From: Flavobacterium sp.
GTDB taxonomy: Bacteria > Bacteroidota > Bacteroidia > Flavobacteriales > Flavobacteriaceae
DNA length: 64,000 nt
Reading direction: 5' to 3'
Assembly: GCA_024644655.1 (NCBI GenBank)
Contig: JAHEHJ010000002.1
Coordinates: 21,833 to 85,832, forward strand
In this document: one piece after another, positions 1-64,000 of the stretch
Layout: each line of letters opens with the position of its first letter
How positions within the stretch are numbered: the first letter of the stretch is position 1
Position numbers and translations under genes: made by a program
The notes under the pieces: model-generated
Databases searched by the model: none
The model's input: the letters and a program-made list of their open reading frames with translations, nothing else
What the model was told of the DNA's origin: nothing

Positions 1-172
1 TTGAAATAAAAATCTGATTTAAAATAACAATTTATATGCTTTTTAAACTTTCTTGTCAATCTATAGCCCGATTTCAAAAGTAGTCTTATTTTTTGTTTAA
101 TCAAAGGCGCTTCTAATGTCTTTGTCGCTCATTTAAACTTAAAAGAAGTTGGTTTTTTTATATCTTTGGTTA

Positions 173-1759
173 ATGAGAAAGATTTATACACTTCCTTTTT
201 ATTTTACTTTTATCTTCATATCCTTTGCCCAAGGACCTAATACACTTTGGATGCGCACCTATGGAGGCACTGATGCTGATAGAGCATACGCTGTAAGTAC
301 AACAAATGATGGTGGTTCTATTTTTGTTGGCCAAACTAATTCAAGAAATGGGGATGTATCAGGCCTACATGGTACTAGTTCTGATTCCGATTACTGGGTT
401 GTAAAATTAAATGCAGCAGGCGACATACAGTGGCAAAAATGCCTTGGTGGAACGAATAAAGAATCTGCAAGTGATGTTATTCAGGTTTATGATGGTGGAT
501 ATGTTATTACAGGATTGACCACTTCAAATGACGGTGACGTAACTCTCAATCATAGCACTGGTTATCTCTATGAAGATGTTTGGGTTGTTAAAATTAATGG
601 TTCTGGTACTCTATTGTGGGAAAAAAGCTTTGGTTGTAGAGAACCAGAGTATAGTCCCTACTTATCTGAAACAATTGATGGTGGCATTTTTGTTTGTACT
701 AGTTTACAAAATCAGACCGACTATAGCGGAAGTGCTCCTTTTACTTATGGTGTTGGTAGTAATACAGGATCTGTAGATTACTGGGTAATAAAATTAAATT
801 CCTTAGGAGAAATGCAATGGAACAATCATTATGGAGGTGAAAATTTTGATCGTTCATTCTCTATCAAGGCCACGCCAGATGGAGGATGTATTGTTGCTGG
901 ATCGAGTGATTCACACCATCATGATGTAACTAATTCCTTAACAGCAGATGGTGTATTAATCTCTGATTATTGGATTTTAAAATTGAGCGCCACAGGAGCA
1001 ATTGAATGGCAAAATTCATATGGGGGACTGAGTACTGATGGGGCAAAAAGTATCGCCGTAACAAATGATGGAGGATATATAATAGCCGGTCTCACCTCTT
1101 CAAATAACACTGTTAACGTAACCAATTATCATGGTAATACAGATGGATGGCTTATTAAATTAAACGCATCAGGTACATTAGAATGGCAAAAATCTATTGG
1201 CGGTTCGAATGTAGACTATTTATATGCTATTATACAAACATTAGATGGAGGGTATATAGCATGCGGACAAACAGACTCTATAGATGGCGATTTGGACGGT
1301 ATAACTACAGGTGCCAAAGCTTGGCTTGTAAAACTTGATAGTATTGGCAATATTTCCTGGCAAAGACATTACAAACAGCTCCCCTACAATAATGTGTTTT
1401 ACGATATTTCTCAGTCTACCAACGGAACTTTAATTGCTGTCGGTAGTGGAGAATATTCAAGTACTGGGAATATTGATGTCTTTGCTGTTAAATTAGATGC
1501 AGAGTCATTGTCCAACAGCGACTTTTCAAAATCTGATATTATTCTATATCCCAATGCTGTTGATGCTATTTTGAACATTCAATATTATGGGCAAGTCAAT
1601 GAGAAAATAAATATATATGACATGCTAGGTAAAAAGGTAAACTCCTTTTATATTAAAAATAACACTGTAGATATGAGTTCACTACAAAAAGGCCTTTATT
1701 TCGTAGAAATTAAAAATGAGTTCAATCAGACTACAGTAAAAAAGATTATTAAGATTTAA
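173..1759 (+). CDS. T9SS type A sorting domain-containing secreted repeat protein (DGG..I.G.T / W.(V/I)KL....G repeats)
   Basis: ORF with internal ATG at 173 giving signal peptide MRKIYTLPFYFTFIFISFAQ; about 7 repeats of 'TNDGGYIIAG...WLIKLNASGTLEWQKSIGG'; C-terminal 'ILYPNAVDAILNIQ...GLYFVEIKNEFNQTTVKKIIKI' typical of Por sorting domain. Confidence 0.85.
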   Translation: MRKIYTLPFYFTFIFISFAQGPNTLWMRTYGGTDADRAYAVSTTNDGGSIFVGQTNSRNGDVSGLHGTSSDSDYWVVKLNAAGDIQWQKCLGGTNKESASDVIQVYDGGYVITGLTTSNDGDVTLNHSTGYLYEDVWVVKINGSGTLLWEKSFGCREPEYSPYLSETIDGGIFVCTSLQNQTDYSGSAPFTYGVGSNTGSVDYWVIKLNSLGEMQWNNHYGGENFDRSFSIKATPDGGCIVAGSSDSHHHDVTNSLTADGVLISDYWILKLSATGAIEWQNSYGGLSTDGAKSIAVTNDGGYIIAGLTSSNNTVNVTNYHGNTDGWLIKLNASGTLEWQKSIGGSNVDYLYAIIQTLDGGYIACGQTDSIDGDLDGITTGAKAWLVKLDSIGNISWQRHYKQLPYNNVFYDISQSTNGTLIAVGSGEYSSTGNIDVFAVKLDAESLSNSDFSKSDIILYPNAVDAILNIQYYGQVNEKINIYDMLGKKVNSFYIKNNTVDMSSLQKGLYFVEIKNEFNQTTVKKIIKI

Positions 1760-2078
1760 TCCTTGTGCGCACTTTTTATAATCTCCTTATGTAAACTTTG
1801 AATTCAAAATTAGTGAACATTGCTTTTACACATCAAAGAAATTCATACTATTTGTCATTCAAGAATGATTTACGAGCAATCCAAGATGATCTTCAAATTC
1901 AAGAATTCCGCTCCAAAATGACAAATGTGACTTCTAGGATAATACTTGAAGGATTAAGACTAACTCTTCCAAAGGTATTCCTGAAGATTTAATTGCAATT
2001 TATAATCGTTAATAAATTAAAATTTGAACATGCCTTTTGAAAACGGCATCCAATACTTGGAAAAAGATTTTTTACTTT

Positions 2079-2924
2079 TTACCTTTTTAAACTGTCTTCC
2101 CAATTTTTAATCTGAATTCCAAAAGCATTCTTGATTTTTGTCTTGTCCAACACACTAAACTTTGGTCTTTGGGCCGGTGTTGGATAAGCTGATGTTGGTA
2201 TTGGTTTTAAATCTATGTTTATGTTGTTAACCTCAAAAATCTTTTTGGCAAAATCATACCAGCTGCATTGTCCCTCGTTACTAAAGTTATAGATGCCGAA
2301 TTTGGATGCTGTGTTTTGGGAGCTAAAAGTGACTATCTTAATAAGAGCTTCTGCTAAATCAACAGCATTGGTTGGTGAACCTATTTGGTCATTTACTACC
2401 GAAAGTGTATCTCTTTCTGAAGCCAGTCGCAGCATGGTTTTCATAAAATTGTTTCCAAATTGAGAATACACCCAAGAGGTTCTGAGGATAAAATACTCAT
2501 CAAAAACAGCTCGAATAGCATTTTCACCATCGAGTTTAGTTTGACCGTAAACTCCAGTTGGATTTGGAATGTCATTCTCGCCGTAAGGCGTATTTTTTTT
2601 GCCATCAAAAACAAAATCGGTAGAGACGTGAAATAAAACGGTATGATACTTTTTACAAACGACAGCTAAGTTTTGAACTCCAATAGCATTGATTAAATGA
2701 GCTTTTTTGGGTTCACTTTCAGCTCTGTCGACAGCTGTATAAGCAGCAGCATTAATACAATATTGAGGTTTATAATGGTAAAATACAGATTTACAATTTT
2801 CGAAATTTGTAATATCTAAACTTTTAGAATCACAAAAAATAAATTGAATTTCCGGATAATTAGACGCTATATGCTTTAAGCTTTGCCCCAGTTGTCCATT
2901 AGCCCCTGTAATTAATACTACCAT
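2079..2924 (-). CDS. rfbD: dTDP-4-dehydrorhamnose reductase
   Basis: MVVLITGANGQLGQSL N-terminus, NAAAYTAVDRAE, STDFVFDG motifs; adjacent to rfbC/rfbA. Confidence 0.95.
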   Translation of the reverse strand: MVVLITGANGQLGQSLKHIASNYPEIQFIFCDSKSLDITNFENCKSVFYHYKPQYCINAAAYTAVDRAESEPKKAHLINAIGVQNLAVVCKKYHTVLFHVSTDFVFDGKKNTPYGENDIPNPTGVYGQTKLDGENAIRAVFDEYFILRTSWVYSQFGNNFMKTMLRLASERDTLSVVNDQIGSPTNAVDLAEALIKIVTFSSQNTASKFGIYNFSNEGQCSWYDFAKKIFEVNNINIDLKPIPTSAYPTPAQRPKFSVLDKTKIKNAFGIQIKNWEDSLKR

Positions 2925-3469
2925 ACTTTTTTTGCATTTTCAAAAGAAGGAAGTGTTTTGTCCTTTTCTGAAATAATTAAATCTTCTAATTTAAATTGCC
3001 AATCCACATTAATTGTGGGATCATTATAATTAATTCCTCCTTCTGATTCTTTATTGTAAAAATTATCGCATTTGTAAAAGAACGTGGCCGTTTCACTTAA
3101 TACTAAAAAACCGTGAGCAAATCCTCTTGGCACAAAAAACTGTCTTTGGTTTTCTCCTGATATTAGTATAGAAACATATTGCCCATAAGTAGCTGAATCA
3201 GGTCTTATATCAACCGCAACATCAAGAACTTCTCCCTGTAGTACTCTTACTAATTTAGCTTGAGCAAATTCATTTGTTTGATAATGTAAACCTCTTAATA
3301 CTCCTTTTGTAGAATAGGATTGGTTGTCTTGTACAAAGTGAACATTTTGACCCACTCCGATTTGAAAGGTGTTTTCATTAAAACTCTCCATAAAATAACC
3401 TCGTTCATCACGGATAATTTTTGGCTCAATAATAAAACAACCTTCCAGTTTTGTAGCAATAAAATTCAT
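2918..3469 (-). CDS. rfbC: dTDP-4-dehydrorhamnose 3,5-epimerase
   Basis: RGYFMESFNENTF, LRGLHYQ, FVPRGFAHGFLVLSE motifs. Confidence 0.95.
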   Translation of the reverse strand: MNFIATKLEGCFIIEPKIIRDERGYFMESFNENTFQIGVGQNVHFVQDNQSYSTKGVLRGLHYQTNEFAQAKLVRVLQGEVLDVAVDIRPDSATYGQYVSILISGENQRQFFVPRGFAHGFLVLSETATFFYKCDNFYNKESEGGINYNDPTINVDWQFKLEDLIISEKDKTLPSFENAKKVW

Positions 3470-3472
3470 TTT

Positions 3473-4330
3473 TTATATTAAACTTAATAAATGAGTGCCA
3501 TAACCACTTTTTAATAACGGCTGTGCTAATTTTTTTAACTGATTGGCATCTATAAAGCCCATTCTAAATGCAGCTTCTTCAATAGCACCTATTTTCAAAC
3601 CTTGTCGCTCTTCTATAACTTGAACAAATTGACTGGCTTGCATTAAGGAGTTAAATGTACCTGTATCTAACCAAGCTGTTCCTCTATCAAGTATACTTAC
3701 TTTGAGCTTCCCTCTTTTTAAATACTCTTTGTTTACATCTGTAATTTCTAATTCCCCTCGGTGACTTGGTTTGATATTTGCCGCAATATCCACAACATCA
3801 TTATCATAAAAATAAATACCCGGAACTGCAAAATTAGATTTAGGTTTTTCTGGTTTTTCTTCTATCGAAAGCACATTCCCATTTTCATCAAAATCAACTA
3901 CTCCATAGCGTTCTGGATCATGGACATGATAAGCATATATAATTCCACCGTCAGGATTATTATTGGTTAATAATAATGACGATAAACCTGTTCCGTAAAA
4001 AATATTGTCTCCCAGTACTAATGCTACTTTATCTGTCCCTATAAAATCTTTACCAATAATAAATGCTTCAGCTAAACCATTTGGATTTTCTTGAATTGCA
4101 TATTCAAATCGACAACCTAATGAACTTCCATCTCCCAATAACTGTCTAAATAAAGGTAGATCATGTGGAGTAGAGATAATTAATATTTCATTAATTCCAG
4201 ACCACAATAAAGTAGATAATGGGTAATAAATCATTGGCTTATCATAAATTGGCATCAACTGTTTACTCACTGCTAATGTCAATGGATGTAAACGTGTTCC
4301 CGATCCACCCGCTAAAATAATTCCTTTCAT
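3473..4330 (-). CDS. rfbA: glucose-1-phosphate thymidylyltransferase
   Basis: [41 protein letters not shown]. Confidence 0.96.
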
Positions 4331-5325
4331 TACTTACTTATTAATTTTGCCAATTGTCTTTTATAATATCTCTTAAAATAAGAAATAGAGATGAAGATAA
4401 ACAAGAAAAATAAAGGAATTATTAATTTCATTTTTCCATTTATTGATTCTGTATTTTTAATATTTAACGCAATACTATTTACTTTAATAATTTTATCCAA
4501 ATTAATTAATTCCATGCGTTTTGTTCCTTGTTCATACAACAAATCATTTTTAGTTTTTAGCAATTCACCCAATTGAGAATTTTCATTATAATAAACTAAT
4601 TTGTCACTTTTTTGAGAAGAACCATTAACGGTGTTAGAAAAAGTATTTAAAATTGCATTAATTTGGTTGAGGATAGAATCATTTTCAACCATTTTTTTCT
4701 TAATATTTATAATATATTGGCGCTGTATAGACGTGTAATATTCCGAATTATTTATATAATTTAAGATTGGATTTACCATGTTTTTTTCAGAGGTTAATCC
4801 AGAGGTTGAAAATATAATTTCGTGATATGGATAGTTTTTACTGGTCATGTCTTCATTGACAATTTTTTTAATATCACCATCTTCCGCCATTAATTTTAAT
4901 AATTCAAAGTTGTTGTCTTTGTCTTTATTTCCTATAAATTTATACACATCAAGTATCGGTTCTATTTTAATAGTGTTTATTTTTTTAGGAAACTTTATCC
5001 CTACTACATCTCTTAAAAAAACAGTGTCGTTATCTTTTATTTTAGAATTTAAGAGCTCTATTTTAGAGTACAAATAATCATTAGAACCAAAATTAGGGCA
5101 TACTATCAATTTATGATTGTATGACTTATTGGTTTTATCTAAGTATGTGCCCATTACGACTCCTATAACTACAATAATTGTTATCCAAATAACATTCCTT
5201 CTAAAGTATAATAGTGCTCTAAATATGCTGTTTGAGATTCCCTCAAAAAAACTTCCGATTTTTTTAGAAATTTGAGACAAATCAATTTCTTGATTGTCTG
5301 TATTTTGCTGAGTTGTTTCGCTCAT
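4330..5325 (-). CDS. Wzz-like chain-length determinant / polysaccharide-associated two-TM protein
   Basis: N-terminal and C-terminal TM segments flanking a coiled periplasmic region; located between rfbA and DUF6909 gene. Confidence 0.6.
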
Positions 5326-5333
5326 ATAAATGA

Positions 5334-7022
5334 TTATTTTATGTTAAATATTTGTTCTAGAATTTTAATAGTGATTAAATAGGTTGGCTTAACCCCTGTT
5401 GTTCCTAATCCTCCAGAAGCTAAAGTACTACCTGTTTCTAATGGATTATCAGAGGCATAATATGCATACCTAACTTTTACATTTGGATGAATACTTTTTC
5501 TAATTTTTGAGGCTGATTGAATCGCTTTTTGGTAATAAGCTCCTTCCATTTCTAACCCAATTGCTCCCCACGTTGACTCATGAAAAAATTTCAATAAATC
5601 CTTGTTTTGAAGCGAGGTTCCAAGAACAGTTACCATTGGACCTGCAAAAACAGGAATATCATTTCCTTCAAACATTTTAGCCGTTAATTCATTTTCAAAA
5701 GGATAATTATCTGCTGTGCCTTCATTAATATGGGCATTTGGAATCATAATGTCTCCTTTCCCTCCTTGAAGAATACCGGCTTTACCCATTATAGAAACCG
5801 ATTCTACTTTTAAAAATAAATGATTATTTACCTTTTTAAACGGTTTAAGTAACTCATCAATAGTTTCATAAGCTTGTTCGCCAAAGGCATAATCCATAAC
5901 CACAATTACGGGATAATCATTTCCTAATTTGGCATTTGGAAATCCAGATTTTGACCAATCTATTTGTGCCGTATCAAAAATTTGAACATCTATATTGGTT
6001 CCTGACGTATCAAGCAATGAAATCATTCCGTGTTTTAAAGCAAAATCTTCTACTTTACTTCGTAACTCTTTACTTCCAGACGCACTCAAATCTTCATATA
6101 TCTGATAATCCGATTTTCCTTTGTATTTTGTAGCTAATACTCCATTGGCAAAAATAGAATTCATAACAGAGTGCATATTGGCACTAATAATATGAATAGG
6201 TCTATCTATTAAATTATGCTGAAATAAAACTTCTTTAATATTTGTAGCCCAAATTTCACCATGAATATGATGCCCTAATCTTTCTCTTAAAATGGGACTG
6301 AATGTAATAGTTCTTTTATTGTTATCAACTACTTCCTCAATCGCAATTTTTCCTAACCAATAGATAAGATGTAAAAATCTATCTGGCTTTTCAGCCGTGC
6401 CAAAATCATCATATATATTCATAACCTCAGCAAACGTTCTGCCTAAAACATTAGCCGCATGAGATATTGCCTTTTCTTTATCAACTTGATTTAGTTTTTT
6501 GGTTTGTATAGCGGCTTGTTCTAACTTCTGCCAATCCCGAGAAATTCTACCTTCATCATCAATCAATACACGGTTTTTTATTTTGTGTGATTCGATAAAA
6601 ATAAAAGTCAAATGCGTTAAAATATCATAAATATCTGAGCGACCGCGAGTAATTTCAACATTCATTTGCTCATCATCTATTCGATAACAATTTCGTCTTC
6701 TCTTTGGAGGAATAATAGCTTTAAAATGGGATTTTGAATATCCCTCGTCTGAAGTTAAATTGATATAACGGCATTCTTCAATGCCTACCGGAAGTCGTTC
6801 AATAACATAAAGTAAACCATTTAACTCTACTTTTTCCTCTGCAATACTCCCGTAAATCTCAGGGCGAAGCGCTAATAATGCTTCTCTTAATGTGTCTCCT
6901 GAAACACCCATTGGTTTATAAAAACCTCTGTTAAATAAATGTCTCATTGTAATGTACAATCGTTCGATAGCTGCCGACGATTCTTGCGCTCTTGAGCGCG
7001 AAATGTTTTTAATTTCCTTCAT
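5334..7022 (-). CDS. DUF6909-like conserved protein; C-terminal half resembles the nucleosidase/phosphorylase fold
   Basis: 562 aa continuous ORF; C-term has 'AGPMVTVLGTSLQNKDLL...GAIGLEMEGAYYQKAI' reminiscent of purine nucleoside phosphorylase MEG motif. Confidence 0.6.
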   Translation of the reverse strand: MKEIKNISRSRAQESSAAIERLYITMRHLFNRGFYKPMGVSGDTLREALLALRPEIYGSIAEEKVELNGLLYVIERLPVGIEECRYINLTSDEGYSKSHFKAIIPPKRRRNCYRIDDEQMNVEITRGRSDIYDILTHLTFIFIESHKIKNRVLIDDEGRISRDWQKLEQAAIQTKKLNQVDKEKAISHAANVLGRTFAEVMNIYDDFGTAEKPDRFLHLIYWLGKIAIEEVVDNNKRTITFSPILRERLGHHIHGEIWATNIKEVLFQHNLIDRPIHIISANMHSVMNSIFANGVLATKYKGKSDYQIYEDLSASGSKELRSKVEDFALKHGMISLLDTSGTNIDVQIFDTAQIDWSKSGFPNAKLGNDYPVIVVMDYAFGEQAYETIDELLKPFKKVNNHLFLKVESVSIMGKAGILQGGKGDIMIPNAHINEGTADNYPFENELTAKMFEGNDIPVFAGPMVTVLGTSLQNKDLLKFFHESTWGAIGLEMEGAYYQKAIQSASKIRKSIHPNVKVRYAYYASDNPLETGSTLASGGLGTTGVKPTYLITIKILEQIFNIK

Positions 7023-7062
7023 TAAATTGTTTTTCTAACCTACAAATATAGGGTTTTTAACT

Positions 7063-7932
7063 TTAGTTGGTAAGTACCAAATTAATTGAAGGCTCATACA
7101 CCATCATTTTAGGATTGGGATTGTTACTGTCCTGTTTCGTTTGCTTATTCCATTTTCCTCCATAAAAGGTGAAAATAAAATCTCTTTGCACATAATTGTA
7201 GAGCATAAAAGGATAATACGTTTTTTGAATGAGTACTTTTTTTGTATTCGTGTCTTGTATTTCTCGCTCAACTTTGTTTTTTTCAATGATTAATTTTTCA
7301 TACCCAATAAAAACTCCTGTTTTTGGCATTCTTAAATTTAATTCTGTAACATCAAAAAAGGTCTTCTTAACTCCTTTTTTTACCGATACTACAAAATCTT
7401 TGCTAAGTAATTCATCTCCCGGAAAACCATCTGAATTTACCCCATAAAAATGGATTTTTACAGACGCATTCTCAATTTCACTGTCTGTTAAAATGGAAAC
7501 CTGTTTGATGTATTTTGTTTTTTTATATTTCGAATAATAGGGGAAAAACTTTGCGTCTATCTTGGGTCCATTATCAAAAGCTTGATATGTTTCGTTCTTT
7601 ACTTTCCCTATTTCCAATTCTCGTGTTTCAAATCGTTTTGGAGCAACAGTAACTTCATCCAATTTTAAAGCAATTGCGTTTAAAATTACTTTTTGAACTT
7701 GATTTGCTCTTATTGTTTTTTTCTCATACCCCAAAGCTGAAAAAACTAAATTTTTGGTTTCAGAAACAGTAATTGTAAAGGCACCATTTTCTTCAGATGA
7801 TGTTCCGCTATTTTCATTTTCCACAGCTATGTTGACATAAGATATGGGTTGATTGTTTTCATCTACGACCACACCTTTAATTTGAGCAGATAGAGAGAGG
7901 GTAAATAAAAAAAGAAATACTACTGTTTTCAT
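7063..7932 (-). CDS. carboxypeptidase-like regulatory domain-containing protein
   Basis: signal peptide; 'IKGVVVDENNQPISYVNIAVENENSGTSSEENGAFTITV' CarboxypepD_reg-like repeat; paralog of next gene. Confidence 0.75.
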   Translation of the reverse strand: MKTVVFLFLFTLSLSAQIKGVVVDENNQPISYVNIAVENENSGTSSEENGAFTITVSETKNLVFSALGYEKKTIRANQVQKVILNAIALKLDEVTVAPKRFETRELEIGKVKNETYQAFDNGPKIDAKFFPYYSKYKKTKYIKQVSILTDSEIENASVKIHFYGVNSDGFPGDELLSKDFVVSVKKGVKKTFFDVTELNLRMPKTGVFIGYEKLIIEKNKVEREIQDTNTKKVLIQKTYYPFMLYNYVQRDFIFTFYGGKWNKQTKQDSNNPNPKMMVYEPSINLVLTN

Positions 7933-7933
7933 T

Positions 7934-8821
7934 CTAGTCTGTTAAAGTTACATTAATTGCAGGCGAAATTACTTTTGATTTAGTTTTTTGATTGATATAC
8001 ATACTAAATCGTTGTTTTGTCCATTTGCCAGCGCGAAAAGTATAACTTTCCTCTAAATCTGAATTAGTATACATTATATGCGGTCCATAATTTAAAATAT
8101 AAATTGTTTTTTTAGAGTTTATAATTCCAGCCTTTTCCATATACTTGTTACTGTCAATCAATAAACTCTCAAAGCCCACTATAATTCCTTCTTTTGGCAT
8201 TTCTATATCATAGGACGATACATCTACTATTGTTTTGTGTTTCCCTTTTTTAGTTTTAACAATAATCGATTCAGAAATCATATCAATTCCGGGTAATCCA
8301 TCTTTTGCTATTCTATAAATGCGTGCTCTAAAAGAAGCGCCTTCTACTTCGCTATTTGTAAAAAAGATAAGATTCTTAATATGGCTGATATCTTTGTTTA
8401 TTGTGTCACGATTTATGTTTTTTGCTAATATCCAAGGCGCAGTTTGTGGTTCAGGTAGGTAATAGCGGTTTTTTGAATTACCAACTTCTACTTCTTTAGT
8501 CCTTTTGGGTTTTGTAACAATAACTTCATTCAATTTATAAATAGCAGCTGACATAACCACCTTTTTAGTATCGGCAGCTGCCAATTTTAAAGTTTCATAT
8601 CCCATTGCTGAAAAAATCAATTCTTTATTTTGTTCTGAAACTGAAACTGAAAACTCCCCATTTTCTTCCGAAGTAGTTCCAGTATTTTCATTTTCCACAG
8701 TTATGTTGACATAGGAAATAGGCTGATTATTTGCATCTACAACCACACCTTTAATTTGACCCGACAAAGAAAAACCTATCAACAACACCAACCAAAAGAA
8801 TCTCTTTTGTTTCATTTTCAT
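7934..8821 (-). CDS. carboxypeptidase-like regulatory domain-containing protein (tandem paralog)
   Basis: 'IKGVVVDANNQPISYVNITVENENTGTTSEENGEFSVSV'; same layout as 7063..7932. Confidence 0.75.
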   Translation of the reverse strand: MKMKQKRFFWLVLLIGFSLSGQIKGVVVDANNQPISYVNITVENENTGTTSEENGEFSVSVSEQNKELIFSAMGYETLKLAAADTKKVVMSAAIYKLNEVIVTKPKRTKEVEVGNSKNRYYLPEPQTAPWILAKNINRDTINKDISHIKNLIFFTNSEVEGASFRARIYRIAKDGLPGIDMISESIIVKTKKGKHKTIVDVSSYDIEMPKEGIIVGFESLLIDSNKYMEKAGIINSKKTIYILNYGPHIMYTNSDLEESYTFRAGKWTKQRFSMYINQKTKSKVISPAINVTLTD

Positions 8822-10309
8822 TTATTCTCTTTTTAAAAAATCCACTAGTTTACGATCATTAGAAAGACGAGGTAATTTATTCTGTCCCCCTAACTTTCCT
8901 ATCGATTTCATATACTCATGAAATCCATTTTTAGCGACTTTAGTTATTATAAGTGTTCGCAATACATTCCCCGCAATCAAATCGTCATAATATACATTTT
9001 GTTTGCGCATAGCAGAGTCTATTCGCAATGCGAAGGAGTCTAAGTCTTCCGGTAAGGTTTCAAACTCAATAAACCATTCGTGATAAGGCATTCCTTGATC
9101 GGGTGCAATTTGTGGTGCCACCGTAAATTCATTTATCTGAATAGATGTGCCCTCCAATGCTTCATTTAAAGCATATTCCACTTCTTTTCCAATCACATGT
9201 TCTCCAAAAGCGGAAATAAAATGTTTAATTCTTCCAGATACGATAACTCTATGCGGTTTTAAATGAGTAAATTGGATGGTATCTCCTATATTATATGCCC
9301 ACAAACCTGCATTTGTTGATATTATTAATACGTAATTCACGCCTAGTTCCACTTCTCCTATGGTATACCGCTTTGGTTGTTCGTTAAAATAGTCCTCAAC
9401 TTTTATAAACTCATAAAAAATTCCAGAATTTAATAGCAGTAACATTCCTTTTTCACTTTGGGAATCTTGATACGCAAAAAAACCTTCCGAGGCTGGAAAC
9501 AATTCAATAGCATCTACTTTTCTACCTATTAAATTTTCAAATTTGGCACGATAGGGTTCAAAATTAACTCCTCCATAAATGAATAAAGTAAAGTTTTTAA
9601 AAAGTGTTCCAACAGGCTTATACGCTTTTTGCTGTAATTTTTCAAAATACATTTGAACCCATGACGGAATGCCCGAAATCACAGCCATGTCTTCATCAAT
9701 AGTTTCATTGACTATGGCATCTACCTTCGTTTCCCAATCTTCAATACAATTGGTTTTCCAACTTGGTAATCTGTTTTTTTGAAGATAACTCGGTACAAAA
9801 TGAGCTACTATACCCGAAAGTCTACCTAATTTTATTCCATGTTTATCTTCTAGTAAAGGACTGCCTTGTAAAAAAATCATTTTACCATTTACAAAATCTG
9901 CCTTACCCGTTTCGTGTATATAACTCAATATAGCATTCCGAGCTGCTTCAATATGAAAAGGCATTGATTCTTTAGTCAATGGAATATATTTAGCGCCTGA
10001 AGTGGTGCCTGACGTTTTAGCAAAATACAACGGTTTTCCGTTCCAAAGTACATTCTCTTCTCCCTTGACCACTCGATCTATATAGGGCCGTAATGCTTCA
10101 TAATCTCGAACCGGAACTTGTTGGGCGAATTTCTCTACCGTCTTGATGTTAGAAAAATGATGATCTCTACCAAATTGAGTGTGTTGGGCCGAAGCTATTA
10201 AATCTTCAAATACTTTTTGTTGAGTAGCCACAGGGTTTTGAAGCCACTTTTGGGTCTTACGGTGAATATAGTGAGCAAATATTTTAGCAGCAAAAGATTT
10301 TACTGACAT
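8822..10309 (-). CDS. GH3 auxin-responsive promoter family protein (acyl-adenylase-like)
   Basis: 'FAKTSGTTSGAKYIPLTKES', 'LWAYNIGDTIQFT', 'RIKHFISAFGEHV' motifs typical of GH3 family. Confidence 0.85.
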   Translation of the reverse strand: MSVKSFAAKIFAHYIHRKTQKWLQNPVATQQKVFEDLIASAQHTQFGRDHHFSNIKTVEKFAQQVPVRDYEALRPYIDRVVKGEENVLWNGKPLYFAKTSGTTSGAKYIPLTKESMPFHIEAARNAILSYIHETGKADFVNGKMIFLQGSPLLEDKHGIKLGRLSGIVAHFVPSYLQKNRLPSWKTNCIEDWETKVDAIVNETIDEDMAVISGIPSWVQMYFEKLQQKAYKPVGTLFKNFTLFIYGGVNFEPYRAKFENLIGRKVDAIELFPASEGFFAYQDSQSEKGMLLLLNSGIFYEFIKVEDYFNEQPKRYTIGEVELGVNYVLIISTNAGLWAYNIGDTIQFTHLKPHRVIVSGRIKHFISAFGEHVIGKEVEYALNEALEGTSIQINEFTVAPQIAPDQGMPYHEWFIEFETLPEDLDSFALRIDSAMRKQNVYYDDLIAGNVLRTLIITKVAKNGFHEYMKSIGKLGGQNKLPRLSNDRKLVDFLKRE

Positions 10310-10312
10310 AGC

Positions 10313-10678
10313 TTATTGATTTGGGAAATTCTTTTTTATTGCTTTTTCTGTGGTAACGATCATATAAATACAACCAATTATCATAAAACCAATTCCTAAA
10401 AAAGCAGCTAATTCTTGATTGATGCTTATAAATAAATTAAGAAAAGAAAACGCTAGTAAAAACAACGCCAACTGAAACATCTTACCTGTAGAGTACTTTT
10501 GAGAGAAATCCCAAACTTGCTGATTTTTCATTGAAGCATTAGTTCTATAACCATATAAATAATTAACTTCTTTAGGAGGGAAGAAATGCATAATAATCGC
10601 AGCAATAAAAAAAACGATTCCAACTAAAAAAGAAACAATTCCAACTCTATCTGCTAAGTAATTTAAAATTTGTTCCAT
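10313..10678 (-). CDS. SdpI family membrane protein
   Basis: 'YLYGYRTNASMKNQQVWDFSQKYSTG' plus TM helices. Confidence 0.75.
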   Translation of the reverse strand: MEQILNYLADRVGIVSFLVGIVFFIAAIIMHFFPPKEVNYLYGYRTNASMKNQQVWDFSQKYSTGKMFQLALFLLAFSFLNLFISINQELAAFLGIGFMIIGCIYMIVTTEKAIKKNFPNQ

Positions 10679-10680
10679 AA

Positions 10681-11550
10681 TTATTCAAATTCTATAAAAA
10701 TGCTGGGGTCAATAGGAAAGCCTTCTTTCCACAATTCAAAATGCAAATGCACACCTGTTGATTCTTGTCCTGTTGAGCCAGCCAATGCAATTACTTCTCC
10801 TGTTCTTACATTATCTCCTTGTGATACTGTTAATGAAGAAGCATGTTTATATACAGAAATAAATCCATTATTATGTCGAATAATCACCACATTTCCTGTA
10901 TTTGGAGTCCAATCTGCGAAAATTACTGTGCCTCCTAAAACAGATTTAATAGGTGTGTTTTTAGCTAAAGCAATATCTACTGCATAATGCTTTTCTTTTG
11001 GATTAAATTGATCTGTAATCATCCCTTTTACTGGAGGAAAAAATACAACACTTACCTTGGGCGTGGCTTTTTCAAAAAGATTGTATTTATCTTCCCTAGC
11101 TACTGATTCTCGAAGATTTAAATCGGCTTTAGTAGGCTTCATTTCTTCCTCCGAAATAGCGGCTAATGTAGAAGGGGTTATAGAATCTTTGCTGAATTTA
11201 GCATAATCTAAATCCCCTGTTAATATTTTTCGTATGGAGATAATATAGGCCTCATTTTTCTTCAATGCATTCGTTAATGAATCCGATTTTAAGGCTAATT
11301 CGGTAGCATCTTTTTTAAGTTTAGTTGAAGCATAACCCGGAATATATTCGCGTAATGGTGTAAAGGCTATAATGTAGGTGGTTACAAAAATAATTAATAA
11401 AGCACCTACTGAGGCCACCACAAAAACATTCATTAATGTCAAACGCAATGAAAAAACTTCAGCAAATGTTTCCTCATTCAAAATAACCAATCGGTTCTTT
11501 GTGAAGAGTTTCTTCTTTAATATTTTGCGTTTTAGTCGTTTTTCCGACAT
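10681..11550 (-). CDS. M23 family metallopeptidase
   Basis: 'HYAVDIALAKNTPIKSVLGGTVIFA...GNVVIIRHNNGFISVYKHAS...GVHLHFELWKEG' LytM/M23 motifs; N-terminal TM. Confidence 0.92.
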   Translation of the reverse strand: MSEKRLKRKILKKKLFTKNRLVILNEETFAEVFSLRLTLMNVFVVASVGALLIIFVTTYIIAFTPLREYIPGYASTKLKKDATELALKSDSLTNALKKNEAYIISIRKILTGDLDYAKFSKDSITPSTLAAISEEEMKPTKADLNLRESVAREDKYNLFEKATPKVSVVFFPPVKGMITDQFNPKEKHYAVDIALAKNTPIKSVLGGTVIFADWTPNTGNVVIIRHNNGFISVYKHASSLTVSQGDNVRTGEVIALAGSTGQESTGVHLHFELWKEGFPIDPSIFIEFE

Positions 11551-11667
11551 GATGGTAGATTATGGAACAAATATAGAAAATTAACTTCGGTTTCGATTTA
11601 CCTAATGTATAACGAACTTTAACTATAAATATTGCATCCAAAATATTTACAGTGTATATTTTCTTCA

Positions 11668-11675
11668 TACATTTG
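11668..11675 (+). promoter_or_regulatory. candidate Bacteroidota -7 box (TACATTTG) upstream of tatA
   Basis: matches TAnnTTTG, 43 bp upstream of the tatA ATG. Confidence 0.5.
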
Positions 11676-11718
11676 TAAACAGTAATTACTAATTAGCGAA
11701 AGCATAAAATTATATATC

Positions 11719-11895
11719 ATGGGAAGTATGGGAATATCAGAATGGCTAGTTATCTTAGTCGTTGTTTTATTATTATTTGGAGGTAAAAAAATTCCAGAAC
11801 TAATGAAAGGTTTAGGTACAGGAGTTAGAGAATTTAAAGAAGCCTCTAAAGGTGAACAAAAACCAGAAGAAACTAAAAAAGAAGAAACTAAATAA
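11719..11895 (+). CDS. tatA: twin-arginine translocase TatA/TatE family subunit (58 aa; not in ORF track)
   Basis: hand translation [58 protein letters not shown]; classic TatA TM-FGxxxxPEL-amphipathic helix; followed by terminator. Confidence 0.93.
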
Positions 11896-11910
11896 TCTTT
11901 TTGAAAAATA

Positions 11911-11940
11911 AAAAACCCAATCAAAGTTGATTGGGTTTTT
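11911..11940. terminator. rho-independent terminator, bidirectional (tatA / tex convergent)
   Basis: AAAAACCCAATCAAAGTTGATTGGGTTTTT perfect hairpin with A- and T-tracts. Confidence 0.85.
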
Positions 11941-11943
11941 TAT

Positions 11944-14067
11944 TTAAAATATCATCGTTAATTGAATACGCTTTCTATCTTCGTCAACCTCTACTACTTT
12001 GACTTGCACATGTTGATGTAATTTGACCACTTCATTCACATCAGAAACAAACCCTTCTTTGAGTTGAGAAATATGTACTAGTCCGCTTTCTTTTATTCCG
12101 ATGTCCACAAAACACCCAAAAGCAGTGATGTTATTCACAATCCCTGGAACTATCATACCACTTCTCACATCTTTAATTGACTTTACATTGGCATCAAATT
12201 CGAATACCTTTGCCGCTTTTCTTGGATCTAAGCCCGGTTTCTCAAGTTCTTTCAATATGTCTTTTACACCTAGAATTCCTATATCAGAAGTGATGTATTG
12301 CTCGGGTTTAATTAAACTTATCTTCTCTTTTTTTCCTATAAGTTCCGCGGTTTTTAATCCCAAATCCTTAGCCATTTTTTCAACTAAAGGATAAGCCTCT
12401 GGGTGAACAGCCGAATTATCAAGTGGGTTTTTACCCTCTTTTATTCGGATAAAAGCCGCTGCTTGTTGGAAGGCTTTATCTCCCAAACGAGGTACTTTTT
12501 TTAATTGCTTTCGATCTTCAAAAGGACCATTTTCACTTCTGTAAGCAACTATGTTCTCCGCCATTTTCACCCCTATGCCCGAAACATAACTCAATAATGA
12601 TTTACTTGCTGTGTTGATGTTAATACCCACAGAATTCACACAACGCACGACGACAGTATCCAACTCTTCTTTAAGTTTTGTTTGATCTACATCGTGTTGG
12701 TATTGCCCCACTCCTATTGACTTGGCATCAATTTTAACCAATTCGGCTAATGGGTCTGAAAGGCGTCTTCCTATTGATACCGAACCACGAACGGTTACAT
12801 CATAATTTGGAAACTCATCTCGCGCTATCTTGCTAGCAGAATATACCGATGCACCTGCTTCGGATACTACAAAAACTTGGACAGGTTTATCAAAGGCAAT
12901 CTTTTTAATGAAAAATTCCGTTTCTCGAGAGGCAGTTCCATTACCTATAGATATCGCTTCAATATTGTAGGCATTCACCATGGATTTGATTTTTTTCATC
13001 GCCATAGCGGTTTCATTCTGAGGTGCGTGAGGATAAATCGTTTCATTATACAATAAATCTCCTTTTTCATCCAAGCAAACTACCTTACATCCGCTTCTGA
13101 ATCCAGGATCTAACGCTAATATACGTTTTTCACCCAATGGAGGAGCCAATAATAACTGCCCTAAATTGCCCGCAAAAACTTCAATTGCTTTAGAATCAGC
13201 CTTGGCTTTAGCCTCTTGAAGGGTTTCATTAGATATGGCGGGTTCTAACAATCGCTTGTAACTGTCCTTGATAGCCAACCGCAATTGGTCTGCTGTTTCT
13301 CGATTATTTTTTATTGTATTGGTTTCAATAAATGCAATAGCTTCTTCCTTTTCAATTTCTACATTGAGCTTCACAAATCCTTCCGCTTCAGCACGCAACA
13401 TAGCTAATAATCGGTGCGAAGGTGCTTTAGATATCGGTTCTGCCCATTCAAAATATTGAGAAAATTTTTGAGCGGCTTCATCCTCTTTTTTAGTCTTCAC
13501 TACTTTAGTTTCAATTATAGCATTTCGCTGAAATAAACGCCGTAAATTTTTTCGAATGTAGATGTTCTCATTAACCCATTCGGCTATGATATCTCGAGCC
13601 CCTTGTAAAGCTTCATCCTCATTAGGCACTTGGGCATTTAAATACTTGGATGCCATAAACTCGATATCATCGCTATTTTGAGCCATTATAACTTTAGCTA
13701 AGGGTTCTAACCCTTTTTCACGCGCCACATCAGCACGGGTTTTTTTCTTCTTTTTATAGGGTAAATACAAATCTTCAAGCTCTTGCAAATCAAAGCTATT
13801 GTCAATTTTATTTTTTAATTCTCCTGATAACTGCCCTTGTTCATCAATAGCCTTTAAAATGCTCTCTTTTCGTTTAATAAGCTCATCAAATTGCTTAGAG
13901 AGCTTAGCAATTTGCTCAATAACTACTTCATCCAAATTACCAGTTTGATCTTTTCTATAGCGCGAAATAAAAGGAATAGTGCAATCTTCGGATAGTAATT
14001 TTAAAGTAGCTTCAATGTTTTTAGCTGAAGTAGGAACCTGATTTTGGAGAAATTGTATCTGGGTCAT
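11944..14067 (-). CDS. tex: Tex family S1 RNA-binding protein
   Basis: 'ISRYRKDQTGNLDEV', 'ALDPGFRSGCKVVCLD', 'SYVSGIGVKMAENIVAYR', C-term S1 domain. Confidence 0.96.
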   Translation of the reverse strand: MTQIQFLQNQVPTSAKNIEATLKLLSEDCTIPFISRYRKDQTGNLDEVVIEQIAKLSKQFDELIKRKESILKAIDEQGQLSGELKNKIDNSFDLQELEDLYLPYKKKKKTRADVAREKGLEPLAKVIMAQNSDDIEFMASKYLNAQVPNEDEALQGARDIIAEWVNENIYIRKNLRRLFQRNAIIETKVVKTKKEDEAAQKFSQYFEWAEPISKAPSHRLLAMLRAEAEGFVKLNVEIEKEEAIAFIETNTIKNNRETADQLRLAIKDSYKRLLEPAISNETLQEAKAKADSKAIEVFAGNLGQLLLAPPLGEKRILALDPGFRSGCKVVCLDEKGDLLYNETIYPHAPQNETAMAMKKIKSMVNAYNIEAISIGNGTASRETEFFIKKIAFDKPVQVFVVSEAGASVYSASKIARDEFPNYDVTVRGSVSIGRRLSDPLAELVKIDAKSIGVGQYQHDVDQTKLKEELDTVVVRCVNSVGININTASKSLLSYVSGIGVKMAENIVAYRSENGPFEDRKQLKKVPRLGDKAFQQAAAFIRIKEGKNPLDNSAVHPEAYPLVEKMAKDLGLKTAELIGKKEKISLIKPEQYITSDIGILGVKDILKELEKPGLDPRKAAKVFEFDANVKSIKDVRSGMIVPGIVNNITAFGCFVDIGIKESGLVHISQLKEGFVSDVNEVVKLHQHVQVKVVEVDEDRKRIQLTMIF

Positions 14068-14076
14068 TATGAACTG

Positions 14077-14898
14077 TTATTTTTGTATTTGGTAGAATGC
14101 TTTTCCTAAATTATCAATTACATCTGAAATTAACATGCTTTCATGGCTTTGTGATTCAAGAGTAATATCGGCCGCCAAACCGTGAACGTAAACACCTAAT
14201 AAAGATGCGTGTAAAGTAGTATATCCTTGTGCTAAAAAAGCGGTGATTATTCCAGTTAATGCATCTCCCGACCCTCCTTTGGCTAAACCTGAATTTCCCG
14301 TAGAATTTTGAAACCGTAAAGCACCATCCGTAATGAAGGTTTGATGTCCCTTTAATACAATAATAACACCCAATTCTTTAGCTTTATCAAAGGCTTTATT
14401 TCTGCGTTCTAACTCAGATTGGTGTTGACCAAAAAGACGGTCAAATTCCACTTGGTGCGGTGTTAGAATAGTGGTAGTTGTGAGTTTTTGAAGCAATAAT
14501 TGGTTTTTGGCTAAAATTGATACTGCATCAGCATCAAAAACCCCTGGAATAGTTAGTTTATCAAGCACTAAGTTTACTTTGTGTTCCGCTTGTTTGTCGG
14601 TTCCTAAACCTGGACCGATAGCAAAAGCTGTATATTTTTCCCAATTGTTTTTATCTTCTCTAAATTCTATCATGGCTTCAGGAATGGATGTAAAAACAGC
14701 AATTCGCTCTTTTTTTGGAATATGTATCGTTACTAAACCTGCTCCTGCTCTCAAACAAGCCTTTGAGGAAATTAGGGCTGCCCCCATTTTGGATTTACTT
14801 CCAGCTAGTAGTAAAGCATGGCCATGATTGCTTTTATTGGAATCAATCAATCGATTCTTGAAGATATTTTGAATATAATTTAGATCAACTGTAATCAT
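14077..14898 (-). CDS. nnrD: NAD(P)H-hydrate dehydratase
   Basis: 'HGHALLLAGSKSKMGAALISSKACLRAGAGLVT', 'NSTGNSGLAKGGSGDALTGII'. Confidence 0.93.
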   Translation of the reverse strand: MITVDLNYIQNIFKNRLIDSNKSNHGHALLLAGSKSKMGAALISSKACLRAGAGLVTIHIPKKERIAVFTSIPEAMIEFREDKNNWEKYTAFAIGPGLGTDKQAEHKVNLVLDKLTIPGVFDADAVSILAKNQLLLQKLTTTTILTPHQVEFDRLFGQHQSELERRNKAFDKAKELGVIIVLKGHQTFITDGALRFQNSTGNSGLAKGGSGDALTGIITAFLAQGYTTLHASLLGVYVHGLAADITLESQSHESMLISDVIDNLGKAFYQIQK

Positions 14899-14919
14899 GG
14901 TTTCATAATGGATTATAAG

Positions 14920-15828
14920 TTAATCTTGCACGATAAAATCTTTAGGGTCTTCTTTATTGAACTCGGGCTGAATATTTATGTGGTTTATTTGAAATTTGTC
15001 AAATAATACATGCTCTACTTCGTGTAACAACTCATTAAATTCACTCATCTTTAAATCTTCCGAACAATCCAAATGAGCTTCTAAATGTAATTCTTCATCA
15101 TTTAAATGCCACACATGAATATGATGTAATTTAGATACCCCTGGAACTTTATGGACTTCCCGAACTATTTCTTTGATATCAATATGGTCTGGAGTAAAAA
15201 GCATCAACATTTTAGTTGCAGATATTATTAAATCAACTCCCACATATATTAAATATATCGCTATAAAAATGGTTAGTACACTATCAACCCAATACCAATT
15301 AAAGAACTTAATTAATAAACCCCCAATTAATACAGCTACTGAGGCCATCATATCGGTTAATAAATGCAAATAAGCCGATTTCATATTTAAATTATGCTCA
15401 GCATCTTTTTGAAGTAATAATACAGAAAAGCCATTCACTACTATGCCTAATAAAGCTAACCAAATAACTAATCCTGATTTTATAGGATGGATATTAAAAA
15501 GGCGCTCAATCGCTCCATAGGTTAAAAATAAAGCTACAATCACTAAAGTTATTGCATTAATAAAAGCCGCAATTAATTCGGCTCTTTTATAGCCAAATGT
15601 TTGATTAATAGATGCTTTTCTTCGAGACAGTTTATTTGCGAATAAACTAAATCCTAAAGTTAATACATCTGAAAAATTATGTAATGCATCTGAAATTAAA
15701 GCCAAACTACCCGAAATAACACCTCCTATTAGTTGTGCTATGGTGATAATTAAATTGAGTAAAATAGAATAGAATAAATTTTTACCTTCAACTTCGTGTT
15801 TGTGAATGTGTACGTGATTATGGCCCAT
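14920..15828 (-). CDS. cation diffusion facilitator family transporter
   Basis: His-rich N-term, 'GSLALISDALHNFSDVLTLGFSL', 'HIHVWHLNDEELHLEAHL'. Confidence 0.93.
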   Translation of the reverse strand: MGHNHVHIHKHEVEGKNLFYSILLNLIITIAQLIGGVISGSLALISDALHNFSDVLTLGFSLFANKLSRRKASINQTFGYKRAELIAAFINAITLVIVALFLTYGAIERLFNIHPIKSGLVIWLALLGIVVNGFSVLLLQKDAEHNLNMKSAYLHLLTDMMASVAVLIGGLLIKFFNWYWVDSVLTIFIAIYLIYVGVDLIISATKMLMLFTPDHIDIKEIVREVHKVPGVSKLHHIHVWHLNDEELHLEAHLDCSEDLKMSEFNELLHEVEHVLFDKFQINHINIQPEFNKEDPKDFIVQD

Positions 15829-16260
15829 TTAGTGGCAATTAATTTTGTTTACTCTTGTAGCGTGTCTTCCACCCTCAAATGGTGTGGTTAAAAAAGCTGC
15901 TACCATATCAACAGCTTGAGAAATTGATGTATACCGAGCCGGAATACTAATGATATTAGCATCATTATGTTGGCGCGCTAATTGTGCAATTTCTTTAGTC
16001 CAACATAAAGCAGATCTTATGCCTTGGTGTTTATTAACCGTCATGTTAATTCCATTTCCTGAACCACAAATAACTATTCCAAAAGGTACAGTTCCTGTTT
16101 CAACATCTTGAGCCACTTTATGGCCAAAATCAGGATAATCCACACTATCAAAAGTATCCGTTCCATGATTAATAACTTGATATCCGTTTTGCTCTAAAAA
16201 AGCAACTATTGCTTTTTTGTAATCGGGACCTGCGTGATCGTTTCCAATGGAGATTTTCAT
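15829..16260 (-). CDS. rpiB: ribose 5-phosphate isomerase B
   Basis: 'MKISIGNDHAGPDYKKAIVAFLEQNG', 'VICGSGNGINMTVNKHQGIRSAL'. Confidence 0.95.
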   Translation of the reverse strand: MKISIGNDHAGPDYKKAIVAFLEQNGYQVINHGTDTFDSVDYPDFGHKVAQDVETGTVPFGIVICGSGNGINMTVNKHQGIRSALCWTKEIAQLARQHNDANIISIPARYTSISQAVDMVAAFLTTPFEGGRHATRVNKINCH

Positions 16261-17174
16261 GTTGTAATTTTTGTAGTTTAGTTCACAAATTTAAGGAAAC
16301 TATTGATTCTATTTTTACTTTATTCTAAGTGCTTGATTATTAATAATGAATCAAAGAACCCTAAAATAAATAATTTATAAGTATCTGATAATCATTACAA
16401 ATAATGCATTAAAAATGTTAAAAAAATCAAATGTTAATAGTAATTTACAATTCGTTGATAATCAGGTAACTTTAAATTAACAGCCATTGTTAACAACTTA
16501 GTAAAGAAAATAAGAACTTTTTTAACATTGAAACTCTTTTTTTTCTAATCAAAAATCAGAACGAGAAAATCAATTTTAGTTTGCTCTTTTTTTAGAAAAA
16601 TTATCAGCATAAATAAGATGGTTTTCAACAAAAATTAGAAGTAAACTTATTAATAATTGAAGTTGTTTTTTGTTTGTTAACAACTGTTAATAAAAAACAA
16701 AAAAGAGTTCATTTTAAGTGATTTAATACTGTATAAACCTGTTAATTACTCTGTATAAGTTAGTATAACTTTTAAAAAATGGATTTACTTAAAAAGTTAT
16801 TATCACTATTAACATCCTATAATAACCATCATAAATTTAAAATTTTAAAATTCTTTTTTTTTATGTTTTTAATTAATGTTGAAAACTTACAGATTGAAGA
16901 TAGTTAAATTGGTATTCAAGTCCTTATAAATAGGTTTAACAAATTCAATATTGTTTGGATATGTTTTCATAGAACATGTCTCTTTATGCTATACTAACTA
17001 AAGAATTTTTGAAGACTAATTTAGGGTTTAGAAATAAAAAATATCTCTATTTATCTTATGTTTTAACAACTCATACTTGAAAAATAACAATTCGGTAAAT
17101 TTTTATTTTAAACCTTTTTTATTTTATTTAATATTGATAACTCAAAATAAAAACAAAACATACCATTTTTAAAT
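16261..17174. other. putative chromosomal replication origin region (oriC candidate)
   Basis: 914-bp AT-rich intergenic at a divergent gene-strand switch; repeated 9-mers TGTTAATAG (16432-16440 +, 16806-16814 -), TGTTAATAA (16685-16693), TGTTAATTA (16740-16748) and two TTGTTAACAA palindromes (16487-16496, 16674-16683); parS-like sites ~15-17 kb away. Confidence 0.5.
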
Positions 17175-18305
17175 ATGAAAAAAACATTACTTATATTATT
17201 TATTCTGTTAAACACTAGTGTAGTTTTATCCCAAAATTTTAATTACAATGGTATTAACTATGAAGTAACTGATGCTGTAAATTTTTATGTTAAAGTAGGA
17301 TCAAATTCAAGTTTTAATGGAGTTGCAACTATTCCAGAAACAGTAAATTATAATTCTCAGAATTATACAGTAAAAGCTATTGGAGACTCCGCTTTTTATC
17401 AATGTACAAGTATAACAGATGTTATACTTCCTAATACAATAACATCTTTAGGATATGCTGCTTTTTATAGATGTTTAAATTTAACTTCTATTCACATTCC
17501 TAATACTGTAACTACTATTGAAGGCTCTACATTTTATTTATGTTCAAATTTAACTTCTATAACTATTCCTAATACTGTAACTATTATTGGAAATTCTGCT
17601 TTTTATGGTTGTACAGGTATAACTTCTTTAACTATTCCTAGTTCTGTAACATTTATTGATGATTATGCATTTACCAGTTGTACAGGTTTAACTTCTTTAA
17701 CCATTCCTAGTTCAGTTTCGTATATAGGTTATCTTGCATTTTCAAGTTGTACAGGTTTAACTTCATTAACAGTTGGATGTTCGAGTATTGGAAGTTATTC
17801 CTTTTATCAATGTACAGGTTTAACTTCTATAACGATTCTTAGTTCAGTAAATACTATTGGAACTTATGCTTTTTCTGGTTGTACCTCTTTAAATATAGTA
17901 AATTGTTATATTACAACACCTTTAGTAATAGATTATACTCGTTTTCAAGATGTAAACAGACCTAATTGTACTTTAAATGTACCTGTTGGTACAGAAGCAG
18001 CTTATGAAGCCGCAGCAGTTTGGACTGATTTTAATCCTATAAATGGAAATTTATTAGCTACAGATAGTTTTGTAAAAGGTAACTTTTCTATATATCCTAT
18101 TCCAACGAAAAATGAGTTGTTTATAGATGCTAAAAACTTAAATAATACCAAATTAGAAGTATTAGATTTAAATGGTAAAATACTTTTTAATCAACCATTA
18201 AATGGAACTAATACTATAGATTTAAGCACTTTATCAAATGGTATTTATTTATTTAAAATTACGTCAGATGAGGGTTCTGTAATTTCTAAAATAATTAAGA
18301 ATTAG
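17175..18305 (+). CDS. BspA-type leucine-rich repeat surface protein with T9SS sorting domain
   Basis: LRR_5 repeats 'LTSLTIPSSVTFIDDYAFTSCTG'; signal peptide; C-term 'FSIYPIPTKNELFIDAKN...GIYLFKITSDEGSVISKIIKN'. Confidence 0.9.
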   Translation: MKKTLLILFILLNTSVVLSQNFNYNGINYEVTDAVNFYVKVGSNSSFNGVATIPETVNYNSQNYTVKAIGDSAFYQCTSITDVILPNTITSLGYAAFYRCLNLTSIHIPNTVTTIEGSTFYLCSNLTSITIPNTVTIIGNSAFYGCTGITSLTIPSSVTFIDDYAFTSCTGLTSLTIPSSVSYIGYLAFSSCTGLTSLTVGCSSIGSYSFYQCTGLTSITILSSVNTIGTYAFSGCTSLNIVNCYITTPLVIDYTRFQDVNRPNCTLNVPVGTEAAYEAAAVWTDFNPINGNLLATDSFVKGNFSIYPIPTKNELFIDAKNLNNTKLEVLDLNGKILFNQPLNGTNTIDLSTLSNGIYLFKITSDEGSVISKIIKN

Positions 18306-18332
18306 TAAACATAGTATACTATAAATAGGTTG

Positions 18333-18362
18333 AAAAGGTTTACTGGATTGTGAACCTTTTTT
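18333..18362 (+). terminator. rho-independent terminator after LRR gene
   Basis: AAAAGGTT(tactggattgtg)AACCTTTTTT. Confidence 0.7.
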
Positions 18363-18457
18363 GTTTTTCAAAAGTTATATTTTCTATAAATCTTATAGTA
18401 GGATACCTTTATCTTGATACTTATTTCGTAATTTTCAACAATAATAGAAAAGATACA

Positions 18458-20638
18458 ATGAGTAAGAAACCTAAAAAATTTGGTAAAAACATTAAAACAT
18501 TTTCAGAGAAGATTTTTAAAATACTATCCAAGAATGCCAATAAACCATTCAACTATAAACAAATAGCTGCTATTTTAGAACTAGATGATACTAAAAGCAG
18601 AAACGAAATCATTAAAGATTTAAAAGTATTGGCCGCACAAAAACTAATTATTGAAAGTGAACCTGGTAAGTATTTAGTTAAAGCTAGTAATCAAAAATAT
18701 TACGAAGGAACTATCGATATGACTTCTCGTAAGACGGCATATTTTGTTTGTGATGAATTAGAAAACGATGTTTTTGTCCCATTCGTTAATTTAAATCATG
18801 CTTTAGATGGAGATACTGTCAAAGCCTATGTATATGACCGTAGAAGCTCTCGCAAACCAGAAGCTGAAGTATTAGAAATACTAGAACGCCACAAAGAAGA
18901 TTTTGTAGGTGTTGTGGATATCCAAAAAAACTTCGGATTTGTAACTACAGCCAATGCTAAAATGTATACCGATATATTTATTCCTAAAAATAAATTAGGT
19001 GATGCCGAACATGGAGATGTGGTTTTAGTAAAGTTAGAAGATTGGCCTGCAAAAGCCGATTCTCCTTTTGGAACCGTAGTTAAAGTATTAGGAAAACCCG
19101 GTGAACACAATACCGAAATACATGCCATTTTAGCAGAGTATGGACTACCGTATGATTTTCCTATTGAAGTTGATGCCTATGCCAATAAATTAGATACTTC
19201 TATTACCGCAGAAGAAATAGCAAAACGTCGTGATATGCGAAAGGTATTAACCTTTACTATAGATCCAAAAGATGCTAAAGATTTTGATGATGCCCTTTCG
19301 TTCCAAGTACTAGAAAATGGTAATTATGAAATTGGTGTTCATATAGCAGATGTATCACATTATTTAAAAGAAGGCACTATATTAGATGATGAAGCGTATA
19401 AACGGGCCACATCTGTTTATTTAGTCGATAGAGTTGTTCCTATGCTTCCTGAGGTCCTATCTAACTTTGCCTGTTCCTTACGACCTTTAGAAGAAAAATA
19501 TACGTTCTCAGCTATTTTTCAATTGAATCAAAAAGCAGAAGTAGTAGATTCTTGGTTTGGACGTACTGTTATTTATTCTGACCAACGATTTGCTTATGAG
19601 GAAGCCCAACACATAATAGAAACAAAATCAGATACTATTCCAGCCGAGATTTCTTTAACAGGTAAGGAATATAAAGCGCCGCAAGAAATTGTGAATGCAA
19701 CTTTAATCATGGATGATTTAGCAAAAATTCTTAGAAGAAAAAGAATGGCAGCTGGTGCAATATCTTTTGATAAAGTTGAAGTAAAATTCAACTTAAATGA
19801 AGAAGCAGAACCAATTGGAGTCTTCTTTAAAATATCCAAAGATGCCAATCATTTGATAGAAGAATTTATGTTATTAGCCAATCGAAAAGTGGCAGAGTTT
19901 ATTGGGAAACAAAAGAAAACCTTTATATACAGGATACATGATGAACCCAATGAAGATAAGCTAATCAACTTGCAAACAGTAATTTCAAAATTTGGATATA
20001 CCATAAATATGAAATCCAAACAAGATATTTCAAAATCCTTGAATAATTTATTGAATGAAGTTAATGGTAAAAAAGAACAAAACCTTGTAGATACCTTGAC
20101 GATACGCAGTATGAGTAAGGCTAAATATTCTACTGAAAACATTGGACATTATGGTTTAGCATTTGATTTTTATAGTCATTTTACCTCTCCTATTCGACGG
20201 TATCCTGATGTAATGGCTCATCGTTTGTTACAATATTACCTTGATGGTGGTAAAAGTGTAAACCAAGAAGAGTATGAAGAAAAATGTGCTCACTCTAGTG
20301 ATATGGAAGGTTTAGCCGCTCAAGCCGAACGCGACTCGGTGAAATATATGCAAGTGAAATACATGCAAGATCATAAAGACCAAGAATTTTTAGGAGTTAT
20401 TTCAGGGGTAACTGAATGGGGAATTTATGTTGAAATTGTAGAAAACAAATGTGAAGGCATGGTAAGAATTCGAGAAATAAAAGAGGATTACTATGTGTTT
20501 GATGATAAACAATACGCTCTAGTTGGTCAAGTTTCAAAAGGTATATTACAACTTGGTGATGAAGTGTATGTGAAAGTTAAAAACGCGGATTTAGTTAAAA
20601 AACAATTGGATTTCCATTTTATTAGAAGAAATGAATAG
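18458..20638 (+). CDS. rnr: ribonuclease R
   Basis: RNB motifs 'FTIDPKDAKDFDDALSFQ', 'YGLAFDFYSHFTSPIRRYPDVMAHRLL', C-term S1; start ATG 18458 (MSKKPKKFGKN) preferred because the upstream ORF extension overlaps a terminator hairpin. Confidence 0.96.
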   Translation: MSKKPKKFGKNIKTFSEKIFKILSKNANKPFNYKQIAAILELDDTKSRNEIIKDLKVLAAQKLIIESEPGKYLVKASNQKYYEGTIDMTSRKTAYFVCDELENDVFVPFVNLNHALDGDTVKAYVYDRRSSRKPEAEVLEILERHKEDFVGVVDIQKNFGFVTTANAKMYTDIFIPKNKLGDAEHGDVVLVKLEDWPAKADSPFGTVVKVLGKPGEHNTEIHAILAEYGLPYDFPIEVDAYANKLDTSITAEEIAKRRDMRKVLTFTIDPKDAKDFDDALSFQVLENGNYEIGVHIADVSHYLKEGTILDDEAYKRATSVYLVDRVVPMLPEVLSNFACSLRPLEEKYTFSAIFQLNQKAEVVDSWFGRTVIYSDQRFAYEEAQHIIETKSDTIPAEISLTGKEYKAPQEIVNATLIMDDLAKILRRKRMAAGAISFDKVEVKFNLNEEAEPIGVFFKISKDANHLIEEFMLLANRKVAEFIGKQKKTFIYRIHDEPNEDKLINLQTVISKFGYTINMKSKQDISKSLNNLLNEVNGKKEQNLVDTLTIRSMSKAKYSTENIGHYGLAFDFYSHFTSPIRRYPDVMAHRLLQYYLDGGKSVNQEEYEEKCAHSSDMEGLAAQAERDSVKYMQVKYMQDHKDQEFLGVISGVTEWGIYVEIVENKCEGMVRIREIKEDYYVFDDKQYALVGQVSKGILQLGDEVYVKVKNADLVKKQLDFHFIRRNE

Positions 20639-20639
20639 T

Positions 20640-21305
20640 ATGAAAAAATTCCTTTATTGTATCGTATTAATAAGTTCTGTGGCTTTTGGCCAAATAGAAA
20701 AAAAGGTAGGTGATTTTGCAAAAGTTACCGCTTTTGACCAAATTGATATCGTATTGATTCCGGCTGCTGAAAATAAAGTAGTACTGAATGGAAATGATGC
20801 AGAATCGGTAGAATTGATACTTAAAAATAACGAATTAAAAATCAGAATGCCTTTTACTAAATTATTAACTGGAGATGCTATTTCAGCAACGGTATACTAC
20901 AAAAATATTACAGCAGTAGAAGCCAATGAAGGTTCCAGAATAGCCGGTAGTTCAGTATTAAAAGCAATTGATTTTGATATTAAAGCAAAAGAAGGGTCAG
21001 AAGTAAAATTACTTTTAGAGGTGTCTAAACTTACAGCTAGAGTGGCTAATGGGTCTACTATTACTTTAGAGGGAAATGCACAAATTCAAGAAGTTTTAGT
21101 AAATTCAGGTGGAAAATATGAAGCTGAAAAATTACAAACTTCTCAAACTACAATTACAGGAAATGCAGGTGGTGAAGCTTCTGTTTATGCAACAGAATTG
21201 GTTGATGCTAAAGTTCGTGCAGGGGGAACAATCACTATTTTTGGTAAACCAAAACAAATTAATAAAAAGATAATTGCTGGAGGTAGCATCGAGATGGCGA
21301 AGTAG
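20640..21305 (+). CDS. head GIN domain-containing protein (DUF2807-like)
   Basis: signal peptide; 'VGDFAKVTAFDQIDIVLIPA...'; beta-helical 'VNSGGKYEAEKLQTSQTTITGNAGGEASVYATELVDAKVRAGGTITIFGKP'. Confidence 0.85.
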   Translation: MKKFLYCIVLISSVAFGQIEKKVGDFAKVTAFDQIDIVLIPAAENKVVLNGNDAESVELILKNNELKIRMPFTKLLTGDAISATVYYKNITAVEANEGSRIAGSSVLKAIDFDIKAKEGSEVKLLLEVSKLTARVANGSTITLEGNAQIQEVLVNSGGKYEAEKLQTSQTTITGNAGGEASVYATELVDAKVRAGGTITIFGKPKQINKKIIAGGSIEMAK

Positions 21306-21360
21306 ATTTATTTTACATTTTAAAATATAAATTCTAACTTGCAATGTCAAATAATTACAA

Positions 21361-22053
21361 ATGATATTACTAAACGATATTTTATCTGCCATTCCACTTG
21401 GGTTTTTATTAAGTTTTATGATTGGACCTGTGTTTTTCGTTTTACTTGAAACCAGTGTTGTTAAAGGATTTAGAGCCGCACTAGTATTTGACTTAGGTGT
21501 TGTTTTTGCTGATATTGTTTTTATTCTTATTGCCTTTTTTAGTAGTTACCGTTTAATTCAAAGCATCAAAAATGATCCTGCTTTGTTTATTTTTGGTGGA
21601 TTGGTAATGCTTACTTATGGTATTATCTCCTTTGTAAAAAATCAGAAAGAGTCCAAAAGAACTATAGACGAAGAAGATCCAACCGAATTAGCTAAAAACA
21701 ATTATGTATCCTTATTCATTAAAGGCTTCTTCTTGAATTTTATCAACATTGGCGTATTGGGATTTTGGCTGGCTATCTTAATTACAATTGGACCTCAATT
21801 GGAATTAAAAGCCTCTCGTATGATTACTTTTTTCTCTACTTTAATACTCTCTTATTTCATTACCGATATTTTCAAAATATTATTAGCCAAACAATTACGA
21901 AATAAATTGAACCCAAAGAACATCTTATTAATTAAGAAGTTTATCAGCATTGTATTGATTATATGTGGTGTCTTTTTATTATCTCAAGCCTGGTTTCCTA
22001 AAGATCAAAAAATCGTAAACTCTGCTTTTGAAAAGTTAGAGAAAGACAAATAA
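21361..22053 (+). CDS. LysE family translocator
   Basis: 'AIPLGFLLSFMIGPVFFVLLETSVVKGFRAALVFDLGVVFADIVFI' ; multi-TM. Confidence 0.88.
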   Translation: MILLNDILSAIPLGFLLSFMIGPVFFVLLETSVVKGFRAALVFDLGVVFADIVFILIAFFSSYRLIQSIKNDPALFIFGGLVMLTYGIISFVKNQKESKRTIDEEDPTELAKNNYVSLFIKGFFLNFINIGVLGFWLAILITIGPQLELKASRMITFFSTLILSYFITDIFKILLAKQLRNKLNPKNILLIKKFISIVLIICGVFLLSQAWFPKDQKIVNSAFEKLEKDK

Positions 22054-22134
22054 AGCCCCTAATTTCCGAGAATGTATTCTTGGTTCTCTCCAGTTGTTTC
22101 TTATTTCACTTTTACTAAATACAAACCAAAAAAG

Positions 22135-22400
22135 AGCTACTATTTCTAGTAACTCTTGTATTCCACGTCTGGGTTCGAACATAATCTTTACTTAATTTTT
22201 TCTAAAAATTAACCATAATACAAGCTACTATTTCTAGCAACTCATGTATTCCACGTCCGGGTTCGAACATAATCTTTACTTAATTTTTTCTAAAAATTAA
22301 CCATAATACAAGCTACTATTTCTAGCAACTCTTGTATTCCACGTCCGGGTTCGAACATAATCTTTACTTAATTTTTTCTAAAAATTTACCATAAAAAAAG
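22135..22400 (-). repeat. three tandem ~88-bp units of tRNA-3'-end-like fragment plus terminator hairpin
   Basis: unit starts 22135, 22223, 22311 (period 88), partial 4th at 22401 joined to tRNA-Cys; minus strand reads GTTCGAACCCGGACGTGGAATACAAGAGTT(G)CTAGAAATAGTAGCTT. Confidence 0.85.
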
Positions 22401-22426
22401 AGCTACTATTTCTAGTAACTCTTTTG
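22399..22426 (-). terminator. terminator hairpin downstream of tRNA-Cys
   Basis: minus strand AAAAGAGTTACTAGAAATAGTAGCTCTTTTTTT; 9-bp stem then T-run. Confidence 0.75.
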
Positions 22427-22497
22427 AGGCATCGTCCGGGTTCGAACCGGAGTAGTCGGTTTTGCAGACCGGTGCCTAGCCGCTCGGCCACGATGCC
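22427..22497 (-). tRNA. tRNA-Cys (anticodon GCA)
   Basis: minus strand GGCATCGTGGCCGAGCGGCTAGGCACCGGTCTGCAAAACCGACTACTCCGGTTCGAACCCGGACGATGCCT; 7-bp acceptor, anticodon arm CGGTCTGCAAAACCG, GTTCGAAC T-loop; 71 nt. Confidence 0.95.
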
Positions 22498-22606
22498 AGT
22501 TGGACGGCAAATATAATAAAAAGTTTTAATTGACGAATGTAGATTGACGAATTTTGAATATGGAACGCAATCTCTTTTTAAAAGTCTACATTTTAGTTTC
22601 TTAAAT

Positions 22607-22966
22607 CTAATTGCGGTATTCTTCCATTTCAATGGTAACTGCTTCAACATCACCCCCTATTGGTGGATTAAGTTTTGAAACTGCTACTACAATGCGTGAA
22701 ACTGCTGGGATTTCTTTAAAGATACGAGTGACGATTCTATGCCCAACATGTTCCAATAATTTAGAACGAATAGCCATTTCTTCCACAACAATTTGATTTA
22801 GTAGCACATAATCAACAGTATCTTTAAGCTCATCCGATATAGATGATTTTCTTAAATCTGTTTTTATATCTAAATCTACCCGATAATCAGACCCTATTCG
22901 TCCCTCTTCTTCTAAACATCCATGAAAGGAAAAAGTTCTAATATTTTGTAACTTAATTGTTCCCAT
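22607..22966 (-). CDS. folB: dihydroneopterin aldolase
   Basis: 'IKLQNIRTFSFHGCLEEEGRIGSDYRVDLDI', 'KLNPPIGGDVEAVTIEM'. Confidence 0.93.
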   Translation of the reverse strand: MGTIKLQNIRTFSFHGCLEEEGRIGSDYRVDLDIKTDLRKSSISDELKDTVDYVLLNQIVVEEMAIRSKLLEHVGHRIVTRIFKEIPAVSRIVVAVSKLNPPIGGDVEAVTIEMEEYRN

Positions 22967-23016
22967 TTTTTGATTTCATTGCCAATTTTCAAATTGACTA
23001 ATTGACTAATTAAACA

Positions 23017-23024
23017 TATCTTTG
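23017..23024 (+). promoter_or_regulatory. candidate -7 box (TATCTTTG) for glnS
   Basis: TAnnTTTG 18 bp upstream of ATG. Confidence 0.45.
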
Positions 23025-23041
23025 CTAAAATTACGAAAATA

Positions 23042-24727
23042 ATGTCAACAGAAGAAAAGTCATTGAATTTCTTAGAACAAATCATAGAAGAAGATTTGAA
23101 AAACGGTTTATCTAAAGATAAATTAAGATTTCGTTTTCCCCCTGAACCGAATGGGTATTTGCATGTAGGTCATGCCAGTGCTATTTGTTTAAATTTTGGT
23201 TTAGGAATAGATTATCAAGCGCCTGTTAATTTGCGTTTTGATGATACGAATCCGGCTAAGGAAGAACAGGAATATGTAGATGCCATAAAAAAAGATATAG
23301 AATGGCTTGGCTTTCAATGGGATACCGAATGTTATGCCTCAGATTATTTCCAACAATTATACGACTGGGCTGTAACTTTTATAAAACAAGGTAAAGCTTA
23401 TGTAGACAGTCAATCTTCTGAAGATATGGCGCGCCAAAAAGGAACTCCAACACAAGTTGGAACTGATTCTCCTTATAGAAATCGTTCTGTAGCCGAGAAT
23501 TTAGATCTTTTTGAACGCATGAAAAATGGCGAGTTTGAAGAGGGAACACATATCCTTCGAGCCAAAATTGACATGGCCTCTACTAACATGTTGATGCGTG
23601 ACCCTATCATGTACCGTATCTTAAAAAAACACCACCACCGAACAGCAAATGATTGGTGTATATATCCAATGTATGACTGGGCACATGGTGAAAGTGATTA
23701 TTTAGAACAAATTTCACATTCATTTTGTACTCTAGAGTTTTTGCCTCACAGAGAATTATACGATTGGTTTTTAGATCAAGTGTATGATGCTTCTAAAGTG
23801 CGTCCAAAACAACGTGAATTTGCTCGTAGAAATTTATCGCATACCGTAGTATCTAAACGAAAACTGTTGCAATTAGTTGAAGAAAAGCATGTTACAAGTT
23901 GGGACGATCCTAGAATGAGTACTATTTCAGGGATGCGCCGTAGAGGATATCCACCTATGGCAATCCGAAATTTTGCAAAAACTATTGGAATTGCAAAACG
24001 TACTAATCTTATAGATGTGTCGTTATTGGAATTTTGTGTACGGGAAGAATTGAATAAAACTACATCTCGTGTGATGGCTGTTTTAAATCCGGTGAAATTG
24101 GTAATCACCAATTATCCCGAAGGACAGGAAGAATGGTTAGAAGCAGAAAATAATCCTGAAGAAGCTGTAATGACCTATAGAAAAGTACCCTTTTCTAAAG
24201 AATTATATATTGAACGCGAAGACTTTCAAGAGGAAGCTAATAAGAAGTTTTTCCGCTTGACTTTAGGAACCGAAGTGCGTCTAAAAAATGCCTATATTAT
24301 TAAAGGAGAACAAGTTATAAAGGATTCTGAAGGTAATATTACCGAAATCCATTGTACTTATGATACCGATTCTCGAAGCGGTAGCGGTACAGAAGCTTCT
24401 CAAAGAAAAGTAAAAGGAACCATACATTGGGTTTCTATTCCACATGCCCTAGAAGCTGAAGTTCGTATTTATGATCGATTGTTTTCACATGAAAGTCCAG
24501 ATGGCAATAAAGACATCGACTTTAAAGAATTTATCAATCCTAATTCGTTGGATGTTATTACCGGTTATGTAGAACCAAGTTTACAATCTGCTCAAAATTT
24601 AGATCAATTCCAATTCCAACGCTTGGGTTACTTTTGTGTCGATAAAGATTCATCTGCTCAAAAATTGGTTTTCAATAAAACAGTTGGTTTACGAGATACT
24701 TGGGCCAAAGTGGAAGCTAAAGAATAA
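23042..24727 (+). CDS. glnS: glutamine--tRNA ligase
   Basis: 'RFPPEPNGYLHVGHASAICLNFGLG', 'FDDTNPAKEEQEYVDAIKKDIEWLGF', 'VVSKRKL'. Confidence 0.96.
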   Translation: MSTEEKSLNFLEQIIEEDLKNGLSKDKLRFRFPPEPNGYLHVGHASAICLNFGLGIDYQAPVNLRFDDTNPAKEEQEYVDAIKKDIEWLGFQWDTECYASDYFQQLYDWAVTFIKQGKAYVDSQSSEDMARQKGTPTQVGTDSPYRNRSVAENLDLFERMKNGEFEEGTHILRAKIDMASTNMLMRDPIMYRILKKHHHRTANDWCIYPMYDWAHGESDYLEQISHSFCTLEFLPHRELYDWFLDQVYDASKVRPKQREFARRNLSHTVVSKRKLLQLVEEKHVTSWDDPRMSTISGMRRRGYPPMAIRNFAKTIGIAKRTNLIDVSLLEFCVREELNKTTSRVMAVLNPVKLVITNYPEGQEEWLEAENNPEEAVMTYRKVPFSKELYIEREDFQEEANKKFFRLTLGTEVRLKNAYIIKGEQVIKDSEGNITEIHCTYDTDSRSGSGTEASQRKVKGTIHWVSIPHALEAEVRIYDRLFSHESPDGNKDIDFKEFINPNSLDVITGYVEPSLQSAQNLDQFQFQRLGYFCVDKDSSAQKLVFNKTVGLRDTWAKVEAKE

Positions 24728-24755
24728 AATATACCTTTATAGATATAACTAATGG

Positions 24756-24782
24756 AAAGCCTGCTTTACAGTAGGCTTTTGT
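24756..24782 (+). terminator. terminator after glnS
   Basis: AAAGCCT(gctttacagt)AGGCTTTTG. Confidence 0.6.
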
Positions 24783-24999
24783 TATTATTAGTATTGTTTA
24801 TAACAAACCAAAAACATATAAAAAACAACTATTAAAAACGGCTTTAATAAATCGGTTTTATTTAATTTTTAAAAAAAAGGAATATAAAGACGTGACTAAT
24901 GGTTTAAACTGCTTTTAAAATGTCTTAAAATAAGTTTAGCCTTTTTTTGATGCTCAAAATATATTTTTTGTACTTTTAAGTATTCAATTTTTCAAAAAG

Positions 25000-25143
25000 A
25001 TGACTTCAAGAAATAAAAACGGCCTGCTTGCTTTTTTAATAGCCCTTGCTCTTGGTGTGGGTTTGGGAATTTTATTTGCTCCCGATAAAGGATCTAAAAC
25101 TAGAGCAAAAATGAAAGAGGGTTTTCGGGGATTTAAAAAATAA
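25000..25143 (+). CDS. YtxH domain-like small membrane protein (47 aa; not in ORF track)
   Basis: hand translation MTSRNKNGLLAFLIALALGVGLGILFAPDKGSKTRAKMKEGFRGFKK; TM followed by LFAPDKGSKTR. Confidence 0.8.
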   Translation: MTSRNKNGLLAFLIALALGVGLGILFAPDKGSKTRAKMKEGFRGFKK

Positions 25144-25175
25144 CACCCCGCTCCTTTTCTATATAGTAGTAAATA

Positions 25176-25206
25176 TTAAAAAAGAGGCACTAGGCCTCTT
25201 TTTTGT
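25176..25206. terminator. bidirectional terminator
   Basis: TTAAAAAAGAGGCACTAGGCCTCTTTTTTG hairpin between convergent genes. Confidence 0.75.
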
Positions 25207-25220
25207 TTTATGAAATTTAA

Positions 25221-26204
25221 TTAAGCAGGTTCACTTGGATTTGAAGTATCCGATGGATTGAAATCTAGTGAAGTGGTATCTTTGTTTTTCTTTACACGTT
25301 TGGGTTGGGATTTCATTTGTTCCCCAATAATACTCGAAGCGGTAAAACTAGTAACCATATTATTCAACATATCACTGGCCGCTTGTGGCGAATTGGGTAA
25401 TAAAATTAAATTAGAATTGGTATCCGCACCAATTGCTTGCAGTGTATCATAATGTTGTGTAATCACAATTAGAGCCGAAGCTTCTTGCGAATTAATACCC
25501 ACATTGTTCAAAACCTCTACACTTTCTACTAATCCGCGCGCTATTTCTCGACGTTGATCGGCTATACCTTGCCCTTGTAATTTTTTGCTTTCGGCTTCCG
25601 CTTTGGCTTTGGCCACAATTCTAATGCGTTGAGCTTCAGATTCAAAAGTCGCCGCAGTCTTTTCTCTATCCGCCGCATTGATTCGGTTCATCGCATTTTT
25701 AACTTGAATATCAGGATCAATATCGGTAACCAATGTATTGATAATATCATACCCATAGGTCATCATGGCCTCGTTTAATTCTCGTTTTACACCAATGGCA
25801 ATATCATCTTTTCGTTCAAAAACATCGTCCAAAATTAACTTGGGAACTTCCGCCCGAACCACATCAAATACATACGCTGTGATTTGGTCGTGTGGATATT
25901 CTAATTTATAAAAGGCCTCGTATACCTTGTCCTGAATAACGTTGAATTGAACCGAAACTTTCATTTTGATAAACACGTTATCTTTAGTTTTGGTTTCAAT
26001 AATTACATCTAGTTGTTGAATTCTAAGATTTACTCTTCCCGCAATTCTATCAATGACAGGGAGTTTCAATTGCAGACCTGAATTTCGGATACTTGTAAAT
26101 TTTCCGAAACGTTCAATGACTACTGCACTTTGTTGTTTTACAGTAAAGAAGGAAGAAAAAAGCAGCACCAAACAGAAAAATAAAAATAATAATAAAAACG
26201 GCAT
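25221..26204 (-). CDS. SPFH/band 7 (stomatin/paraslipin-like) membrane protein
   Basis: N-term TM, 'SAVVIERFGKFTSIRNSGLQLKLPVIDRIAGRVNLRIQQLDV', 'ADREKTAATFESEAQRIRIVAKAKAEAESKKLQGQGIADQRREIARGL'. Confidence 0.93.
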   Translation of the reverse strand: MPFLLLFLFFCLVLLFSSFFTVKQQSAVVIERFGKFTSIRNSGLQLKLPVIDRIAGRVNLRIQQLDVIIETKTKDNVFIKMKVSVQFNVIQDKVYEAFYKLEYPHDQITAYVFDVVRAEVPKLILDDVFERKDDIAIGVKRELNEAMMTYGYDIINTLVTDIDPDIQVKNAMNRINAADREKTAATFESEAQRIRIVAKAKAEAESKKLQGQGIADQRREIARGLVESVEVLNNVGINSQEASALIVITQHYDTLQAIGADTNSNLILLPNSPQAASDMLNNMVTSFTASSIIGEQMKSQPKRVKKNKDTTSLDFNPSDTSNPSEPA

Positions 26205-26280
26205 GGGTGTATATATTAAGTTAATAAAGTAGTTGTACGGAAATATATGTATGTTTGTTACAAATTAAATTTTTTCCTTA

Positions 26281-26907
26281 ATGAAAAAGAGCTTTGCCTG
26301 GGTATTTCTTGTTATTTCTTCCGTAGTTTATTCCCAATATGGGTATCGTGATTCCAACATGATTGGAGTGACTTTAGGAGTCAATCAATTTCAATTACAA
26401 ACTTCCGACTTACAAATTAAACCCGCAAATGGATGGAATGTTGGTTTGTCTATGCGTGGTAATTTTTATAATGATTGGGACGGAATTTACGGAATCCAGT
26501 TTAGCGAATACAATTGTAAAGTAGCAACTTTGAATGCATTAGGTCATCCTGAAGAAGTCAATTTGAAATTACCTTGCGCCAACATTACTTTTCAATTCAG
26601 TTACAAATTTATTGAGAATCATTTGAGCGTGGAGTTTGGGCCAATGGTGCAAATCAATGGGAAGTTTACCGTAGATAAAGCCTTTGAAACCAATACGATA
26701 AAAGGAAATACGACCTATACCGTAGAAGATATTACTAAAATTGGTAATGTAGGGGTATATCCTGTTGTGGGGCTTTCTGCAGGTGTTCGAAATGTTCGAT
26801 TGAACGCTACCTACCAATATGGCCTTACCAATATGCTTGGAAAATTAGACGGAAGCATGAAAGGTAATGCATCTATCGTAAGCGGAAATGTTATCTTTTA
26901 TTTTTAG
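26281..26907 (+). CDS. outer membrane beta-barrel (porin family) protein
   Basis: signal peptide, alternating beta pattern, C-terminal 'GNVIFYF' aromatic end. Confidence 0.75.
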   Translation: MKKSFAWVFLVISSVVYSQYGYRDSNMIGVTLGVNQFQLQTSDLQIKPANGWNVGLSMRGNFYNDWDGIYGIQFSEYNCKVATLNALGHPEEVNLKLPCANITFQFSYKFIENHLSVEFGPMVQINGKFTVDKAFETNTIKGNTTYTVEDITKIGNVGVYPVVGLSAGVRNVRLNATYQYGLTNMLGKLDGSMKGNASIVSGNVIFYF

Positions 26908-26932
26908 TAGATTTAATTCCTATTCTACATAT

Positions 26933-26962
26933 AAAAAGCCCTGAAAAATCAGGGCTTTTTTG
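26933..26962. terminator. bidirectional terminator
   Basis: AAAAAGCCCTGAAAAATCAGGGCTTTTTT. Confidence 0.85.
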
Positions 26963-26997
26963 TTAATTTTATTGCGTGCGGACGACTTCAAAAACTG

Positions 26998-27072
26998 TAC
27001 GGACGAACTTTTTGTTCCGTCAGGACCGAGATACAAAACCGTCAGGACGAACGAAAAACTTCGTCCGTATAC
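26998..27072. repeat. imperfect long palindrome / inverted repeat
   Basis: TACGGACGAACTTTTTGTTCCGTC (26998-27021) versus reverse complement of GACGAACGAAAAACTTCGTCCGTATA (27047-27072); also direct repeat CCGTCAGGAC at 27017-27026 and 27039-27048. Confidence 0.75.
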
Positions 27073-27133
27073 TTTTTACCCTTGGTCCGTATGAAATGTT
27101 AACCCAAATAAAACAGTTATGATTATCTCTATT

Positions 27134-28639
27134 TTATAATGTTTTAATGGCGGTTTCCAATCGTTTGATGGTTTCGTCTTTACCAAGTATTTCGGCAATA
27201 TCAAATAAATGTGGGCCTTTGAGCGCGCCTACTAAACTCAAACGGAAGGGTTGCATTACTTTACCCATTCCAATTTCGTGTTGCGCCATCCATTCTTTAA
27301 CCCTAGTTTCAATTTGAACCGATGTGAAATCTTCAATAGTCTGCAAAACAGCAATCAATTGACGCATCAACTCTGGGGTTTCTTCTTTCCAGTTTTTAGC
27401 TGCTTTTTCATCATAAGCAATAGGAGCCACAAAGAAATAGTCGGCTAAATCCCAAAACTCAGCAACAAAATGAGCACGTTCTTTTATGTGTGAAACAATA
27501 GTCGTGAGGGTATCACTAGTAACAGTAATTCCTTTTTCAGCAAGAATAGGAGTAAAGGCAGCTGCCAAACTTTCATTGCTTTGTTTTTGTAAATACTGAT
27601 GGTTGAACCATTTGTTTTTTTCAGGATCAAATTTGGCTCCCGCTTTATGAACTCGATTCAAATCAAATTTGGAAACCAATTCTTCTAACGAGAAAAGTTC
27701 TTGATCGGTTCCGTCATTCCAACCCAATAATGCTAAGAAGTTGATAACCGCTTCTGGGAAAAATCCTTTTTCTCGATACCCTGAAGAAATTCCTTCTTCG
27801 CTTTTCCATTCCAATGGGAATACTGGGAATCCCATTTTATCACCATCTCTTTTGGAAAGTTTTCCATTTCCAATAGGTTTTAAAATCAAAGGTAAATGAG
27901 CAAATAATGGGGCTTCCCAACTAAATGCTTGATACAACAAGCTATGGAGAGGCATACTAGGCAACCATTCTTCGCCTCGAATCACGTGCGAAGTTTCCAT
28001 TAAATGGTCGTCTACAATGTTTGCCAAATGATAAGTAGGCATTCCATCTGCTTTAAATAATACTTTGTCATCTAATAAATTAGTTTCAAATTTTATTTCT
28101 CCGCGAATGATATCGTGTAAGTGTAACGTTTCATTTACTGGAGTTTTAAAACGGATAACATAATCTTCACCAGCCGCAATTCTTCGTTCCGTTTCTTCTT
28201 GAGAAATAACTAGAGAAGTATCTAGCTTCTCTCTGTTATGCCAATTGTATATGAATGTTTTGCCTTCAGCTTCATGTTGTTTTCTATGCGCATCAAGAGC
28301 TTCAGCTGTATCAAAAGCATAGTAGGCCCAACCAGTATTCACCAATTGGTCGGCATATTGTTTGTACAATGGTTTGCGTTCTGATTGGCGGTAAGGACCA
28401 AATTTTTCATTTTTACCAACGGTTTCGCTAGGGGCAATTCCCAACCATTCCAACGCTTCAAAAATGTATGCTTCGGCACCAGGAACAAATCGATTTTGGT
28501 CGGTATCTTCTATGCGTAAATAAAACACACCGTTATTTTTTTTGGCAAATAGATAATTAAACAAGGCTGTTCTCACGCCTCCAATATGAAGTGGTCCTGT
28601 AGGACTTGGAGCAAAACGCACTCTAACGGGTCTAGACAT
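27134..28639 (-). CDS. gltX: glutamate--tRNA ligase
   Basis: 'VRVRFAPSPTGPLHIGGVRTALFNYLFA', 'GKLSKRDGDKMGFPV'. Confidence 0.97.
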   Translation of the reverse strand: MSRPVRVRFAPSPTGPLHIGGVRTALFNYLFAKKNNGVFYLRIEDTDQNRFVPGAEAYIFEALEWLGIAPSETVGKNEKFGPYRQSERKPLYKQYADQLVNTGWAYYAFDTAEALDAHRKQHEAEGKTFIYNWHNREKLDTSLVISQEETERRIAAGEDYVIRFKTPVNETLHLHDIIRGEIKFETNLLDDKVLFKADGMPTYHLANIVDDHLMETSHVIRGEEWLPSMPLHSLLYQAFSWEAPLFAHLPLILKPIGNGKLSKRDGDKMGFPVFPLEWKSEEGISSGYREKGFFPEAVINFLALLGWNDGTDQELFSLEELVSKFDLNRVHKAGAKFDPEKNKWFNHQYLQKQSNESLAAAFTPILAEKGITVTSDTLTTIVSHIKERAHFVAEFWDLADYFFVAPIAYDEKAAKNWKEETPELMRQLIAVLQTIEDFTSVQIETRVKEWMAQHEIGMGKVMQPFRLSLVGALKGPHLFDIAEILGKDETIKRLETAIKTL

Positions 28640-28769
28640 TTCTTTAAATTTTTTGGCAAAGATAAAATTTAATTAGGCAGTTTGAACCGATTTTTCATTG
28701 GCAAATTTTTAACGCTTGGGTATTCGGTAAAAATTGTACATTTATCGGTTATAAAAAGAAATACAAAAA

Positions 28770-31700
28770 TTGGAGAATTCAAACGTTATTTACCAGAAGT
28801 TAGAACACTTTATAAAGAAGTTTTATACCAACGAATTGCTGCGAGGCACTATTTTTTTCGTGGGCTTAGGGTTGTTGTATTTTATCTTCACCCTTTTTGT
28901 GGAATATTTTTTATGGTTAAAACCCACTGCTAGAACAATATTGTTTCTTGCATTCTTGATTGTTGAGTTATTCTTGTTATTTCGTTTTATTGCTTTTCCA
29001 TTGTTTAAGCTTTTTAAATTGCAAAAAGGAATTGATTACAAAGAGGCTTCTACAATTATTGGAAATCATTTTAATGAAGTAGGGGATAAGCTGACCAATT
29101 TTTTACAATTATCTCAAGACCCAAATACCTCGGAATTACTTTTGGCCTCCATTGACCAAAAGGCAGCTACCTTACAACCGGTTCCTTTTAGTAATGCCAT
29201 CAACTATGCTAAAAACAAAAAATACTTGCCTTTAGCTATAATTCCCATTTTATTCTTCTTGTTTTTTTTGATTTCAGGCAAAGGAACTATATTATCGCAA
29301 AGTTTGAATCGTGTGGTACATTTCAAACAACAGTTTTTGCCACCCGCACCATTTGAATTTATATTGGTGAACTCCAACCTGCAAACCGAACAAAACCAAG
29401 ACTTTTTGGTAAAGGTAAAAACAGTAGGGTCGGTAGTACCCGAAAACGCTTTGATTTACCTAGGTGATGAAAGTTATTATATGGAAGTTATTAAACCAGG
29501 CGAGTTTCAATTTGTTATTCCAAAACCAACAGCAGCCGTTTCTTTCCATATTGAATCCAATACTGTGACTTCTCGCGAATACGATTTACAAGTGGTTACT
29601 GTTCCTTCGATTGCTAATTTCGAGATGATATTACAGTATCCCAATTATATCAATAAAAAATCTGAAATTGTTCAAGGTACCGGTAATGCCATCATACCCG
29701 AAGGTACTTCAGTGACTTGGCGCATGAAAACCATTGCGACACAACAAGTGGATTGGTTAAATGCGTCCAACCATTATGCATTCCACCAACAGGACAACTA
29801 TTTTGTTTTATCTAAAAGTATTCTTCAAAATACAGATTATCAGATTGTTACTTCTAATTCTAAAGTACATAACTACGAGAAATTGAATTATCAATTATCG
29901 GTAATTAAAGATCAATTCCCAACTATTACAGTTGGTAACGCTCCTGATAGTCTTAAAGTAAATAAGAACTATGTTTTAGGTCAAGTGTCTGACGACTACG
30001 GTCTTTCTAAGCTCATAGTGGTGTATTATCCTAAAGACACGCCTACGGTTGCTAAAAAAGCGGTTATAGCGGTTAAAAAGGATGTATATGATCAGTTTGT
30101 ATTTTCATTCCCAAGTAATTTAGCTGTTGAAGAAGGAGTATCGTATGAATATTATTTCGAAATTTATGATAATGATGCACCCCATCATTTCAAAAGCAGT
30201 AAGTCGGCAGTGTTCAGCAATCGTATAGCAACAGCTTCTGAAAAAGAAGACGCCTTGTTGCAACAACAAAATGACAATATAAATTCCTTGACTAAATCTT
30301 TGAAAGCTCAAGACAAGCAATTATCTGAAATGGATAAACTGCAAAAGATGGGTAAAGAAAAAGACAACCTAGAATATAAAGACCAACAAAAAGTTACTGA
30401 CTTTATAGAACGTCAAAAGAAACAAGATGAGTTGATGAAAACGTTCTCTGAAAAGATGAAAGAGAACTTAGACCAATTCAAAGCCGACAAAAAGGATGAG
30501 AAAAAAGAACTGTTGGAAGACCGTTTAGAAAAGACTCAAAAAGAGTTAGAGAAGAACAAAGAATTATTAGATGAGTTGAAAAAGTTAAACGACAAAATCA
30601 GTAAGGAAGAGTTGTTTGAGAAAATGGAAAAGTTTGAGCAACAAAGTAAAAATCAAACCAAAAGTTTAGAACAGTTGGTTGAATTGACCAAACGTTACTA
30701 TGTCGAAAAGAAAGCGGAACAATTGGCTAATAAACTCAATAAGTTGGCAGAAAAGCAAGAACAATTAGCTGATAAAAATGAGGAGAATAATGCCGAAAAA
30801 CAAGACGATATCAATAAGGATTTTGACCAACTTCAAAAAGAATTGGACGATTTAGATAAAGACAATAAGGAATTAAAATCTCCTATGGATTTGCCAAAAA
30901 CGGAAGATAAAGAAAAAAGTATAGATGAAGATTTGAAAAATGCCAAAGATCAATTGCAAAAGCAGCAAAAGGATAAAGCTAAACCAAAACAAAAAAGTGC
31001 GGCTAAAAAAATGAAGCAAATGAGTCAGGATATGCAAGAGCAAATGGCTTCTGGCGAACAAGAACAAATGGAAGAAGATGTGGCTATGATGCGCCAGATA
31101 TTAGACAATTTGTTGGCGTTTTCATTTTCTCAGGAAGATGTGATGAAGCAATTCAAATCACTTCGTCGTGGCGCTCCTTCTTTTACCAAAAATCTAAAAG
31201 TTCAACAAGATTTAAAGCAACAATTCAAACACGTTGATGATAGTCTTTTTGCTATGTCGTTGCGTAATCCAAAAATTGCTGAGAACATTACTAAAGAAAT
31301 TGGAAACGTTCAATACAATGTAGACAAAGCGATAGAGACTTTAGTGGAAGCGAATATACCGAAAGGGAATTCACACCAGCAATATGCAACTACTTCTGCT
31401 AATAAATTAGCGGATATGTTGAGCGATTTATTAAACAGCATGCAAATGGAAATGCAAATGCAGGGGTCAGGTCAAGGGAAACCAAAACCTGGCAAAGGAC
31501 AAGGAGCGGGTATGCAGTTGCCAGACATTATAAAGAAACAAGAAAGCTTGGCTGAGAAGATGAAGAAAGGTGCTAAGAAAGGCGATAAACCAGGGGACAA
31601 ACCAGGCGATAAGCCAGGTGAAGGGCAACAGGGCCAAAAAGGAGAGAAACCAGGAGATGGCCAACAAGGTTCTTCGGGTTCTAAAGGTCAGAAAGGATCT

Positions 31701-32177
31701 AATGGTACACCGGGAAAAGGTGATCAAAAAGGGGGTCAGAATGGTCAAGAAGGTCAAGATGGTGAAGGAGACGCTAAAGCGATTATGGAAATATACAAAG
31801 AGCAACAGCAATTACGCGAATCATTAGAAAACGAATTGCGCAAGCAAGGTATGGGAGGTTCAGGTCAAAGTGCTTTAGATCAAATGAAACAATTGGAAAA
31901 GCAATTATTGAATAAAGGATTTAATAACGATAATTTACAACGTGTATTAAACTTGAAATATGAATTGTTGAAACTGCAGAAAGCGATGCAACAGCAAGGG
32001 GAAGACAAAAAGCGACAATCGGAAACGAATAAAAAGGAATTTAGTAATACGGCTAATGCACTTCCATCGAAGCTTCAAGAATATTTAAACAGCATTGAGA
32101 TTTTAAACCGACAAAGCTTACCTTTGCGCGCCAATTTTAACCAGAAGGTTCAAGAATACTTTAAAAATCATGATTAG
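28770..32177 (+). CDS. DUF4175 family large membrane-anchored coiled-coil protein
   Basis: N-terminal TMs, long Lys/Glu/Gln coiled coil, Gly/Pro/Lys low-complexity segment, 1135 aa. Confidence 0.8.
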   Translation: MENSNVIYQKLEHFIKKFYTNELLRGTIFFVGLGLLYFIFTLFVEYFLWLKPTARTILFLAFLIVELFLLFRFIAFPLFKLFKLQKGIDYKEASTIIGNHFNEVGDKLTNFLQLSQDPNTSELLLASIDQKAATLQPVPFSNAINYAKNKKYLPLAIIPILFFLFFLISGKGTILSQSLNRVVHFKQQFLPPAPFEFILVNSNLQTEQNQDFLVKVKTVGSVVPENALIYLGDESYYMEVIKPGEFQFVIPKPTAAVSFHIESNTVTSREYDLQVVTVPSIANFEMILQYPNYINKKSEIVQGTGNAIIPEGTSVTWRMKTIATQQVDWLNASNHYAFHQQDNYFVLSKSILQNTDYQIVTSNSKVHNYEKLNYQLSVIKDQFPTITVGNAPDSLKVNKNYVLGQVSDDYGLSKLIVVYYPKDTPTVAKKAVIAVKKDVYDQFVFSFPSNLAVEEGVSYEYYFEIYDNDAPHHFKSSKSAVFSNRIATASEKEDALLQQQNDNINSLTKSLKAQDKQLSEMDKLQKMGKEKDNLEYKDQQKVTDFIERQKKQDELMKTFSEKMKENLDQFKADKKDEKKELLEDRLEKTQKELEKNKELLDELKKLNDKISKEELFEKMEKFEQQSKNQTKSLEQLVELTKRYYVEKKAEQLANKLNKLAEKQEQLADKNEENNAEKQDDINKDFDQLQKELDDLDKDNKELKSPMDLPKTEDKEKSIDEDLKNAKDQLQKQQKDKAKPKQKSAAKKMKQMSQDMQEQMASGEQEQMEEDVAMMRQILDNLLAFSFSQEDVMKQFKSLRRGAPSFTKNLKVQQDLKQQFKHVDDSLFAMSLRNPKIAENITKEIGNVQYNVDKAIETLVEANIPKGNSHQQYATTSANKLADMLSDLLNSMQMEMQMQGSGQGKPKPGKGQGAGMQLPDIIKKQESLAEKMKKGAKKGDKPGDKPGDKPGEGQQGQKGEKPGDGQQGSSGSKGQKGSNGTPGKGDQKGGQNGQEGQDGEGDAKAIMEIYKEQQQLRESLENELRKQGMGGSGQSALDQMKQLEKQLLNKGFNNDNLQRVLNLKYELLKLQKAMQQQGEDKKRQSETNKKEFSNTANALPSKLQEYLNSIEILNRQSLPLRANFNQKVQEYFKNHD

Positions 32178-32589
32178 TTTTAATTACGAAATAGACTTTC
32201 AGTTGGATTTTGAATCCCAATATACCCAATGGATTTCAGCTGTTATTAGTTCTGAGCAAAAAAAGGAAGGTGAAATCAACTATATCTTTTGTGATGACGA
32301 TTATTTGCTTGAAATCAACCAACAGTATTTAAATCACGATACCTTAACGGATATTATCAGCTTTGATTATTCTATAGGAAATGAATTACACGGTGATATT
32401 TTTATTTCGGTAGAACGCGTACGTGAAAATGCAGTAGATTTTGAAGTTTCTTTCGAAGATGAGCTTCGTCGTGTGTTGGTTCACGGAGTATTACACTACT
32501 GTGGTTACAAAGACAAGAGTGAGGCAGATGAGTTGGTTATGCGTCAAAAAGAAGAAGAAAAAATGCAATTGTTCCACGTGAAACACTAA
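32170..32589 (+). CDS. ybeY: rRNA maturation RNase YbeY
   Basis: '[23 protein letters not shown]', '[27 protein letters not shown]' (HGxLHxxGxD-like). Confidence 0.95.
32570..32585. promoter_or_regulatory. parS-like centromere site
   Basis: TGTTCCACGTGAAACA: exact match to bacterial parS consensus TGTTNCACGTGAAACA. Confidence 0.8.
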
Positions 32590-32593
32590 CCCT

Positions 32594-34465
32594 ATGTTTT
32601 TAGAAAAATACGATACGATTGTGGTTGGAGCTGGACACGCTGGTTGTGAAGCAGCAGCTGCAGCTGCTAATATGGGGTGTAAAACCTTATTGGTAACCAT
32701 GAGTCTGCAAAATATTGCCCAAATGTCATGCAACCCTGCTATGGGGGGTATTGCCAAAGGGCAAATTGTGCGTGAGATTGATGCGTTGGGAGGATATTCA
32801 GGAATCGTTTCCGATAAGACTGCGGTGCAATTTAAAATGTTGAATAAGTCAAAAGGTCCTGCTATGTGGTCTCCTAGAGTTCAGTCGGATCGCATGCGTT
32901 TTGCGGAAGAATGGCGTTTGATGTTGGAGCGCACCCCTAATCTGGATTTTTATCAAGAAATGGTGAAGGGCTTGTTGATAGAGAATAATATAGTTACTGG
33001 AGTTGTTACTTCGTTGGGAATCGAAATCAAAGCCAAAACGGTGGTGTTAACTAACGGTACTTTTTTGAATGGATTGATACATATAGGTGAGAAGCAATTT
33101 GGAGGAGGAAGAGCAGGTGAGAGTGCGGCTTATGGAATTACCGAAGATTTAATTAAGGCTGGTTTTGAATCAGGGAGAATGAAAACGGGTACACCACCAC
33201 GTGTAGATGGGCGTTCCTTAGATTATTCCAAAATGAGGGAAGAACCCGGAGACGCCGTACCGGCCAAATTTTCATATTCTGACGAAACCCAACCCTTAAC
33301 ACATCAAAAGTTATGTCATATGACATATACATCAAATGAAGTGCACTCTATATTAAGAGAAGGATTTGATCGTTCGCCCATGTTCAATGGTCGTATTAAA
33401 AGTATAGGGCCACGTTATTGTCCTTCAATCGAAGATAAGATCAATCGATTTGCCGATAAGGAACGCCACCAATTATTTGTAGAGCCAGAAGGATGGAATA
33501 CCGTAGAGGTTTATGTAAATGGATTTTCCACTTCTTTGCCTGAGGATATCCAATTTAAAGCTTTACGTTCTGTGGCTGGTTTTGAACATGTGAAATTTTT
33601 TAGACCGGGTTATGCTATTGAATACGATTATTTCCCGCCTACTCAATTAAAACATACTTTAGAAACCAAGTTGGTTTCGGGTTTATATTTTGCTGGTCAA
33701 ATCAATGGAACAACCGGTTATGAAGAAGCAGCCTCTCAAGGAATGATGGCAGGTATTAATGCGGCGCTACAAGTTCAAGAAAAAGCACCATTTATATTGC
33801 GTCGTGATGAAGCCTATATCGGGGTGTTAATAGATGATTTAATCACGAAAGGTACAGAAGAGCCATATCGTATGTTTACGTCAAGAGCTGAATACCGTAC
33901 TTTATTGCGACAAGACAATGCCGATTTTCGTTTGACTGCGAAATCCCATGCCCTAGGGTTGGCTTCAGAACAACGTTTGAAGCGTATGGAGTATAAATTC
34001 AATGAGAGTGATAAAATGGTTGCCTTCTTTAAAGAAACAAGTGTTACTCAAGAGGAGGCCAATCCCATATTAATTGAGAAAGAAAGTGCGCCCATGGTTC
34101 AATCGGATAAAATGTTTAAAGTATTTTCTCGTCCCCAAATTGATTTAGACGATATTTTAAAATTTGAAAAAGTTCAACAGTATATTTCGGAACGTCAATT
34201 GGATGCCGAAATTGTAGAACAAGCCGAAATACACGTTAAATATTCGGGCTATATAGAAAAGGAACGCAATAATGCGGAAAAATTAATCCGTTTAGAGGAT
34301 ATTAAGATCCCAGAGAACTTTGATTATGATAAGATCAAATCCATGTCTATAGAAGCCAAGCAAAAATTATCAAAAATACGCCCAGTTACCATATCCCAAG
34401 CCTCTAGAATTAGTGGAGTGTCCCCAGCGGATATCTCCGTTTTATTAATTTACATGGGAAGATAG
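32594..34465 (+). CDS. mnmG: tRNA uridine-5-carboxymethylaminomethyl(34) synthesis enzyme MnmG
   Basis: '[31 protein letters not shown]', '[22 protein letters not shown]'. Confidence 0.98.
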
Positions 34466-34471
34466 TCAAAG

Positions 34472-34487
34472 CGTTCCACGTGAAACT
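34472..34487. promoter_or_regulatory. second parS-like site
   Basis: core GTTCCACGTGAAAC identical to site at 32570; outer bases differ from the 16-bp consensus. Confidence 0.7.
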
Positions 34488-34520
34488 TAATTTGTCAAGC
34501 CCTATTAATACAGCCTTTAT

Positions 34521-35372
34521 ATGATTTTTCAAAACAATATTTTTTATAAAAAAGTAAAAGATTATTCCGTTTCCCAAGAAGTATTTGAATTGCATCACAA
34601 TCCGGAATACGACTTGTTGATTACTTTTCCTAAACCTAATTTGGAAGATTTACCGCGGTACTATGAAAGTGATGATTATATTTCCCATACCGATGGCAAA
34701 CGAACATTGTTTGAGAAAGTCTATCATTTGGTTAAATCCATTGCGTTAAAAAACAAAGTAAAATTAATCAATGCCCAATCTGAAAAGGGGACGTTGTTGG
34801 ATATTGGTGCTGGTACTGGAGAGTTTTTAGTTGTAGCCCAAAAAGACGGTTGGCAGACCACCGGTATTGAACCCAATTCAAAAGCTAAAGCCATAGCAGA
34901 ACAAAAAGGAGTCTGTTTTGCTGCCGATTTAGCTTCATTGGAATCCCATTCCTTCGATGTTATTACTATGTGGCATGTGTTGGAACATGTACCCAATTTA
35001 GACGAATACCTAGTTGAATTACACCGTTTGCTTAAACCTCAAGGCACAATACTAATTGCAGTACCCAATTTCAAATCCTTTGACGCGTTGTTTTATGGTA
35101 AATATTGGGCCGCATTTGACGTGCCACGACACATTTGGCATTTTTCAAAAACGAGTATAGAGAAATTATTTGCCCGTCAATCTATGTATTTGGCTGCTGT
35201 ATTGCCTATGAAATTTGATAGTTATTATGTGAGTTTGTTGTCTGAAAAATACAAAACGGGTAGCATGAAATTTATCCGTGCTTTTTTTGTGGGATTGAAA
35301 TCTAACCTATCGGGACGTAGCACAAACGAGTATTCTTCGCATATTTATATCCTAAAAAACACTAAAAACTAA
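34521..35372 (+). CDS. class I SAM-dependent methyltransferase
   Basis: 'GTLLDIGAGTGEFLVVAQKDGWQTTGIEPN', 'DVITMWHVLEHVPNLDEYLVELHRLLKPQGTILIAVPN'. Confidence 0.92.
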   Translation: MIFQNNIFYKKVKDYSVSQEVFELHHNPEYDLLITFPKPNLEDLPRYYESDDYISHTDGKRTLFEKVYHLVKSIALKNKVKLINAQSEKGTLLDIGAGTGEFLVVAQKDGWQTTGIEPNSKAKAIAEQKGVCFAADLASLESHSFDVITMWHVLEHVPNLDEYLVELHRLLKPQGTILIAVPNFKSFDALFYGKYWAAFDVPRHIWHFSKTSIEKLFARQSMYLAAVLPMKFDSYYVSLLSEKYKTGSMKFIRAFFVGLKSNLSGRSTNEYSSHIYILKNTKN

Positions 35373-35614
35373 TACAAAAGCGTTGTTTCAACGATTTCTA
35401 TTCAAGATATACCAATAGATTACCAATTTTAATACTGCTTTTAAATCGCTTTATTTAAAGTAAATTTTGATAAGCGTAATCTATAGGGATTAAAAAAACG
35501 ATTATAATTGTTTATTGACTCTTTTGCTGTCGTTTTCATAGTCTTTTGTAGGTTTAGTTTATTGTGTATTATTTTTATACTTTTGAATCCGAATTAAATT
35601 TTATCCTATTTATA

Positions 35615-36193
35615 ATGAAAAAAACTATTTTCCTTTTTGCTTTCGCTTTAGCAAGTATTGCGTGCAATAACACTCCCACAGCCAGTAAAGATTTTAAAAC
35701 AGCGTATATTGATACTGCCAAACTGATGGAGGAATCCACAGAAGCAAAAGATATTGAGGCTAAATACAAAGACAAATCTAAAGTTATGGGCAGTCAATTA
35801 GAAGCTGAAGTTAATCGTTTTAAATCGGATGCCGCTAGTTTTAAACAAAATGCTGCCGCTAACGGACAAGCTTGGGCCCAACAAAAAGGTGCAGAATTGC
35901 AACAAAGAGAGCAACAATTGAACTATGCACAACAAGCTATGTTACAACAATTGCAACAAGAAAGTGGTGTTGAAATGGATACTTTAGTCAAATCCTATAA
36001 GAATATCATCAAAACTTTTGGGAAAGAAAAAGGGTATGATTATATCTACGGTACAGGAGACGCACAATCTATTTTATACGCCAAAGATAATTATGATATT
36101 ACCAAAGAAGTAATTAAATTAGTAAATGACAAGTACAAATCAGGCGATAAAAAAGCTGAAAAGACAGACAAAGCTAAAGACGATAAAAAGTAA
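35615..36193 (+). CDS. OmpH/Skp family outer membrane chaperone-like protein
   Basis: lipoprotein-like signal 'MKKTIFLFAFALASIAC', coiled coil, 'KEKGYDYIYGTGDAQSILYAKDNYDITKEVIKLVNDKY'. Confidence 0.85.
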   Translation: MKKTIFLFAFALASIACNNTPTASKDFKTAYIDTAKLMEESTEAKDIEAKYKDKSKVMGSQLEAEVNRFKSDAASFKQNAAANGQAWAQQKGAELQQREQQLNYAQQAMLQQLQQESGVEMDTLVKSYKNIIKTFGKEKGYDYIYGTGDAQSILYAKDNYDITKEVIKLVNDKYKSGDKKAEKTDKAKDDKK

Positions 36194-36216
36194 TAGACCT
36201 TTTTAGTAATGATATA

Positions 36217-36248
36217 AAACACCTTCGATTTTGGAGGTGTTTTTTTTG
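36217..36248 (+). terminator. terminator
   Basis: AAAACACCTTCGATTTTGGAGGTGTTTTTTTT. Confidence 0.75.
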
Positions 36249-36296
36249 TTGTATATTGAATTCCAATCATTTATATTTGTTTTTTAATTCTAAGCC

Positions 36297-38555
36297 ATGC
36301 AAAAAGTATCATCTGAAGCACACTATGTAGTGCAATTCATCAACCAAACGAATCGCTCTGTTTTTTTAACCGGAAAAGCCGGAACAGGTAAAACGACCTT
36401 ATTAAAAGAAATTTTACAGACTACCCATAAGAATGCCGTTGTTGTAGCTCCTACAGGAATTGCTGCATTAAACGCAGGTGGTGTCACAATACATTCATTA
36501 TTCCAATTGCCTTTTGGCGCTTTTCTACCGGATAATTCAGCCCCACAATTTTCAGATTCCGTTGCCTTTGAGAGTCGCGCTACCTTGCGTAGACACTTCA
36601 AAATGAGTGCTTTAAAGCGGGCTGTAATACGAAACATGGATTTGTTGATAATTGATGAAGTGAGTATGTTGCGCGCCGATTTATTAGATGCAATGGATTT
36701 TATGTTGCAATCGGTACGTAAAAACACACGCCCTTTTGGTAGTGTCCAAGTATTATTTATTGGGGATCTATTGCAATTACCCCCTGTGGTTAAAGACGAA
36801 GAGTGGCGCACGTTAAGAAACTACTACAAAGGAAAATTTTTCTTCCATGCGCATGCCATTCAACACAACCCTCCCTTATATATTGAATTATCCAAAATCT
36901 TTAGACAGTCGGATTCTACTTTTATTTCACTGTTGAACAATTTGCGGAACAATCAAATCACCTCGGCTGATATTGCGGTTTTCAACCAATATGTGCAACC
37001 TCATTTTGATTCGAAAACCCAAGAAGGGTATATTACAATTACCACACATAATACGAAAGCAGATCAAATTAACACCCAATCCTTGCTTGATTTAGCCGGA
37101 CAAACGAATTATTATCAAGCTGAAATCACGGGTGATTTTCCCGAAAAAATTTATCCACTTGAAAGCACTTTAGAACTAAAAGTAGGAGCTCAAATAATGT
37201 TTATCAAAAACGACTTGTCTTTCGAAAAACAATTTTTTAACGGTAAGATGGGAGTGGTCCAATCATTATCTTCTAGAGAAATACTCGTATTTTTTCCTGA
37301 AGAAAATAAAACAATTGAGGTCGAAAAATATGAATGGGAAAATATTCGGTACACCGTTAATCCCAATACTAAAGAAATAGAGGAAGAAGTTTTAGGGACC
37401 TATGTACACTATCCGATTAAATTGGCCTGGGCTATTACCGTCCATAAAAGCCAAGGATTGACCTTTGACAAAGCTGCGCTTGATGTGTCGCAAGTTTTTC
37501 TTCCAGGACAAGCCTATGTGGCTTTATCCCGTTTACGTTCGTTAGAAGGCCTTGTTTTGCTTTCTCCGTTGCGTATGAACGGACTGTCAAACGACCTTGA
37601 GGTAATGGATTATGCCAGCAATAAAGCTTCAGAAATGGATTTGGCCCAACAATTGGAGCAAGAAACCAAAGCCTTTCTTATGAACTATTTGAAATCGGGT
37701 TTTGATTGGACAGAATTGGCACAGGAATGGCGCAACCACCATTACAGTTATCAAGACCAATCGGAGACTAGCTTTAAAAGCAAACAGTTGAGTTGGGCCA
37801 AAAACCAAACCCTTATAATTGATCAAATCCTAGAGCCTTCTAGAAAATTTAGGGCCCAATTGGACACCCTTTTTCGTGCGACCCTGGATCTACCTTTTGT
37901 GCAAGAGCGTATTCATGCCGCTTATGAGTATTTTATGCCCCAGTTGAATCAATTGGTGGAACACATTTTATGGCAGATAGAAGAAGTTAAGCTTCATAAA
38001 AAGGCCAAAGCCTATTATGAGGAGTTAATGGAACTGGAGGAACTTCAAGTCAAGGCCGTTTTGCGATTGATGAAAGCGAAATTACTAATCGATACAGTAG
38101 CTAAAGGAGAGCCAATTTCTAAAGAAAAATTGGTTGATGAAACTTTAAAAAACTATAGATCAAACGTACTTGAAAAAGTAAAACAAGAATTCAAAAAGAT
38201 TCATAAAGTGCTCATTGAAGATGAACATGAAGTTTCGCGGTATGAATCTAAGAAAAAGGAAAAAGTGCCCAAAAAATCTACAGTATTGGAAACGCACGAA
38301 TTGTGGTTGCAAAAAAACACGATAAAAGAAATTGCCGCGCTTCGAAAGTTAACCCCACAAACCATTTCAAGTCATTTAGCCAAATTGATTGAATCGAATG
38401 CGATTTCCTTATACGATGTCCTGCCAGAAGATAAAATAAAGGAATTAGAAAAGGCTTTTTATGGATATAATGAATCTTCTCTTCAAGGCCTAAAAGAACA
38501 GTATGGTGATCAGTTTAGCTGGGACGAATTGAAGTGGTATAAAGCCAGTCTTTAA
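36297..38555 (+). CDS. PIF1-like AAA helicase with C-terminal helix-turn-helix domain
   Basis: 'VFLTGKAGTGKTTLLKEIL', 'LLIIDEVSMLRADLLDAMD', 'AWAITVHKSQGLTFDKAALDVSQVFLPGQAYVALSRL'; C-term 'IKEIAALRKLTPQTISSHLAKLIE'. Confidence 0.92.
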   Translation: MQKVSSEAHYVVQFINQTNRSVFLTGKAGTGKTTLLKEILQTTHKNAVVVAPTGIAALNAGGVTIHSLFQLPFGAFLPDNSAPQFSDSVAFESRATLRRHFKMSALKRAVIRNMDLLIIDEVSMLRADLLDAMDFMLQSVRKNTRPFGSVQVLFIGDLLQLPPVVKDEEWRTLRNYYKGKFFFHAHAIQHNPPLYIELSKIFRQSDSTFISLLNNLRNNQITSADIAVFNQYVQPHFDSKTQEGYITITTHNTKADQINTQSLLDLAGQTNYYQAEITGDFPEKIYPLESTLELKVGAQIMFIKNDLSFEKQFFNGKMGVVQSLSSREILVFFPEENKTIEVEKYEWENIRYTVNPNTKEIEEEVLGTYVHYPIKLAWAITVHKSQGLTFDKAALDVSQVFLPGQAYVALSRLRSLEGLVLLSPLRMNGLSNDLEVMDYASNKASEMDLAQQLEQETKAFLMNYLKSGFDWTELAQEWRNHHYSYQDQSETSFKSKQLSWAKNQTLIIDQILEPSRKFRAQLDTLFRATLDLPFVQERIHAAYEYFMPQLNQLVEHILWQIEEVKLHKKAKAYYEELMELEELQVKAVLRLMKAKLLIDTVAKGEPISKEKLVDETLKNYRSNVLEKVKQEFKKIHKVLIEDEHEVSRYESKKKEKVPKKSTVLETHELWLQKNTIKEIAALRKLTPQTISSHLAKLIESNAISLYDVLPEDKIKELEKAFYGYNESSLQGLKEQYGDQFSWDELKWYKASL

Positions 38556-38935
38556 TTTAACCACCATACGGCTAATAAAGAAGGAATATAGTATATTACT
38601 ATGGTTCGAGCCCCATCGTAATCTTTTGCTAAGCGTTGGCCGATAAGCATTAAGAGAAGAGTAATACAAGAAAACACACTGCCATAATAGCCAAATGTTT
38701 TGCCACCATTAATAAGCAATTCTACACAGCCTACTAAGGTTAAGACGCACGTAATCACTTCTAACCCTACAAGAATCAGTAATGAAACGGGAACATACTC
38801 TTTCAAAATGGTTTTTTCAAAGTGGCCTTTTAACCAATCAATATTGTTTTGCCAGTCAAAAATTTTATCATAAGCCGATTGTAAGTAGGTAATAGCTATA
38901 AGCAATAAGACAAGGACAGAAGCGGTATTAGTCAT
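38552..38935 (-). CDS. DoxX family membrane protein
   Basis: four-TM small protein, 'SAYDKIFDWQNNIDWLKGHF'. Confidence 0.7.
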   Translation of the reverse strand: MTNTASVLVLLLIAITYLQSAYDKIFDWQNNIDWLKGHFEKTILKEYVPVSLLILVGLEVITCVLTLVGCVELLINGGKTFGYYGSVFSCITLLLMLIGQRLAKDYDGARTIVIYYIPSLLAVWWLN

Positions 38936-38940
38936 GGCTT

Positions 38941-40089
38941 TTATTTTTTATGAATTAAACGCGTCAGTTTAATAGACAAATCAGTTAAAATTATTTTCGC
39001 ATTTCCATTGCGTTCAATATGATAAATGGCATCAGAAAGTTCAGTGAATAGCTCCTCTATATTATTTCCATTTACAAATGGAGCAAATTTTTCAAACGTG
39101 AAATTCGCAACAGTGGGCTCAATATAGACCAGTTTGTCGGTTTGATAATTGTACAACATGGCTTGCCGAAACATGACAATACAATAGTTTAAAAATTGTT
39201 TTTGTCCTTCTCTTCCTAAACTTGCAATCGTTTCGCTCCAAAGAATCAAATCCTGAATTGCAGCAGCATTTCCTTTGGCTTTAAATGCAGTACGAACCCA
39301 ATCTACAAACCATATTTCATAGGAGTTGTCGTTAGAATCCCCATAAGCAATCTCTAGAGCTTTGTTGTTATTGCCTTGAGCTTGGTGAGCAATTTTATAG
39401 GCTTCAGATTCTTCAATTTCTAGATTATTTATCAAACCCTCAGCAATTAGAGCTTCAGGTACAGGGCCAAATTGGATAACTTGACAGCGTGAGCGTATTG
39501 TTTGTATGAGGTCTTCTTCGTTTTCGGTTATGAGTAGAAATAAAGTTTTGGCCGGTGGTTCTTCCAAGAGTTTTAGAAGACGATTGGAACAATCGGAATT
39601 CATTTTATCAGCCATCCAAATAATCATGACTTTATAGCCCCCCTCATAGGATTTAAGCGATAAGGTTTTTAAAATTTCTTGGGCATCTTCGACGCGAATG
39701 ATACCTTGTTTGTTGTCTACACCGAGATAGGAGTACCAATCGGATAAACCACCATAGTAGTTATTCAAAACAAACTCTCGCCATTCTGCTATAAAATCAC
39801 TGCTTTTTGGGTTTTTTTTTACATCACCAGTCGTGACATTGGGATAGACAAAATGCAAATCAGGGTGATTCATAGAATCAAATTTCATATTGCAACTTTC
39901 ATTCCCTCCTTCATTTTCCATACCTGTATTGGAACAAAGAATGTACTGAGCATAAGCAATGGCCATAGGCAACATGCCGCTTCCTTCGGGCCCCACAAAC
40001 AATTGGGCATGTGGAATCCTGCCCGATGTAGCACTTTTTATGAGATGATTTTTGATGTAATCTTGTCCTAAGATTTGTGAAAACTGCAT
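38941..40089 (-). CDS. holB: DNA polymerase III subunit delta'
   Basis: 'ILGQDYIKNHLIKSATSGRIPHAQLFVGPEGSGMLPMAIAYA', 'NRLLKLLEEPPAKTLFLLITE'. Confidence 0.93.
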   Translation of the reverse strand: MQFSQILGQDYIKNHLIKSATSGRIPHAQLFVGPEGSGMLPMAIAYAQYILCSNTGMENEGGNESCNMKFDSMNHPDLHFVYPNVTTGDVKKNPKSSDFIAEWREFVLNNYYGGLSDWYSYLGVDNKQGIIRVEDAQEILKTLSLKSYEGGYKVMIIWMADKMNSDCSNRLLKLLEEPPAKTLFLLITENEEDLIQTIRSRCQVIQFGPVPEALIAEGLINNLEIEESEAYKIAHQAQGNNNKALEIAYGDSNDNSYEIWFVDWVRTAFKAKGNAAAIQDLILWSETIASLGREGQKQFLNYCIVMFRQAMLYNYQTDKLVYIEPTVANFTFEKFAPFVNGNNIEELFTELSDAIYHIERNGNAKIILTDLSIKLTRLIHKK

Positions 40090-40288
40090 CTAGCAAATAT
40101 AGGAGAAAATTTTGGGAAACGAAATTCCTTGCAGGGGATATTGCCCTGCCAATAGCCTTCAATTCCCTTATAAGACTATGCTCAAACCATGATTTTCTAT
40201 GCCCTTGAAAACAAAGGACTTATATCTTAAATTTTCCTTAAAAATTATCGATAAAAGCACTTAAATCGACGATAAAATTAAATTTTAC

Positions 40289-40296
40289 TATATTTG
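40289..40296 (+). promoter_or_regulatory. candidate -7 box (TATATTTG) for pgk
   Basis: TAnnTTTG 29 bp upstream of pgk ATG. Confidence 0.6.
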
Positions 40297-40324
40297 CACC
40301 GATATATACTCAGAAAAACGCCTA

Positions 40325-41512
40325 ATGAAAACGCTTCAAGATTTTAATTTCAAAGCTCAAAAAGCAATTATACGTGTCGATTTTAATGTGCCCTTAGATG
40401 AAAATTTTAGGGTAACTGACGCTAATCGAATAGAGGCTGCAAAGCCTACCATTGATAAGATACTTGCCGATGGAGGAAGTGTAATTTTGATGTCCCATTT
40501 GGGGAGACCAAAAGGGAAAGAAGATCAGTTCTCCTTACGTCATATAGTGGCTAAATGTTCGGAAGTATTAGGTGTTCCAGTTCAGTTTGCTTCTGATTGT
40601 ATTGGACCAATTGCACAAAACGCAGCTCAAAATTTAAAACCAGGAGAAGTAGTATTGCTAGAAAATCTTCGTTTTTACAAAGAAGAAGAAGCTGGAGATG
40701 TGGCATTTGCTAAAGAATTAGCTTCATTAGGAGATATATATGTGAACGATGCTTTTGGGACGGCCCATAGAGCACACGCTTCAACAACCATTATAGCTCA
40801 GTTTTTTCCAACTCATAAATGTTTTGGTATGCTTTTAGCTAAGGAAATTGAAAGTTTGAATCGAGTGTTGAAAAATTCAGTACATCCTGTAACAGCAGTT
40901 TTAGGGGGCTCTAAAGTTTCTTCGAAAATTACGGTTATTGAAAATATATTAGATAAAGTTGATCATATGATCATTGGAGGCGGTATGACCTTTACCTTTG
41001 TGAAAGCCTTAGGAGGCAAAATAGGGGATTCTATTTGTGAAGATGATAAAATGGATTTGGCTATAGAAATTTTGCGTTTGGCTAAAGAAAAGAATGTACA
41101 CATTCATATTCCAGTTGATGTGGTTGCGGCAGATTCGTTTTCTAATGATGCCGAAACTCAAATAGTGGATGTTCGTGAAATTCCAAATGGATGGCAAGGT
41201 CTGGATGCAGGCCCTCGATCTTTGGAAAATTTTAGAGAGGTAATAATGAAATCAAAAACGATACTTTGGAATGGACCATTGGGTGTTTTTGAATTGGATG
41301 CGTTTGCAAAAGGTACAATTGCTTTAGGAAATTATATTGCAGAATCTACAGCACAAGGTGCTTTTTCTCTAGTAGGCGGTGGAGATTCTGTAGCAGCTGT
41401 TAAGCAGTTTGGACTAGAAGATAAAATGAGTTATGTTTCAACTGGTGGTGGCGCCATGTTAGAAATGTTGGAGGGAAAAGTATTGCCTGGAATAGCTGCG
41501 ATTTTAGATTAA
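40325..41512 (+). CDS. pgk: phosphoglycerate kinase
   Basis: '[21 protein letters not shown]', '[12 protein letters not shown]', '[11 protein letters not shown]'. Confidence 0.98.
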
Positions 41513-41606
41513 TACAATTAGTAACACAATAAAAAACAACTAATTACGTTAGTAATTAAGAGATTACAAACAAGGCGTTACTCAAAGAACACTTTATAAA
41601 AAAGGT

Positions 41607-43862
41607 ATGACATTAAAAAAAATAACAACTTTAGCTTTATTAGTAGTATCCACGGCAGTATTTGCTCAGGATGATCTAAGTATAGGGCCTTTCAAAAAAG
41701 ATTTAACCAATAAACAAATGTTGGATTCTATTAAATCCACTTTTGTACATGACAATATTGCGTCATGTATTGATAGTCTTTGGATGAAAGAGTTGGCTTC
41801 ATTGGATTTGTATGATGAATTGACATTAGATATTAAAAACATCAATGTGGATGAAAAAGTTGATTATGAATTGCCAACTGAACTTTTGAAAGAACGATTA
41901 AAGAAAATGGACGAGAAATCGCCTTTTAATATTGAATACAATCAAGGGTTAGAAAATGTAATTAAGTCTTTTCTAAAGTATCGAAAAAAGTCATTTGAAC
42001 GATTGATGGGTATTTCCCAGTTTTATTTCCCAATGTTTGAAGAATCATTAGCTTCCCAAAACATTCCATTAGAAATTAAATATTTGGCAGTTGTTGAATC
42101 GGCATTAAATCCTAGAGCGGTATCACGAGTTGGCGCTACGGGATTGTGGCAGTTTATGTATCAAACTGGAAAGCAGTATAATTTGAACATCAATTCGTAT
42201 GTAGACGACAGAAACGACCCTTTAAAAGCTAGTAATGCTGCGACTCAATACATGACCAATATGTACTCTATTTTTGGAGATTGGGATTTGGTTTTAGCCT
42301 CTTACAATTCAGGACCAGGAAATGTGGCAAAAGCAATTAGACGTTCGGGAGGAAAACAAAATTATTGGAATATTAGAAAATATTTACCTAAAGAAACTCA
42401 GGGTTATTTGCCTGCATTTTTGGCAACCATGTATATTTTTGAGTACCATAAAGAACACGGAATAAAACCAAATCGTGCGATTGCTAATCATTTTGCAACC
42501 GATACCATTATGATTAAAAAGCCAATGAGTTTTAAACAAATCTCGGCTTTATTAGATATCCCTGTGGCTGAATTGCAATTTTTAAATCCATCGTATAAGA
42601 GAGAAGTTGTTCCTTTTATCACTGGAGAATCTCATTATTTGAGATTGCCAATAGATAAAATTGCAGTATTCACTTCGAATGAGGATAAGATATATGCGTA
42701 TGTCAATTATGAGGAAAGTAAAAGAGAACGACCTTATGAGAGTATGTTAGCTTCAAAAGACTCATTGAATACGACATCACGTGTTAAATATTATAGGGTA
42801 AGAAAAGGAGACAGTCTCAGCGAAATCTCTGCTCAATATGGCATTGCTGTTGAAGACCTTAAGAAATGGAATCATTTGCGAAAAAGCAAAGCGCCAATCG
42901 GAAAGAAATTGAAGATTTATACCATTACTTCAGAAGCAATTGCTTCTCATGATAAAAAACCAGTAAAAGCAGATACTACTGCTGTTAAATCTTCAACGGC
43001 ATTAGCAGTAACAACGACCACTAAAATATTTAAAGAAGAGAAAGTAGTTTCATTTAAAGATGTAGTGAAATACCATAAAGTTAAAAAAGGAGATAATTTA
43101 GGAGAGATTTCAAACCAATATGGTGTTGCTGTTTCAGAGGTAAAAAAATGGAATCACTTAAAAGGAAATAATATTGCACTAGGCGCAAGTTTAAAAATTA
43201 TAAAAAACGAACGTGTGGTTACTTTTGTTAAGAAAGAAGTTAAAGGGGCTAAACCTTTAGTAGATTCTAAATTGGAAACTACTGTAGCATCTAATGATTC
43301 AAATGCCGTATCCAATCCAAAAGATTATTATGAAGTTCAAAAGGGAGACAACTTATTCAACATTGCTAAAAAATTCAATGTGAGTTTAGAAGACCTTAAG
43401 AAATGGAATAATTTGGATGGTTTAAATGTGCAACAAGGTTCTAAATTAGCATTAGCGAACACGGAAGAAACAGGGCAACCAGAAGAACCTAAAACAGAAA
43501 CTAAAATTGTTGAATATAAAGTCAAAAAAGGAGACAATTTTAGTAGTATAGCTAAAAAATACAATGCTAGTATTGAAGATTTAAAAGAATGGAATAAGAT
43601 TGAAGACAATACTATTAAATTAGGGATGACTTTGATTGTATCTAAAAAAGAAGTGGCTATAGCAGAACCTAAGACTACTAAAAAAGAAGTGTTGGCATCC
43701 AATGAACGGGATGAAGTAAAATTGTATTACGTTAAAAAAGGAGATTCATTGTTCAGTATAGCCAAAAAATATCCTGGAGTATCCATTTCAGACATTAAAA
43801 AATGGAATGGTATTAAAAACGAAAGTTTAAAACCAGGCATGAAGCTAAAAATTAACGGTTAA
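41607..43862 (+). CDS. lytic transglycosylase with multiple LysM domains (MltD-like)
   Basis: SLT motifs 'YLAVVESALNPRAVSRVGATGLWQFM', 'ASYNSGPGNVAKAIRRSGG'; five C-terminal LysM repeats 'YxVKKGDxxxxIAxKY..'. Confidence 0.95.
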   Translation: MTLKKITTLALLVVSTAVFAQDDLSIGPFKKDLTNKQMLDSIKSTFVHDNIASCIDSLWMKELASLDLYDELTLDIKNINVDEKVDYELPTELLKERLKKMDEKSPFNIEYNQGLENVIKSFLKYRKKSFERLMGISQFYFPMFEESLASQNIPLEIKYLAVVESALNPRAVSRVGATGLWQFMYQTGKQYNLNINSYVDDRNDPLKASNAATQYMTNMYSIFGDWDLVLASYNSGPGNVAKAIRRSGGKQNYWNIRKYLPKETQGYLPAFLATMYIFEYHKEHGIKPNRAIANHFATDTIMIKKPMSFKQISALLDIPVAELQFLNPSYKREVVPFITGESHYLRLPIDKIAVFTSNEDKIYAYVNYEESKRERPYESMLASKDSLNTTSRVKYYRVRKGDSLSEISAQYGIAVEDLKKWNHLRKSKAPIGKKLKIYTITSEAIASHDKKPVKADTTAVKSSTALAVTTTTKIFKEEKVVSFKDVVKYHKVKKGDNLGEISNQYGVAVSEVKKWNHLKGNNIALGASLKIIKNERVVTFVKKEVKGAKPLVDSKLETTVASNDSNAVSNPKDYYEVQKGDNLFNIAKKFNVSLEDLKKWNNLDGLNVQQGSKLALANTEETGQPEEPKTETKIVEYKVKKGDNFSSIAKKYNASIEDLKEWNKIEDNTIKLGMTLIVSKKEVAIAEPKTTKKEVLASNERDEVKLYYVKKGDSLFSIAKKYPGVSISDIKKWNGIKNESLKPGMKLKING

Positions 43863-43884
43863 TCCGAAAATCTTATCTAAATTT

Positions 43885-43922
43885 GGGTTTTATTTCTATT
43901 ATGAATAAAACCCTTTTTTTTT
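43885..43922 (+). terminator. terminator-like hairpin overlapping downstream start codon
   Basis: GGGTTTTAT(ttctattatga)ATAAAACCC followed by 9 T; right arm begins just after the DUF4837 ATG at 43901. Confidence 0.7.
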
Positions 43923-44881
43923 GGTTCCTATTGGCCTGTACTATCAGTTCGTGTTCGTATAAGAAAGATGCGTTATCGGATAAATCTCCCGCAGCCATTA
44001 ATACTATAGCCGTTATTATTGATGATCAACTTTGGAATGGCGAAGTAGGGGATAGTATACGGAATAAATTTGCCTCCCCTGTTTTAGGGCTACCTCAAGA
44101 AGAACCTTTATTTACTCTCAATCAATATCCAGTTAAGCTTTTTGAAGGATATTCAACCGATAGTAGAAATATAATTATTATCAAAAAAGATATAGAGTCT
44201 AAATTTGAAATCAAAGAGAATGAGTTTGCCACACCTCAAAATGCGATACATATTTCGGGGAGAACTGCTTTTGAAATCTTAGAGGTTTTAGAAACTCATA
44301 CCCATGAAATTATTCAAAAAATGCGGACCCTTGAAATCACAGAGGCTCAAAAAATAATCAAGGACTCGTTATTAAACACTAAGAAAATTCAAAAAAAGTT
44401 TGCGATTGATTTGTCAATACCTTCCAAGTATGAGTATGTGATGCGACGTAAAAATTTTATTTGGTTAAAAAAAGAAATCACTAGCGGCAACACCAGTTTG
44501 ATTATATACCAATTGCCTTGGAAATGCATCAGTCGGGTCAATGCGGTTCACGATATATTGGCTAAGAGAGATTCTATAGGAAGGCTTTATATACACGGTT
44601 CAGCACGAAATACAGTTATGATTACAGAGGAAGCCTATTCTCCCTATTTTTCTAAAACCACTATAGCGGGAAGGCGTGCCTATGAAACAAGAGGAACCTG
44701 GCAAATGAAAAATGATTTTATGTCAGGCCCTTTTATTAACTATGTTCTATTTGATAAGGAAAATAAAAGAGTTCTAGTTTTGGAGGGATTTTGTTATGCT
44801 CCATCTAAGGACAAGCGTGATTTAATGTTTGAATTGGAAGCCATGATCAAATCGGTACAACTAAAACAAAAAGGCAAATGA
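43901..44881 (+). CDS. DUF4837 family lipoprotein
   Basis: 'MNKTLFFWFLLACTISSCSYKKDALSDKSPAA' lipobox; 'ETRGTWQMKNDFMSGPFINYVLFDKENKRVLVLEGFCYAPSKDKRDLMFELEAMI'. Confidence 0.85.
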   Translation: MNKTLFFWFLLACTISSCSYKKDALSDKSPAAINTIAVIIDDQLWNGEVGDSIRNKFASPVLGLPQEEPLFTLNQYPVKLFEGYSTDSRNIIIIKKDIESKFEIKENEFATPQNAIHISGRTAFEILEVLETHTHEIIQKMRTLEITEAQKIIKDSLLNTKKIQKKFAIDLSIPSKYEYVMRRKNFIWLKKEITSGNTSLIIYQLPWKCISRVNAVHDILAKRDSIGRLYIHGSARNTVMITEEAYSPYFSKTTIAGRRAYETRGTWQMKNDFMSGPFINYVLFDKENKRVLVLEGFCYAPSKDKRDLMFELEAMIKSVQLKQKGK

Positions 44882-45324
44882 CAATAGAATGGAGAATAAA
44901 GCGATTTGAGGCACTTTCTACGGTTGAGCTTTACAATGTGCTACAATTGCGTAGTGAGGTCTTTGTGGTGGAGCAAAATTGCATCTATCAAGATGTAGAT
45001 GGTAAAGACTCAAAAGCAATACACCTTTTAGGAGAAATGGACGGAAAATTGATTGCCTATGCGCGTTTGTTTCAAGCAAACGATTATTTTAACGAAGCCT
45101 CTATAGGAAGGGTCTTAGTTAAAGCTACCCATAGAAATCAAGAATTAGGGCATGATTTAATGAAAGCAGCAATTACTGCAATTCAAAATTATTTTGGGAC
45201 CACTTGCATTACGATTTCGGCCCAATTGTATTTGCAGCGTTTTTATGAAAGTCATGGCTTTACCGTTAGCAGTGAAATGTACTTAGAGGATGATATCCCC
45301 CACATACAAATGAAGCGTGACTAA
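44878..45324 (+). CDS. GNAT family N-acetyltransferase (ElaA-like)
   Basis: 'LYNVLQLRSEVFVVEQNCIYQDVDGKD', 'IGRVLVKATHRNQELGHDLMKAAI'. Confidence 0.92.
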   Translation: MTIEWRIKRFEALSTVELYNVLQLRSEVFVVEQNCIYQDVDGKDSKAIHLLGEMDGKLIAYARLFQANDYFNEASIGRVLVKATHRNQELGHDLMKAAITAIQNYFGTTCITISAQLYLQRFYESHGFTVSSEMYLEDDIPHIQMKRD

Positions 45325-46137
45325 TTATACTTTCGAAATCACTAATTCTACTCTTCGATCGTATTCGGCGCCTTTGCCTAAAGGAACCGTATTCCCATAG
45401 CCTTTGAATGTCATACGTTCTTTGGATACCTTTTTAAAAATCAAATACTTATAAACGGATTGGGCTCTATTAATAGATAGTTGCCTTTTTTTGGTATCCA
45501 TATCAATAGCTTCTTTTTGATAAGGTGGAGTACAGCATACATGCCCTTGTATTTCAAATTCGAAGTTTTTATATTTCAATAACAATCGGGCAATTTTATC
45601 TAATTCGGTTTTTGTTTTGAAGGTAAGCTTACTACTTCCTCTATCAAATAATACATTATCCAAATAAATATGATCCCCCACGACATGGTGCTTTTGTATG
45701 GTATTGTAAAAGCCGGGTATTTCTATTTTAGGAAGTGGTTTTAAATTTAAAACGACATCTACCCTTCTGTTTTTGGAACGCTTTTCAGGAAGATTTTCTA
45801 CAATATCATCGTCAATCAAGATTCTTCCTTTCCCCTCAATGGTGACAATAATTTTACTTTTTATCCCGTTTTCGATAAACTTATTTTGGATAGCGGTTGC
45901 TCTTTTGGTAGAGAGTTTGTAATTATAGGCTTCTTTACCTATATCGTCTGTGTACCCAAAAATCTGTATCGATTCGATTCGAGTGGAATCTGTTTTTTTA
46001 ATAAAGTCAACGGCCTCTAGAACTTGTTTGTCGTTTAAAGAGAATTTGTCAAAATCAAAATAAACCGAGTGCACCACTTCTTCTTGTGCGTGTAGCAAAC
46101 CGAAGAAAAGCAAAGGAAGGTATTTTAATAGCTTCAT
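45325..46137 (-). CDS. OmpA family protein
   Basis: two OmpA-like segments 'VYFDFDKFSLNDKQVLEAVDFI' and 'LDNVLFDRGSSKLTFKTKTELDKIARLL...NRAQSVYKYLI...GYGNTVPLGKG'. Confidence 0.88.
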   Translation of the reverse strand: MKLLKYLPLLFFGLLHAQEEVVHSVYFDFDKFSLNDKQVLEAVDFIKKTDSTRIESIQIFGYTDDIGKEAYNYKLSTKRATAIQNKFIENGIKSKIIVTIEGKGRILIDDDIVENLPEKRSKNRRVDVVLNLKPLPKIEIPGFYNTIQKHHVVGDHIYLDNVLFDRGSSKLTFKTKTELDKIARLLLKYKNFEFEIQGHVCCTPPYQKEAIDMDTKKRQLSINRAQSVYKYLIFKKVSKERMTFKGYGNTVPLGKGAEYDRRVELVISKV

Positions 46138-46138
46138 A

Positions 46139-47776
46139 TTATAGTTTTAAAATCTTATTATACGTTGCTTTGTCGTTCAACACTTCAACTGCTTTTTTGA
46201 TTTCGAAATTATTTTTAATGTAATATTGATACAAGCCTTCTTTGTATTGATATCGTTTAATAATTTCATCCAATAGTAAGTTTTTAATTTCTGTTTTATT
46301 TTTATCAATTAGCGTTTCTTCACTTCTTTCAAGAGCTGAAAGCAACTGTTGGTATTCTGTAGTGATTGCTCCATCTACATTTTCTTTTTTAGCCTTTTCC
46401 AGCATGTTTTTTAAAGCCAATTCGGATTCGGTATCAAAAGCTATTTTTTCCCGTTTTAAGAACGCTTTAAAATCAACGATGTCGGCATCTGTTAGGATTG
46501 GAGTTTTATCTCCTAAAGTTGGGTTTTTATAATAGTAATATGTTGCATAATTGAAGATACCGTCGTTTTTTTGTAGCGCATCTGCTATGGCACTAGTTTT
46601 GGTGTTTTCTAGTACAACATCGGGTAGAATACCTCCTCCATCATATACTGTTCTGCCTTTTTTAGTTTGAAAAGCATTGTAGTTCTTAGCTTCAGTTCGA
46701 ATTGCCTTACCATCCTTGTCTTTATGGGCATAATCAAGGGCCTGAATACAGCGTCCAGAAGGCGTATAATACTTAGCGATAGTAACTTTGACTTGAGTAT
46801 TGTATATCATATCAAAAGGACGTTGAACTAATCCTTTTCCATAACTTCTACTTCCTATAATTACTGCTCTGTCAAGATCTTGAAGTGCACCCGATACAAT
46901 TTCAGATGCAGAGGCGCTTTTACCATCCACAATAATCACTAAAGGGATATCAGTGTCGATAGGCTCCCGATTTGTTTTGTTGGTATTGTTAAACTTGGCA
47001 TTTTTCGATTTAGTGGTTACTATAGTCTCCCCTTTCGCCACAAATAATCCACAAATATTTACAGCTTCATTGAGTAACCCACCTGGATTTCCCCTTAAAT
47101 CTAGAACGATTTGAGTAGCTCCATCTGCTTTTAATTTTTCTAAAGCTTCTTTGGTGTCTGAAAAAGCTTTTGCATTGAATTGAGATAAAACGATATACCC
47201 TGTTTTATCATCAATTTTTCCGAAAAAGGGAACAGCTTTTACTTCTACTTCATCTAAGACCAATTGGGTATTCATAACCTTACCTTGTCTTAGGTATTTG
47301 ATGTCTATTTTGGTGTTTTTAGCCCCTTTTAATAGTTGTGAAGCATCATCTTTGAAGTCGGCTAAAAGTACATCTCCAATTTGGGTGATTTCATCTCCAG
47401 CTTTAAGCCCTGCTTTATCTGCGGGAAAACCTTTGTAGGGCTCTTTGATGATTAGTTTGTCTTCTTTTCGTGTGATTAAAGCGCCAATTCCTGTGTATTC
47501 ACCGGTATTGTTGATTTTAAATTTAATAACGTCTTGTTCGTTAAAATAATTGGTATACGGGTCTAAGTCAGCCAACATGCTTTTAATGGCTTTGTCCATT
47601 AGCTCAGCAGGGTTGGTTTCATCTACATAATTTTGGTTGATGGTTTTATAGAGTGTAGTAAAGATTTCAATTTGCTTTGATATTTCAAAGAAATCGTCTT
47701 TAAAGCTTACTCCCACAAATAGAAATCCGCACAGGACTACTGTGATGAGATATCTTTTTTTTATTTTTTTGAACAT
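46139..47776 (-). CDS. S41 family C-terminal processing peptidase
   Basis: PDZ 'PADKAGLKAGDEITQIGD', 'QIVLDLRGNPGGLLNEAVNI', 'VDGKSASASEIVSGALQDLDRAVIIGSRSYGKGLVQ'. Confidence 0.95.
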   Translation of the reverse strand: MFKKIKKRYLITVVLCGFLFVGVSFKDDFFEISKQIEIFTTLYKTINQNYVDETNPAELMDKAIKSMLADLDPYTNYFNEQDVIKFKINNTGEYTGIGALITRKEDKLIIKEPYKGFPADKAGLKAGDEITQIGDVLLADFKDDASQLLKGAKNTKIDIKYLRQGKVMNTQLVLDEVEVKAVPFFGKIDDKTGYIVLSQFNAKAFSDTKEALEKLKADGATQIVLDLRGNPGGLLNEAVNICGLFVAKGETIVTTKSKNAKFNNTNKTNREPIDTDIPLVIIVDGKSASASEIVSGALQDLDRAVIIGSRSYGKGLVQRPFDMIYNTQVKVTIAKYYTPSGRCIQALDYAHKDKDGKAIRTEAKNYNAFQTKKGRTVYDGGGILPDVVLENTKTSAIADALQKNDGIFNYATYYYYKNPTLGDKTPILTDADIVDFKAFLKREKIAFDTESELALKNMLEKAKKENVDGAITTEYQQLLSALERSEETLIDKNKTEIKNLLLDEIIKRYQYKEGLYQYYIKNNFEIKKAVEVLNDKATYNKILKL

Positions 47777-47843
47777 GTCACTTTCTTTTAAGAAGTTAGC
47801 GAATATAGTAAATTAGATGAAACTCGTCTTATACTTAAGTATG

Positions 47844-48227
47844 TTAACGGTTTTTTTCATCATTTATTGCTTGAATGAGTTTTTCAAAGAGTTGTTTGGT
47901 CTTGACATTTACCGTTTCAAAATCCAACGTATCTTTTGTTTGATAAAAAAGCATGCCGCTGTATTTGGAATCTAAATTATCAAGTAATAACGATTTGTTT
48001 AATCGGTAGGATTCTCTCAAAAGGCGTTTGTAATAATTGCGGTCCACAGCTCTTTTGAAATACTTTTTTGAAACAGAAACGCCTATTTTTAATGGGGTAT
48101 CTTCGGTTTCATTGGCAACATATACAAGTCTTAAAGGATATTTACTCACAGATTTCCCCGAAGTAAACAACATGTCAATGCTGTTTTTCTTCTTTAGTTT
48201 TTCCTTTTTTGGATATGAAAAATCCAT
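47844..48227 (-). CDS. rnpA: ribonuclease P protein component
   Basis: 'LFTSGKSVSKYPLRLVYV...LKIGVSVSKKYFKRAVDRNYYKRLLRESYR'. Confidence 0.95.
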   Translation of the reverse strand: MDFSYPKKEKLKKKNSIDMLFTSGKSVSKYPLRLVYVANETEDTPLKIGVSVSKKYFKRAVDRNYYKRLLRESYRLNKSLLLDNLDSKYSGMLFYQTKDTLDFETVNVKTKQLFEKLIQAINDEKNR

Positions 48228-48238
48228 AACAGTATAAA

Positions 48239-48649
48239 TTACTTAGGGTTATAGACGTTGTACACCATCTTTACATCATTGTAATTGATGTAAATCTGCA
48301 TTCGATTGTCTTGATTTTTCCGCGTTACTATCATAATACTACAGGGTCCTCCATTATTATCTTCACAATCAAAGGGAACAGTTTCGTCAAACTCTGTTTC
48401 TATTTTTTGACCATAGGACAAAATTTTATACAACTGCATCTCACGAGTGTTCACAATGATTCGGTCTTTGCTACCATCAAGTGTTATGATGAGTTCTGCT
48501 TTTTTGAAATCAGACCACTCACCCCATTTTCCTTTAGTATCCTTTTCCATAATACTAACGCTACTGGTTTTGAAGCGATACACTTGAGCCGTAATCGGAT
48601 TGTTCATGTTGAGAAGCAATCCTATAAAAAATAAGTATACGAGTTTCAT
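48239..48649 (-). CDS. hypothetical secreted protein
   Basis: 136 aa ORF with signal peptide, ends just upstream of rnpA. Confidence 0.65.
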   Translation of the reverse strand: MKLVYLFFIGLLLNMNNPITAQVYRFKTSSVSIMEKDTKGKWGEWSDFKKAELIITLDGSKDRIIVNTREMQLYKILSYGQKIETEFDETVPFDCEDNNGGPCSIMIVTRKNQDNRMQIYINYNDVKMVYNVYNPK

Positions 48650-48739
48650 TTTTACTACAAATTAATCGAATGTAAAACTACAAATTCTATTTCAGATTTC
48701 ATGCTATAGAATTCTTACTCATGAAAGGACTGTATTTGT

Positions 48740-50635
48740 CTATTTTTTAGCCGGGTACACATTGTTTTCGGGTTTCACATCAGCCATTAAACCACTAGGG
48801 TCTAACGTGATTTTGGATATTGTTTTATTGGTAGGGAGAATATATGAATATGTTGGATAAGCCCAAGCCCAATCGGGCAACACCGTTCTTTTGATTTCGG
48901 GTGTTGGGTTTTCTTTTTCAAAACTCATCATGCGAAGTGGAATGTAAAAACTTTCTTGAGTGCCATCCGTATATTCTACCAGCATATCAATTGGCATAGG
49001 TGTTCTGCCAATACGTTCAAGAGTAATAACGGTATTATTTCCTGTATTACCAAGGTCAACCCTTACCTCTTTTACACCATAATCAATAGTATTAGTGGTT
49101 TCGGTCCAATCGGTTAAGTACCAATCTAAGTTGGCTCCCGATATTCTTTCGGCAGTTCGCTTGCTGTCATTTGGTGTAGGATGTTTGAATTTGAAGTCGG
49201 TATAATAGCGTTTAATGGATTTCATCAAATTGTCTTTTCCAATCAAGTAGATAAGCTGTGCTAAATAAACTTCCCCTTTGCTATAGGCATCTATACTATA
49301 GGCTTGGTTATAATCAAAGCGATCTCCATGAGTAGAAAGCGGTTGTTCTTTTCCTGAATTGGCTAGATAGAGATAGTTTTTATAGGCTCCTGAAAATGGA
49401 TTTGCTACCTTTTTCTCCGCTATTTCATTCATACCTAAGTCTTCGATAAACGATGTAAATCCTTCGTCCATCCAGGGGTGTTTGCTTTCGTTGGAGGCCA
49501 AAATATGTTGGAACCAAGAATGCCCCATTTCATGGGCAATTACACCTACTAAACCTTCAAAAGTTCCTTCGCCCAATATTAATGTACACATGGCATATTC
49601 CATGCCCCCATCACCGCCTTGAATTACGGAATATTGGTCATAGGGATATTTCCCAACAATGGTATTATAGTATTCCATGAGTTGGACCGTTTTGGGTTCC
49701 GCATTTTTCCAGTTTGAAATGATATTAGGATTGTTTTTATATAAGAAATGCAGTGTAGTTCCAAAAGTGGTGGGTACTACATCGTGTATGTAATTCGTGT
49801 CGGCTGCCCAGGTAAAGTCATGCACATTTGGTGCTATAAAATGCCATGATAACGTTTTTTGTTTTTTAGGAATAGAAACTGTTACGCCAGCGTCTTGGTA
49901 ATTGTATCCAATTTCGTTTTTGTTTTGAAGGTATCCACTTCCGCCTAAAACATAGTGTTTATCAATAGTAATGGTTACATCAAAATTACCCCAAACACCA
50001 TGAAATTCTCTTGCAATATAGGGGTCGGCATGCCAGCCTTCAAAATCAAATTCCGCTATTTTTGGATACCATTGTGCCATGGATAATTCTACCCCTTCTT
50101 TATTATTGCGGCCAGAGCGACGAATTTGAACCGGCACTTGCCCCTCAAAATCAAGGGTAAAAGTAGTTGATTTACCAGGTAATATCGGTTGGGCTAATTC
50201 TACTTCCAAAATGGTACTCACTTCTTTAGCTTTAGCAGCTAAACCGTCTTGTTTAAAGTTTAGGATGTGTAAATAGCCTATTTCATTGGGTTGTAATTTT
50301 GCGATACGGCTTTCTTTGATTTCTTTTCCCGCTGCATTTTTTATTTTGTTGACCATACGGGCATCGGGGTCTGGAATACTTTGTAGGCGTGCGTCCATTT
50401 CGCTTCCAGGTTGGAATGCATTATTATACAAATGATAAAACACTCTTTTGAGCGTATCGGGGGAATTGTTGGTATAAACCAATTCTTGTTTTCCTTTGTA
50501 TTGATAGGTTTTGACGTCCATAGTAACGTCCATTTTGTAATCTACATGTTGTTGCCAATAGGCAGTTGATTGACCTAGGACTACAAAAAAATTACCTAGT
50601 AGTAACCCCAATACGAATAGCAGTTTGTTTTTCAT
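48740..50635 (-). CDS. M1 family metallopeptidase
   Basis: 'GVIAHEMGHSWFQHILASNESKHPWMDEGFTSF' (HExxH...E). Confidence 0.94.
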   Translation of the reverse strand: MKNKLLFVLGLLLGNFFVVLGQSTAYWQQHVDYKMDVTMDVKTYQYKGKQELVYTNNSPDTLKRVFYHLYNNAFQPGSEMDARLQSIPDPDARMVNKIKNAAGKEIKESRIAKLQPNEIGYLHILNFKQDGLAAKAKEVSTILEVELAQPILPGKSTTFTLDFEGQVPVQIRRSGRNNKEGVELSMAQWYPKIAEFDFEGWHADPYIAREFHGVWGNFDVTITIDKHYVLGGSGYLQNKNEIGYNYQDAGVTVSIPKKQKTLSWHFIAPNVHDFTWAADTNYIHDVVPTTFGTTLHFLYKNNPNIISNWKNAEPKTVQLMEYYNTIVGKYPYDQYSVIQGGDGGMEYAMCTLILGEGTFEGLVGVIAHEMGHSWFQHILASNESKHPWMDEGFTSFIEDLGMNEIAEKKVANPFSGAYKNYLYLANSGKEQPLSTHGDRFDYNQAYSIDAYSKGEVYLAQLIYLIGKDNLMKSIKRYYTDFKFKHPTPNDSKRTAERISGANLDWYLTDWTETTNTIDYGVKEVRVDLGNTGNNTVITLERIGRTPMPIDMLVEYTDGTQESFYIPLRMMSFEKENPTPEIKRTVLPDWAWAYPTYSYILPTNKTISKITLDPSGLMADVKPENNVYPAKK

Positions 50636-50680
50636 AAGTATAAAAATAAAAAAGGAAGGTGATTAGCCTTCCTTGATGGA

Positions 50681-52258
50681 TTATAATTTAGGAGTCTTTT
50701 TAGTCTTTTTAGAAATAGATTCAGCCATTTTTAATGCGTTATAAGCATTGATCATTTTGCCCGAAACACAAGCTTTAGAGAACGGCATTTTATCTGCACT
50801 GGTACCAACAGCTACATCAAAAGTAATAGGAGTTCCTGATTTCATTAGGATTTCTTTTACTTGGGCTGCTTTTAAATTCGGATAGTATGAACGAATAAGA
50901 GCGGCTACTCCAGCTGCATTTGGTGATGCCATTGAAGTTCCTTGTTCGTATTTGAATTTGTTATCGGGGATGGTAGCATAGATTTTTACACCTGGCGAGA
51001 ATACATCTACATTTTTAGCACCATAATTAGAGAAATCGGCCAATACATTTTCTCCAAAGTTATTGTTGAGTGCGCCAATAGTAATTACGTTTTTAACCAA
51101 TTCTTTGTTTTTGTCTTTTGTATCCATTGGGAAAGTAGGTTCTACATCAATGTTTTTCCCATCATTTCCAGCGGCAAATACCAATAATACATCTTTGCTT
51201 TCGGCATATTTCATGGCGTCCCACACCCATTCTTTATGAGGTGAAAAGTCTTTTCCAAAACTACCATTGATAACTTTGGCCCCATTATCTACGGCATAGC
51301 GAATGGCTAATGCGATATCTTTATCGTATTCGTCTCCGTTAGGCACGGCTCTTACGGGTAGGATTTCCACATTGTTGGCTACTCCGTCGCCTCCTACTCC
51401 ATTATTTCTAATTTGGGCTATAATACCGGCCACGTGAGTTCCGTGCAACGAGTCTTTACGGTCTTTAGAATACACTACATTATTACCGTAATTTCTATCG
51501 TTTATGTCTTCAGGATTATCACCTACTACTTTTCTTCCGTCGAAATCTTTGTTAAGATTATAGTTTACTTGGTCTCCAATGTATTCTTTATAGTCACTAA
51601 TTTCATCATGAAAACCAGAACCCGCTTGATCAATCATAGATAGCATTATCATTTTACTTTGATAAATTTTTCTATCCGTACTGCTAATTCCTTTAACCTC
51701 GTCTTCTGTATAATTTTCTTTGTTTAAGAATTCTCTAATCGTTTTGTCGGCTGAGACGATAAAATCCACTTGGTATTTTTCTTTCAGCATTTTATCGTTT
51801 TTCTTATCGAATTCGGCTTGAGCGGCTTTATACATATCAGAACCGTCATCCCCTTTTTTAAGGATTCGAACTAATTCTAGGTTTTCATTATTAGATTCAC
51901 CAAGGAAGTTCCAACCATGTACATCGTCAATGTAGCCGTTTTTATCATCGTCGATTCCGTTGTTTGAGATTTCTTTTTTATTGGTCCAAATAACAGATTT
52001 TAAATCTTCATGGTCAATATCTACTCCAGAATCGATAACACCTACAATTACTTTGGTTCCTTTTTTATCTTTTAAAAGTTCGGCATAGGCTTTATCTACG
52101 CTCATCCCTGGAATGGTATCTTTTAGTAAATCGAGGTGGCTCCAGCGTTGCAGCTGTTGCTCGCTAAGTTCTCCTTTTTTGGTAAAGTTTTTATCGAATG
52201 TTTGGGCTGAAATAGCAGATGTAAACAGCGCTAGTACTAAAATCTTTATGAATTTCAT
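50681..52258 (-). CDS. S8 (subtilisin-like) serine peptidase
   Basis: 'VIVGVIDSGVDIDHEDL', 'DSLHGTHVAGIIAQ', 'YEQGTSMASPNAAGVAALI'; start MKFIKILVLALF. Confidence 0.95.
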   Translation of the reverse strand: MKFIKILVLALFTSAISAQTFDKNFTKKGELSEQQLQRWSHLDLLKDTIPGMSVDKAYAELLKDKKGTKVIVGVIDSGVDIDHEDLKSVIWTNKKEISNNGIDDDKNGYIDDVHGWNFLGESNNENLELVRILKKGDDGSDMYKAAQAEFDKKNDKMLKEKYQVDFIVSADKTIREFLNKENYTEDEVKGISSTDRKIYQSKMIMLSMIDQAGSGFHDEISDYKEYIGDQVNYNLNKDFDGRKVVGDNPEDINDRNYGNNVVYSKDRKDSLHGTHVAGIIAQIRNNGVGGDGVANNVEILPVRAVPNGDEYDKDIALAIRYAVDNGAKVINGSFGKDFSPHKEWVWDAMKYAESKDVLLVFAAGNDGKNIDVEPTFPMDTKDKNKELVKNVITIGALNNNFGENVLADFSNYGAKNVDVFSPGVKIYATIPDNKFKYEQGTSMASPNAAGVAALIRSYYPNLKAAQVKEILMKSGTPITFDVAVGTSADKMPFSKACVSGKMINAYNALKMAESISKKTKKTPKL

Positions 52259-52326
52259 GATCATTTATGGTTTAAGAATGGGTATAAAAATATAGGGTTT
52301 TGTTACAGTAACTGTATTCATTAACA

Positions 52327-53187
52327 CTATGTTAAGATATCTTCACAACGAAATACTTCTTTTAGACGAATCCCTTTTTCAGTATTTTCAACAGTGATGA
52401 TTTGGTTATGAGCATCGTGTTCGAGCCATAAGTAGTAATTGTGTTCAACAGCAGCTTGAAGAAATTTAGCTTTTTCGGGCATGGTTAAAAGGGGACGAGT
52501 ATCATATCCCATTACATATGGGAGCGGAATATGACCGGCAGTGGGAATTAAATCGGCACAGAATACAATGGTTTTATTTTGGTATTGTATGTGTGGTAGC
52601 ATCATTTTTTCGGTATGGCCGTCTACGAAGTAGATTCCGAAATCCAATTCCGATTTTGAAATAAAATCACTGTCATTTCTTTGGATAAAATGCAATTGAC
52701 CACTGTCTTGCATGGGCATAATATTTTCAGAAAGGAAGGATGCTTTTTCTCTGTTATTGGGTTTAGTAGCCCAATCCCAATGGTTATCATTGGTCCAGAA
52801 CTTTGCGTTTTTGAAAGCCACTTCATAGCCTGTTTTTTGGGAATTCCAATTGACACTACCTCCACAGTGGTCAAAATGCAGATGAGACATAAATACATCG
52901 GTTACGTCATCGCGATGAAAGCCATATTTTGCTAATGAACTGTCTAATGAATGCGAACCCCAAAGTGAATAGTAGCTAAAAAACTTCTCGGATTGCTTAT
53001 TACCCATACCGGTATCGATTAATATCAGACGTTTCCCATCTTCAATGAGTAGGCAACGCGCGGCAATATCGATAAGGTTGTTTTCGTCTGCGGGATTGGT
53101 TTTATTCCAGATTGTTTTTGGTACTACTCCAAACATGGCTCCGCCGTCTAACTTGAAGTTACCGGCTTCGATGGGGTAAATTTTCAT
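52327..53187 (-). CDS. MBL fold metallo-hydrolase
   Basis: 'VFMSHLHFDHCGGSVNW', 'YFVDGHTEKMMLPHI'. Confidence 0.93.
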   Translation of the reverse strand: MKIYPIEAGNFKLDGGAMFGVVPKTIWNKTNPADENNLIDIAARCLLIEDGKRLILIDTGMGNKQSEKFFSYYSLWGSHSLDSSLAKYGFHRDDVTDVFMSHLHFDHCGGSVNWNSQKTGYEVAFKNAKFWTNDNHWDWATKPNNREKASFLSENIMPMQDSGQLHFIQRNDSDFISKSELDFGIYFVDGHTEKMMLPHIQYQNKTIVFCADLIPTAGHIPLPYVMGYDTRPLLTMPEKAKFLQAAVEHNYYLWLEHDAHNQIITVENTEKGIRLKEVFRCEDILT

Positions 53188-53499
53188 GGTATTCTTTTTT
53201 GGTAAAAATACAATTTATAGTAAAATAATGAATACTACGCCCTTTTTTTCAATGCATTTCCTAAAATTCAGACGGTACTTTCTATGTTGAGGATGACTGT
53301 ATAGCGGCTTTTAACCGAGGTTGGCGTAACTAATCCATGCTATATCTATAGTTTTTAGTTGGGTTATATGTATAGTATATACTAGTGGCCACATTGTTTT
53401 TTTCTATGATCGCATTTGTTATAAAAATGCCAATGAATGTGGGGAAAAAAGATATTTGTATTAACTTTGCCTTTTATTTAGACAAAATCAAAATAAGCT

Positions 53500-53829
53500 A
53501 TGATTAAAGTATCTGATACTGCGAGTAAAAAAATCATTGAGATGATGCAAGAAGACGGTTTTGATGCGGCAAACGATTACGTTCGTGTGGGCGTAAAAAG
53601 TGGCGGTTGTTCGGGCTTGTCTTATGAATTGAAATTTGATAAAGCATTGGGTGAAAACGACAAAGTTTTTGAAGATAACCACGTGAAAATTGCTGTAGAA
53701 AAGAAATCATTTTTATACCTAGCCGGAACTGTTTTAGAATTTTCGGGCGGGTTGAATGGAAAAGGGTTTGTGTTTAACAATCCGAATGCAAGTAGAACTT
53801 GTGGATGTGGGGAATCGTTCTCGTTATAA
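53500..53829 (+). CDS. sufA: HesB/IscA (SufA-type) iron-sulfur assembly protein
   Basis: '[18 protein letters not shown]', '[12 protein letters not shown]' conserved cysteines; precedes sufB. Confidence 0.92.
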
Positions 53830-53833
53830 AAAT

Positions 53834-55282
53834 ATGGCAAAATATACAGAAGACGACTTAAAAGTCGAATTAGAAAACAAAGAATACGAATATGGATTCT
53901 ACACCGACTTAGACTCGGAGACGTTTCCTATTGGTTTGAATGAAGATATTGTACGCGCTATTTCTTTGAAAAAGGAGGAACCAAAATGGATGACAGATTG
54001 GCGAATTGAGGCGTTTCGAGCATGGAAAGAGATGGTAGAACCAGAGTGGGCTAATGTTCATTATGAGAAACCCGATTTTCAGGCGATATCGTATTATTCG
54101 GCTCCTAAAAAGGCTGATCCTAACAAAACCTTAGATGATGTAGACCCAGAGTTGTTGGCGATGTACAAAAAACTGGGAATTTCAATAGATGAGCAGAAGA
54201 AATTAAATAATGTGGCTATGGATATTGTGGTGGATTCCGTTTCGGTAGCTACTACATTCAAGAAAACATTGGCAGAGAAAGGTATTATCTTTATGAGTAT
54301 TTCAGAGGCGATTCGGGAATATCCCGATTTGGTACAGAAATATTTGGGTACCGTAGTGCCTCAAAAAGATAATTATTATGCGGCTTTGAATTCGGCTGTA
54401 TTTTCAGACGGTTCATTTTGTTACATTCCTAAGGGTGTTCGTTGTCCGATGGAATTATCAACCTATTTCCGTATCAATCAAGCGGGCACAGGACAGTTTG
54501 AACGCACCTTATTGATTGCTGATGAAGGCAGTTATGTTTCGTATTTGGAGGGCTGCACGGCGCCAAGTAGAGATGAAAACCAATTACATGCTGCGGTCGT
54601 TGAGTTGATTGCGATGGAAAATGCCGAAATCAAATATTCTACGGTTCAAAATTGGTATCCTGGAAACAAAGAAGGAAAAGGAGGGGTTTATAATTTTGTA
54701 ACCAAAAGAGGAATCTGTGAAAAGAATGCCAAAATATCATGGACTCAAGTTGAAACGGGTTCGGCTGTAACATGGAAATATCCTTCTGTAGTATTGAAGG
54801 GAGATAATTCTATAGGCGAATTTTATTCGATTGCGGTAACGAACAATTACCAACAAGCCGATACAGGAACTAAGATGATCCATTTGGGCAAAAACACCAA
54901 GTCGACTATTATTTCTAAAGGTATTTCGGCTGGAAAATCACAAAACAGTTATAGAGGATTGGTTCGAATTAGTGCCAATGCCGATAATGCCCGAAATTTT
55001 TCCCAATGTGATTCATTGCTGATGGGTAATCATTGTGGGGCACATACGTTTCCCTACATTGAAAGTAAAAATTCATCTGCCAAAATTGAGCACGAAGCCA
55101 CAACTTCTAAAATTGGAGAAGATCAAGTTTTTTATTGCAACCAAAGAGGAATTCCTACTGAGAAAGCCATTGCGCTTATCGTAAACGGTTTCAGTAAAGA
55201 AGTGTTAAACAAGTTGCCGATGGAGTTTGCGGTAGAAGCTCAAAAATTATTGGAGATTTCGTTAGAAGGTTCCGTTGGATAA
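53834..55282 (+). CDS. sufB: Fe-S cluster assembly protein SufB
   Basis: start [25 protein letters not shown]; '[48 protein letters not shown]'. Confidence 0.97.
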
Positions 55283-55311
55283 TCATTAACTAGAATAAAC
55301 ACATTTACAAA

Positions 55312-56061
55312 ATGTTGAGCATAAAAAATTTACACGCTTCTGTAGAAGACAAAGACATATTAAAAGGGATTAATCTTGAGGTTAAGGCCGGAGAGGTTCA
55401 TGCTATTATGGGACCTAACGGTGCCGGAAAAAGCACCCTTTCTTCCATCATTGCAGGAAACGAGAATTATACAGTTACCCAAGGAGAAATCCTGTTGGAA
55501 GGAGAGGATATTTCGGAAATGGCTCCTGAAGAGCGTGCTCATAAAGGAGTTTTCTTGTCATTTCAATATCCGGTAGAAATTCCAGGAGTATCGGTGACCA
55601 ACTTTATCAAAACGGCAATCAATGAAAAGCGTAAGGCTAATAAGCAAGACGAAATGCCTGCGAATGAAATGTTGAAATTGATTCGCGAAAAATCGGAATT
55701 ATTAGAAATGGACCGTAAATTTTTATCTCGTTCGTTAAACGAAGGTTTTTCGGGTGGAGAAAAGAAAAGAAACGAGATATTCCAAATGGCCATGTTGGAG
55801 CCAAAAATTGCGATTCTAGACGAAACCGATTCAGGATTGGATATTGATGCACTTCGCATTGTGGCTAATGGAGTAAACAAATTGAAAAACGAAAACAACG
55901 CGGTACTCGTGATTACGCACTACCAACGTTTGTTAGATTATATTATTCCGGATTTCGTTCACGTATTGATGGATGGAAAAATTGTAAAATCGGGAGGAAA
56001 AGAGTTGGCCTACGAGTTAGAAGAAAAAGGATACGATTGGATTAAAAATGAATTGGTCTAG
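55312..56061 (+). CDS. sufC: Fe-S cluster assembly ATPase SufC
   Basis: '[18 protein letters not shown]', '[37 protein letters not shown]'. Confidence 0.98.
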
Positions 56062-56493
56062 AGTCTAAAGTCAAAAGTCTAAAGTCAAAAGATGGGAACA
56101 TTTAAATCATTTGAAGAAATTAGTTCTTGGAAAAAAGCAAGAGAGTTTACAAAGCAAATTTATCAAATTACTGAAAACTCCAATTTTAAAAAAGACTTTG
56201 ATTTTGTTAGACAAATTAGACGGGCTTCATTGTCAATTTCATCAAATATTGCTGAAGGTTTTGAAAGAAATACAGATAAAGAATTCATATATTTTCTTTA
56301 TGTGGCAAAAGCATCGGCAGGAGAAGTTCGCTCACAAATATATCTAGCATTTGATTTAGATTATATTACAAAACAAGAATTTGAAAAGCTCTTAGAAGCT
56401 ATTACAGAAGTATCAAAACTTTTAAGTGGTTTTATAAAATATTTAAGTCCAAAAGAATAAAGTCCTTTGACTTTTGACTTTCGACTTTAAGAC
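56062..56493 (+). mobile_element. candidate small IR-bounded module carrying a four-helix-bundle ORF, inserted between sufC and sufD
   Basis: left AGTCTAAAGTCAAAAGTCTAAAGTCAAAAG (56062-56091); right AGTCCTTTGACTTTTGACTTTCGACTTTAAGAC (56461-56493), near reverse complements. Confidence 0.5.
56092..56460 (+). CDS. four helix bundle protein (23S rRNA intervening sequence / S23-IVP family)
   Basis: 'FEEISSWKKAREFTKQIYQIT...FDFVRQIRRASLSISSNIAEGFERNTDKEFIYFLYVAKASAGEVRSQIYLAFDLDYI'. Confidence 0.92.
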   Translation: MGTFKSFEEISSWKKAREFTKQIYQITENSNFKKDFDFVRQIRRASLSISSNIAEGFERNTDKEFIYFLYVAKASAGEVRSQIYLAFDLDYITKQEFEKLLEAITEVSKLLSGFIKYLSPKE

Positions 56494-56500
56494 AAAAAAT

Positions 56501-57817
56501 ATGGAATTAAAAGAAAAACTGATCTCTTCCTTCATGGCATTTGAAGCGCAAATAGATGTGAACGCTAGTTTGCATGATGTGCGTACTTCGGCTATTAAGA
56601 ATTTTGAAACAAAAGGTTTCCCTACTAAAAAAGAGGAAGCTTGGAAATACACTTCGCTGAACGCTATTTTAAAAAATGACTATTCTGTTTTCCCTAAACA
56701 TGAAAATGCAATTGAATTTGCTGAGGTAAAAAAATACTTTTTGCATGAAATCGATACGCATAAAGTGATTTTTGTAGATGGGAAGTTTTCGTCTTTTTTA
56801 TCGGCTACAACACATGATGGAATAGATGTGTGTTTGATGTCATCGGCATTGACTAAGCCCAAATATAAGATGATTATTGACGAATACTTCAATAAAATTG
56901 CCAGTAAGGATGAGAGCTTAACGACTTTAAATACCGCATTTGCCAATGAGGGAGCTTATATTAATATTCCAAAAAGCAAAGTGGTTGAAAAACCTATAGA
57001 AGTCATCTATTTTTCAACTGGGAAAGAAGACGCTTTAATGGTTCAGCCTCGAAATTTGGTTATTGTTGGTGAAAATGCCCATGTACAAATTATAGAACGT
57101 CATCAAAGTCTGAATGAAAACCCAGTATTGACCAATGCGGTAACCGAGATCTTTGCTCAAAAGCGCGCGATAGTCGATTATTATAAAATTCAAAATGATT
57201 TGTTGTCGGCGAACTTGATTGACAATACCTATATCTCCCAAAAACAAGAAAGTAGGGTTTCGGTGCATACTTTTTCTTTTGGGGGCAACATTACTCGTAA
57301 CAATTTGAATTTCTATCATTTTGGCGAACGTATCGATTCAACCTTAAAAGGGATTACCATCATTGGTGACAAGCAACACGTGGATCATTACACTTTGGTT
57401 CATCATGCGACACCCAACTGTGAGAGTCATCAAAATTATAAAACGATATTAGCGGATAGTTCTACAGGGGTCTTCAACGGAAAAATATATGTGGAGAGAG
57501 AAGCCCAAAAAACGGATGCGTTCCAACAAAACAACAATATTCTTATAGGCGATAAAGCCACAATTAACGCTAAACCCCAATTGGAAATCTTTGCAGATGA
57601 TGTGAAATGTTCGCATGGATGTACCATAGGACAGTTGGATGAAAGCGCTATGTTTTATATGCAACAACGTGGTATTCCTAAGAAAGAAGCCAAGGCTTTG
57701 TTGATGTATGCTTTTTCTAATGAAGTAATAGAAAGTATTAAGATTCCTGAATTGAAGCAGCGCATAACTAAGATTATTGCGAATAAGCTTGGGGTTAATT
57801 TGGGTTTTGATTTGTAA
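56501..57817 (+). CDS. sufD: Fe-S cluster assembly protein SufD
   Basis: 'FPTKKEEAWKYTSLNAIL', 'DDVKCSHGCTIGQLDESAMFYMQQRGIPKKEAKALLMYAF'; ATG at 56501 preferred. Confidence 0.97.
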   Translation: MELKEKLISSFMAFEAQIDVNASLHDVRTSAIKNFETKGFPTKKEEAWKYTSLNAILKNDYSVFPKHENAIEFAEVKKYFLHEIDTHKVIFVDGKFSSFLSATTHDGIDVCLMSSALTKPKYKMIIDEYFNKIASKDESLTTLNTAFANEGAYINIPKSKVVEKPIEVIYFSTGKEDALMVQPRNLVIVGENAHVQIIERHQSLNENPVLTNAVTEIFAQKRAIVDYYKIQNDLLSANLIDNTYISQKQESRVSVHTFSFGGNITRNNLNFYHFGERIDSTLKGITIIGDKQHVDHYTLVHHATPNCESHQNYKTILADSSTGVFNGKIYVEREAQKTDAFQQNNNILIGDKATINAKPQLEIFADDVKCSHGCTIGQLDESAMFYMQQRGIPKKEAKALLMYAFSNEVIESIKIPELKQRITKIIANKLGVNLGFDL

Positions 57818-57831
57818 GCCTATTTATTGAT

Positions 57832-58365
57832 TTGAAAAAGTTATATATAGTTATTACTTTATTATTGGGTGTCTGTAAAGGGCACGCTCAGTTTTTCAAA
57901 GACAACTTTTATTATGAAGGAGAACTAGGAGGTGTAGCTTCTTTGTTTTTAACCGATTCAAAAGGAGAAGCCCATGTATTTACTTATGGCGGTTTGAATT
58001 TTCGAGGTGGATTGGGTATTCATGATGAAGACGGAAACTTATTTTTAGGTTTGCATTCTGGAATTGATGGGAATTTTAGACATCATACGGGAATACTCCC
58101 CGTTTATTTAAATAGTAGAATAGCCCTTGACATAACCGAAAAAGGGAAACTTGTATTTGCTTTTGGCTATGGAAAAAGCTTTCAAATAGGTCCAGAAAAA
58201 TTAAACGGTTATTTACGCAAATACACCATAGGATATGCTACTGTAACGTCAAAAGAAAACCTAGAAACATTCTATATCGAATTTAATAATTATGGTTTTG
58301 CCTTTCCTGACAATGGAATGCCAGCTATTACACTCAATTTAGGATATACGTATACTTTTTTATAA
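57832..58365 (+). CDS. hypothetical outer-membrane-like protein, TTG start
   Basis: 177 aa ORF, signal peptide 'MKKLYIVITLLLGVCKGHAQ', beta-rich; initiates at TTG. Confidence 0.7.
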   Translation: MKKLYIVITLLLGVCKGHAQFFKDNFYYEGELGGVASLFLTDSKGEAHVFTYGGLNFRGGLGIHDEDGNLFLGLHSGIDGNFRHHTGILPVYLNSRIALDITEKGKLVFAFGYGKSFQIGPEKLNGYLRKYTIGYATVTSKENLETFYIEFNNYGFAFPDNGMPAITLNLGYTYTFL

Positions 58366-59712
58366 GCGGCCCTTCAAACTACTCACAATCCCTTTCAAAA
58401 ACCCATTAAAATCAAAGTTGGGTTCTTCAATTAATCCCATTCTCACTATTACTAAATCACGGCTAGGAATGATGGCCACCATTTGCCCTTGGAAGCCACT
58501 ACAGTAGTACATATCTCTTGGCACATCGGGAAAATATCCACCAGCGTTGAGCCAAAACTGCGCACCGTATCTGCCGTTGGAGGTATTGGTTGGTGTGGCT
58601 ACATAGGTTGTCCAACTAGGATCAAAGAGTTGTTCGCCATTCCATTTTCCTTTGTTGAGGTATAATTGTCCAAATTTGGCCCAATCTCTGGGTGTCGCCC
58701 AACCATAGGAAGAGCCTACATAGTTACCCGCCATATCCGTTTCTACAAGCGCTGAATTCATCCCAATTTTATCCAATAACTCGGCATACCAAAAATTCAA
58801 ATAGTCTTGATGAGATTTAAACTGTTTACGAAGTATACCGGATAATAAATTTGTAGTTCCTGAGGAGTAATTCCAATGGGTGTTTGGTTTGAAAAGAGCT
58901 TGTTTTTCTAATTGGCTTTGACTCATGTTTTCGGCTTGAAACAGCATCTTTGTTACGTCGGATATTTTGCCATAATCTTCTTCCCATTCTAAGCCTGAAT
59001 TCATATGAAGTAAATCATTGATCGTGATTTTAGAACGCTCGTCCTTTTTCCATTCCTCTATGGGTGCCGGATTCATCACATTGATTTTGCCTTGTTTTTG
59101 TAGGATTCCAAAACAAGTAGCTGTAATACTCTTTGTCATAGACCAGCCTAATATTTTAGAAGAACTAGTAAACCCTGGAGCATATTTTTCGGCAATTAAT
59201 TTCCCTTTGTACAAGACTACTACTGAACGTGTTCGTTTCTTTTTTTCTCCATTTGTGTCAAAAGCAGCTGAAATCGCTTTTTCTAAGCTGGCATAATCGA
59301 TGTTGGAAAACAAAGTATCTTTTGGTTCTAGGTCTCCATAGGGATATTCTCGACCATTTTTTAGGGGATACCGTTGAGGAACCTCATACGGTTTGGTTAC
59401 ATCAAAATCCTCATTGATTAAAGTGACTCCTAATCCTTCACGATAGATGGCTTTTCGTTCTTTCAATCCATGTACACTAGAAGTCACAAATTTAGAGGCG
59501 TCATTTATGGAATTGGTAGCCCAATCTACTTTTGGAATATCATTATCCCCTTGCTGAATTGTTTCTAAATTTCGATTATCTATAAAGTGTCCTGAGGCCA
59601 CGCTTTTTGCCGAAAACCCCGAAATTAAATCCAATTGGGGATAAATTGAAAATCGAAAATAAACCAAAACAATAAGTAGAAAAAAGGCTAGAAACTTCAG
59701 AAATTTTTTCAT
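58360..59712 (-). CDS. serine hydrolase (beta-lactamase/class C family)
   Basis: 'GWSMTKSITATCFGIL' (SxxK), 'NYSSGTTNLLSGIL' (YSS). Confidence 0.93.
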   Translation of the reverse strand: MKKFLKFLAFFLLIVLVYFRFSIYPQLDLISGFSAKSVASGHFIDNRNLETIQQGDNDIPKVDWATNSINDASKFVTSSVHGLKERKAIYREGLGVTLINEDFDVTKPYEVPQRYPLKNGREYPYGDLEPKDTLFSNIDYASLEKAISAAFDTNGEKKKRTRSVVVLYKGKLIAEKYAPGFTSSSKILGWSMTKSITATCFGILQKQGKINVMNPAPIEEWKKDERSKITINDLLHMNSGLEWEEDYGKISDVTKMLFQAENMSQSQLEKQALFKPNTHWNYSSGTTNLLSGILRKQFKSHQDYLNFWYAELLDKIGMNSALVETDMAGNYVGSSYGWATPRDWAKFGQLYLNKGKWNGEQLFDPSWTTYVATPTNTSNGRYGAQFWLNAGGYFPDVPRDMYYCSGFQGQMVAIIPSRDLVIVRMGLIEEPNFDFNGFLKGIVSSLKGRL

Positions 59713-59902
59713 GGATGATAATTTTAAAGCAATATATACAATTTAAAGCTTTCTACAGTTGGTGAAGGCTAAAAAGCAGTAAGACGATAAAAATACAAAC
59801 CATTTGATTTTTCGTCCTACAACCGAGCCATTGCTTTAAATTAGTGTGTCAAATAATTCATAAATATTCGTGAATTGGTGGTGTATTACGCGCCAATTTT
59901 TC

Positions 59903-59910
59903 TATTTTTG
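59903..59910 (+). promoter_or_regulatory. candidate -7 box (TATTTTTG) for sufS
   Basis: TAnnTTTG 27 bp upstream of ATG. Confidence 0.5.
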
Positions 59911-59936
59911 TATTTAGAATTTTTCTAAATAAAGAA

Positions 59937-61151
59937 ATGTTAGATATCCAAAAAATCAGAGCTGATTTTCCTATACTTACACAGAAAGTAAATGGTAAGC
60001 CGCTTGTTTATTTTGATAATGGAGCTACTTCACAAAAACCCCAAGTGGTTATTGATGCGATAGCACGCTATTATCAAGAAATCAATGCCAACATCCATCG
60101 AGGTGTGCATACGTTGAGTCAATTGGCTACTGATGCCTATGAAGTTTCAAGAGTAACCATTCAAAATCATATCCATGCGGCACATTCTCATGAAGTTATT
60201 TTTACTTCGGGAACCACCCATTCTATTAATGCCGTGGCGAATGGATTTACGACTCTATTAAAAACAGGGGATGAGGTTTTGGTTTCGGCTTTAGAGCATC
60301 ATAGCAATATAGTGCCTTGGCAAATGTTGTGTGAACGAACAGGGGCTGAATTGAAAGTCATCCCTATGAATGAAGCTGGCGAATTAATACTAACGGCCTA
60401 TGATAGTTTGCTGTCGGAACGCACCAAAATTGTGGCAGTCAATCATATTTCAAATGCGTTAGGGACCATTAACCCTATTGAATACATGATTTCAAAAGCC
60501 CATGAAGTTGGTGCCGCTATATTAATTGATGGCGCTCAGGCTACTCCTCATTTGAAGCCCAACGTTCAAGCATTAGATTGTGATTTTTATGTGTTTTCAG
60601 GGCATAAAATTTGTGGGCCAACAGGAGTTGGGATTTTATATGGAAAAGAAGATTGGTTGCGCAAGTTGCCACCCTATCAAGGAGGTGGAGAAATGATAGC
60701 TACAGTTTCTTTTGAGAAGACTACTTATGCGGATTTACCTCATAAATTTGAAGCGGGTACGCCCAATATAGAAGGCGGAATTGTATTAGGAACCGCCATT
60801 GATTATATGAATGCTGTTGGATTTGATGCCATAGCCTCCTATGAACAAGAGTTATTAGATTATGCGACTGAGCAATTACTACAAATAGAAGGATTGCGTA
60901 TTTATGGAACGGCCGCTAACAAGGCTTCGGTGATTTCATTTAATTTAGAAGGAATTCACCCGTATGATGTTGGCACGATTATCGATAAATTAGGTATAGC
61001 GGTTCGCACAGGACATCATTGTGCTCAACCGATAATGGATTTTTATAAAATACCAGGGACTATACGTGCTAGTTTTGCTTTTTATAATACCAAAGAAGAA
61101 ATTGATTTGATGGTTTCGGCCGTTCAAAAAGCTCAAAAAATGTTGTCTTAA
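59937..61151 (+). CDS. sufS: cysteine desulfurase SufS
   Basis: 'YFDNGATSQKPQVVIDAI', 'DFYVFSGHKICGPTGVGILYGK', 'RTGHHCAQPIMDFYKIPGTIRASFAFYNT'. Confidence 0.97.
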   Translation: MLDIQKIRADFPILTQKVNGKPLVYFDNGATSQKPQVVIDAIARYYQEINANIHRGVHTLSQLATDAYEVSRVTIQNHIHAAHSHEVIFTSGTTHSINAVANGFTTLLKTGDEVLVSALEHHSNIVPWQMLCERTGAELKVIPMNEAGELILTAYDSLLSERTKIVAVNHISNALGTINPIEYMISKAHEVGAAILIDGAQATPHLKPNVQALDCDFYVFSGHKICGPTGVGILYGKEDWLRKLPPYQGGGEMIATVSFEKTTYADLPHKFEAGTPNIEGGIVLGTAIDYMNAVGFDAIASYEQELLDYATEQLLQIEGLRIYGTAANKASVISFNLEGIHPYDVGTIIDKLGIAVRTGHHCAQPIMDFYKIPGTIRASFAFYNTKEEIDLMVSAVQKAQKMLS

Positions 61152-61161
61152 AAATTATATA

Positions 61162-61596
61162 ATGAAAGTTATCACTTTACTATTTCTTACCGTCTTCATG
61201 GGAAAAAGTTGTTCCAATGAAGCTCAAAATGATATCACCAATACAGCGATACAATATACGGCTACCTCTAGAGGTTTTTATGAGAAGGTTATCATTGTAA
61301 ATCAAGAAGCCACAGTCTTTAAAAACAGACGCGGTGAGGATAATCCACAAAAAATTGCCATATCTGATGCCGATTGGAGTGAATTGGTTGCTCAATTTTC
61401 ACGAATTAATTTGGAGGAGATGCCTAATTTTAAAGATCCTACTCAAAAGCGTTTTTTTGATGGAGCAGCCATTGCGAATTTGAAAGTGCGTTATCAAGGG
61501 AAGAACTATGAAACGTTTGATTTTGATCATGGAAATCCCCCCGTTGAGATAGCGGCTTTTGTCAACAAAATAGTGACCCTAGTAAATAAAGAATAA
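61162..61596 (+). CDS. hypothetical lipoprotein
   Basis: lipobox 'LFLTVFMGKSCSNEAQ', in suf-S/E transcription unit. Confidence 0.75.
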   Translation: MKVITLLFLTVFMGKSCSNEAQNDITNTAIQYTATSRGFYEKVIIVNQEATVFKNRRGEDNPQKIAISDADWSELVAQFSRINLEEMPNFKDPTQKRFFDGAAIANLKVRYQGKNYETFDFDHGNPPVEIAAFVNKIVTLVNKE

Positions 61597-62015
61597 TGAT
61601 AATCAAAAAAATACAAGAAGAAATCGTAGATGAATTTTCCCTATTTGAAGAATGGGAAGATCGCTACCAGTATGTAATCGATTTAGGGAAGTCTCTTCCA
61701 TTAATTGATGCGCAATATAAAACCGACGATAATTTAATTCGGGGTTGTCAATCTAGAGTGTGGCTTCATGCCGAACAAATAGACGACAAAATCGTTTTTA
61801 CGGCAGACAGTGATGCATCGACTACCAAAGGTATTATTGCCATATTAATTCGGGCTTTTTCCAACCAAAAAGCCTCGGATATATTGGAAGCACATACCGA
61901 TTTTATAGATGAGATTGGATTTAAAGAACATTTATCGCCAACACGGGCAAACGGATTGGTATCGATGATCAAACAGATCAAGATGTATGCCTTGGCGTTT
62001 AGCACTAAAAATTAG
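61596..62015 (+). CDS. sufE: SufE family protein
   Basis: 'EEWEDRYQYVIDLGKSLPLID...NLIRGCQSRVWLHAE'. Confidence 0.96.
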   Translation: MIIKKIQEEIVDEFSLFEEWEDRYQYVIDLGKSLPLIDAQYKTDDNLIRGCQSRVWLHAEQIDDKIVFTADSDASTTKGIIAILIRAFSNQKASDILEAHTDFIDEIGFKEHLSPTRANGLVSMIKQIKMYALAFSTKN

Positions 62016-62018
62016 AAG

Positions 62019-62750
62019 ATGAGGTTTTCTATACACATATTCTTTTTGATTGGATTTTGGAGTTGTTTTTCACAAAGCAATTTTCCAAAATCGCCTCTTA
62101 GCTATTCAAAAGTGAAATTTGTATTTGAAGAAAAATCAAATTATTATATGGATGAGAATGGTGTTTTTGCTGACACTTTGTTACTTTCATTTGACTTTCC
62201 AAGGATAAAATATTTAAAAGTTAAGAGTCCGTTTCGTCCAAATGAAATTTGTGGTTTTATTAATTATAAAGATTTAATTGACAAAGAAGATCAACGCAAA
62301 TTGACAAGTTTAATTTACCATACTACCCAAACCTTTGATGGAGTTTATGATGTTGAAACAAACAAAACTATAATCAAAGTAACCAGAATAAAAGGTTGTG
62401 AAGCCTTTGAGAATACTAAAAAATATTTAAAAGCAGACGAGTTACCTAATTTCCGTTATAAAATAGAAATTGATTATAACACGAAAAAAATTAAAACTAT
62501 ATTTCCAAATACAAGAAGGAAAGAAAGTTTTGAGCAAAATGAAAGTGAGATTTTTTTCAATGGAGATTCAACTTCAGGACACTACAAAAAAGTCACCTCT
62601 ACTTATACAAGCACCAACCTCATTTTATTAAACGCTAATCTTTCAAGTAAAATAACACCGGGAATATTGTTTTCTAATAATGAATTTGGGGTTGAAAAAA
62701 TAATGTCTTTATTCGATAATTATGAATTAAAGACCGTTTCTTACGAATAA
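62019..62750 (+). CDS. hypothetical secreted protein
   Basis: 243 aa ORF with signal peptide between sufE and sufT-like gene. Confidence 0.7.
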   Translation: MRFSIHIFFLIGFWSCFSQSNFPKSPLSYSKVKFVFEEKSNYYMDENGVFADTLLLSFDFPRIKYLKVKSPFRPNEICGFINYKDLIDKEDQRKLTSLIYHTTQTFDGVYDVETNKTIIKVTRIKGCEAFENTKKYLKADELPNFRYKIEIDYNTKKIKTIFPNTRRKESFEQNESEIFFNGDSTSGHYKKVTSTYTSTNLILLNANLSSKITPGILFSNNEFGVEKIMSLFDNYELKTVSYE

Positions 62751-62762
62751 AAAATTAAAACT

Positions 62763-63086
62763 ATGGAAGAATTTAAAGATGATATCAATTTAGGAGATAA
62801 TGTAGTAAAGACTTTAAAAAGTATTTATGATCCTGAAATTCCAGTTGACATCTATGAATTGGGATTAATTTACGATGTGATGATTAATGAAGATAATGAG
62901 GTCAAAGTATTGATGACATTAACATCTCCCAATTGTCCAGTTGCTGAGACTTTACCCCGTGAAGTTGAAGAAAAAATTACAAAAATTGATGCGGTAAAAT
63001 CGTGTGAAGTGGAAATTACTTTTGATCCACCTTGGAGTAAAGATTTGATGAGTGAAGAAGCGAAGCTAGAATTGGGTATGCTTTAA
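62763..63086 (+). CDS. SUF system Fe-S assembly protein (DUF59/MIP18, SufT-like)
   Basis: 'LKSIYDPEIPVDIYELGLIYDV', 'MTLTSPNCPVAETLPREVEEKI'. Confidence 0.94.
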   Translation: MEEFKDDINLGDNVVKTLKSIYDPEIPVDIYELGLIYDVMINEDNEVKVLMTLTSPNCPVAETLPREVEEKITKIDAVKSCEVEITFDPPWSKDLMSEEAKLELGML

Positions 63087-63136
63087 AAAGTAATGGGTCA
63101 CAAGTTATAGAATGTGCATCAAATAGATTGGCAAAT

Positions 63137-63643
63137 ATGGATGAGATTATAAATAAAGTGGCAAATTCTGTGCTGGAAGTGTTTGATTTGGAAGATTATT
63201 ATCCAGCAGGCATTCGCACACAAATAGACCTTTCCCAATGGTTGATTGAAGGCTTTGTATTAAAAGAAAAAGAGTTTCGAGAAGCATTGAAAAACCATGA
63301 TTGGTCTCAATATCAAAATCATTATGTGGCCATTCATTGTGCTACCGATGCTATAGTGCCTGCTTGGGCTTCATTATTAGTTACCAGTTATTTATCTTCT
63401 TTTGCCCGTAAAGTTGTTTCGGGTACATTACTTGATTTGGATACAGCCTTATATCATGAACTATTACCGCAGTTGGATTATTCCAACTATGCAGATAAGC
63501 CAATAATACTGAAGGGGTGTTCTAAAAAACCAGTCCCTGAGAGTGCCTACATTATGGCTTTATCCTATTTACAACCCTTGGCCAAAAGCATTATGTATGG
63601 CGAAGCGTGTTCGGCAGTACCTTTGTACAAAAAGGGGCGTTAG
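63137..63643 (+). CDS. DUF2480 family protein
   Basis: 'MDEIINKVANSVLEVFDLEDYYP...FDLSQWLIEGFVLKEKEFREAL' pattern; located in suf cluster. Confidence 0.8.
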   Translation: MDEIINKVANSVLEVFDLEDYYPAGIRTQIDLSQWLIEGFVLKEKEFREALKNHDWSQYQNHYVAIHCATDAIVPAWASLLVTSYLSSFARKVVSGTLLDLDTALYHELLPQLDYSNYADKPIILKGCSKKPVPESAYIMALSYLQPLAKSIMYGEACSAVPLYKKGR

Positions 63644-63699
63644 AGCCTTTGTTTGCTTGATTTAAAATGATGAGTCTTTGAATTAAACGATTGTATTCA

Positions 63700-63707
63700 T
63701 ATTTTTG
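63700..63707 (+). promoter_or_regulatory. candidate -7 box (TATTTTTG) upstream of DUF3078-like gene
   Basis: TAnnTTTG 28 bp upstream of ATG 63735. Confidence 0.5.
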
Positions 63708-63734
63708 CACTCGAAAAATTCAAAAATCATTCTA

Positions 63735-64000
63735 ATGAAGAAGATTGTACTTGCTTTATTCTTTCTTTTTTCAGTGTTTACGAGTACGGCTCAAGTCAGT
63801 GAAAAAGAACTTTTAAAGAAAACCGAAGAGACCGTATCCAAAATCAAAGGAGAACGACCTAATGGTTGGGAAAGAAAAGGGTTGTTTACGATATTGCTAA
63901 ATCAAGCCAGTTTTAACAATTGGATGGCTGGAGGTCAAAGCAGTATTTCTGGCAATGCCGGAATGAAATATGATTTGAATTACAAAAGCGATAGTTGGAC
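63735..64000 (+). CDS. DUF3078-like outer membrane protein (truncated by window end)
   Basis: hand translation MKKIVLALFFLFSVFTSTAQVSEKELLKKTEETVSKIKGERPNGWERKGLFTILLNQASFNNWMAGGQSSISGNAGMKYDLNYKSDSW. Confidence 0.85.
   Translation, partial: MKKIVLALFFLFSVFTSTAQVSEKELLKKTEETVSKIKGERPNGWERKGLFTILLNQASFNNWMAGGQSSISGNAGMKYDLNYKSDSW

Follow-up and report, generated by a model that had tools for sequence, protein, structure and literature searches.

Between sufC and sufD, the 64,000-nucleotide stretch of Flavobacterium sp. DNA analysed here (the window) carries a cassette that consists of one S23/IVP gene enclosed by inverted tandem-heptad arms. The cassette acts as a unit, which is present, absent, ORF-less or replaced at one junction in close relatives. 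Filled and empty alleles of one site were found in close relatives both at the Flavobacterium sufC-sufD junction and in Nostoc plasmids. We read the cassette as a site-faithful operon element with occasional hops and as the mRNA counterpart of the S23-carrying intervening sequences (IVS) of rRNA. Taken as a whole, the view that the module is an IVS-type operon cassette with homing-like turnover is in our judgement fairly probable. To our knowledge, structures of S23/IVP proteins have been available since 2006, yet these proteins remain without a function and are classed as rRNA oddities. The literature searched, a limited collection, yielded no description of S23 cassettes in mRNA operons or of their heptad arms.

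Anatomy of the sufC-sufD cassette

The upstream host gene sufC (55312 to 56061, forward strand; from the ORF list and tblastn to relatives) ends with the stop codon TAG at 56059-56061, which forms the left border of the cassette. The left arm, AGTCTAAAGTCAAAAGTCTAAAGTCAAAAG, of 30 bp (56062 to 56091, forward strand), is built of tandem AAAGTC+N heptads and is defined by the sequence, by an inverted-tandem scan and by pairing with the right arm; its first base lies directly 3' of the sufC stop and its last base abuts the S23 start codon. The ORF of 122 codons (56092 to 56460, forward strand) lies in sense with the suf operon, and its 122-aa product was assigned to the S23/IVP four-helix bundles by the PF05635 and TIGR02436 profiles and by an AlphaFold model. 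The right arm of 33 bp (56461 to 56493, forward strand) consists of GACTTT heptads, its reverse complement being GTCTTAAAGTCGAAAGTCAAAAGTCAAAGGACT, and is supported by the sequence, the scan and the predicted RNA stem. Its 3' end is 7 bp upstream of the sufD start codon (ATG at 56501), the right border. The downstream host gene sufD itself (56501 to 57817, forward strand; ORF list) is present in 145 of 150 genomes of the genus.

The original prediction of an S23 ORF within inverted AAAGTC-heptad arms between sufC and sufD is confirmed by the sequence and the scan. The AAAGTC unit also stands, with a correction in its spacing, as it is followed by a single base or, at times, by two (period 7 or 8); likewise, the arms are as close to the ORF as described, and the right arm in fact starts directly at the S23 stop codon. 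As had been stated, the cassette holds no transposase, S23 being its single ORF in the ORF list and the profile search.

Inverted tandem heptad or octad arms occur at one place in the 64-kb window (56066-56489), which is the sufC-sufD cassette. The same scan gave 9 matches in 400 kb of one relative versus 0 in block-shuffled sequence. Chance inverted repeats as the source of the arms were ruled out by this comparison together with those against mispaired flanks and control gaps given below. When folded as RNA with a shortened loop, the arms are predicted to close into a 28-pair stem (-29.3 kcal/mol, z = -6.25); for the fold of all 461 nt, z is -3.6, and both arms make up its closing stem. The pairing of the arms proposed for the suf mRNA is thus borne out in the predicted fold. 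No Rfam family was matched between 53400 and 58400 of the window. Further downstream, two ORFs (57832-59712), one small and the other beta-lactamase-like and on the reverse strand, part sufD from sufS (59937), so that the suf gene cluster is split in the window.

The S23 protein

The product of the ORF matches PF05635 with 126.4 bits (cut-off 33.8, E = 6.5e-37) and TIGR02436 with 127.3 bits (cut-off 24, E = 2.7e-37), and its AlphaFold model has four helices at a pLDDT of 95.6. Both profiles and the model agree with the assignment to the S23-type four-helix bundles made earlier. The conserved SNIAEG core is present, and 11 positions are invariant across 47 S23 sequences (W13, Q41, S48, N52, I53, E55, G56, R59, F68, S75 and E78). 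Among the sufC-sufD copies, S23 changes amount to 0.19, 0.11 and 0.43 at the first, second and third codon positions. As judged from these sequences, S23 is an old, functional protein under purifying selection.

The solved folds nearest the model are 2gsc and 2rld of the S23 family, followed by Avd (4dwl); the TM-scores against Avd 4dwl and the ribonucleoprotein of a diversity-generating retroelement (DGR, 8ub7) are 0.74-0.75. A match to the Avd profile PF22296 (E = 1.2e-5) is under its cut-off, and no Avd profile scored over its cut-off (bAvd, 26.2 bits versus 40; NF033474, 28.6 versus 80). Homology between PF05635 and Avd has already been noted (PMC10053308).

States of the sufC-sufD junction in Flavobacterium

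Fixation of ORF and arms at sufC-sufD, named in advance as a finding that would speak against a cassette, was not observed: among 108 Flavobacterium genomes, the junction is empty in 28, holds arms only in 53 and carries S23 with arms in 27. The filled junctions are of two kinds, 17 with S23 type 1 and AAAGTC arms, as in the window, and 10 with S23 type 2 and GTTTCAAG arms. The empty junctions are compact (TAATG, TAAAATG). The arms-only hairpins are 49-107 bp long, with units such as AGTTTAA, AGTTTAC, AGTTGTC, AGTTTAT and AAAGTC. At least 38 state changes are required on the sufC+sufD tree, with 19 for filled/empty and 18 for ORF/none. Gain, loss and exchange all take place exactly between the stop and the start codon, in agreement with the suggestion that the cassette moves without disrupting the operon.

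One tight clade of 13 genomes contains type 1, type 2 and arms-only alleles, all at this junction. Within the clade, the differences in sufC and sufD are equal within and between types right to the border; in the last 60 bp of sufC they are 0.103 within types versus 0.108 between types. The flanks do not travel with the cassette type. Within each type, S23 divergence matches flank divergence (r = 0.88 and 0.93), which suggests that most copies are vertically inherited or exchanged inside one gene pool. Short-tract homologous exchange could be the source of part of the sufC-sufD pattern. The conserved 5' end of sufD was considered as a target sequence and ruled out, because synonymous constraint is equal at the sufC start and in empty junctions. 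Two near-empty junctions (L213, TAAAGTCAACAAAAATG; L218, TAAAGTCAAGAAAAATG) retain one AAAGTC unit, which is perhaps an excision footprint.

S23 cassettes in other operons and lineages

The window's genome has six S23 ORFs. Further copies with AAAGTC-type inverted repeats had been named as something to look for in this genome. All five others do have tandem-repeat flanks, and their units, named by eye, differ from AAAGTC (GTGAATC, ATCGGCC, CAGTTTT, AGAAAAT and TTAGGNN); the repeats of the ATCGGCC-flanked copy are direct, not inverted. Heptads are direct instead of inverted in some copies, for example at L003 in this genome. One fixed arm sequence per family was ruled out by the different units of these five copies.

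PF05635 matches were found in 146 of 201 Flavobacteriaceae genomes, with up to 19 per genome. Both S23 flanks have their highest autocorrelation at 7 in a one-per-genus sample (0.42-0.43 versus about 0.30), and arm complementarity is 11.4 versus 7.7 for mispaired flanks, with 47% of the loci beating 95% of the mispaired controls; overall, just 47-60% of copies reach this level. Low-identity partners were used in this control, because loci with the same unit inflate it. Significant heptads or octads were detected in 23 of 34 left flanks, 18 of 34 right flanks and 20 of 111 control gaps. In the Flavobacteriaceae sample, which takes the best-scoring S23 of each genome with no random draw within genomes, 32 of 34 S23 ORFs are co-directional with both neighbours; as a baseline, co-direction holds for 235 of the 299 pairs of adjacent ORFs in one relative, a share that random orientation would halve. 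The repeat unit has a period of 7 or 8 and varies from copy to copy, and the left and right flanks are complementary; in one hairpin group, pairing involves just about four of seven bases per unit. The same architecture is found at named loci of Acidobacteriota, Nitrospirota, Ignavibacteria and a Clostridia-labelled MAG, and on cyanobacterial plasmids.

The best 80 named relatives of the window S23 lie mostly in suf operons, at sufA-B, B-C, C-D and S-E and after sufE, and several suf operons carry two S23s. The S23 tree groups by operon and junction (18 label changes versus 67.8 when shuffled), and the suf S23s, whose clades occur across Flavobacteriaceae and Chitinophagaceae, form a set apart from those of the fadJ-fadA, metH, hemE and rluA junctions, names that were assigned from protein sequences without a search. 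One S23 subclade sits at what reads as nuoF-nuoG and appears to be one escape from the suf operon. In the paa-type operon of genome G133, four cassettes with differing units occupy four junctions, and genome G114 carries two in a fadJ-fadA-acyl-CoA dehydrogenase stretch. S23 clades are faithful to their host operon yet change junction inside it. We have seen no recently duplicated S23 copies within a genome; the best pair, both in the paa-type operon of G133, is 61% identical. Recent transposition to new sites, as first envisaged, is unsupported, since the copies within a genome are old.

The original prediction had also held that heptad repeats lacking the ORF would weaken the idea of a cassette. 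This applies in part, as arms-only hairpins do exist (they are counted in the 9 matches of the scan in one relative), but their positions are of the same sort, and they resemble cassettes that lack the ORF.

Insertions in Nostoc plasmids

One operon is common to 12 Nostoc plasmids. Its first junction is filled with S23 in five plasmids, empty in six and occupied by an unrelated insert in one; the filled alleles have AGTCAGG arms, and the empty ones have three bases between TAG and ATG. The second junction is filled in a single plasmid, by another S23 (38% identical) between AAAAGGG arms; here GAGGTAATGGGATTTG, the empty allele, has become GAGGTAATG-cassette-ATGGGATTTG. Possible duplications, ATG (3 bp) at the second junction and TTCT(A) at the first, overlap the arms and are ambiguous. 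The cassettes of pNsp_a and pC052_D are 99.0% identical, whereas the surrounding genes are 92.5, 91.7 and 91.2% identical, and the differences restart within at most about 40 bp outside each cassette border.

In pNPM1, an S23 ORF is interrupted by a 182-bp repeat with AGTCAG heptad arms (L266 541-1143; L271-L276). This repeat has fixed ends (TTGAAGAAG...TTTGATAA), is followed by GATAA in all seven copies read, and has a core that is present in 26 Nostocales plasmid records. Its derivation from an S23 cassette was considered and set aside, the likeness being one of shared arms.

Comparison with known elements

In Coxiella, the 23S rRNA IVS is 428 nt long; RNase III cuts its 28-bp terminal stem, whose loop carries an S23 ORF, and three tandem heptamers (GACAGAT) precede this ORF (PMC4990558). 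The operon cassette shares with the rRNA IVS of Leptospira and Coxiella burnetii a stem of terminal inverted repeats whose loop holds the S23 ORF in sense, a length of about 430 nt, a scattered distribution and ORF-less forms, and with that of Coxiella the tandem heptamers directly before the S23 ORF, which in the window are the AAAGTC+N heptads of the left arm. It differs in that it lies in protein-coding mRNA, between a stop and a start codon, and has many operons as hosts, in that heptads make up both arms, and in that the operon S23 is under purifying selection whereas the Coxiella S23 is decaying. Since it is not in a 23S rRNA helix, a defining feature of an IVS, we do not class it among the rRNA IVS. 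The operon cassette nevertheless resembles an rRNA IVS and probably works in a similar way.

Other elements share single features with the cassette. Among the rRNA insertions of CPR bacteria, some hold 23S_rRNA_IVP ORFs and others at these sites have no ORF (PMC11270868); like these and homing elements, the cassette recurs at the same site, has empty alleles and comes with and without an ORF. Unlike them, it has no known splicing or endonuclease and is tolerated through its position and perhaps also through its hairpin. Direct heptamer repeats are known in Beggiatoaceae, cyanobacteria and Bacteroidota, with no link to S23 (PMC4679880). Such STRR or TAACTGA repeats are similarly intergenic, made of seven-base tandem units and found in Cyanobacteria and Bacteroidota; they are direct and lack an S23 ORF, whereas the cassette arms are complementary and the unit varies by copy. 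MITEs and REP/BIME elements also provide short ORF-less hairpins at many intergenic places, but the cassette has no fixed end sequence and no transposase was found in it, and it is placed between stop and start codons in operons. With the Avd protein of DGRs, S23 shares the four-helix-bundle fold (4dwl, 8ub7) and a weak profile match; it differs in scoring under the Avd and bAvd cut-offs and in that no adjacent reverse transcriptase (RT) was found.

Movement of the cassette

The main rival to our reading is short-tract allelic exchange, in which old polymorphic junction alleles pass between species only through the usual homologous recombination of the flanking genes, and neither S23 nor the arms contribute to movement. 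It would yield recurrence at the same site, and both the agreement of S23 and flank divergence within each type and the coalescence of both S23 types near the depth of the clade fit it. It is somewhat unlikely, in our estimate, to be the whole explanation: the type is not tracked by the flanks even in the nearest 60 bp, the Nostoc identity of 99.0% stops within about 40 bp on each side, and exchange through the flanks leaves unexplained both the S23s of one clade at different junctions and three unrelated cassettes at one site. S23 might instead have been domesticated as an accessory gene of Suf, with a hairpin that regulates the stoichiometry of sufC and sufD, as the purifying selection and the suf-linked clades of Flavobacteriaceae and Chitinophagaceae would allow. 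This is very unlikely, because the sufC-sufD S23 is missing in 75% of the genus, its position within the operon varies and like cassettes occur in fad, paa, metH, hemE, rluA and nuo junctions and in Nostoc plasmids; these many other host operons rule out a Suf-specific gene and speak against the domestication for Suf that had been raised at the outset.

Two further explanations bring in a partner enzyme. As a retro-element, the cassette RNA would be freed from the mRNA by its arms, the Avd-like S23 would recruit an RT, and the cDNA would insert at a different stop-start junction, with a preference for the transcript of origin. The Avd likeness in profile (under cut-off) and fold is consistent with this, as are the sense orientation of nearly all sampled S23 ORFs, the spread of one clade's S23s over several junctions in a single operon, and RVT_1 matches in 7 of 12 S23-rich versus 2 of 13 S23-free genomes in a Pfam search. 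But selection can also produce co-direction, the RT excess may merely mirror the overall load of mobile elements, and RVT_1 is absent from five of the 12 S23-rich genomes, including G133, so that we consider a retro-element improbable. No RT is adjacent to the window cassette; the sole RVT_1 match of this draft assembly is on contig C105 and the window on C88. It seems similarly improbable that the arms are MITE- or REP-like substrates of an unrelated trans-acting transposase (e.g., HUH Y1/RAYT) with S23 as a passenger. The occurrence of arms-only hairpins would agree with this, as would the 182-bp heptad-armed repeat inside the pNPM1 S23 ORF, with its core on further Nostocales plasmids, and Y1_Tnp matches in 9 of 12 S23-rich versus 3 of 13 S23-free genomes. 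The Pfam search, however, found no Y1_Tnp in G114, G133 and G170, each with 11-13 S23 matches, the arms vary among copies, unlike transposase ends, and several phyla have conserved S23 in precisely this context. G133, with 12 S23 copies and neither RVT_1 nor Y1 transposase, indicates that neither an RT nor an HUH partner is obligatory. We have dropped an obligatory partner of either kind, and for the trans-acting help considered originally, no specific helper is supported. The cassette was also unmatched in a phage collection.

We return to an IVS-type cassette with homing-like turnover. Its S23 gene would lie in the loop of a tandem-heptad hairpin, inserted between the stop and start codons of a polycistronic transcript. 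In the mRNA, the arms may form a hairpin that seals the cassette off or sets it free, which would keep the host genes expressed and make the insertion tolerable, a step to which we give about an even chance; release could be RNase III-like, as for rRNA intervening sequences. S23, as an Avd-like bundle, would recognise the heptad arms as RNA or DNA in the service of the cassette, and would promote homing-like transfer to a matching empty junction, rarely to a neighbouring one, using host or borrowed enzymes. That S23 takes a direct part in movement is a tentative proposal, with chances somewhat below even, and an RNA-level route of movement is rather unlikely. Arms-only hairpins would be ORF-less derivatives of the cassette, and slippage with arm-templated repair may let the unit drift while the arms remain complementary. 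In its widest and quite speculative form, which probably claims too much, S23/IVP genes would carry widespread transposase-free cassettes homing to operon stop-start junctions, where a heptad-armed RNA hairpin and an Avd-like protein move as a ribonucleoprotein that borrows host enzymes, the self-homogenising arms are the recognition signal, and rRNA IVS are the minority that landed in rRNA.

If S23 genes are indeed the genes of operon-junction cassettes, their role becomes testable with natural pairs of filled and empty alleles. The cassette points to a route for the entry of extra DNA into operons between their coding sequences and may account for many hairpins with heptamer repeats among Bacteroidota and cyanobacteria; it also provides an Avd relative with no adjacent RT for comparison with DGRs.

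Further hairpins and S23 copies

Arms-only hairpins with AAAGTC units are also found at the clpP-clpX junction in genome G010 and in the window's genome (L239 2988-3053, L013 1501-1560), and clpP-clpX reads as a second conserved hairpin site. On contig C35 of genome G000, tandem AAAGTC heptads lie within a lipoyl-domain E2-like coding sequence (L010 669-702); an arms-only hairpin (about 940-1008) stands beside this E2-like gene, and an S23 copy (L006) is also there. A Riemerella anatipestifer record labelled as a plasmid (L260) has lepA as well as a sufA-like gene followed by S23, and these genes suggest that the record may be a chromosomal piece. The S23 on a contig filed as a Rhizobium MAG (L122) groups with the Flavobacterium nuoF-nuoG copies and probably reflects contamination. 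On plasmid pPg_01 of Pseudanabaena galeata, long AAAAGCT arrays accompany an S23 gene situated between cas6 and cas4 (L257 1285-1966).
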